NCBI GenBank assembly: GCA_030043315.1
Contig: JASHYA010000119.1
Coordinates: forward strand, 1 to 33,808
From: Acidimicrobiales bacterium
GTDB taxonomy: Bacteria; Actinomycetota; Acidimicrobiia; Acidimicrobiales; RAAP-2
Reading direction: 5' to 3'
DNA length: 33,808 nucleotides
In this document: piece by piece, positions 1 to 33,808 of the stretch
How positions within the stretch are numbered: the stretch's first letter is position 1
How the letters are laid out: each line of letters opens with the position of its first letter
Program-made: the position numbers and the translations under genes
Notes under the pieces: model-generated
What the model saw: only the letters and a program-made list of their open reading frames with translations
What the model was told of the DNA's origin: nothing
Database searches by the model: none

Positions 1-166
1 TCGACCCTGTCGCTGCCGAGGCCGTCTGGAGGGGACCCGCGCCGAGGAGCAGGGCGGCAACCAGCTGGACGGCCAGGCAACCGGTGGACAGCGCGAGGGT
101 CAGGACTCTCCGGATGGTCGACCGTCGAACGGCGCGAACCGCCCGCGGGTCGGCATCCCCGTCCAT
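1..166 (-). CDS. N-terminus of an exported protein (partial, leaves the window)
   Basis: An open frame starts with ATG at 166 and runs off the left edge. The 55 visible residues form a classical signal peptide: an Arg-rich n-region (RAVRAVRRSTIRR), a hydrophobic core of about 25 residues (LTLALSTGCLAVQL followed by VAALLLGAG), and a likely cleavage site near QTASA-A. The product is therefore exported or membrane anchored. No clear Shine-Dalgarno sequence precedes the ATG, so the exact start is uncertain. Nothing of the mature domain is visible, so no function can be given. It is transcribed in the same direction as the AraC-type gene, about 130 bases downstream of that gene's stop. Confidence 0.6.
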   Translation of the reverse strand, partial: MDGDADPRAVRAVRRSTIRRVLTLALSTGCLAVQLVAALLLGAGPLQTASAATGS

Positions 167-258
167 GGGAACAAAGGTTGCACTGCGAAGGTCGTCACGA
201 CTTGGACATGACGACCCACCCGTTGGACATTCGGACCGTAGAGCCGCGGCCGGTCGGG

Positions 259-303
259 CGATCAGCCCGCGATCAGCCCGCGATCAGGCGAGCCGATCAG
301 GCG
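259..303. repeat. Short direct repeats (CGATCAG units) at the araC-type 3' end
   Basis: The 11-mer CGATCAGCCCG occurs twice in tandem (259-269 and 270-280). It is followed by two copies of CGATCAGGCG (281-290 and 294-303). The cluster covers the stop codon of the AraC-type gene and the bases just after it. It could be replication slippage or a degenerate 3' structure; no hairpin with a T tract is visible. Confidence 0.55.
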
Positions 304-1166
304 ACGGACCGCCGAAGCTGCCCCGGCGTGACGCCGCGCTGGGCCAGCATCACCCGGTTCAGATGGCTCTGGTCGCTGAACCCGACGGCGAGCGCGATCC
401 TCGCCAGGGGTAGCCGCGTGCCCGCGATCAGCTCCTCGGCGCGCTGCAGCCTCCGCGTTCGTACGTACCTGTGTGGCGGTTCGCCGGTCTGCTGCCGGAA
501 CAGCCGCGTGAAGTGCGTGGGGCTCACGCCGGCAACGGCAGCAAGGTCGGTCACGGTGAGCGCCTGATCGAGATTGCAGTCGATGAAGTCGTAGACCTGT
601 TCGAGCTGGCGCCAAGACAGGGTGTCAGGTGCAGGGATCTGCCTCATGGTGGGGCGATCGCTGTAGTGCTCCAAGAGATGCGCCTCGAGCGCATACGCCA
701 GTGCGTCGGCGTACAGGGTGTCCCTGGACGCGCCCATCTCGAACGTGCGGGCCAGGTACCTCGCCAACTGGGCGAGCAGTGGATCATGCACACCCAGCGC
801 CGGGCAGAGCGTGACCGGGCAGGAACCGAGACGGTCGGAGTCGAGCGCCAATCCGATCCGGACGTCCTCACTCCGCTTATCCCACGCACGCTCCTCGGTG
901 TAGCCGGCTGGGTTCACCACGACGTGGCCAGGGGGAAGGAGGAAGGTGCGGACGCGACGCCCATCTCGCCAGTGCACGTTCAGTGCCGCGCTGTTGTGCA
1001 CGACGACCACGTGCAATCCCTGGGGTGCAGGAACCATGTCGGTGACGGGGTCGGCGATGGTGCGCTTGACGATCAGGCCTGGGAAGTCCGGCCCGCTCGT
1101 CGACAACACCGTCGCCCCTGCCTGTCTGTCGAGCTCGTCCCAGGCGGTCAGGGGATCGTCCGCCAT
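297..1166 (-). CDS. AraC-family transcriptional regulator
   Basis: The product is a 289-residue DNA-binding regulator. Its C-terminal third is a standard double helix-turn-helix AraC domain. The first recognition unit lies around LTVTDLAAVAGVSPTHFTRL, followed by the typical RRLQRAEELI and IALAVGFSDQSHLNRV segments. The N-terminal 130 residues should be the effector-sensing domain; no ligand can be predicted. The ATG at 1166 is chosen because GGAGAGGGGG precedes it at suitable spacing; the frame stays open further upstream but overlaps another gene. The start lies inside the end of the upstream same-strand gene (stop at 1148), so the two are probably translationally coupled. That neighbour is a shortened copy of this protein's N-terminal domain. 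The target genes are unknown. Confidence 0.88.
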   Translation of the reverse strand: MADDPLTAWDELDRQAGATVLSTSGPDFPGLIVKRTIADPVTDMVPAPQGLHVVVVHNSAALNVHWRDGRRVRTFLLPPGHVVVNPAGYTEERAWDKRSEDVRIGLALDSDRLGSCPVTLCPALGVHDPLLAQLARYLARTFEMGASRDTLYADALAYALEAHLLEHYSDRPTMRQIPAPDTLSWRQLEQVYDFIDCNLDQALTVTDLAAVAGVSPTHFTRLFRQQTGEPPHRYVRTRRLQRAEELIAGTRLPLARIALAVGFSDQSHLNRVMLAQRGVTPGQLRRSVA

Positions 1167-1558
1167 GGCGCCCCCTCTCCTTCGAAGTTGACGGAGGCGC
1201 CGTTTGCCGACGCAATGAGCTTTTGATCCGAGAGGTCGTCGGTGGAAACCCAAACCCGTACGTCCTCGGTCCGAATATCCCTCGCATGTTGCTCGACATC
1301 GCCGGCCGGATTGAAGATGACGTGGCCCAGCAGCACAGGAGAGGGCCCGGTCCGTCCTTGCGCACCCCGTTGCAGGTCGACAGCTGCGCTGTTGTGCACG
1401 ACGACCGTGTGCCCGTTCGACGGCATGGCAGCCATGTCGGTGCTGCGCCCAGCGACGGCGTCCCTGACGACCGTTACCGGCACGCGCTCCCCGCCCGACG
1501 ACGACAGCCTCTTGGTTACCAGCCGCCTGCACTCTGCCGTGATCGAGCTGGTCCCCAT
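1148..1558 (-). CDS. Stand-alone copy of the AraC-type N-terminal sensing domain
   Basis: This 136-residue protein has no helix-turn-helix. It aligns along most of its length with the N-terminal domain of the next gene. Both share a D-M-x-A-x-P block, the string VVVHNSAA, a GR...LL-x-GHV-x-x-NPAG block and a D-x-R-x-EDVR block, in the same order and with similar spacing. The ATG at 1558 has AGAGGG six bases upstream; an ATG at 1564 is also possible. The gene overlaps the full-length regulator by 19 bases, which suggests coupled expression. It could compete for ligand or form heterodimers with the regulator; both ideas are inference. It might also be a truncated duplicate, but the intact frame and good ribosome binding site argue for a functional gene. 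Confidence 0.7.
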   Translation of the reverse strand: MGTSSITAECRRLVTKRLSSSGGERVPVTVVRDAVAGRSTDMAAMPSNGHTVVVHNSAAVDLQRGAQGRTGPSPVLLGHVIFNPAGDVEQHARDIRTEDVRVWVSTDDLSDQKLIASANGASVNFEGEGAPWRTIP

Positions 1559-1576
1559 CACCATCCCTCTTCTGGC

Positions 1577-1605
1577 GTTATACGCGAATTCTACTCCCGT
1601 GTAGT
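1577..1605 (-). promoter_or_regulatory. Possible promoter of the AraC-domain/AraC pair
   Basis: On the minus strand a TATAAC hexamer (1577-1582) stands 18 bases before the ATG at 1558, with ACTACA (1600-1605) 17 bases further upstream. The -10 match is good and the -35 match is poor. The position leaves room for the AGAGGG ribosome binding site. Confidence 0.35.
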
Positions 1606-1825
1606 CCGCGCCGCCGAGCGGAATGACGGCCCGAGCTTCCTCCCCTTCTTCTCTCAAATTCGACTGCAACGGGCCTAGCAACGCCCCCTGCAGACTGCTT
1701 ACATATGTTGTGTAACGTTGGGACCGAGACCCCGGGTGCCGAGCGGGTCAGGCATCACGGGGCTGGGTCCAGCTCTGGCTCTCAAGTACCGGAGGCCGTC
1801 TGCTCGGCATCCTGCTCGTGCCTCG

Positions 1826-2260
1826 TCACGCCCCGGTCGCCTCGCCCGCGACTCGACCGAAGAACCGCTCGACTGCGGCGACGTCGTCGGAGTACATGGT
1901 GACTGTGTCAATAAGGTCGTCGCCGTCGAAACGGAGGAGGATGAGCACTCTCGTGCGCGCGGTCGCTGTCTGGGACTGCATGCGGACGTCGACCAGGACT
2001 GCCACGTGATTGACGCCGACCATGAGGTCGTCCTGCTTGAACGGATCGAAATGACCACCCGTCCGCTCGGCGATGGCCAGGAGGTGGCGAGCGACCTCGT
2101 CGCGCCCGGAGAAGTCGCCTGCGAGCGTGTGGTCGCCCGGCACCCGGTAGGTCACGTGCGGCGAGAGCAGCTCGAGCGTCTCGGTCAGGTCGCGCCTTCC
2201 CAGGTGATGGAGGAAGCGCTCCACCTTCGCAACCCTGCTCGGATCGCTCGGACTGCTCAT
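1826..2260 (-). CDS. SnoaL-like / NTF2-fold protein
   Basis: The protein has 144 residues, the usual length for a single SnoaL-like (NTF2-fold) domain. It opens with VAKVERFLHHLGRRD and an LLSPHVTYRVPGD segment. A GRDEVARHLLAI helix and strands such as HVAVLVDVRMQSQTA follow. The tail FDGDDLIDTVTMYSDD is typical of the family, where the aromatic and acidic residues line a small-molecule pocket. Members include cyclases, isomerases and proteins of unknown role, so no reaction is assigned. The ATG at 2260 has GGAGGGG directly upstream. A 21-bp tandem repeat with palindromic cores lies 18-59 bases before the start and may be its operator. Confidence 0.75.
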   Translation of the reverse strand: MSSPSDPSRVAKVERFLHHLGRRDLTETLELLSPHVTYRVPGDHTLAGDFSGRDEVARHLLAIAERTGGHFDPFKQDDLMVGVNHVAVLVDVRMQSQTATARTRVLILLRFDGDDLIDTVTMYSDDVAAVERFFGRVAGEATGA

Positions 2261-2277
2261 GGCCCCTCCAGGGCGTT

Positions 2278-2319
2278 CATCGTCGGAGAGCGCTCGACCA
2301 TCGTTGGTGAGCGCTCGAG
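2278..2319. promoter_or_regulatory. 21-bp tandem repeat, candidate operator of the SnoaL-like gene
   Basis: Two adjacent 21-mers (2278-2298 and 2299-2319) are identical at 18 positions, and CATGGT begins a possible third copy. Each contains the perfect 8-bp palindrome GAGCGCTC. The 21-bp period equals two helical turns, so a regulator would meet both copies on the same face of the DNA. The location just upstream of the start at 2260 suits a repressor or activator site. Confidence 0.45.
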
Positions 2320-2340
2320 CATGGTAAATGGGGCGACGCC

Positions 2341-2380
2341 ACGGCGGAGACCTGTCTCACGAGTACGACAGCTCCGCCGT
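2341..2380. repeat. 9-bp inverted repeat with 22-base spacer
   Basis: ACGGCGGAG (2341-2349) is the exact reverse complement of CTCCGCCGT (2372-2380). It lies in the divergent promoter region and may be an operator or an RNA hairpin. GC-rich sequence makes a chance origin possible. Confidence 0.35.
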
Positions 2381-2685
2381 TCCGTGGTGACAACCGGGTG
2401 GCATCTCCGACGGATCCGAGAAGCGTTCCGGCGGAGAAGTCGATCGTGATGACGTGGTCACGTGGTCTCCTCGGTGAAATATAGGCCCCGGGGATGCCTC
2501 GAAACGCACCTCGCGTGGCCGCGCGACGCGTGCCGCTCGATCCGGCGCGGGCCGCGGCGGTCGCCTCTCGGGCGATCGACCAGGGCACAGGATCCCGTCC
2601 GTGGTGAACTCGGCAGCGTCGGGGCCCGGTCACCTCCCGCGGGCAATCTGGCGGGCTCGTGGGCAGTGCGATAGCACAGTGCGCA

Positions 2686-4119
2686 ATGTCCGAGAGCCAG
2701 GAGGCCGCGGTCGAACCCAGGGATAAGGGGACCGCCCTGCTCGTCACGCTGGCGATGGCCCAGTTCATGGTGGTGCTCGACTTCACGATCGTCAACGTGG
2801 CGCTCCCGTCGATCCAGCACGACATGCACGTCGCGACGACGACGCTGCAGTGGTTGGTGAGCGCGTATGCCGTCACCTTCGGCGGCTTCCTCCTCCTCGG
2901 CGGTCGGCTCGCCGACGTGTTCGGCCCTGCCCGGCTGTACCGGATCGGGCTCTGCATCTTCGTCCTCGCCAGCATCTCGGGAGGTTTGGCGGTCGAGCCC
3001 AAGCTGCTGCTCGCCTCGAGAGCCGTCCAGGGACTCGGCGCCTCGCTGCTCGCTCCGGCCGGCCTCTCCCTGCTCGTCACGAGTTGGACGGGCGAGCAGG
3101 AACGCAGCCACGCGCTCGGGGTGTACGGCGCCGTCGCCTCAGCCGGCTTCGCCGCGGGCGCAGTACTGGGAGGACTCCTCGTCGAAGTGACCTGGCGGCT
3201 CGTGTTCTTCGTGAACGTCCCCGTGGGCGCAGTCCTGCTGGTGATGTCGTGGCACCTGCTTCCCGCCGATCCACCGCGCCGGTCAGGGCGTCTCGACGTC
3301 CCCGGGGCGCTCATGGCGACCGCAGGGGTCGCCCTCCTCGTTCTCGGGGTGACGCTCGTCGGCGACACGCTCCGGCCGACGCAGCCGGCCATCGCCGTGG
3401 CCGCCGCGGCCATCCTGCTCGGCGCGTTCGTCGTCCGTGAGCGGAGAACCACCGCCCCCTTGCTCGATCTCAAGCTCCTGGAGGACCGGGGGATCCTCGG
3501 CGCCAACGAGTGCCTGCTCGCCTTCGGCGCCTGCAACGCGGCTGCCGTGCTCCTCATGACGCTCTACCTGCAGGAAGGTCGAGGCTTCTCGCCGCTCGTG
3601 ACCGGTCTCTGCATCATCCCGCAGGCGGTAGGGGCGTTCTCCCTCGCCGGTCCGGCCTCGAAGCTCGTTCCGGCGCTCGGTCCACGCCGTGCGCTCGCCC
3701 TGGGAATGTCGCTCGGCCTGTTGGCGCTGGCCGGCGCCGCCCTCAGTGTCTGGACCGGCACGCTCGCCGGGCTCCTCGTCGCACTTTTCGTCTTCGGGGT
3801 GTCCGCCCGGATCGTCCAGGTGGCGTCGGCGCTCGCAGGAACGCGCGGGCCGGTGGCCGCCCGGTCCGAGGGTTCGGCGAGCGCGGTGCTCACTGCGTCT
3901 CGTCAGGTCGGATCGGCGCTCGGCGTCGCCGTCGCGTCGGCCGTCCTCGTCACCGTCCATGCTCCAGAGCCGCACCGAACCACGGTGGCCATGCTCGTGG
4001 CCGCGTGCTTCGCCCTCGTCGGACTGGTCACGACGAAGGTCGTTCCGAGCGGACCCGGCCACCCGGTCGCGGCGCGGCTCGAGCACGCGTTCCACCGACA
4101 CGCCGGCGGCATGCCCTGA
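2686..4119 (+). CDS. MFS multidrug efflux transporter, DHA2 (EmrB/QacA) family
   Basis: This 477-residue integral membrane protein belongs to the proton-coupled drug-efflux family with about 14 membrane helices. TM1 carries the family motif LDFTIVNVALPSI. GGRLADVFGPARLY matches the loop 2-3 motif A, and GLGASLLAPAGLSLL matches the motif found in TM4. Hydrophobic segments continue at regular intervals to the C-terminus. It would export small hydrophobic compounds or drugs; the substrate is not predictable. ATG 2686 starts just before TM1 in the usual place. A GTG at 2659 would add nine residues, and neither start has a good ribosome binding site. It appears to be a single-gene unit with no regulator beside it. 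Confidence 0.88.
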   Translation: MSESQEAAVEPRDKGTALLVTLAMAQFMVVLDFTIVNVALPSIQHDMHVATTTLQWLVSAYAVTFGGFLLLGGRLADVFGPARLYRIGLCIFVLASISGGLAVEPKLLLASRAVQGLGASLLAPAGLSLLVTSWTGEQERSHALGVYGAVASAGFAAGAVLGGLLVEVTWRLVFFVNVPVGAVLLVMSWHLLPADPPRRSGRLDVPGALMATAGVALLVLGVTLVGDTLRPTQPAIAVAAAAILLGAFVVRERRTTAPLLDLKLLEDRGILGANECLLAFGACNAAAVLLMTLYLQEGRGFSPLVTGLCIIPQAVGAFSLAGPASKLVPALGPRRALALGMSLGLLALAGAALSVWTGTLAGLLVALFVFGVSARIVQVASALAGTRGPVAARSEGSASAVLTASRQVGSALGVAVASAVLVTVHAPEPHRTTVAMLVAACFALVGLVTTKVVPSGPGHPVAARLEHAFHRHAGGMP

Positions 4120-4125
4120 GACTCT

Positions 4126-4182
4126 GATCCTGATCTCTCATCTCTTGATCAGCAGCTCGATCTCGATCTTGATCTTGATCTT
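4126..4182. repeat. GATC-rich hexamer repeat upstream of the SMP-30 gene
   Basis: Seven GATC tetramers occur within 57 bases. The last four are in perfect 6-bp register as GATCTC followed by three GATCTT units (4159-4182). It lies between the MFS stop and the start of the lactonase gene, where the promoter of the latter should be. Confidence 0.6.
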
Positions 4183-4229
4183 GGAGCACCGTCGAATCCG
4201 CGCACGCTCGGGTTCTACGCTTGGAGCCG

Positions 4230-5138
4230 ATGGACCCCGCGGTCAGTGTCCGGCCCTGGTCTGCGACGCCGGGACGTTTGAGCGAAGGACCCCGGTGGAG
4301 CGAGGAACACGCCAAGCTCCTCTGGGTCGACGTCCTCGGGTGCATGTTCCACCGAGCTTCAGTGGCACCGAACGGGACCATGAGGGATCTCAGTTCGACC
4401 ACCCTCGACCGCCACGTCGGAGCGGTGGCGCCTGCGGCCGGCGGCGGTTACGTCCTGGCCGCCGGCGCGGGATTCCTCGGTCTCTCCGACTCCGGTGAGA
4501 TCTACGAGCTGGCCCAGCCGGAGGCCGGTCGCAGCGACGTACGGATGAACGACGGGGCGTGCGACGCGCTCGGCCGCTTCTGGGCAGGAACCATGGCCTA
4601 TGACCAGTCCCCCGGGGCTGGGACGCTGTACCGCCTGGAGCTGGACGGCACCTGCACGACGGTGCTGAAGGGTCTGACCATCTCCAACGGCATCGGGTGG
4701 AGCCCCGACGGAACGACCATGTACCTGGCCGACAGCGGCACCGGCGATGTCGACGCCTTCGACTTCGACCTCCAGTCAGGGGAGGTGGCCGACCGGCGGA
4801 CCCTTGTCCATTTCGATGCGCCAGGTGTCGTCCCCGACGGTCTCACCACGGACGAGGCGGGCGGGATCTGGATCGCGCTGTGGGGAGGTGGCGCGGTCCA
4901 GCAGTATGCGCCGGACGGCCGCCTGCTCGCCACGATCCCACTGCCGGTGGAGCGACCCACCTCGTGCGCCTTCGGCGGACCGGAGTGCCTCGCTCTCTTC
5001 GTGACCACGGCGCGCGACGGGCTCGACGAGGACGCCTTGGCCCGCCAGCGCGACGCCGGCCGGGTCTTGCGCGTCGACGGCATCGGCGTTCGGGGAACGC
5101 CGTGCGAAACGTACCGAGGAGAGATCATGGCCCATTGA
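4230..5138 (+). CDS. SMP-30/gluconolactonase-family sugar lactonase
   Basis: The protein has 302 residues and forms the six-bladed propeller of the SMP-30/gluconolactonase/LRE family, which opens aldonolactones with one bound divalent metal. All four family metal ligands can be placed: Glu19 (LSEGPRW), Asn107 (MNDG), Asn153 (SNGIGWSPDG) and Asp203 (VPDGLTTDE). SNGIGWSPDGTTMYLADS is a classic signature. The ATG at 4230 is preferred; GGAG lies only three bases before it, so a short or leaderless 5' end is likely, and a TTG at 4221 is an alternative. A dehydrogenase follows 171 bases later on the same strand. A G6PD homologue and a glycosidase are nearby, so a role in sugar oxidation fits. The true lactone is unknown. 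Confidence 0.86.
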   Translation: MDPAVSVRPWSATPGRLSEGPRWSEEHAKLLWVDVLGCMFHRASVAPNGTMRDLSSTTLDRHVGAVAPAAGGGYVLAAGAGFLGLSDSGEIYELAQPEAGRSDVRMNDGACDALGRFWAGTMAYDQSPGAGTLYRLELDGTCTTVLKGLTISNGIGWSPDGTTMYLADSGTGDVDAFDFDLQSGEVADRRTLVHFDAPGVVPDGLTTDEAGGIWIALWGGGAVQQYAPDGRLLATIPLPVERPTSCAFGGPECLALFVTTARDGLDEDALARQRDAGRVLRVDGIGVRGTPCETYRGEIMAH

Positions 5139-5309
5139 GCTCCGACTGCTCATGTGGAGGTCTGTTCGTCCGTCTCGGGCGGACGCACGTCGAGCCCGGG
5201 CACGCACTCCCACGAGCTGGCACCAAGGGGCCGCCAGGCGAGATGGCGGAGGAGTGGTCAGAAGAGAGGTCACAAGAGACACACCCGAGACCAAAAGGAG
5301 CAACCGATC

Positions 5310-6365
5310 ATGAAGGCATTTGTGATGAAGGAGATCGGCAAGGTCGGCTTCGTCGAGAAACCCGTACCTCAACCTGGTCCCAACGATGCGATCGTGCGCA
5401 CGACGCGGGCGCTCATTTGTACCTCGGACTCGCACACCGTCGACGGCGGCATCGGCCCTCGAGAAGATCTCACGCTCGGCCACGAAGCCGTCGGCGTCGT
5501 CCACGCGACGGGGAGCGAGGTCAAGGCGTTCAAACCCGGCGACCGGGTGGTGGTCGGTGCGATCACCCCCGACTGGGGAAGTCCCGCCGCCCAGGACGGC
5601 TACTCCTCGCAGTCGGGCGGCCCCCTCGGTGGCTGGAAATTCTCCAACACCAAAGACGGGGTCTTCGCCGAGTACTTCCACGTCAACGACGCTGACGCCA
5701 ACATGGCGCGGATACCCGACACCGTGCCGGACGAGATGGCGGTCTACTGCTGCGACATGCTCTCGACCGGCTTCATGGGTGCCGAAAAGGGCAACATCCC
5801 GATCGGAGGGACCGTGGCCGTGATCGCCCAGGGCCCGGTGGGGCTGATGTCGACCGCCGGAGCGAAGCTGCGGGGGGCCGGATTGATCATCGGGGTCGAG
5901 TCGGTGCCACGTCGCAAGGAGCTTGCTCGCAGCTATGGTGCCGACGAGATCGTCGACTTCACGACCGAGGACGTGGTCGAACGGGTCCTCGAGCTGACCG
6001 GCGGCGAGGGCGTCGACACCGCGATCGAAGCCCTCGGCGCGGACGCGACCTTCCAGACGGCGGTGAAGGTGACCAAACCCGGTGGCACGGTATCCAACAC
6101 CGGCTACTTCGGAGAAGGGGAATTCGTCCGGATCCCCCGGGTCGAATGGGGAGTCGGCATGGCCGACAAGACGATCGCGACCGGCTTGTGCCCCGGCGGA
6201 CGTCTCCGCATGGAGCGGCTGCTGCGGATCCTCGAGACGAAGCGGGTGGACCCGACCCTCATGACCACCCACACGTTCGGTTTCGACGAGATGGAGCAGG
6301 CGTTCGAGGTCTCCGACAAGAAGCTCGACGAAGTGGTGAAACCGCTGATCGTCTTCGCCGCCTGA
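5310..6365 (+). CDS. Zinc-dependent secondary alcohol dehydrogenase (Thermoanaerobacter brockii type)
   Basis: This 351-residue medium-chain dehydrogenase oxidises secondary alcohols to ketones, or the reverse, with a nicotinamide cofactor. It closely resembles the T. brockii/C. beijerinckii isopropanol dehydrogenases throughout: GWKFSN-x-KDGVF, FHVNDAD, GPVGLM, GAKLRGAG and GGLCPGGRLRMERL-like blocks are present. Catalytic zinc ligands match as Cys37, His58, Glu59 and Asp149. The structural-zinc four-Cys lobe is absent, as in that group. The residue after the second Rossmann strand is Glu197, where the NADP enzymes have Gly (GSRP motif), so NAD preference is inferred. AAAAGGAG nine bases before ATG 5310 fixes the start. 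It converges on the G6PD gene with only nine bases between the stops. Confidence 0.88.
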   Translation: MKAFVMKEIGKVGFVEKPVPQPGPNDAIVRTTRALICTSDSHTVDGGIGPREDLTLGHEAVGVVHATGSEVKAFKPGDRVVVGAITPDWGSPAAQDGYSSQSGGPLGGWKFSNTKDGVFAEYFHVNDADANMARIPDTVPDEMAVYCCDMLSTGFMGAEKGNIPIGGTVAVIAQGPVGLMSTAGAKLRGAGLIIGVESVPRRKELARSYGADEIVDFTTEDVVERVLELTGGEGVDTAIEALGADATFQTAVKVTKPGGTVSNTGYFGEGEFVRIPRVEWGVGMADKTIATGLCPGGRLRMERLLRILETKRVDPTLMTTHTFGFDEMEQAFEVSDKKLDEVVKPLIVFAA

Positions 6366-6374
6366 TCGCGGCCG

Positions 6375-7736
6375 CTACTGCCCGACCGGTCCGTCGGAGC
6401 CGGCCGGGTACTCCTCCATCGGTACGTGACCCGCTTCCCACCCATCGAGGATCGGCGTCACCACCCGCCAGGACTCCTCGGCCTCGTCGCCCCGTATCGA
6501 AAGGGTCGTGTCCCCGCTCAGCACGTTCAGCAACAGCCGGCCGTACGCGGGCAGCTCCGGCTCCTCCAGCTGCGCCTGCAGGACCAGTGGAACCAGGCTG
6601 ACCCCCACCCCCGGTCCGACGCCGGTCAGCTCGAGGGAGAGCTCCTGCGCCTCGAGGCCAAACCGAAGCCGGTTCGACGGCGGAAGCGCGTCCCCCGAGG
6701 GGAGGTGGGGCACCTGTCGGAAATGCACCACCACCTCCTTGCGATCTCGCGCCATGGCCTTTCCGGTCCGCACACGGAACGCCGTGTCCGCCCACCTCCA
6801 GCCCTCGAGCTCGAACACGACCTCGGCGAAGGTCTCGGTGCCGTGCGCGGGATCGACGCCGGACTCGTCGACATAGGCAGGGACCTGCCGGTCGCCGAGC
6901 CGACCGGCGAGGTAGCGGGCTCGTCGGGTGGCCGAGCGGACCCGAACCTCGTCGAAGGGGCGGATCGAGCGCAACACGTCCAGCTTTCGGTCGCGCAGGT
7001 CGCGTTCACCCAGGGTGATCGGCGGCTCCATCGCGACGAGACAGAGAATCTGCAGCAGGTGGTTCTGCACCATGTCCTTGAGCGCGCCCACCCCGTCGTA
7101 ATAGCCGGCCCTTCCTTCGAGGGCCAACGACTCCTCCCAGACGATCTCGACCTCATCGATGTGGGCACCGTTCCAGATCGGCTCGAGCACCCGGTTGGCC
7201 AGGCGCGTCCCGAGCAAGGTCTGCACGGTCGTCATCGCCAAGAAATGATCGACTCGGAAGATCTCCCCTTCGCTCATCACGCTGGCGAGCAACCGGTTGA
7301 GCTCGATCGCGCTCGCAAGATCCTCCCCGAAGGGCTTCTCGAGGACGACCCGGCTGCCGGTGGGCAAGCCGGCTGAATGCAGGGCACGGACCGCGAGCGG
7401 GAAGACGGACGGCGGAAGGGCGAGGTATGCGGCCACCGGCCCGTCGCCGGCGACGCACGCGGCGACCGTCGCGGCGTCGCCAAGGTCCAGCCGCCGGTAG
7501 TGCGACGAGCGGAGGACGAAGGTGCGCGCCCCGGCATCGACGTCCGCTGCCTCTTCCTCCAGCCACGCGGCGGCGTGCGTCCGGAACCGATCGTCGTCCC
7601 AGTCCTCCCGGGACGCTGCGATCAACTCGAAGCCATCTCCGAGGTACCCCCTGGCCCGGAGGGCCGCCAGACCGGGAAGCAGGTACCGGCCGGTGAGGTC
7701 GCCGGTGGCCCCCATGATGACCAGACGCTCGATCAC
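6375..7736 (-). CDS. zwf: Glucose-6-phosphate dehydrogenase homologue with variant substrate site
   Basis: The protein has 453 residues, slightly short for G6PD, which oxidises glucose 6-phosphate to 6-phosphogluconolactone. Family features are the N-terminal GATGDL nucleotide motif (9-14), EKPFG (Lys134), a substrate-site RVDHF (His164) and the catalytic NHLLQ (His226). Several usual residues differ. The common HYLGKE reads HFLAMT, so Tyr becomes Phe165 and the phosphate-contacting Lys becomes Met168. GDLxKRK reads GDLTGRY. It may be a divergent subfamily rather than a standard Zwf. The start is GTG 7736 with GAGG about ten bases upstream. The gene lies 249 bases after the GH15 gene on the same strand. 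No opcA or 6-phosphogluconate dehydrogenase is present. Confidence 0.83.
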   Translation of the reverse strand: MIERLVIMGATGDLTGRYLLPGLAALRARGYLGDGFELIAASREDWDDDRFRTHAAAWLEEEAADVDAGARTFVLRSSHYRRLDLGDAATVAACVAGDGPVAAYLALPPSVFPLAVRALHSAGLPTGSRVVLEKPFGEDLASAIELNRLLASVMSEGEIFRVDHFLAMTTVQTLLGTRLANRVLEPIWNGAHIDEVEIVWEESLALEGRAGYYDGVGALKDMVQNHLLQILCLVAMEPPITLGERDLRDRKLDVLRSIRPFDEVRVRSATRRARYLAGRLGDRQVPAYVDESGVDPAHGTETFAEVVFELEGWRWADTAFRVRTGKAMARDRKEVVVHFRQVPHLPSGDALPPSNRLRFGLEAQELSLELTGVGPGVGVSLVPLVLQAQLEEPELPAYGRLLLNVLSGDTTLSIRGDEAEESWRVVTPILDGWEAGHVPMEEYPAGSDGPVGQ

Positions 7737-7985
7737 GTCGCCCGCGCCTCGGGCAGGTGTGGGCGGCGTGCTCCCCCTCGATCTGGAAGATGCAACCCCG
7801 GCGGATCGCAGGTCACGATCAACGAATCGATCCTCCCGTCACGCGGCCGGCTCGGTCTTCCAGCCAGCTTGGTCTTGTCCGCGCTGCAGCCATCGGAACT
7901 GTACACATCGGAAGCGAGCGCACCGTCGGGAGGTCGCCGGACGAACCGCCGACGCGGTCCTCGCGAGCTGGCGCCCCGACGAGCG

Positions 7986-9959
7986 TCACAGCCCGTGCGG
8001 ACCGTCGCTGTCCGAGGTCGATGCCGCCTCGCGGGTCGCCACCTCGTCGACCTGAATCAGGTGCATCACCGCGTTGATCAGCGCGAGGTGGGAGAAGGCC
8101 TGGGGGAAGTTGCCGAGGTGCTGTCCGCTGTGAGGATCGATCTCTTCGGCGTAGAGCCGAAGGCGGCTGGCAGAGGCGAGCAACTTCGTGCACAGCGAAC
8201 GGGCGCGGCCCACCTCACCGATCTGCACCAGAGCCGATACCAACCAGAACGAACAGATGGTGAACGTCCCTTCCTCACCGGAGAAGCCGTCGTCGGTCTC
8301 CTCCACTCGATAGCGAAGCACGAACTCTTCCTCGGTCAGCTCGTCGGCGATCGCCATCACCGTGGCCCGCACTCGCGAATCCTCCGGGGGCAGGAAGCCG
8401 AGGAGCGGAATCAACAAGACGGAGGCGTCCAGCGCGGTCGTCTCGTAGTGCTGGCAGAACACGCCCCGCTCGTCGACTCCCCGCTCGCACACGTCGGCGT
8501 GGATCACGTCGGCAGCGGATCGCCAGCGAACGGCGTCGTCTTTGGCTTCCCGCAATTCGGCGAGCTTGGCGCCACGGTCCAGGGCCACCCAGCACAACAC
8601 CTTGGAGGCAGTGAAGTGCTTGGCCGGCCCCCTCACCTCCCACAGCCCTTGATCGGGCTCGCGCCAGTGGGCGAGCGCGGCGTCCACCTGGTGCCTGATC
8701 ATCTGCCAGCGCCGCTCGTCCAAGCGCTCACGAAAGCTGGTGTGCAGGTAGACCGAATCGAGGAGGACCCCCCACACGTCGTGCTGACGTTGGTCCCATG
8801 CAGCGTTGCCCACCCGAACCGGCCGGGCCCCCTTGTACCCGGAGAGGTGGTCGAGGGTGTACTCGGTCAACTCCCTCTCGCCCCCGATCCCGTACATGAT
8901 CTGGAGATCGGGCTCTTCCTCGGCTAGATCTGCCAGGAAATAGTAGAAATCGTTCGCTTCCCGGTCGAAGCCCAACGTGTAGAGACCCCACAGCATGAAC
9001 GTCGAGTCGCGCAACCACGAATACCGGTAGTCGTAGTTGCGTTCACCGCCGGGCGTTTCCGGCAACGAGGTGGTGGCGGCGGCGACCAGGGCTCCCGTCG
9101 GCGAATAGATCAGGCCCTTGAGCGTCAATACCGACCGCTGCAGGAAGGGTCGCCACGGGTGGTCCGGGAAGTTCCCACGGCTGATCCACTCGTGCCAGAA
9201 GTCCCCGGTGACGGTGAGCCGACGGTGCGCCTCCTCGAAGCTCTGCGGGGGCTCGGCGTCGCCCCACGACAACGCGCAGTACACCTGCTCACCTGCGCGC
9301 AGCCGACGGCGCGCGATGGCCCGGGGCCCCTCGAAGCCGAGGTTCAGGCTCGTCGTGAGGCGAACTGCCGGCCCGTCGTCTCCGGGGGTGACCTCGGCGT
9401 CACCGTAACCCTCCCCGAGGTGGGACCACGACCCGAGCCGACGGCCGTAGTCGAAGGCTGGTTCGCACTCGAGCAGGAAGTCCATCGTCCCGCTCAGGCA
9501 CCTGACGGTGCGCAGCAGCACGTGCTCGGCGGCATGATCGGTGGGAACCCGCCAGTGGTGCGATGAGCGGGACGCCCCGTACCGCCATGGCCCGATCAGC
9601 AAGGCATCCCGCACCAGCACCCAGCCCGTCGACGTGACCCACGTCGTCTCGAGGATCATCGTCCCCGGCAAGTAGCGCTGATCGACCGGCACGTCGAGGT
9701 CCATCGGGCTCAATCGGAAGATCCCGGCGCTCCGGTCGAGAACGGCGGCGAAAATGCTCGGCCCGTCCATCCTCGGCAGGCACATCCACTCCACGTTCCC
9801 GTTGGGCGCCACGAGCGCGCAGACCTCGCAGTCGGACAGGAACCCGTACTCCTCGATCGGAGGGAACGGACTGCCACCGAGAGTCGAACGGGAGAGGGCG
9901 GAGGAGGATCCAAGGGGCCCGAACGCAGGATTCGTCACCGCAGTCACCGTCCCTTGCAC
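7986..9959 (-). CDS. Glycoside hydrolase family 15 protein (glucoamylase/trehalase type)
   Basis: The protein has 657 residues with no signal peptide, so it is probably cytoplasmic. It has the two-part build of bacterial GH15 enzymes. The N-terminal beta-rich domain starts with FPPIEEYGFLSDC and ends near 260. The catalytic (alpha/alpha)6 barrel carries ERNYDYRYSWLRD (306-318), LWEVRG with the likely general acid Glu441, HFTASKV-x-WVALDRG and GEEGTFTICSFWLV with the likely general base Glu562 or Glu563. This layout matches actinobacterial trehalases as well as glucoamylases; the substrate, trehalose or an alpha-glucan, cannot be settled from sequence. Released glucose could feed the nearby oxidising enzymes. 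The start is GTG 9959 without a clear ribosome binding site; the conserved part begins about 32 residues in. Confidence 0.87.
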   Translation of the reverse strand: MQGTVTAVTNPAFGPLGSSSALSRSTLGGSPFPPIEEYGFLSDCEVCALVAPNGNVEWMCLPRMDGPSIFAAVLDRSAGIFRLSPMDLDVPVDQRYLPGTMILETTWVTSTGWVLVRDALLIGPWRYGASRSSHHWRVPTDHAAEHVLLRTVRCLSGTMDFLLECEPAFDYGRRLGSWSHLGEGYGDAEVTPGDDGPAVRLTTSLNLGFEGPRAIARRRLRAGEQVYCALSWGDAEPPQSFEEAHRRLTVTGDFWHEWISRGNFPDHPWRPFLQRSVLTLKGLIYSPTGALVAAATTSLPETPGGERNYDYRYSWLRDSTFMLWGLYTLGFDREANDFYYFLADLAEEEPDLQIMYGIGGERELTEYTLDHLSGYKGARPVRVGNAAWDQRQHDVWGVLLDSVYLHTSFRERLDERRWQMIRHQVDAALAHWREPDQGLWEVRGPAKHFTASKVLCWVALDRGAKLAELREAKDDAVRWRSAADVIHADVCERGVDERGVFCQHYETTALDASVLLIPLLGFLPPEDSRVRATVMAIADELTEEEFVLRYRVEETDDGFSGEEGTFTICSFWLVSALVQIGEVGRARSLCTKLLASASRLRLYAEEIDPHSGQHLGNFPQAFSHLALINAVMHLIQVDEVATREAASTSDSDGPHGL

Positions 9960-10129
9960 CTGGGCACGCGGTCAGGGCGTCAGGTGATGACGCCTCGGCG
10001 ACAACGAAGCTTATGGCCGGGCGGCCTCGGAAGGTAGAGCCCACGGGCGATTCAGGTCGACGGGCCACTCCGACGAGCTGACTCCCGGGCCGAGAAGGCT
10101 CCTTCGGTGGACCATGCGTGGTCGCCGTC

Positions 10130-10153
10130 GCGGACCTCCTCTGCGAGGTCCGC
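10130..10153 (-). terminator. Hairpin after the DHA3 MFS gene
   Basis: A perfect 9-bp stem (GCGGACCTC / GAGGTCCGC) encloses a 6-base loop, starting about 40 bases after the MFS stop. There is no T tract, as is common for actinobacterial terminators. The function is inferred from position and stem strength. Confidence 0.45.
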
Positions 10154-10191
10154 TCAGCCAAGAGGCCAAGCGCCTCCGCAAAGCTCGTCGC

Positions 10192-11607
10192 TCACTCCGG
10201 CAGACCGTCGACGAGACTCGCGTCGACGTTGGGAGGGGTGTGCACCAACGCAGCGAGCCCGCTCGCGATCAGGCAGGACCCGGCGCCCACGAGCAGCGCA
10301 GCCCGAGGCCCACCAGCCTCCGTCACCTGCCCGGTGATGATCGTCCCGATGGGAGTGGTGCCGAGGTACACGAAGACCCACAGCGCCATGATCCGCCCTC
10401 GATAGGCGGGCGCGGCGTGCAGCTGGAGGGTGGTCGAACACAGGGTGACGAACGCGAACCCAGCCACGCCGGTCGCCGCGAGGGTGACGCAGACCAGGGC
10501 GAGGGTTGGCGCGCCGGCGGTGACCAAGAGGCACGCACCGAACGCGAGCGAGGCTGCCAGCAGGTACGTGCGGCGGGGGTGACGGATCAGGCCGACACCG
10601 AGGGATCCGACCACGGAGCCGACACTGAGGACTGCGGCGAGGAGGCCGTAGGTCCCACCCGAGCCGTGAAAGGTCTCCTTGGCCAGTACGGGCAGGATGA
10701 CGGCGAAGTTGAAAGCGAGGAGACCGACGAGGGCCATCATGGCGAGGGGCAGCCAGAGCTGCTGATGCCGGCGCGCGTACTGCAGCCCGGCGCGGACGCC
10801 GCCACCGTGCCTCGAAGCACGGGGTCCGGCGTCGAGTGGACGGATGACCACGAGCGCGCCCACGACGGCCAGGTAGGACAGCGCGTTCACCGCGAAGCAG
10901 GAAGTGGTGCCGATCGTGACGATGAGGAGACCCGCCACGGCGGGGCCGACGACCCGCGCGGAGTTCACCACCACGCCGTTCAGGCTGACGGCGCTGCCGA
11001 GGTCGTCCACCTTGACCAGTCGGCTCACGAAGGCTTGGCGGGCGGGTGAATCCACGATCTGGACGAATCCGCCGAGCACGCTCACGACGACGATGAGGAT
11101 GACCGTTGCCTGGCCGGCGGCGGCCAACGCCCAGAGCGCGGCGGCGATGACGCCGTAGGTGGTCTGGGTGACGACGAGGAGCTTGCGCAGGTCGACCCTG
11201 TCGGCGACCGTGCCGCCCCATGGCCCGAGCAACAGGTTGGGGACGCCCCCGACGGCGAGCACGAGCCCGAGGTCGCTTGCCGACCCGGTGAGCTTCAGGA
11301 CGAGCCAGCCGAGTGCGGTCTGCTGGACGAAGGTGCCGCTCGCGGAGATCGCCTGGCCGGCGAAGTAGAGGCGGAAGGGCCGGGACCGCAGCGCCCGAAG
11401 CGAGTTGCGGCTGCGGACCCCGCGTGGCGGCGCGCTCGGCTGCGGGATCGCCTCGGGCACCGCGGCCAGCGCGTCACGGTCCATGGCGCCGCGGAGGAGC
11501 TGACCGCGGGTGCGTGGGCCGCTTCGAGCCGGTTCTTGCTGGGCCGGGCTGCTCGAGTGTGGCCGCGCGCTCGGGGCGGATCTCCGTGACAGGAACCTGA
11601 CCCTCAC
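10192..11607 (-). CDS. MFS exporter, DHA3 (EntS/MefA-like) family
   Basis: This 471-residue membrane protein has about 12 helices and the hallmarks of the MFS_3/DHA3 group of siderophore and macrolide exporters. FRLYFAGQAISASGTFVQQ opens TM1. GTVADRVDLRKLL is the motif-A loop. VDSPARQAFVSRLV and the block around NGVVVNSARVVGPAVAG are typical of the family, as is AAPAYRGRIMALW in the second half. The substrate is not predictable. GTG 11607 is preceded by GAGGGAG at seven bases, giving a 75-residue N-terminal extension rich in Arg, Ser and Pro. An ATG at 11484 would give a more usual length but has no ribosome binding site. The stop is followed by a strong hairpin. Confidence 0.86.
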   Translation of the reverse strand: MRVRFLSRRSAPSARPHSSSPAQQEPARSGPRTRGQLLRGAMDRDALAAVPEAIPQPSAPPRGVRSRNSLRALRSRPFRLYFAGQAISASGTFVQQTALGWLVLKLTGSASDLGLVLAVGGVPNLLLGPWGGTVADRVDLRKLLVVTQTTYGVIAAALWALAAAGQATVILIVVVSVLGGFVQIVDSPARQAFVSRLVKVDDLGSAVSLNGVVVNSARVVGPAVAGLLIVTIGTTSCFAVNALSYLAVVGALVVIRPLDAGPRASRHGGGVRAGLQYARRHQQLWLPLAMMALVGLLAFNFAVILPVLAKETFHGSGGTYGLLAAVLSVGSVVGSLGVGLIRHPRRTYLLAASLAFGACLLVTAGAPTLALVCVTLAATGVAGFAFVTLCSTTLQLHAAPAYRGRIMALWVFVYLGTTPIGTIITGQVTEAGGPRAALLVGAGSCLIASGLAALVHTPPNVDASLVDGLPE

Positions 11608-11608
11608 C

Positions 11609-11626
11609 CCGGCGCTCCCTCGCCGG
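11609..11626 (-). promoter_or_regulatory. Hairpin presenting the ribosome binding site of the MFS gene
   Basis: On the minus strand the sequence is CCGGCG, AGGGAG, CGCCGG. This is a 6-bp all-G/C stem with the Shine-Dalgarno-like AGGGAG as the whole loop, ending one base before the GTG at 11607. It could modulate translation; this is inference from the fold alone. Confidence 0.35.
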
Positions 11627-11851
11627 TCAAGGCCGTGTCTCGTCGGTCACTCGCCCTGTTGGATGCCGCGACACGCCGCGTAGCGTACGGTCCTCCCGAG
11701 AGGTCCGAGCAATGCGGCAAGAGGAGAGGGCGACGGGCGGCGTCGCCACTCCGCCTTCGTCATCGGCGCAGCACTGCTCTGCAGGAGGGCGCCGTCCGAC
11801 CGGAGGTCGAGGGCAGGCCGGCACGGCTCGGCGAGGGCCCCTGAAAACCGA

Positions 11852-12760
11852 CTAACCCAGCACGACGAGCGCCTGACCGTAGAGCCTCGAGAAGTGCACG
11901 ACGGCACCGAGATACGACCCGGTGGGGAAGTCGAACGCCACCACGCGATCTTCGGTCGTGCAATAGAGGTTGTCACGCCCGAGCCGTAATCCCCGCGGCC
12001 TCATCATCGGTTCGGCGACGTCGGGCACCAACACGCGAACGAGCCGCCCGGTGGACGGGTCGTACTCGCGGATGCTCCCCGTCGCGTCGGGGGAGCCGAA
12101 CGGCCACTCGCTCGAGACCACGATGTTGCCATTGGGTGCGACGACCAGATCGAGCGGACTGAGCTCCGGGTCGTCGACGAGGCGTGGCGTGCGCCGCGCT
12201 CCTGTCTTTTCGAAGACCGCAATCGTGTTCTCCCCCTCACCCGACGGGCCGATCCCGGACGCGAGATACAGCTCACCGCCGGTTCCGAAGCCGAACCCTC
12301 GCGGGAAGGGGACGACCCCGTCGGGAAGCAGCGGCTCGCCCGGGCGGTCGAGGCGTGCGGGCAGCGCGAGGATCGTACGCCGGCGCCTGAGCCCGACGTA
12401 GTAGCGGCCGTCCGGGCCGAACACGCCCCCGCCCGGGTCGAGCCCGTCGATCCGACCCGAGTCGAGAGCGACCTCTCCGTGTCGATCGAGCGCGAGCACT
12501 CGGTCGTCACCGCTGTTGAGATACACGAGCTCTCCGGACGGGTCGAGACTGAGCCCGCGTGGATCCGCGATACGGTCATCCTCGCTGAACCGTCCGTTCC
12601 ACGAGCCATCGGCCGCGAAACTCAAGAGCGCGCCGTAACCGTCACCGTTCTGGCCGCTGGTGCTGGTCACCAGGATGAGGGTCACGGGCGCCCGCGTGTC
12701 ACCCTCGGGCAATAAAGCTTCCCTCGGCATCGACGGTGGGCAGTGCGTCGATGTGCGCAC
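11852..12760 (-). CDS. NHL/SMP-30-like beta-propeller protein
   Basis: The protein has up to 302 residues and is built from repeated propeller blades. Recurring units such as DPRGLSLDPSGELVYLNSG, GGVFGPDGRYYVG, PRGFGFGTGGELYLASG, PLDLVVAPNGNIVVSS and PRGLRLGRDNLYC pair a hydrophobic strand with a G-x-LY or D-x-V turn, as in NHL and Vgb-like propellers. No catalytic residues can be pinned down, so a binding or scaffold role is as likely as an enzymatic one. The start is uncertain. GTG 12760 gives the longest form, but ATG 12730 and GTG 12685 are possible. GTG 12685 would avoid overlap with the small gene upstream and begins right at the first blade. There is no signal peptide, so it is likely cytoplasmic. 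Confidence 0.7.
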   Translation of the reverse strand: MRTSTHCPPSMPREALLPEGDTRAPVTLILVTSTSGQNGDGYGALLSFAADGSWNGRFSEDDRIADPRGLSLDPSGELVYLNSGDDRVLALDRHGEVALDSGRIDGLDPGGGVFGPDGRYYVGLRRRRTILALPARLDRPGEPLLPDGVVPFPRGFGFGTGGELYLASGIGPSGEGENTIAVFEKTGARRTPRLVDDPELSPLDLVVAPNGNIVVSSEWPFGSPDATGSIREYDPSTGRLVRVLVPDVAEPMMRPRGLRLGRDNLYCTTEDRVVAFDFPTGSYLGAVVHFSRLYGQALVVLG

Positions 12761-12894
12761 CGAGCCACCTGAGGGTCGTGAGACACATCGGGAGAGCTGG
12801 CAACGACCTGACCGTTCTCGGTCACGAGCCGCCGGCGCCAGCCGGAGTCGTCCTGCGAGGAGACCTGAAAGCAGCCCGAGCGACCGTTGCTCAT
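12699..12894 (-). pseudogene. Small DUF1508 (YegP)-like gene with an apparent frameshift
   Basis: ATG 12894 follows an excellent AAGGAGAGGG. The first 33 residues read like a DUF1508 unit: GCFQVSSQDDSGWRRRL then VTENGQVVASSP, which resembles the YegP pattern F-x-[hydrophobic]...NG-x-x-[LIV]-x-x-S. After VASSP the frame turns into a Cys/Arg/His-rich string ending at 12682. One frame away, from about 12788, the sequence MCLTTLRWLGAHIDALPTVD continues in protein-like style to a stop at 12699. The simplest reading is a single-base frameshift, either genuine or a sequencing error. The alternative is a real 70-residue product with a basic tail. The function of the family is unknown. Confidence 0.5.
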
Positions 12895-13316
12895 GCCGAT
12901 CCCTCTCCTTCCGTGACCCCGTTGGACCTTAGGCCGTTTGGCTGCGAGAGCATGTCGCTCAAACGCGGGACACGTCCCCAAGAGTCGTCCGACAAGGTCC
13001 GGCTCGCCTCGCGCCGCTCCCCGGCCCGTTGCGCGCCGCGCTGACATCCGGGCCCCTCAGCCAGCGCGCACCAACTGGCGCCATCCCCGGGAGACCGCGC
13101 GTCCCGGGGGTGCTGCGGCGCGCGCCTCGGCATGGCCAGTTGCCGCTCCATCTCCGCGACGTCGAAATTGGAGACGCCGGGGTTCCGGATCATTCCCTCG
13201 GAGGCCGCCGCAGGGTCTGAACGATCACCGCCCAGACCCTGGTAGGCAAAGACCACTGCTTGGACTCGGTCGCGGAGCTCGGTGGCCCGGGACCGGCACG
13301 GTCTCGTTCCGACTGA
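12895..13316. other. Gene-remnant stretch
   Basis: No intact gene is visible in these 422 bases. The minus strand contains an aldo/keto-reductase-like fragment (about 13135-13200) and, before it in the same frame, a tail resembling a LuxR-type response regulator (about 13240-13290). The remainder (12895-13130) shows no recognisable protein. Confidence 0.5.
13120..13295 (-). pseudogene. Mosaic remnant: response-regulator tail joined to aldo/keto reductase piece
   Basis: Reading the minus strand, ELRDRVQAVVFAYQGL resembles the end of NarL/LuxR-type regulators, whose last helix is usually RDR-[AV]-Q-AVV-x-AYE-[ST]-GL. Some 15 residues later the same frame reads EGMIRNPGVSNFDVAEMER, which matches the aldo/keto reductase motif GKIRxIGVSNF. 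Neither family's remaining domains are present on either side. Two unrelated gene ends fused within 150 bases point to deletion and decay. A short expressed protein starting at GTG 13256 cannot be excluded, but it lacks a ribosome binding site. Confidence 0.45.
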
Positions 13317-14711
13317 TCAACCCGACTGACCGGTGGCGGTCGCCGTCACCCACGCCTGCGCCCCCATCTGCACGGCATCCCACGGACTGCCGAGTGGTGG
13401 GGTGTACGAGAGATCTAGGTCGCTCATGGTGTCGACGGTCATCTCGTGGAAGATGGCCGTCGCCGCGATGTCGATGCGCTTTGCCACCTCGGCGTGCTTG
13501 TGCCCGAACAGCTGGACCCCGAGCAGGCGGCCACTTGCTCTGTCGCCGGTATGGCGCATGGCAATGCGATGGCTACCGGGATAGTAGGCCTTGTGGTCGT
13601 CGGCCTCGCAGCCCACCGTCAGCGGGTCGAAGCCGACAGGTCTGGCCTCGGGATCGCGGAGGCCGGTGCGGGCCACCGCGTGGTCGAAGACCTTCACCAC
13701 CTGAGTGCCGAGGCTGCCGGCAAAGGTCCGGTCACCGCCGATCGCATTCTCGCCAGCGACCCTCCCCTGCTTGTGGGCGGTGGTGCCGAGGGGCAGGTAG
13801 GTCTCACCCAGCAGGCGGTGGTGCGTCACGACGCAGTCGCCTGCGGCCAAGACGCGGGGCAAGTTGGTGCGCATGTGAGCGTCGACGGCAATGGCACCTC
13901 GAAGCCCAAGGGTCGCGCCGGCGGACGCGGCCAGCTCCGCGTCGGGTCGGACCCCGACGACCACGAGGACCATGTCGACGCCCTTCACGATCGTCTCGCC
14001 GTCGGTGGTCAACGCTTCGACGGTGAGGCGCGCAGGACCGCTGGTCGCCTTGGCCACCGAGCGCACAGCGGTACTGGTGGTGACCTCGACGCCATGATCT
14101 GCGAGTTGCTCGTGCACCAGAACGCCGATCGCAGGGTCGACGGTAGGCAGCACCTCTGCGAGCCGCTCCATCTGAGTGACGGCCAAGCCCCTAGCCACCA
14201 GGGCCTCGGCCATCTCCAGTCCGATGTAACCCCCACCGACGATGAGGGCCTCGGTGGGCGCCTGCTCTTCCAGGGTCCGCATGACGGCGAAGGTGTCGCC
14301 CATCGAGTGCAGCAGGTGGACTCCGTCGTCCACGCCGAGCACCTCCAGCCCCGTGATCGGAGGACGGACCGGCAGCGCTCCGGTGCCCACCACGAGCTCG
14401 TCGTAGGCGAGCAGCTCCTCGCGACCATCGGGTCCGGTCACGAGGAGCTTGCGCCCCTCGACGTCGATGCGCCGGGCCAGCGTGTCGAGACGCAGGCTCA
14501 TTCCCGTCGCCTCGAGGTCGGTCGCGCTCCGGTGGGCCAAATTGCGCCAGTGGGTCACCTCCCCCGAGAGGTAGTAGGGAATGCCGCAGATCGAGAAGTT
14601 GGGATAGGCGTCTGCGACCACCACCGTGACGTCGGTTGTGGGGTCGAGCTCGCGGATCCGCAGGGCGGCGCTGATCCCGGCGTCGCTACCTCCGACGGCG
14701 ATGACGTGCAT
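13317..14711 (-). CDS. FAD/NAD(P)H-dependent oxidoreductase of the CoA-disulfide reductase/NADH oxidase family (ars locus)
   Basis: The protein has 464 residues, typical for single-Cys pyridine nucleotide-disulfide reductases. It has an N-terminal FAD-binding Rossmann motif (VGGSDAGISAAL, 6-17), the active-site Cys42 in NFSICGIPYYLSGE, and a second dinucleotide motif VGGGYIGLEMAEAL for NAD(P)H. An FAD-contacting RVLAAGDCV block and a C-terminal dimerisation domain follow. Family members reduce CoA disulfide, persulfides or oxygen. The substrate here is unknown, but genes of this type are often found in actinobacterial arsenic loci. It is the last gene of the leftward unit. ATG 14711 has AGGAG upstream, and that site overlaps the stop codon of the aquaporin gene (14719), so the two are translationally coupled. 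Confidence 0.84.
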   Translation of the reverse strand: MHVIAVGGSDAGISAALRIRELDPTTDVTVVVADAYPNFSICGIPYYLSGEVTHWRNLAHRSATDLEATGMSLRLDTLARRIDVEGRKLLVTGPDGREELLAYDELVVGTGALPVRPPITGLEVLGVDDGVHLLHSMGDTFAVMRTLEEQAPTEALIVGGGYIGLEMAEALVARGLAVTQMERLAEVLPTVDPAIGVLVHEQLADHGVEVTTSTAVRSVAKATSGPARLTVEALTTDGETIVKGVDMVLVVVGVRPDAELAASAGATLGLRGAIAVDAHMRTNLPRVLAAGDCVVTHHRLLGETYLPLGTTAHKQGRVAGENAIGGDRTFAGSLGTQVVKVFDHAVARTGLRDPEARPVGFDPLTVGCEADDHKAYYPGSHRIAMRHTGDRASGRLLGVQLFGHKHAEVAKRIDIAATAIFHEMTVDTMSDLDLSYTPPLGSPWDAVQMGAQAWVTATATGQSG

Positions 14712-14718
14712 GAGGCTC

Positions 14719-15552
14719 CTATCGCCTGCTCGGGTCGGTGCTCGCGGGCGCGGTGGCGTCTGTTGCGGCCCGGTCGCCGTCGCCGTCGGCGTGAGCCGGT
14801 GCGGCCCGGAGGGGTTGCGAGGCGACGCCGTCCGGAGCGGTTTCGGCGTCGTGTCGAACGAGGACCTCTGCCGCCTGCGCGGGCGTGATGTCGGGATAAA
14901 GAGCTCGGACCACGACGAACGCGAGCACGCCACCGACGATCTGAGCGGTGATGAAGCTTGGTGCCGACGACGGGGCGATCCCCGCGAAGGTGTCCGAGAA
15001 CATGCGGCCCACGGTGATCGCGGGATTGGCGAAGCTGGTGGAGCTCGTGAAGAAGTACGCCGCCCCGATGTAGGCACCGACGGCTGCCGGGGCGGTTCGT
15101 GACCGGCCGGAGCGGACCAGGGCGAAGATCACAAGCAGCAGGCCCAAGGTGGCGACGACCTCGGAGAGGAAGTGTGCCGGTGAGGCCCGGCTCTTGCTGG
15201 AGAACTCCACGGCATCCAGGGAGAACATCACGTTCGCCACCACCGCCCCGGAGATGCAGCCGGCCATCTGGGCCGGAAGGTACGCAGCTGCATCACGCCA
15301 GCTGAGCCCTCCGAAGGCGGCATCGACGAAGGACACGACGGGGTTGAAGTGACCACCGGAGACGGGCCCGAACATCAAGATGATGGCGAAGAGGCCAGCT
15401 GCGGTGGCTGCCGCGTTCTCGAAGAGCTGCAGCCCCGTGTTGCCGGGTGAGAGGCGTTGGGCGGCGATCCCCGAACCGATGACCACCGCCGCCAGGAACG
15501 CGCTCCCCAGGAACTCGGCGAACACACGGCGCCACAACGGAGCTTCGCTCAT
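14719..15552 (-). CDS. Aquaglyceroporin (MIP family), arsenite channel candidate
   Basis: This 277-residue membrane channel has the two half-helix motifs of the MIP family: HFNPVVSF in the first repeat (NPV instead of NPA) and FANPAITVGR in the second, with the pore Arg following. Six hydrophobic segments are visible before residue about 225, then a hydrophilic tail rich in Ala, Asp and Pro. Because it lies between arsI and a flavoprotein in an ArsR-linked unit, it probably conducts arsenite, as AqpS does in rhizobia; this is inference from context. No arsenite pump (ArsB or Acr3) is seen in the window. ATG 15552 lacks a clear ribosome binding site and lies 37 bases after the arsI stop. Confidence 0.86.
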   Translation of the reverse strand: MSEAPLWRRVFAEFLGSAFLAAVVIGSGIAAQRLSPGNTGLQLFENAAATAAGLFAIILMFGPVSGGHFNPVVSFVDAAFGGLSWRDAAAYLPAQMAGCISGAVVANVMFSLDAVEFSSKSRASPAHFLSEVVATLGLLLVIFALVRSGRSRTAPAAVGAYIGAAYFFTSSTSFANPAITVGRMFSDTFAGIAPSSAPSFITAQIVGGVLAFVVVRALYPDITPAQAAEVLVRHDAETAPDGVASQPLRAAPAHADGDGDRAATDATAPASTDPSRR

Positions 15553-15589
15553 GGTTGCGCGCGGCGGCGGACCGAACGTCCGCCTACCG

Positions 15590-16072
15590 CTAGCAGCATC
15601 TCGATGACGACGACTCCGCGCTCGCGCCAGACGCTGCAGGTTCGTCGACGCGGGCACAGCAGGTGCCGTCGCCGCGAATGCCCAACTCGACGGGTGCGTC
15701 GGCCAGGACCGTGTAGAGCTCCCAGGGTGCTCCATCGGGGTCATCGACCCACACCTTGTCCTGCACCGCGTAGCAGCACGTCGTGGTTTGCTGGTCGAGA
15801 GTGGCGAGACCCTCTCCTGCGAGCCGGGCACGGGCGCTCGCCACCTGGGCGGACGTTTCGACCTCGACGCCCAAGTGGTTGAGGGCTCCCTGCACCCCCG
15901 TGCCACGAGCCTCAGGCGTCTCGATGAGCACGAGCTTCAAAGGCGGCTCGGTGATGGCGAAGTTGGCATACCCCGGACGGATCTTCGCGGGCGGGCTGTC
16001 GAACAGCTTGGCGTAGAAGTCGATGGCCGCCTCGAGATCCGAGACGTTGAGGGCTAGCTGGACCCGGGGCAT
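15590..16072 (-). CDS. arsI: ArsI/CadI-type C-As lyase (VOC family dioxygenase)
   Basis: The protein has 160 residues, a vicinal-oxygen-chelate fold enzyme that cleaves the carbon-arsenic bond of trivalent organoarsenicals with Fe(II) and oxygen, giving arsenite. It opens with MPRVQLALNVSDLEAAIDFY, as in actinobacterial CadI/ArsI. Likely iron ligands are Gln5, His66 (LNHLGVE) and Glu118 (PWELY). The substrate thiols are the adjacent Cys99-Cys100 in TTTCCYAVQDKVWV. Two more Cys pairs (138-139 and 159-160) stand in the tail, a common feature that may bind metal. ATG 16072 has AAGGA at eight bases. It is the first gene of the leftward unit and has a well-formed promoter covered by palindromic operators shared with divergent arsR. 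Confidence 0.9.
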   Translation of the reverse strand: MPRVQLALNVSDLEAAIDFYAKLFDSPPAKIRPGYANFAITEPPLKLVLIETPEARGTGVQGALNHLGVEVETSAQVASARARLAGEGLATLDQQTTTCCYAVQDKVWVDDPDGAPWELYTVLADAPVELGIRGDGTCCARVDEPAASGASAESSSSRCC

Positions 16073-16087
16073 GGAGTCTTCCTTTTA

Positions 16088-16105
16088 CATCGACGGTTGT
16101 CTATG
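16088..16105. promoter_or_regulatory. ArsR operator, site 1
   Basis: CATCGACGGTTGTCTATG is an 18-bp imperfect palindrome with arms CATcGAC and GTCtATG. It covers the predicted arsI transcription start and the bases after it, where a bound repressor would block initiation. It matches site 2 in both arms. Confidence 0.65.
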
Positions 16106-16110
16106 CGTGT

Positions 16111-16139
16111 AGTATCTTCGTTACATCGACATATGTCAA
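16111..16139 (-). promoter_or_regulatory. arsI promoter
   Basis: On the minus strand a perfect TTGACA (16134-16139) is followed by a 17-base spacer and GATACT (16111-16116). The predicted start is near 16104, about 32 bases before the arsI ATG. Operator site 2 overlaps the -35 box. Confidence 0.65.
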
Positions 16140-16141
16140 TG
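16124..16141. promoter_or_regulatory. ArsR operator, site 2
   Basis: CATCGACATATGTCAATG is an 18-bp imperfect palindrome centred on CATATG. Its centre lies 36 bp from that of site 1. It overlaps the arsI -35 box and ends ten bases before the arsR ATG, so one site could repress arsI and autoregulate arsR. Confidence 0.68.
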
Positions 16142-16150
16142 GGAGATCGG

Positions 16151-16501
16151 ATGACCACTCGTTCCGTGCCCAAAGCCAAGCTGCTCTCCGACCCGCTGTG
16201 CTGCACCCCTCTGACCAAGGCTCCCCTGGCGGTCGCAGACGCCGAGGACGTGGCTCCCGTCCTCGCTGCACTCGGGGACCCGGTCCGTCTGCGGCTCCTG
16301 TCGATCGTGGCCGCCGAGGGCGAGGTATGCAGTTGCAACCTCGAGGAACCGTTGGGCAAGAGCCAGCCCACCATCTCCCACCACACCCGCGTCCTCGCCA
16401 ACGCCGGCCTGATCGTCGGGGAGAAGCGCGGCAAGTGGACCTGGTGGCGAGTCGTCCCCGAACGCCTGGCCACCCTCCGCCACGTTCTCGGCGGTTCGTA
16501 A
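16151..16501 (+). CDS. arsR: ArsR-family arsenic-responsive repressor
   Basis: The protein has 116 residues with a winged helix. ALGDPVRLRLLSIV is the usual entry helix and GKSQPTISHHTRVL the recognition helix. Candidate arsenite thiols are the adjacent Cys17-Cys18 (DPLCCTPL) plus Cys60 and Cys62 (VCSCNL). The N-terminal pair with a Cys near the recognition region recalls the Corynebacterium glutamicum ArsR arrangement rather than the plasmid R773 type. When the metalloid binds, the repressor should leave the two palindromes upstream. ATG 16151 with GGGAGA upstream fits family length; in-frame ATGs at 16133 and 16139 are less likely because they lie in the operator. It is divergent from arsI. 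Confidence 0.9.
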   Translation: MTTRSVPKAKLLSDPLCCTPLTKAPLAVADAEDVAPVLAALGDPVRLRLLSIVAAEGEVCSCNLEEPLGKSQPTISHHTRVLANAGLIVGEKRGKWTWWRVVPERLATLRHVLGGS

Positions 16502-16601
16502 TCGCTGCGATCAACGAATTGAATCGCTGTGTTCGCCAATTGATCCGGGAGTCGCGGCGCGGGATGTTTCGAGCTGGAGGGGACGGGCGCATCCCCTGCT
16601 G

Positions 16602-16982
16602 TCAGCCCCGCGACCTCCTACTTCTCTTCTTCATCTTCGCCGGCAGCAACAGCTCCGCGATCCAGCTGAACACCGCGATCACCAGCCCCCCCAGCACCGC
16701 GGCACCGAAGTTGTCGATGGTCAGATGTTGCGAGATCGCAGCGGTGATCTCCAAAACCGCGGCGTTGATGACCAACAAGAAGAGGCCCAGGGTGAGGACG
16801 ATGAGAGGGAGGCTGAGCAGCCGGAAAATCCGACCGAGGATCAGGTTGACCACCGAGAAGATGGCCGCCAGCCACACGTACCAGATGAAGCCGCCGTGTA
16901 CGTTCAACCCGGGAACGAGGCGCGTTGCCGCGGCGATGATCACCGCCAGCACGATCAGCCGGACCGCCAACCGGAGCAGCAC
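16602..16982 (-). CDS. Phage holin family 4-type small membrane protein
   Basis: The protein has 126 residues with four hydrophobic segments: residues about 3-22, 33-52, 55-78 and 92-115. The tail KMKKRSRRSRG is strongly basic. The pattern with VPGLNVHG in the first loop, FSVVNLILGRIFRLLSLPL and LTLGLFLLVINAAVL matches the widespread bacterial DUF360/holin-4 family (YvlD-like). Despite the name it is not evidence of a prophage; no other phage gene is nearby. The role is unknown, perhaps envelope stress. It converges on arsR and is followed upstream by SHOCT and DUF6325 genes on the same strand. Confidence 0.8.
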   Translation of the reverse strand: MLLRLAVRLIVLAVIIAAATRLVPGLNVHGGFIWYVWLAAIFSVVNLILGRIFRLLSLPLIVLTLGLFLLVINAAVLEITAAISQHLTIDNFGAAVLGGLVIAVFSWIAELLLPAKMKKRSRRSRG

Positions 16983-17058
16983 GTCAGCACACCTCTTGGG
17001 CGGCCCAGCGTTCGGGCCTGACGATCATCGCAACGCCTCGCGGATCAGTACACCGGGC

Positions 17059-17340
17059 CTACGCGCCGAGCAGCTTTGCCTTCTGTGCCGCGAACTCGTC
17101 CTCGGTCAGGATGCCCTGGTCACGCAGCTCCGCAAACTGCTTGAGCTGCTCGATGACGCCGGGATCCATCGCCGTGGACGCCACCGGCGCTGCGGAGACA
17201 GGGGTGGCGGCCGCGGGTTGCTGGTCATACCGGGCCTGCTGACGCGCGGCCACCCGCGCGCTGACGGCAGTAGCGGTGCCTGCGATCACGGCGGTGCGGC
17301 CAGCAGTTCGCACCAACCCCCGCGGACGAAGAAGCGGCAT
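17059..17340 (-). CDS. SHOCT-domain small protein
   Basis: The 93-residue product starts at ATG 17340, which has AAGGAGGG six bases upstream. The N-terminus is basic (PLLRPRGLVR) and runs into an Ala/Val-rich possible membrane segment (about 12-30). An Ala/Pro/Gln linker follows, then a C-terminal SHOCT domain: VIEQLKQFAELRDQGILT followed by EDEFAAQKAKLLG. SHOCT is a short oligomerisation or targeting module at protein ends; no catalytic function is known. It lies 46 bases after the DUF6325 gene on the same strand, probably in one operon. A second SHOCT protein lies further upstream. Confidence 0.78.
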   Translation of the reverse strand: MPLLRPRGLVRTAGRTAVIAGTATAVSARVAARQQARYDQQPAAATPVSAAPVASTAMDPGVIEQLKQFAELRDQGILTEDEFAAQKAKLLGA

Positions 17341-17386
17341 CCTAACCCTCCTTGTTGACGATGATCCCGGCGAGCGACCCGCTCGC

Positions 17387-17812
17387 CTAGGCGCCCGCCG
17401 CGGCCAGGTCGGCGAGGGCAGCGTCGACCAGCTCCGCGGGGATGCGTGCACCCTCCATGATCACGCCCTGGGCATCGCGAACGGCTTGTGCGAGCTCCGT
17501 CGCCCAGGTGTCCTCCCAGACGATCACGACGGCAGAAGAACCGGGTTCCAGCGACTCAGCAACGTAGGCGACGTCCTCTTCGTTGGCGAGGCCGTCGACC
17601 TCACCTTGAAGACTGGCATACGGCGCCAACTCATCGAGCTGGTCGAACTCAAAGGTCGTCACCGAGCCATCGGCGTCCTTCAAGATGAAGACGAGGTCGA
17701 TGATGCGGACGGTCCCGCTCTCGATGAGCTTCGCCATCGGTGGGACGATGTCGTCCTTGAAGTGGTTGCCCGGGAACCGGATGACGATGTACTCGACGGG
17801 ACCAACGGGCAC
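17387..17812 (-). CDS. DUF6325 family protein
   Basis: The protein has 141 residues. It begins MPVGPVEYIVIRFPGNHFK and continues with IVPPMAKLIESGTVRIIDLVF. Then come an acidic middle and a VVIVWEDTWATELAQAVRDAQG block, all characteristic of the actinobacterial DUF6325 proteins. The family has no known function and usually sits next to SHOCT genes, as here. The start is GTG 17812 with AGGAGG five bases upstream. The sequence is acidic and soluble. The C-terminal IPAELVDAALADLAAAGA is helical. A bend in strand content suggests an alpha/beta fold, but this is only a guess. Confidence 0.78.
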   Translation of the reverse strand: MPVGPVEYIVIRFPGNHFKDDIVPPMAKLIESGTVRIIDLVFILKDADGSVTTFEFDQLDELAPYASLQGEVDGLANEEDVAYVAESLEPGSSAVVIVWEDTWATELAQAVRDAQGVIMEGARIPAELVDAALADLAAAGA

Positions 17813-18254
17813 CGGAGCCTCCTAATGTCGGATCAGTCGCTGCGCTGCGTCGGGAGGAATCGACTCGACGGCACTATATCGCGGGAACCGCCGTGCACCA
17901 CCCGGTTCACACGACCTCGCTCCTTCCGCCGCTACGTGGTCTGACGAGAGGTGACGGTCGACGTTCCTCGCTGCCTTCCCTGTCCAGCGAATGGCGCGGT
18001 GTGTCAACTCCATCCCGCCATGGCTTTGTGTGGAGGAGGACGACGAGACCACGGGGTGTGCAAGATCTGCACCACCGCCAGGAGCATCACCGTGACGACC
18101 CCCAGAGCGACGAGGCCACCAACCGGCTGGCCATTCGATTAGCATGCGAAAAGGCGGCGGTTCAATTGCTGCACCGTTGGCCCGAGAGCATGCGTCGGAC
18201 CGGGTCGTCGTCACAATTGGCCTCGATCACGGAAGGGAAATGGGAGTCGTGAGC
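17813..18254. other. Intergenic stretch with a possible small membrane-protein remnant
   Basis: This 442-base divergent gap should hold the promoters of the DUF6325 and PLDc_N-SHOCT genes. On the minus strand one frame (18138 down to a stop at 18004) encodes GGLVALGVVTVMLLAVVQIL, a good membrane helix, followed by HTPWSRRPPPHKAM. It has no start codon before the helix, although an ATG at about 18145 lies in another frame. It may be a decayed or frameshifted small membrane gene. Confidence 0.35.
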
Positions 18255-18650
18255 ATGATTGCCTTCATCTATCCGCTCTTGAGCATCTTCTGGTCGATAT
18301 TCATCTTCTTCGGGTTCATCATCTGGATCTGGGTTCTGGTGATGGTCTTTACGGACATCTTCCGGAGCCCGGACATGGGCGGGGTGCACAAGGCGCTCTG
18401 GTTCATCTTTGTTCTTTTCTTACCGATCTTGGGCGCGTTCTTCTACTTGATCGTGCGTGGCGGAAAAATGCAGGAGCACTCGGTCCGGGCGGCACAGGCT
18501 CGAGACGAGGCCTTCAAGCAGTACGTGCGGGATGCGGCAGGTGCCGACGGATCACCGGCCGACCAGCTCGCGAAGTTGGCGGATCTCGCGCAACGCGGCG
18601 TGATCACCCAGAACGAGTTCGAACAGCAGAAGGCGAAGATCCTCGGCTGA
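18255..18650 (+). CDS. PLDc_N-type membrane protein with C-terminal SHOCT domain
   Basis: The product has 131 residues. Two membrane segments (about 4-28 and 45-66) are linked by VFTDIFRSPDMGGVHKALW, with FLPILGAFFYLIVRG in the second. This is the pattern of the PLDc_N (phospholipase D N-terminal-like) membrane module, here without any nuclease domain. A cytoplasmic linker leads to a SHOCT domain: LAKLADLAQRGVITQNEFEQ followed by QKAKILG. ATG 18255 is chosen because GGGAG lies eight bases upstream; ATG 18240 and GTG 18249 are alternatives. It is divergent from the DUF6325-SHOCT pair, and the two SHOCT tails are alike, so the proteins may interact through them. That is inference. Confidence 0.8.
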   Translation: MIAFIYPLLSIFWSIFIFFGFIIWIWVLVMVFTDIFRSPDMGGVHKALWFIFVLFLPILGAFFYLIVRGGKMQEHSVRAAQARDEAFKQYVRDAAGADGSPADQLAKLADLAQRGVITQNEFEQQKAKILG

Positions 18651-18755
18651 GGCGCAGCATCCATCGGGGACCGGTCCGTGCCACCGAGCTCGTGACGGAG
18701 ACATAGGCGATCTCTCGCCGGAGCCGCGCTGTGGCCGCTGTCGACGCGACCCGAT

Positions 18756-19340
18756 TCACGTTGCGTGCTTGGCCAGGTCGCGCAGGACGAGCGAGGTGAT
18801 GATGTCGAAGATGCCGAGGACGATGAACCACACCCCAAGGAGGACCGCCAGGACGGTGAGCGAACCAACCGGTGCGGCGACGACAACGATTCCGGCTATG
18901 AGGCTCAGCACACCGAAGGCGATTTGCCAACCACGACCGGCGCGGTCCTCTTGGTTGAACCCCGCCATGAGTGACACGACTCCCTGAGCGATCCAGGTGA
19001 TCCCCACAAGCAGTGCGATGAGGACCCGGGTGACATCGAGATGACGGATCAGCACCACCCCGAGAACGACGAACATCAAACCGACGATGGCCGGCCATCC
19101 GCGGTGACCGGTTGAAGGGTCGAGGGCCCGGATCAGCTGAAACAATCCAGAGACAACGAGCAGGACTCCGACCAGAACTGCAATCACGTTGAGTGAAGTG
19201 GTGGGGTGCACTACGACAACGACCCCCAGTGCCAGAGTGACGATACCCACGAACAGCCCCACCTGCCATGACGTCGCGAGGGCAGCCACGCTCATTCCCG
19301 TCGCATCCCCAACCTCGCCGCCGCCAGACCGGTGAGACAT
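18756..19340 (-). CDS. HdeD-family (DUF308) membrane protein
   Basis: The protein has 194 residues and six hydrophobic segments in three repeated hairpins, as in HdeD, which is linked to acid resistance in enterobacteria. Typical pieces are LFVGIVTLALGVVVVVHP, VLVGVLLVVSGLFQLIRAL, GLMFVVLGVVLI, GITWIAQGVVSLMAG and GVWFIVLGIFDIITSL. The start is ATG 19340, supported by GAGGAG at seven bases; a longer frame upstream has no such support. It stands beside the SHOCT/DUF6325 genes, which fits a general stress theme, and is followed upstream by the two-component genes in the same direction. The biochemical function is unknown. Confidence 0.83.
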   Translation of the reverse strand: MSHRSGGGEVGDATGMSVAALATSWQVGLFVGIVTLALGVVVVVHPTTSLNVIAVLVGVLLVVSGLFQLIRALDPSTGHRGWPAIVGLMFVVLGVVLIRHLDVTRVLIALLVGITWIAQGVVSLMAGFNQEDRAGRGWQIAFGVLSLIAGIVVVAAPVGSLTVLAVLLGVWFIVLGIFDIITSLVLRDLAKHAT

Positions 19341-19546
19341 CGATTGCTCCTCGCTCAACTGGTGCCCGTGCAGCTTCACCACCTTAGCAACTACCTCGTG
19401 CCCCACCCATGAAATCATTCCGACGGGACGGCCGCTGGAGGCGTTCAGCGCGGCCGTGAACCCCGGCGGCTCATCGCACAAGGCGACCGACCGTTGCACA
19501 GGAGGTCGCATAACCCGGAAGCTGTGCGATGTTGCAGACAGGCGGA

Positions 19547-20215
19547 TCAGGCGAGGCCGTGGTCCCGCGCGTAACGCACTGCGCTCGACCTGTCCGATGA
19601 GCCCGTCTTGGCGAAGATGCGGTTGACGTGGCTCTTCACGGTGTGAGGACTGAGGTAGAGGGACGCGGCGATCTCGGGATTGGCCATGCCGCTGGCCATC
19701 ATGACGAGGACCTCTGCCTCTCTTTTCGTGAGGCCGTCGGGTAGTCGGTCGGGGAGCTCCCGAAGCGGGTTATCCGGACCACGAGTGGCGGCACCGACGA
19801 GCGCGGCTTGGATCGAGCGGTCGAGAACGGCGAGACCGGTGACGGAGCTCCGCAGCGCGTGGGCGATGTCGGCGCGGTCAGCGTCTTTGGTCAGATAGCT
19901 GCGCGCGCCGGCGCTGAGTGCGGCGAGGACAGACGCGTCGTCGGCGTAGGTGGTGAGCACGACGATTGCGATCTCGGGGTGGTGCTGACGGAGATGGTGG
20001 GTGGCTTGGATACCGTCGACCCCTGGCATGTGGAGGTCGAGGAGGATGGCGTCGGGGTGGTGTCGACCGCAAAGATCGATCGCTTCTTGACCGTCGGCGG
20101 CGGAAGCCACCACCTCGATGTCTGGCAGGAGATCGAGCAGCAGCACCAGGCCTTCGCGGACGCTCGCCTGGTCGTCGGCGACGATGATCCGCACGGGAGC
20201 CTGTACCTCGGTCAT
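19547..20215 (-). CDS. NarL/FixJ-type response regulator (LuxR HTH)
   Basis: The protein has 222 residues. An N-terminal receiver domain carries the acidic pair Asp14-Asp15, the phosphoacceptor Asp60 (AILLDLHMPG), the conserved Thr in VLTTYAD and the Lys in YLTKDA. A C-terminal LuxR-type helix-turn-helix begins at GLTKREAEVLVMM, with NPEIAASLYLSPHTVKSHVN as the recognition region. It is the partner of the kinase just upstream: its ATG (20215) overlaps the kinase stop codon in an ATGA, so the two are translationally coupled. The likely targets are its own operon and the divergent ABC transporter, through the inverted repeat at 21416-21450. The inducing signal is unknown. Confidence 0.9.
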   Translation of the reverse strand: MTEVQAPVRIIVADDQASVREGLVLLLDLLPDIEVVASAADGQEAIDLCGRHHPDAILLDLHMPGVDGIQATHHLRQHHPEIAIVVLTTYADDASVLAALSAGARSYLTKDADRADIAHALRSSVTGLAVLDRSIQAALVGAATRGPDNPLRELPDRLPDGLTKREAEVLVMMASGMANPEIAASLYLSPHTVKSHVNRIFAKTGSSDRSSAVRYARDHGLA

Positions 20216-21363
20216 TGGGGGACCTGGGCCGTCACCACCCAATTACCTTCGCTCGCGCGAGCCTCGAGCGAACCGCCGATGAGCAGGAGCCGTTCGCGCA
20301 TGCCTGCGAGGCCGTAGCCGCCATTGGCGGTCTCCAGGCAGGGCCGGTCGGACGGGCCGTTGCTGAGGGGACTGAGCACCCTGAGCGTCGTTGGGCCATC
20401 GGAGAAGTCGAGCCGCATGGCGACCGGCTGGTGAGGGGCGTGCTTGGCCGCATTGACGAGGGACTCCTGGGCGGCGCGGGTCAATGCCAGCGCGGCGTCG
20501 GGCGTGAGGGGGCGTGGCCGTCCAGTGACTTCGAGGCTGACGGGGGTGAGGTACTGGTGCCGGTGCTCGCTTCCGAGCTCGTCGAGCGCATCGGCGAGCG
20601 GCGGGGTGTCGGAGCGCAGTGCCTGGAGTGCTCGACGGGTCTCGGTGAGCCCTTCGGCGGCGAACCGTTGGGCCCGGTTGAGCAGGTCGACGGCCCGTTC
20701 CACGTCACCTTGGTCGGTCAGCACCGCCCGGGCCGCTTGGATCTGGACCCCGAGTGAGCCGAGCGAGTGGGCGAGCACGTCGTGGATCTCCCGGGCGATG
20801 CGGTTGCGCTCGTCGAGCGCGGCGGCGCGGCTTTGCTCCGTGCGCAGTTCTTCGGCGTTCGCCAGGAGCGCTGCCGACTGTTCGGCCTGGACGCGGTAGC
20901 CGAGGAGCAGCCGACCGAAGAGGAGCCCGACGATCATGAGCATAGGAACGCCGACCAGTCCCCACAGGCCGACGTCGTAGGCGAGGCCGCCGGCATCGAC
21001 GGCCAGGACACCAGCCGCGGCGACCAAGCACGCGGTCCACAGCCCGAAGTCGTACGCGGCGACACCCGCGGCCATGGCGGCGAGGACGACGAAGGGCGCT
21101 CCGCTGCTGGTGAGCGCCGCCCACCCGCAGGTCACCACGCTCGCTGCGAGGAGATAGGGCAGCATCCGGCGTAGCAGCGGCCGGGACGGGGAGCGCTGAA
21201 CCACCACCCGCACTCCTAAGGCCAGCGCTCCGATGACGGAGGCATCGACCAAGTCGACGAGGTTCCGGGTCACCCCGTACGGGAGGGTGAACACCGAGAT
21301 CCCGACGACGACCACGACGGTCGCGATCGCCGCCCAGGTAACCCGGTTCAGGCGGCTCGACAC
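20212..21363 (-). CDS. HisKA_3 sensor histidine kinase
   Basis: The protein has 383 residues. The N-terminal 155 residues hold about five or six membrane helices with almost no extracellular loop, so the signal is probably sensed in the membrane. The dimerisation and phosphoacceptor motif is DERNRIAREIHDVLAHSLG with His194. The ATP-binding domain has LVNAAKHA (N box) and NGGYGLAGMRERL (G box). This is the typical NarX/DesK-like kinase that pairs with NarL-type regulators. GTG 21363 has no ribosome binding site, but GATAAT stands six bases upstream, as expected for a leaderless mRNA. Its neighbour on the other side is a MacB-type ABC exporter, a frequent target of such systems. Confidence 0.9.
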   Translation of the reverse strand: MSSRLNRVTWAAIATVVVVVGISVFTLPYGVTRNLVDLVDASVIGALALGVRVVVQRSPSRPLLRRMLPYLLAASVVTCGWAALTSSGAPFVVLAAMAAGVAAYDFGLWTACLVAAAGVLAVDAGGLAYDVGLWGLVGVPMLMIVGLLFGRLLLGYRVQAEQSAALLANAEELRTEQSRAAALDERNRIAREIHDVLAHSLGSLGVQIQAARAVLTDQGDVERAVDLLNRAQRFAAEGLTETRRALQALRSDTPPLADALDELGSEHRHQYLTPVSLEVTGRPRPLTPDAALALTRAAQESLVNAAKHAPHQPVAMRLDFSDGPTTLRVLSPLSNGPSDRPCLETANGGYGLAGMRERLLLIGGSLEARASEGNWVVTAQVPQ

Positions 21364-21369
21364 CTTTCA

Positions 21370-21375
21370 ATTATC
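21370..21375 (-). promoter_or_regulatory. -10 box of the kinase gene, leaderless start
   Basis: GATAAT on the minus strand is separated by six bases from the GTG start at 21363. This places transcription at or next to the start codon. No convincing -35 box is visible at 17-18 bases, which would fit activator dependence. Confidence 0.5.
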
Positions 21376-21415
21376 GCCCAATCACGACCGCCGGCCCTCA
21401 GCCCGGAGGGTGGAT

Positions 21416-21450
21416 CCCGGTATGAATCGGTCGGCGTACGTCATACCGGG
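21416..21450. promoter_or_regulatory. 10-bp perfect inverted repeat in the two-component/ABC divergent region
   Basis: CCCGGTATGA (21416-21425) and TCATACCGGG (21441-21450) are exact reverse complements separated by 15 bases. The repeat lies 53 bases before the kinase start and 89 bases before the ABC ATPase start. It is the best candidate site for the NarL-type regulator encoded alongside. Confidence 0.6.
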
Positions 21451-21538
21451 CTCGTCCCGTCCTCGTCCCAGCGCGGGCCTTCGAAACCCAACCGGCGGGC
21501 TGACGACAGCGCCGGGCTCGGGCCGCAAACTCGTCAAC

Positions 21539-22285
21539 ATGACAGCGACTACTACGAACGTCGTCGAGGCCGCACGGGCCATCGATCTCGTCAAGGCCTA
21601 CGGTGCCGGCCAGGCTCAGGTCCACGCGTTGGCCGGGGTGTCGGTCCGCTTCGAGGCGAGCCGGTTCACCGCGGTCATGGGACCGTCGGGGTCGGGAAAG
21701 TCGACCCTCATGCACTGCATGGCCGGCCTCGACCGCCCGACCTCAGGGCAGAGTCTCATCGAAGGCACGGACCTGACTTCGCTCGGCGACGGCCGGTTGA
21801 CCGAGCTGCGCCGTGACCGGATCGGCTTCGTCTTCCAGTCCTTCAATCTGGTGCCGACCCTCACCGCGGCCGAGAACATCACCCTGCCCGTCGATCTGGC
21901 AGGTCGAAAGGTCGACAAGTCATGGTTCGATCACCTGGTCACCCAGCTCGGCCTCGCCAACCGCCTCGGTCACCGTCCCAGTGAGATGTCGGGGGGACAA
22001 CAGCAGCGCGTGGCGTGCGCCCGAGCCCTCATCAACCGTCCGGCGCTGGTCTTCGCCGACGAGCCGACCGGCAACCTCGACTCCAACGCCTCCGCAGAGC
22101 TGCTCACCTTCTTGCAGCACTCCGTCGCGGAGATGGGCCAATCGATCGTCATGGTCACCCACGACCCGCACGGCGCGTCCTTCGCCGACCGGGTGGTGTT
22201 CCTCTCGGACGGGCGGGTCGTCGACGAGCTGGAAGCCCCGACGGCGGACTCGGTCCTCGAGCGGATGCGGACCCTCGGATCCTGA
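21539..22285 (+). CDS. ABC transporter ATPase, MacB/LolD type
   Basis: This 248-residue nucleotide-binding subunit has all motifs of an active ATPase: Walker A GPSGSGKST, Q-loop FVFQSFNL, signature MSGGQQQRVACARAL, Walker B LVFADEPTGNLD and the switch His in MVTHD. PTLTAAENI after the Q-loop is typical of the MacB/LolD/FtsE group, which drives FtsX-like permeases rather than channel-type importers. The permease gene begins two bases after its stop codon, so they form one operon. ATG 21539 lacks a ribosome binding site; earlier in-frame ATGs lie in the operator-like repeat and are unlikely. It probably exports, or protects against, a peptide or lipid-active compound, with expression controlled by the divergent kinase/regulator pair. 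Confidence 0.9.
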   Translation: MTATTTNVVEAARAIDLVKAYGAGQAQVHALAGVSVRFEASRFTAVMGPSGSGKSTLMHCMAGLDRPTSGQSLIEGTDLTSLGDGRLTELRRDRIGFVFQSFNLVPTLTAAENITLPVDLAGRKVDKSWFDHLVTQLGLANRLGHRPSEMSGGQQQRVACARALINRPALVFADEPTGNLDSNASAELLTFLQHSVAEMGQSIVMVTHDPHGASFADRVVFLSDGRVVDELEAPTADSVLERMRTLGS

Positions 22286-22286
22286 C

Positions 22287-24815
22287 ATGGGACGGGTCAC
22301 CCTCAAGGGCATCCTCGCCCACAAACTGCGTCTGGCGCTCACTGCCATCGCCATCATCCTCGGCGTCACCTTCATCGCCGGGACCTATGTGCTCACCGAC
22401 ACGTTGCACGCCACCTTCGACGCCCTTGTTGGCTCCATTTACCAGAACATCGACTTCCAGGTCCGCGGCGTTGCCCAGTTCCCGACCAAGGACGCAGCCA
22501 CGGCGACACGCAACCCCATCTCCGAGTCGCTCCTCGCCACCGTCCGCAAGGTGCCGGGGGTAGAAGTGGCGGAGGGAACAGTCTCGGGATCCGTCCAGTT
22601 CGTCGCTCCGGACGGGACGCTCATCGCCAATGGCGGGGAGCCGACCCTCGGAGTGAACTTCGACCCGAACCCCCAGGTCTCCGATCTGCGAATCGTCGAA
22701 GGCCGGGCGCCTTCGGCTCCCTATGACGTCGTGATGGACGCTGCCACCGCCCAGAAGTACCACTTCCACGTCGCTCAGCGCGTGAAGATCCTCTCCGCGC
22801 TCGGGACGGACACCTTCACGATCTCGGGAATCGCCCAGTACGGCTCGGCGAACACGCTGGCCGGCGTGACCCTGGCCGGCTTCACGCTCCCAACGGCCCA
22901 GCGGCTCATGCAAGAACCCAGGCAGCTGAGCAACATCAACATCGTGACCCGGCCGGGGACCGACCAGGCAGCCGTCGGACGGGCCATCGCCCGAGTGCTG
23001 CCAAAGGGCGTGCAGGTGGTGACCGGGAAGACCGTGCTCGCCGAGCAGACCAGCTCGATCGACCAGGACCTGTCCTTCTTCTCCACCGCGCTCCTCATCT
23101 TCGCCCTGATTGCCCTCTTCGTCGGAGCCTTCACCATCTTCAACACCTTCTCGATCCTCGTCGGCCAACGCACCCGGGAGCTGGCTCTGCTCAGGGCCGT
23201 GGGCGCCACCCGCCGCCAGGTGTTCCGCTCGGTGCTGGCCGAAGCGGCGATCGTCGGGCTCCTCGCCTCGGGGATCGGGCTGGGTCTGGGCGTCCTCACT
23301 GCGCTCGGCATCGAGGAGCTCCTGCGCGGTTTCGGGATCACCCTGCCGGCAGGAGCCCTCGTCTTCGAGGCCCGCACCGTGATCGTCTCACTGGCTGTCG
23401 GCGTCGGCGTCACGGTCGTCTCTGCCCTCGGCCCGGCACGCCGCGCGGTGCGTGTCCCGCCTGTCGCCGCCCTGGGCGACCGCGAGCTCGACGCCGGGTT
23501 CCCGGCTCGACGTCGAGCGGTCGCCGGTGCCGTCCTCTTCGCCCTCGGAGTGGTCTTCCTCGCCTCCGGCCTGGCCAAGCCCGAGGTGAGCCTGGTCGGT
23601 CTCGGCGCGGCGGCCATCTTTCTCGGCGTCGCGATCCTCGCGCCGACCTTTTCACGACCGCTCGCAAGCGTCATCGGTCGCCCGTTCGTGCGGGTCCTCG
23701 GGGTAGGAGGCCGGATCGGCCGGGAGAACTCGATCCGCAACCCCCGCCGGACCGCGCAGACGGCAGCGGCGCTGATGGTGGGCATGGCGCTGGTCGCGGT
23801 GATGGCGATCTACAGCGCCTCTGCCTCGCGCTCGACCACGGGCAGCTTCGACAGCGCGGTGCGGGCGGACCTCATCGTCTCGACCACCTCGAGCGACGAG
23901 GCCGGGACCGTCAACCCGGGACTCCCGCACGTGCTCGCCTCCCTTCCCGGCGTCACCGCCTCGACGGTCGTCTACGGCGGCCAGTTCGAGGTCGGCCAGA
24001 CAGTCGAGCAGTTGAAGGCCATCTCCAGCGGAGGCCTGGCCGACACGATCATCGTCCACATGGTGAGCGGGAGCCTCGGATCGCTGCGGCACGGCAGCCT
24101 GCTCGTCGACTCCACGACGGCTCGTCGAAACCATCTCGCCGTCGGCGATCCCGTCAGGGTGAAGTTCGCCCTCAGCGGACCGACCACGATGCGTGTCGGG
24201 GGCATCTACCAGCCCAACGCGGTCATCGGCAGCTACCTCATCGGCGACGCCTTCTACCGGAGCCACTACGCCGATCCCACCCCTGGCGCTGTTCTGCTCG
24301 ACACCGACGGCAGCTCCCGGGTCGAGATGCTCGTGCGGCACGCCGTCGCCCCCTACCGCGGCCTTCAGGTCCAGACGGCCGCGGAATTCAAGAAGTCCGA
24401 GACCGCACAGGTCAACCGGGTTCTCGGGTTGGTCTACGCCCTTCTGGCGCTCGCCGTGCTCATCGCTCTCATCAGCATCGTGAACACGCTCATGCTGTCG
24501 GTGCTCGAGCGCACTCGCGAGATCGGGCTCCTGCGTGCAGTCGGCATGCGGCGCCACCAGGTCCGCACCATGATCCGTTCCGAGGCGGTGATCCTCGCCG
24601 CCTTCGGCGCCATCATCGGGTTGCTTCTCGGGGCCGGACTCGGAGTGGCCCTGGTCGCGTCCCTCGGCTCCCAGGGTGTGACGATCACCACAGTCCCAAT
24701 CGCGGAGTTGGTCGCGTTCTTCGTGCTTGCGTGCGCACTTGGTCTCGGAGCGGCGACCTGGCCGGCCCGTCGGGCGGCCCGGCTCGACGTTCTCCAGGCC
24801 ATCGCCACCAACTGA
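22287..24815 (+). CDS. ABC transporter permease with two FtsX domains
   Basis: The protein has 842 residues. It is a fused, internally repeated permease of the MacB/FtsX superfamily. TM1 (about 12-32) is followed by a large extracytoplasmic core domain (35-260) and a first FtsX domain with three helices (265-390). A second membrane segment near 455-490, a second core domain (500-700) and a final FtsX domain (about 710-840) follow. The two halves repeat the cytoplasmic coupling helix: ELALLRAVGATRRQV and EIGLLRAVGMRRHQV. This layout is common in actinobacterial transporters beside a single ATPase. The substrate is not predictable; antimicrobial peptide or lipid export are known roles of relatives. 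Confidence 0.9.
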   Translation: MGRVTLKGILAHKLRLALTAIAIILGVTFIAGTYVLTDTLHATFDALVGSIYQNIDFQVRGVAQFPTKDAATATRNPISESLLATVRKVPGVEVAEGTVSGSVQFVAPDGTLIANGGEPTLGVNFDPNPQVSDLRIVEGRAPSAPYDVVMDAATAQKYHFHVAQRVKILSALGTDTFTISGIAQYGSANTLAGVTLAGFTLPTAQRLMQEPRQLSNINIVTRPGTDQAAVGRAIARVLPKGVQVVTGKTVLAEQTSSIDQDLSFFSTALLIFALIALFVGAFTIFNTFSILVGQRTRELALLRAVGATRRQVFRSVLAEAAIVGLLASGIGLGLGVLTALGIEELLRGFGITLPAGALVFEARTVIVSLAVGVGVTVVSALGPARRAVRVPPVAALGDRELDAGFPARRRAVAGAVLFALGVVFLASGLAKPEVSLVGLGAAAIFLGVAILAPTFSRPLASVIGRPFVRVLGVGGRIGRENSIRNPRRTAQTAAALMVGMALVAVMAIYSASASRSTTGSFDSAVRADLIVSTTSSDEAGTVNPGLPHVLASLPGVTASTVVYGGQFEVGQTVEQLKAISSGGLADTIIVHMVSGSLGSLRHGSLLVDSTTARRNHLAVGDPVRVKFALSGPTTMRVGGIYQPNAVIGSYLIGDAFYRSHYADPTPGAVLLDTDGSSRVEMLVRHAVAPYRGLQVQTAAEFKKSETAQVNRVLGLVYALLALAVLIALISIVNTLMLSVLERTREIGLLRAVGMRRHQVRTMIRSEAVILAAFGAIIGLLLGAGLGVALVASLGSQGVTITTVPIAELVAFFVLACALGLGAATWPARRAARLDVLQAIATN

Positions 24816-24895
24816 CCGAAGCCAGCTCGCTCGACACAGGGCACGTGCCATTTCAGATGGACCGTCGACGAGACGGTCGCCGTCAGCCGTACGTC

Positions 24896-25363
24896 CTACG
24901 TCTCGCTTGGCTGCAGAACCTTCTCCATGAAGACACGCCGATAACCATCCTCGGTGCGCCGGTCGATCTCCCGGTAGCCGAGGTGCGAGTAAAGGGCGAC
25001 GTTCTCCGTCATGACCTCGTTGGTATAGAGGCAGAGGCGTCCGAAGCCCTGGCGTCGGGCCTCTTCCTCTGCGAAATCCAGGAGCCGCCGTCCGAGCCCG
25101 CGGCCGTGAGCGCCGGGGTGCACCGCGACGTTGTCAACGAGCAGGGCATCATCGGTAGGTATCAGGCATATGAGGCCCCTGATCGGTCGGCCGATGACCC
25201 ACACTTCGCTCGCCTGGATGTGCGGTCGCACGTCTTCGAGCATCGGGGCCGGTGCACGGTCCATGCGGGCCAGGTACTTGCTGTAGGCAGCGTTGACGAT
25301 CTCCCGTAGCGCGGGCAGATCGAGTTCCGTGGCCGGACGTGGATCAGTGCGTCGTTCCGCCAC
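24896..25363 (-). CDS. GNAT-family N-acetyltransferase
   Basis: The protein has 155 residues, one complete GNAT domain. Strand 4 and the acetyl-CoA pyrophosphate loop read LLVDNVAVHPGAHGRGLGRR, containing the Q/R-x-x-G-x-G/A-type motif as H-G-R-G-L-G. LYTNEVMTENVALYSHLGY is the familiar C-terminal segment that follows. The acceptor substrate cannot be predicted. GTG 25363 has no ribosome binding site, but CATACT lies six bases upstream, the same geometry as the kinase gene, so it is probably leaderless. The gene converges on the ABC permease gene, 80 bases between stops, and is unrelated to it in function as far as can be seen. Confidence 0.86.
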   Translation of the reverse strand: MAERRTDPRPATELDLPALREIVNAAYSKYLARMDRAPAPMLEDVRPHIQASEVWVIGRPIRGLICLIPTDDALLVDNVAVHPGAHGRGLGRRLLDFAEEEARRQGFGRLCLYTNEVMTENVALYSHLGYREIDRRTEDGYRRVFMEKVLQPSET

Positions 25364-25369
25364 TCGAAC

Positions 25370-25375
25370 AGTATG
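25370..25375 (-). promoter_or_regulatory. -10 box of the GNAT gene, leaderless start
   Basis: CATACT on the minus strand ends six bases before GTG 25363. It matches TATAAT at four of six positions and would place the transcript start at the start codon. This explains the missing ribosome binding site. Confidence 0.4.
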
Positions 25376-25616
25376 TCCGCGCGCGGCTCAGGACCGCCTC
25401 ACCGCCGTGCACGGAATGTCCAAGTCCACGAAGATCCGCGATTGACGAGCGTGGCTTCTCGTAGGCCTGATGCGGCGTGCTCCTGAGATTGGAGCGAAAT
25501 CGAGCAAGCCACGAGCTGCAGAGCGGTCACCGCCGTTTCCGCCACCGACCACGGCTCGCCGTGGACCCGGAGACCACCAACCGTTGTGCGCCATCGAGGC
25601 GAGTCAACAGGGCCTG

Positions 25617-26165
25617 TCAGCCACGAACCCCTTCAACGCAGTCCTTGAGCCGGCGAAGATCCCCGTCCAAGTCCGAACCTCGTTCACGGTGACCCGGGTT
25701 GAACCAGTACAGGAAGATCTCGAAGCCTCGGGAGAGGCGGCGAATTTGGTAAGTCTCACGCACCTCGGTCCCGTCGCCCTCTGCCGAAAGCTCGATCCGC
25801 CAGTCGGTTGAGTCCGGGTAGAGGCGAGAAGGCAGCGTCCGCCAACCGAGAATCCGGCCGGCTTGGACGTCGGTCACTTCGTTCTCCCGCGTCCAACGGC
25901 GAAAGCCGCGCCGATTGTGGCCGCGGAACCTGGCTCCTGGTGCCACACGGTTGAAGGGACTGATCCATTCACATCCGGCCGCTTCGCAGCTCCAGACCGT
26001 TTGGCGGCCGATGTCAACGACGGTCTCCCAGACCTCCTCGGGAGAGGCGTCGATGTGGACGGCGGCGGTCGCAGTTCGGGCCAGGCGCATGCCGCGATGC
26101 CCCCGATCCTGTGCCTCGTCCGTCGCTTCCGGATCGCCCGTCGTCCTCTCCTTTTGATGGAACAT
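25617..26165 (-). CDS. SRPBCC-fold (polyketide cyclase/dehydrase-like) protein
   Basis: The product has 182 residues. After a hydrophilic N-terminal 25 residues it reads TAAVHIDASPEEVWETVVDI, the standard opening of the SRPBCC (START-like) fold. NRVAPGARFRGHNRRG, VQAGRILGWRT and GDGTEVRETYQIRR strands follow, then a long C-terminal helix. The fold binds hydrophobic ligands in a deep cavity; actinobacteria have many such proteins of unknown role. ATG 26165 is used; GGTGGA is close to it. Other in-frame ATGs are 26186 and 26090, the latter starting just before the fold. The gene stands alone, downstream of the ABC binding-protein gene on the same strand. Confidence 0.78.
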   Translation of the reverse strand: MFHQKERTTGDPEATDEAQDRGHRGMRLARTATAAVHIDASPEEVWETVVDIGRQTVWSCEAAGCEWISPFNRVAPGARFRGHNRRGFRRWTRENEVTDVQAGRILGWRTLPSRLYPDSTDWRIELSAEGDGTEVRETYQIRRLSRGFEIFLYWFNPGHRERGSDLDGDLRRLKDCVEGVRG

Positions 26166-26288
26166 GATTCCACCATCACGATCCATTCTGAGACCGTCAA
26201 TGCTGTGACCGTGACCCCCCACCGGAGCGCGAGACGCCGGCGGTTCGGCGAGGCGCTTACGTCGTCGCGCCCCCTCGTGCCCGGCCGC

Positions 26289-28220
26289 CTAGGTCCAGTG
26301 CAGTGTCGCCGGTGTGGTGTTGTCCGATGGGCTGAGCGGCGGGTGAGCGATGCCCTTGTGGATCTCGGCGACTGTGACCATCTCCGGCTGCCAGATGTCC
26401 GGGAGCTCCTTGGCGATCAGGTTCTCATACTTCGTGAAGTCCGTCTTGCTTGTAACCGTGATCGTGTCCTCGATGAGCTTGTTCACGGTCGGTGTTGTGA
26501 AGCTCGGGTAGTTCGACTCCGCGTCCTTGGCGAAGAGGTTCTGACCGCTCGGATAGACCGTGCCGCCATAGTCCCACCCGAGCCCGACCGCAGCGAACTG
26601 CCAGCTGCAGCCGCGCGGGCATGGGGTCGAGGAGCCAACGATCGTGTCGAAGGTCTGGCCGATGAGGTTCATCCGGATCCCCGCCCCCTCCCAGCTGGAG
26701 CGCTCCGCGTCCGTGACGTTCTTGATCGCCGCTGTGCCAGACGCGTACCGCATTGTGAACTCGAGCTTCGTTCCCGCGGCGATCCCCGCACCGCAGTGGC
26801 CGGCGCCCGTACCCGGCTTCTCGCACGTGCTCACCCCGCCGGGCACGACCTTCCATCCATGGGACGTGAGCAACGCCTTGGCATGCTTGGGGTTGTAGGG
26901 ATATGGATTGGACGCCTCGTACGACGAGGAGTACGCGTTCCGTGGCCAGACCGGGACTGCCCCGTAGTCGGGCACGCCATACCCCTTCTCCAGGGTGTCG
27001 ATGTACAGCTTCTGTGTGATGAGCGATTGGAGCGCCTGGCGGACGTAGAGCTGGCGGAGCAGTGCACCGGCCGCTCCACTGTTGGCCGTCGACCGCTCGT
27101 TCTCCACGATCGCGTTGAAACCCCATTCGTAGACGGGTTTGAGCGTGTATGTGCGCGCCAGACGCGGGTTGTTCGCGCCAGGCTTCAGTGTCTGTGTCGG
27201 ACGCGACGGCGCTTTGGCAGGGGACGTGATCTCTGTCCGGGGGATGTAGTAGGCGACGTCGATCGACCCCTGCACGAGCGCCGAGTACTCGGCAGAGGCT
27301 GTCGTGAACGGCTCCTCGATGAACTCCTTGTAGGTCGGCTTGTTCGGGCCTGAATATGTGTCGTTCCGCACCATGACCACCGGCTCTGTCGGCCCGAACG
27401 ACTTGAGCTTCCAGGGACCGTCCACGATCTTCCAGAGGGGATTCGTGGCGTACGTCGCCAGCGCGTTGGTCGACGCGCTCGGGTTTGTGGGGTTCAGCCC
27501 CGATTGCTCTGAAAGGAAGTCGTACACGGCCTTGCACGCCGCGTTCGCGGTCCCGTACGGCGCGGTCGCGCAGTGCGCCGATCCGGCAGACGCGCCGGCC
27601 GACGTCTTTGTCCACGCGAGTGGGATGGGAACGATCGTCGACAACTCGTCACTGAGGAGCCACTGAACGTTGAAGGCGCGGTCGAAGGTGAACGTGAACG
27701 AGGTGGAACTTGTGACTTTGAAGCTCTTCACGCTTGTCGGCATCGACAGGCCTCCTGGGAACCACTCGGCGAAGCTTGATGGCTTTTGGTGCCAGAGGTT
27801 CATCCAGAAGAGCACATCTGTCGCAGTGACCTTGGTCCCGTTCGACCACGAGTATTTCTTGAGGGTGATCTTGACCGTCCTGCCACCGTTTGACGTCACC
27901 GGCAGGTTGGCTATCGACAGCGCCTCGTCGAGTGTCGGCTTGCCGTTCTTCCCGTACCAATAGAGCGGGCGGTACATGAAATTGTCGAACTCGTCCCCGT
28001 TCGGGACCGTGTTGTAAGCGACTGTGACGAAGGGGAAGATGTAATTCGGCGCTTGGCCGGGCTTCTCGGCGAAGGTGATGACGTTCTTGTTCACGGAGGA
28101 TGCGGCACGCTTCTGCGAAGCGGCCGCGACCGAGACGCCGGCGGCTACGGACCCGGCCGCGAGCAAGGCTCCGACCCCGCTCCAGAGCACTGCACCCCGT
28201 ACGCGCTTCGAAATTTGCAC
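26289..28220 (-). CDS. Peptide/solute ABC transporter substrate-binding protein (SBP_bac_5)
   Basis: The protein has 643 residues, secreted. The N-terminal signal peptide has a basic start (QISKRVRG) and a long Ala/Gly/Val core. It lacks a lipobox Cys, so it is not a lipoprotein. The mature part follows the DppA/OppA family: TFAEKPGQAPNYIFPF, FMYRPLYWYGKNGKPTLD, WSNGTKVTATDVLFWMNLW and GPWKLKSFGPTEPVVMVRND. Three Cys pairs may form disulfides. Such proteins capture oligopeptides or other solutes for an ABC importer, but no permease or ATPase gene is nearby, so it is an orphan here. GTG 28220 has AAGGGGGG at nine bases. A TTGACA promoter lies upstream. Confidence 0.86.
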   Translation of the reverse strand: MQISKRVRGAVLWSGVGALLAAGSVAAGVSVAAASQKRAASSVNKNVITFAEKPGQAPNYIFPFVTVAYNTVPNGDEFDNFMYRPLYWYGKNGKPTLDEALSIANLPVTSNGGRTVKITLKKYSWSNGTKVTATDVLFWMNLWHQKPSSFAEWFPGGLSMPTSVKSFKVTSSTSFTFTFDRAFNVQWLLSDELSTIVPIPLAWTKTSAGASAGSAHCATAPYGTANAACKAVYDFLSEQSGLNPTNPSASTNALATYATNPLWKIVDGPWKLKSFGPTEPVVMVRNDTYSGPNKPTYKEFIEEPFTTASAEYSALVQGSIDVAYYIPRTEITSPAKAPSRPTQTLKPGANNPRLARTYTLKPVYEWGFNAIVENERSTANSGAAGALLRQLYVRQALQSLITQKLYIDTLEKGYGVPDYGAVPVWPRNAYSSSYEASNPYPYNPKHAKALLTSHGWKVVPGGVSTCEKPGTGAGHCGAGIAAGTKLEFTMRYASGTAAIKNVTDAERSSWEGAGIRMNLIGQTFDTIVGSSTPCPRGCSWQFAAVGLGWDYGGTVYPSGQNLFAKDAESNYPSFTTPTVNKLIEDTITVTSKTDFTKYENLIAKELPDIWQPEMVTVAEIHKGIAHPPLSPSDNTTPATLHWT

Positions 28221-28301
28221 GGTCGTGGTCCCCCCTTGAGTAGGCGACGGCGTGGGCGCACACCTGGAGAGGGCCACAACGCCGCAGTTTTGATGTTTGA
28301 T

Positions 28302-28331
28302 ATGTTTGCTCAGACGAAAGAAGCCTGTCAA
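28302..28331 (-). promoter_or_regulatory. Promoter of the binding-protein gene
   Basis: A perfect TTGACA (28326-28331, minus strand) is followed after 18 bases by AAACAT (28302-28307) in an A/T-rich stretch unusual for this window. The -10 match is weak, so the exact -10 is uncertain. It leaves about 75 bases of leader before GTG 28220. Confidence 0.42.
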
Positions 28332-28393
28332 GCGCCCCGCAGGCTCCGTGCGGCTGTCGGCCCGGCCCTGACCGTGCTGGCAGGATCGGGTCC

Positions 28394-29332
28394 GTGATCG
28401 ACGCGCATCACCACCTGTGGGACCCCGTCCTTCGTGAATACGACTGGCTCATGGGTGGCCAGGCGTGGGCCACCGAAGAGGAGCTGGGCAGACTGCGCAG
28501 ACGTTCCACGCTCGCCGAGCTCGCCCCCCTCGCGGTCGGAGCCGGCGTGACCCGGACGGTGGTCATCCAGACCGTGAACGACGGGTGGGAGACCCGCGAC
28601 CTCCTGGGGCTCGCCGCCGGGATCGGGTACAACGGAGCCCCGACCGCGGGCTCCGCGGGCGACGGTCTGCTCGCCGGGGTCGTGGGGTGGGTGGACGTGA
28701 CCGGTCCCGGCGTGCGCGACGCGGTGGCTCGGCTCCGGGCAGAACCCGGCGGTTCGTTCCTGTGCGGGATACGACACCCACTGCTCAACGAGGCTGATCC
28801 GACATGGTTGGTCAGCCCCCAGGTGCTGAACGGGTTGCGCGCCCTGGGGGAGGAGCGACTCTGCTTCGACGTGGTCGCCTTCCCTCTCCAGCTGAGGGCA
28901 GCGGTGACCGCAGCTCAGAGTCTGCCGGAGCTGAGCTTCGTGCTCGATCACATGGGTAACCCACCGGTCGGGTCCGAGGAACGAGCCACGACGGACGGCT
29001 GGACCCAAGCGATCCGCAGCCTCGGCGCACTGCCGAACGTGACGTGCAAGCTCTCGGGCACGCACAGCGCATCGGCCAGCGCCGACGAGCTGCGCCCCTC
29101 CTTCGAGGCGGTGCTGGAAGCCTTCGGGCCGGACCGGCTCATGTTCGGCTCCGACTGGCCCGTCTCCTCCCTTTCCGCGCCCTACGACGAGGTCTGCCGC
29201 ATGTACCGGGAGGTCACTTCGGACCTGTCGAGCGCTGAGCAGGCGGCCATCTTCGAACACAACGCACGCCGGGTGTACGGGTTGGCGCCGTCGGGCGGCG
29301 ACGCAGCCCCAGCAGCGGGGTCCGATTCCTGA
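28394..29332 (+). CDS. COG3618-type amidohydrolase (lactonase-like TIM barrel)
   Basis: The protein has 312 residues of the amidohydrolase-2 family, close to L-fucono-lactonase/2-pyrone-dicarboxylate lactonase-like enzymes. The N-terminus MIDAHHHLWDP has the metal-binding or catalytic His cluster. FVLDHMGNPP and LMFGSDWPVSSL carry the conserved His and Asp at the ends of later barrel strands. Family members open lactones or hydrolyse related rings; the substrate is not known. GTG 28394 has AGGATCGGG upstream. It is divergent from the ABC binding protein gene (173 bases apart) and converges on another amidohydrolase, so the three may serve one catabolic purpose. That is inference. Confidence 0.83.
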   Translation: MIDAHHHLWDPVLREYDWLMGGQAWATEEELGRLRRRSTLAELAPLAVGAGVTRTVVIQTVNDGWETRDLLGLAAGIGYNGAPTAGSAGDGLLAGVVGWVDVTGPGVRDAVARLRAEPGGSFLCGIRHPLLNEADPTWLVSPQVLNGLRALGEERLCFDVVAFPLQLRAAVTAAQSLPELSFVLDHMGNPPVGSEERATTDGWTQAIRSLGALPNVTCKLSGTHSASASADELRPSFEAVLEAFGPDRLMFGSDWPVSSLSAPYDEVCRMYREVTSDLSSAEQAAIFEHNARRVYGLAPSGGDAAPAAGSDS

Positions 29333-29432
29333 GGGCATCACAACGACCATCGGCCCACCGGTCCCTCGAGCTGAAAGCGCCGGAGCGACGCCCTTGGACG
29401 TCGACCAGGTTTCGCTCCTCGAAGGACCTGCG

Positions 29433-30686
29433 TTATCGCCGCGCTCGGTCAGATCCCGTCGGCGTGCGCACCGACGCGCCGAAGGAGAGGACTTGTCCAC
29501 GCGCGACAACCACCCGCGGCCTGCTGTACGCGTCCACGTCGGTGAGGGGGTTCCCGGCAAGAGCCACAAGATCGGCCGCAAGCCCCGGGCGGATCGAACC
29601 CGTTACCTCTGCGAGCCCGATCGCGTCAGCGGCGAGCGTCGTGGCCGAAGCAAGCGTTTGGCGTGGGTCCATTCCGATCGCGTCGAAGACCTTGAGCCCC
29701 TCGGCATACATCTCGGGAGTCGTGGTGGGAAGTCCCATGTCCGTTCCCGCGACGAGTCGGACACCGAGTTCGTGCAGTCGCCGGAGGTTCGCCAGGGCGA
29801 TATCCCTGGGCGCCCACGGGACACCGATCGTAAGCCAGTAGTTGTTCACAGTCGGCACGACGGGAGTACCGCGCTCCGCGATCGCCCGAACAAGATCTTC
29901 GTCGAGTACAGCGTGCGGACTGGCCGCGAACGTGCAATGTTCGATGGTATCCACACCCGCCTCGAATGCCACTGCGATGGCTTCGCGGTTCTGGCAGTGC
30001 GCCGCAACCGGCAGGTCGTACCGGTGCGCCTCGTCGACGATCGTGCGCATCTCATTGAGGGTGAAAAGGGGAAAGTACGGAGCCTTGCCCTCCGACCGGC
30101 GAAAGTTCGCGAACCCGCCCGACGCCATCACCTTCACCCAGTCGGAACCGTCTTTGACTAGCTGGCGTACGGCTCGACGCAGCGCCACTGTGTCATCACA
30201 CTCGATACCGATCCGATGGCCATGTCCACCCGTCACCGTGATCGGGCGGTTGGCGACGAGCAGCCGCGGGCCGAAAATCTCTCCGCGATTGATGGCGTCA
30301 CGTACTTCGGAACCGAGAGTGAATGGTCCTCCTAGGTCTCGAACCGTCGTCACGCCGACACGCAAGAACCTCTGGACATTCGACACAATTTGCAACAGCA
30401 GCGTCGTCAGATCGTCGGAGGAGTCTCGCCGCAAGAGCAACGTGGCAAGATCAAGGGAAGAGTTCAGATCTAGGTGGGGGCTCGCGTCGCTACTGAGGTG
30501 GACGTGCGTGTCGATAAATCCGGGTACGACGGTCAGCTCACCAAGCTCGACATCGACAGCCAACTCGTCGCAATCTGGACCCACCGAGACGATGACACCG
30601 TCTTCGACCACCACGAAGCAGTTTTCGAGCGGAACGAGGTCGTCTCCGGCGATGACGGTGTCCGCCCGCAACACCGTGCGCCTCAT
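29433..30686 (-). CDS. Imidazolonepropionase-like metal-dependent amidohydrolase
   Basis: The protein has 417 residues of the amidohydrolase superfamily (COG1228). It has a composite N- and C-terminal beta-sandwich and a metallo-TIM barrel. Metal and catalytic residues are visible: His61 and His63 (DTHVHL), Lys185 (WVKVMASGG) as the likely carboxylated bridge, His230 (AAHCQ), His250 (IEHCT) and Asp316 (GTDMG). The set predicts a binuclear centre, as in the prolidase-like and aryldialkylphosphatase-like members of this group. The substrate could be an amide, peptide or lactam. ATG 30686 fits the family start, MRRTVLRADTVIAGD; no strong ribosome binding site is seen. It converges on the COG3618 hydrolase gene, with 100 bases between. 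Confidence 0.84.
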   Translation of the reverse strand: MRRTVLRADTVIAGDDLVPLENCFVVVEDGVIVSVGPDCDELAVDVELGELTVVPGFIDTHVHLSSDASPHLDLNSSLDLATLLLRRDSSDDLTTLLLQIVSNVQRFLRVGVTTVRDLGGPFTLGSEVRDAINRGEIFGPRLLVANRPITVTGGHGHRIGIECDDTVALRRAVRQLVKDGSDWVKVMASGGFANFRRSEGKAPYFPLFTLNEMRTIVDEAHRYDLPVAAHCQNREAIAVAFEAGVDTIEHCTFAASPHAVLDEDLVRAIAERGTPVVPTVNNYWLTIGVPWAPRDIALANLRRLHELGVRLVAGTDMGLPTTTPEMYAEGLKVFDAIGMDPRQTLASATTLAADAIGLAEVTGSIRPGLAADLVALAGNPLTDVDAYSRPRVVVARGQVLSFGASVRTPTGSDRARR

Positions 30687-30990
30687 CGGGCCCAACCCAT
30701 CTCTGCGCCGTATGGACTGGAAGTCTTGTCGACTGCATTGACCGTCATAGCAGAACAACCAGCCTGCTCGGCGGGGGATCCGAACGGACACGGTGCCTCG
30801 TACTCAGAGCGGTTGCTGGCGAACATGGATCCCCACTCGTATCTGGGAAGGTTGATCGAGTGCAACGTAGGCCGGTCCGACGAAGAGGGCAAGCAGCCCC
30901 AACCTCGATATCCGGTCCAACCCCCCTGCCAACGTGATGCGCGTTCATCCGCGAGCACCTCGTGGTGGCTCAGGAAGACCGGGCTCCGGG
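30687..30990. other. Stretch without a recognisable gene
   Basis: Short frames exist on both strands but none has a ribosome binding site together with a protein-like composition. It may contain the promoter of the amidohydrolase gene, and possibly decayed downstream sequence of the toxin-like gene that starts at 31050. Confidence 0.4.
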
Positions 30991-31050
30991 TCAGTGCCGA
31001 CCAAGTACTGGGGCCTCGAGGAGAATGAGATCATCGATGACGACGGTCAT
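30991..31050 (-). pseudogene. Truncated start of a toxin-like gene
   Basis: ATG 31050 is preceded by a perfect GGAGG at five bases, immediately after the stop of the acidic 74-residue gene. It encodes MTVVIDDLILLEAPVLGRH and then a stop. The opening resembles PIN-domain toxins, which start with a hydrophobic strand ending in a metal-binding Asp. The rest of the domain is missing, so it is called a decayed gene; it could also be a 19-residue peptide. Confidence 0.4.
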
Positions 31051-31062
31051 ATCCGCCTCCGG

Positions 31063-31287
31063 CTATTCGTCGGCGAGGTCCGGATCCTCTCCCGTGACCC
31101 CGGCAACCGCCTCGTCGTACCCCCCATCGTCGACCCACTGACGAATTACGGTTGCGACATTGTGTGGCAGCCCAGTCTGGAACGGCTCCGGCGGTTCCGA
31201 GCGCAAGTCCCCTGACGACTCCGCGAGACGCCTCGACTCTTGAATGACGTTCTCAAGCTCTGGGTCGAGGCGCATCTCGGTGGGCAC
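31063..31287 (-). CDS. Small acidic protein, antitoxin-like
   Basis: The 74-residue frame starts at GTG 31287, with an ATG at 31275 as an alternative; neither has a clear ribosome binding site. The sequence is acidic and mostly helical: MRLDPELENVIQESRRLAES, then NVATVIRQWVDDGGYDEAVA and the end GEDPDLADE. This style is common in antitoxins that precede a PIN-type toxin. The next start codon follows 13 bases after its stop with a perfect GGAGG. No family can be named with certainty. If the antitoxin idea is right, the module is broken, because the toxin frame stops after 19 codons. Confidence 0.4.
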   Translation of the reverse strand: MPTEMRLDPELENVIQESRRLAESSGDLRSEPPEPFQTGLPHNVATVIRQWVDDGGYDEAVAGVTGEDPDLADE

Positions 31288-31954
31288 GTCGCGACCGTAG
31301 TCGTTGGTTCATCAAGAACCCGTCGGCTGATGTGCTCTGTCCCACTCGAGGCAACGGGCAGGAGAGCGCGCAACGCCGGGCACGGATGAGTGGCGCACGA
31401 ATGAGAAGTGTCCCCAACGTGCGATTCGCGCTTATCGATCCAACAGCGGCAGAGGGTGCATCAGCGCGGGCGAACGTCGTGTCAACGGAATCGGCACGGC
31501 CGAGCGGAGGCGGGCGGGCGCCGCAACCGCTCGGCGATCCCCTGGCCTCGCGGAGCACCACGTCGTCGACTTTCTTCCCTTTCACGCCTCAAGGCCGTGG
31601 GCGAGCTGGTAGGGCTCGCCCGCTTTCCGGCAGGAGGAGGCTGAGGGGGAGGCTGACGGCGTCGGCGACCTCCTTCACGCTGAAGCCCTCCCAGCCGGCT
31701 GGGCATCGGCGGCGACGAGGGAACCCACGAGCCGTCGCTCTGCCCGCGGAATCGGTGGCGGGTGGCCGGAGGGGCGTCGGGCACGCAGACGACGCCGTCG
31801 GCGTCGCCGGTCTCAAGGACGCTCCCGGCGGCGTCACAGCTCGATCGCGCCCGTCCTCCGGGACGAGTACCGGCGTCGCTGGCACGCAAAGTCCGCCTCA
31901 CGCGATGCTGCATGCACCAAGAGCACCGGTGTCCACGGGAAGCGGGTCCCCCCA
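31288..31954. other. Long stretch without a convincing gene
   Basis: These 667 bases have frames on the minus strand (31482-31913, 31589-31885) whose products are dominated by Pro, Arg and Ser. One, around 31600-31690, contains GFSVKEVADAVSLPLSLLLP, which looks like part of a real protein, but nothing around it continues the similarity. It is best read as decayed sequence plus the upstream region of the channel-like gene. Confidence 0.4.
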
Positions 31955-33106
31955 GTGATCGTCTTGAAGGCCGTCTCGCTCGTTGTCGGCGTCGTGTTCG
32001 TCATGGCCGTGCTCATCTCCGCCCTTGAAACCGTGGTGCTACCCCGCAACGGTTTTACCCGCATCTCGCGCGCGGTCTTCGCCATGGCCGATCGGGTGCT
32101 CGTCCGGAGCTGGAGGCACGCCTTCGTCCAAGAGAGCTGCCGCACCCTCTACGCGCCGATGGCCCTCGTCACCCTGCCCCTGGTCTGGACCCTGGCCGTC
32201 ACCTTCGGCTTTTCGTTCGTATTTTGGGGAATCGGAACCGGATCGGTGCAACACTCCTTCGAGATCAGTGGCTCCTCTCTCTTCACCCTGGGCTTCGCAC
32301 AGCCCAACGGCGTCGGAAGGATCTGGCTGACCTTCGTCGAGGCGACCATCGGGCTCGGTCTGGTCGCCCTGTTGATCAGCTACCTGCCCACCATCTACGC
32401 GGCCCACAACCAGCGCGAGATGGGGATCAGCCTGCTCCGCCCCTTCGCCGGCACGCCCTCCTCCCCCGTCGACCTCCTGGCCAGCCTCGATCGGCTCGAC
32501 ATCCTCAAAAACGACGACCTGTGGCGGAGCGCGACCAACTGGATGCTCGACCTCGATCAGACCCACTGTGCCTTCCCCGCCCTCTGCTACTTCCCCGAAG
32601 GGACGTCGGGTCAGTCGTGGGTGGCCTCGGTCGGTACCGTCCTCGACGCGGCGGCGTTGCTGCTGTCAGGCCTGGAAACTACAGCGCCGGTCACGGCGGT
32701 AGACGCCCGAGGACCGATGATGCTGCTGGCCTACGGCATGCCGGCCGCCGTCAAGATCGGCCTGGCCGCCGGCTTGCCGCTGGAACCTCCGAGAAAGCTG
32801 ACCGACCTCATCGGGGCAGCCGAGCAGCCGCCCCCGGCCATCGCGGTCGACCGCAGCGAATACATGGCCGCCCTCGAACGCCTTCCCGACCTGCTGGCCG
32901 TAGCCGACGAGAACCGCGAGAGATGCTGGCGGCGCTACGCGTGGATCCGGTCGGGGTATGACCGCGCGATCCGCGGTCTGGCCGGGCTGACCCGGGCGAC
33001 CCCGGCCCCCTGGACTACCGACCGGCCTGCAGCCACTGCCCGGCCCCGCTTCCTCCGTCGACGCCCGATCGCAGTCGACTGGTCGCCGGCCGCAGCGGGC
33101 CGGTAG
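31955..33106 (+). CDS. K+ channel-like membrane protein with altered selectivity filter
   Basis: The protein has 383 residues. The N-terminal 150 residues hold a first helix (about 4-26), a second near 68-92, a re-entrant pore-like segment SGSSLFTLGF (105-114) and a last helix IWLTFVEATIGLGLVALLIS (about 123-142). This resembles the two-helix pore of bacterial K+ channels of the Ion_trans_2 type, where the filter is TVGYG; here it is Thr111-Leu-Gly-Phe and then Ala. The remaining 230 residues are cytoplasmic, with no RCK Rossmann motif visible. Ion selectivity is therefore open. The GTG at 31955 has only a weak GGAAGCGGG upstream. The C-terminus is Arg- and Pro-rich. Confidence 0.7.
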   Translation: MIVLKAVSLVVGVVFVMAVLISALETVVLPRNGFTRISRAVFAMADRVLVRSWRHAFVQESCRTLYAPMALVTLPLVWTLAVTFGFSFVFWGIGTGSVQHSFEISGSSLFTLGFAQPNGVGRIWLTFVEATIGLGLVALLISYLPTIYAAHNQREMGISLLRPFAGTPSSPVDLLASLDRLDILKNDDLWRSATNWMLDLDQTHCAFPALCYFPEGTSGQSWVASVGTVLDAAALLLSGLETTAPVTAVDARGPMMLLAYGMPAAVKIGLAAGLPLEPPRKLTDLIGAAEQPPPAIAVDRSEYMAALERLPDLLAVADENRERCWRRYAWIRSGYDRAIRGLAGLTRATPAPWTTDRPAATARPRFLRRRPIAVDWSPAAAGR

Positions 33107-33204
33107 GCGCCGCAGGTTGCGGTCGCCCGGGGCCCCAGGGGTGGTTGACGCTCGGGCCTCCCCCCGTCATCGCCACAGACCTCAGGTGCTGGATGAGGTG
33201 GTCG

Positions 33205-33411
33205 ATGGACCGGTTGGCCCGTGCGCTCGTCGTGCGCAACCTGGCCATCGAGCGCCAAGAAGACGTCCGGCGTCGTGCGACTGCCGGCCGTGAGTTGCAT
33301 CCGGACGCGCCCCTGTTCTCACGCACGCGGACACGGGGTTGGACCCGGGTGAGTCAGTGTGGCGGTCGAGACACGGGGGCCGACAGGTTCACGGTGAGGA
33401 TGCTCCGGTAG
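33205..33411 (+). CDS. Possible small hypothetical protein
   Basis: ATG 33205 has GAGG six bases upstream. The 68-residue product opens MDRLARALVVRNLAIERQED, which is protein-like, then becomes rich in Arg and Thr. Its end overlaps the 3' end of the opposite-strand gene by 58 bases. No family is recognised. It may be spurious or the start of a decayed gene. Confidence 0.22.
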   Translation: MDRLARALVVRNLAIERQEDVRRRATAGRELHPDAPLFSRTRTRGWTRVSQCGGRDTGADRFTVRMLR

Positions 33412-33808
33412 AGCGCAGCTGTCTTGGGGCCGATCGTGTACTGCGGAGCCCCGCCGTAGCCGGTGCCGTAGCTTGTCCCGGTCGTCAGGCTGATCGGCTT
33501 GGCCAGACGGTACCCGGCGAACACCATCGTGAGCTTGCCTGTGTGCTGGACCACGCTCGGCCCGTACGTCCTGCCCGAGTAGTAGGCCGAGATGCCGAGC
33601 CGTGTGTAAGCATGGTTGTGACCTGTGTGACCTGTGTTCCCTGTGTGGGCGATCTGTGTCTCCTGTTTCTGCGAGGCGGAGAACGTGTAGTCGGTGCTCT
33701 CGACGACAGTCGGGACGGACCATGTGTACCCGTTTGTCGACTGGGTGGAGAAGATCTGGTTGAAGGCGTCACTGTCACCGTCACCTGCCCATGCTCCGGA
33801 GAGGAAGA
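33354..33808 (-). CDS. C-terminus of a secreted protein (partial, enters from the right edge)
   Basis: An open frame enters at the right edge and ends at 33354, giving about 150 residues. The sequence is rich in Thr, Ser, Tyr and Gly and nearly free of Cys, typical of extracellular beta-rich domains. It contains GDGDSDAFNQIFS, LGISAYYSGRTYG and then HTGKLTMVFAGYRLAKPI, TIGPKTAALYRSILTVNLS. The ending recalls the last blades of secreted sialidase/BNR-like proteins, but this is a weak impression. Ten of 21 Thr codons are ACA, a codon that should be rare in such GC-rich DNA, which hints at a separate origin. A 9-bp coding repeat lies at 33620-33646. The start and domain order are outside the window. 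Confidence 0.6.
   Translation of the reverse strand, partial: FLSGAWAGDGDSDAFNQIFSTQSTNGYTWSVPTVVESTDYTFSASQKQETQIAHTGNTGHTGHNHAYTRLGISAYYSGRTYGPSVVQHTGKLTMVFAGYRLAKPISLTTGTSYGTGYGGAPQYTIGPKTAALYRSILTVNLSAPVSRPPH
33620..33646 (-). repeat. 9-bp coding tandem repeat, three copies
   Basis: Three adjacent copies of (T/G)(C/A)CCTGTGT (plus-strand reading) encode a repeated Thr-Gly-His/Asn triplet inside the secreted protein. Two copies are identical and the third differs at two positions. Confidence 0.6.

Follow-up and report, generated by a model that had tools for sequence, protein, structure and literature searches.

A predicted operator shared by a NarL-type two-component system and a divergent MacB-type ABC exporter in an Acidimicrobiales bacterium

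LnrJ and LnrK of Bacillus subtilis are a HisKA_3-type kinase and a LuxR-type regulator, and NarL of Escherichia coli uses 7-2-7 dyads. In the LnrJK-LnrLMN system of B. subtilis, which provides resistance to linearmycin and amphotericin, lnrLMN is described as the only target of LnrK (PMC7472640). The locus described here, found in a 33,808-nt stretch of Acidimicrobiales DNA that is referred to as the window in its entire length, likewise places a two-component system beside an ABC transporter, but where the Bacillus genes form a single operon in the order lnrJKLMN, the window has a divergent MacB/FtsX-type exporter and an operator predicted to be common to two promoters. A second B. subtilis system, YdfHI, controls the RND-superfamily exporter YdfJ, according to the title of Serizawa and Sekiguchi 2005, a reference in PMC5417439. 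It belongs to a different phylum from the window system and resembles, in exporter type, the version with an MMPL exporter seen in relatives L019, L172, and L174-L176. With NarL/NarP of E. coli, the window system shares a LuxR/GerE-type regulator, seven-base half-sites, and dyads of two half-sites, whereas its proximal dyads are 7-3-7, its half-site is TCANNCC, and its core arms lie 15 bp apart. The closest solved-structure relative of the window regulator is VraR, and MadR and MadS are the best NCBIfam relatives of the regulator and kinase, but the respective scores of 142 and 85 bits are far below the equivalog cut-offs of 300 and 500 bits, and the pair is therefore not a member of MadRS.

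The domain search places both halves of the two-component system on the minus strand. The regulator (19547-20242) has a receiver (PF00072, 6.5e-28) and a LuxR/GerE helix-turn-helix (PF00196, 3.9e-16), both above cut-off, and is of the NarL/LuxR type, while the sensor kinase (20212-21363), with a hydrophobic N-terminal half, has the HisKA_3 dimerisation domain (PF07730, 3.1e-15, above cut-off) of a partner kinase. The exporter genes together span 21539-24815 on the plus strand and encode a MacB/LolD-type ATPase (21539-22285) and an 842-aa permease with two MacB_PCD/FtsX modules (22287-24815), with PF00005, PF02687 (FtsX), and PF12704 (MacB_PCD) all above cut-off. The two-component system and ABC exporter claimed in an earlier note made from the sequence are thus both present, on either side of the repeat discussed below. 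The pair falls short of the NCBIfam equivalog cut-off for the macrolide exporter MacB, as the ATPase and permease reach 200 and 96 of the 966 bits set for it, a cut-off for a model of a fused ATPase-permease against which split genes score low. A DUF308 membrane protein (18756-19511) adjoins the regulator downstream on the same strand. Further away in the window (13317-16501) is an arsenic-resistance-like cluster with an ArsR/SmtB-type regulator, an ArsI/CadI-family enzyme that scores above its curated cut-off, a MIP-family channel, and a CoA-disulfide-reductase-like flavoprotein; its ORFs overlap as printed and probably begin too far upstream.

The start codons of the divergent kinase (GTG, 21361-21363) and ABC (ATG, 21539) genes leave a gap of 175 bp. 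In it, two 10-bp arms, CCCGGTATGA at 21416-21425 (half-site GGTATGA at 21419-21425, kept upstream of orthologous systems) and TCATACCGGG at 21441-21450 (half-site TCATACC at 21441-21447), are separated by a 15-nt spacer. The earlier note described a perfect 10-bp inverted repeat with this spacing at 21416-21450, upstream of both operons, and was exact in sequence, coordinates, and place. The 10-bp repeat is the core of a putative composite operator and not the whole site; two further dyads had been overlooked. The 33.8-kb window has no other perfect inverted repeat with arms of 10 bp or more and a spacer of up to 40. The pattern of the core was absent from 100 dinucleotide shuffles, and with mismatches allowed its symmetry reaches 18-nt arms that are 83% complementary.

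On the kinase side, a -10 element, GATAAT on the minus strand (21370-21375; plus-strand ATTATC), lies 43 bp from the core arm. The kinase GTG follows it by 6 nt, so this promoter is probably leaderless, and a consensus promoter scan gives no -35 for it, as the earlier note had also observed. A kinase-proximal dyad at 21398-21414 (minus strand) reads TCCACCC-N3-GGGCTGA towards the kinase; its centre lies 43 bp from the start codon of the kinase, and 22 bp separate the dyad from the -10. The exporter side carries the dyad CCCAACC-N3-GGGCTGA (21487-21503, plus strand), kept in orthologous loci L170 and L204. The centre of this dyad is 44 bp away from the start codon of the ABC gene, and the distance from the dyad to a candidate -10, CAAACT (21526-21531, plus strand), is again 22 bp. 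This hexamer is a weak match, has GAGACT as its counterpart in L170 and L204, and precedes the start codon by 7 nt; both divergent promoters appear to be leaderless. Both come with a dyad of their own at about -43, and the core repeat lies at about -70 for the kinase and -106 for the exporter. The outer dyad pair was recorded by the first repeat scan as a 16-nt inverted repeat, 81% complementary, with arms 74 nt apart, and the dyads share no more than five of the seven positions of the core half-site (TCANNCC). Regulator relatives were gathered from genome contigs and whole genomes, and spacing was compared in the twelve loci with an alignable right arm, window included, leaving out L006, L009, L179, and L180, a subclade in which the half-sites are spaced differently. 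All 12 have a -10-like hexamer beyond the right arm, at 43 bp in eight, 44 bp in three, and 45 bp in one, and such hexamers are almost absent at other distances within 75 bp of the arm; the GATAAT singled out in the earlier note sits exactly at the conserved 43 bp. The stretch from arm to -10 contains a conserved dyad, TCMACCC-N3-GGGCTGA, whose distance to the -10 is 22 bp in most of the 12 loci. With a dyad, 22 bp, and a -10 on either side, the window has, at the sequence level only, an operator common to the sensor and exporter promoters. We consider it likely, with a probability of about 0.8, that the repeat is the core of a bidirectional operator for the adjacent NarL-type regulator, through which the latter would activate both its own operon and the MacB-type exporter.

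The site persists while the divergent partner varies. This partner is an ABC exporter in the window, L170, and L204, an MMPL exporter in L019, L172, and L174-L176, and a small membrane protein in L004, L006, L007, L009, L171, L179, and L180, with no Pfam match for the divergent proteins of L004 and L006, the two scanned. The ABC genes of L170 and L204 are orthologous to that of the window and also divergent (ATPase 69% and kinase 61% identical in L170; 74% and 59% in L204). A second operator copy, with core and dyads intact, occurs in a Frankia MAG (L203; G468:C200, about 2187-3100) ahead of the gene for a small membrane protein and of a kinase that looks truncated, and this locus is apparently a decaying duplicate. 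It might be argued that the regulator binds the site mainly for autoregulation and that the exporter is a recent neighbour under other control. The kinase-side -10 with its spacing is the best conserved feature, the exporter -10 is weak, and ABC paralogues away from the system (L205-L207 and L209) have no clear site, including members of the same ABC family at L205 and L206. We nevertheless regard this as unlikely, as the exporter-side dyad is kept with equal 22-bp spacing in all three loci that have this ABC next to this kinase (window, L170, and L204), each of which thus carries the complete unit on both sides, and a divergent-side dyad is found in L019, L203, and L004 as well. Regulator control of the exporter, and probably of the regulator itself, as the earlier note had predicted, is supported by the clade-bound site and the fixed -10 spacing and, for the exporter, because a second element of the same design and spacing lies on its side.

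The first clear parallel to the window was L019, whose regulator is 67% identical and which has GGTATGA-N15-TCATACC, with equal spacing and a different spacer sequence, between the orthologous system and the divergent exporter. Other orthologues have upstream arrays of GGTAYSA half-sites, often direct repeats that recur about every 10 bp, opposed by a TCATACC or TGGTACC in inverted orientation. All 15 orthologous loci of the tree whose upstream region is intact have arrays of GGTATGA/GGTACCA upstream of the system, and none of the eight outgroup loci does, while five loci (L002, L169, L173, L177, and L178) are uninformative, their upstream region being cut, rearranged, or unclear. GGTAYSA, which like the dyad was defined on the loci where it was counted, occurs 36 times in 15 upstream regions vs 1.5 expected from shuffles, and 0 times in ten comparison regions, two of them from the uninformative L002 and L178. 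The one independent test, of a single 7-mer, is that of the window's GGTATGA, which in the 14 other loci has 14 matches upstream (5.3 kb) and 6 in the remaining 141 kb; 209 permuted 7-mers gave a mean of 0.22 matches in the same loci, but one had 11, which is why counts of a single word do not settle the matter by themselves. In the regulator tree, the 15 site-bearing loci and the five uninformative ones fall into one clade (support 96/96) that spans several actinobacterial orders, and the eight loci without the site all fall outside it, including a paralogue from the organism's own genome that is 54% identical to the regulator. Two cultured species, Leekyejoonella antrihumi and Actinospica acidithermotolerans, are among the carriers of the site. 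L005 keeps the site beside its regulator, with no kinase homologue detected next to it. The half-site enrichment at orthologous systems, together with the single regulator clade, supports the view that the site goes with the response regulator and not with the exporter. A different transcription factor, encoded elsewhere, could in principle bind it, given that the link between regulator and site is drawn from sequence and that the 7-3-7 dyads differ from the core half-sites and could bind another protein. This seems quite improbable, however, as the site tracks regulator phylogeny over several orders while the neighbours change, and no second regulator is seen at all these loci. Where the arms are mainly TCATACC, the recognition helix of the regulator has the residues KSH, and most loci with TGGTACC arms have KTH at this place, possibly a specificity change, with L005, L007, and L171 as exceptions. 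At L169 (G489:C138), the end of the permease (62% identical, residues 570-841) lies directly against the final 40 kinase residues and a complete regulator, which we read as a deletion or misassembly that took out the operator region.

An RNA hairpin, terminator, or leader element is a very remote prospect: the repeat does form a good RNA fold (z of about -2.5 to -2.7), but it has no T-run, terminator call, or Rfam match, both inferred start sites are downstream of it, relatives show direct repeats and spacer lengths of 15-18 nt, and the fold of L172 is hardly stronger than that of shuffles (z -1.2), so that none of these readings is supported. Chance, in whose favour only the small size of the repeat speaks, is negligible as an explanation, with zero such repeats expected in the window, and is already refuted by the conservation of the repeat with fixed promoter spacing.

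The predicted bidirectional operator looks dedicated to this locus, with no larger regulon in the scanned, partly incomplete assemblies. A wide regulon based on the exact 15-bp-spaced pattern was rejected, since the organism's own assembly (2.8 Mb, 59% complete) contains the core repeat as its sole match even with two mismatches allowed in the 7-bp arms, and the pattern occurs in 2/397 genomes of the phylum. A direct-repeat scan of nine genomes found zero-mismatch matches only at two-component loci and one-mismatch matches near the control level. Across seven genomes, the full dyad unit without mismatch occurs only at such regulator loci, and most two-mismatch matches look like background. The genome of L143 (G467:C695), which has an orthologous regulator, also contains a GGTACC-containing repeat cluster (about 5980-6035) upstream of a gene that we read from its sequence as NmrA-like; this cluster is not linked to the system.

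As to mechanism, we infer that the adjacent regulator is most likely the binder, that it uses core and dyads alike, and that binding leads to activation. The phosphorylated regulator would bind the core arms (TCATACC/GGTATGA half-sites) with high affinity and would also occupy the weaker proximal dyads (TCMACCC-N3-GGGCTGA) cooperatively, centred at about -43, from where it would contact and recruit RNA polymerase at both -35-less promoters. The system would in this manner turn on its own operon on the minus strand, a positive autoregulation, and the MacB-type exporter on the plus strand. Activation is suggested by the missing -35 elements and by the position near -43, which is typical of activators. 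By analogy with LnrJK (PMC7472640), one guess is that the inducer may be membrane-active compounds.

No relevant description of the motif or of the regulator clade was found in the open-licence literature. Whether these loci represent an undescribed actinobacterial regulator clade, with a composite, near-symmetrical operator that stays with the regulator while the exporter is exchanged among ABC, MMPL, and small membrane proteins, is in our judgement evenly balanced. The operator of such a clade would consist of the core inverted repeat flanked on each side by a promoter-proximal 7-3-7 dyad, always 22 bp away from a leaderless promoter that lacks a -35. The data presented here provide a sequence-level operator rule, comprising half-sites and their spacing to the -10, for a regulator clade in several actinobacterial orders. 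With this rule, autoregulation and exporter control can be put directly to the test, and targets can be predicted in further genomes. If the broader reading is true, exporters that are exchanged while the operator stays constant would illustrate how sensing modules gain new outputs.
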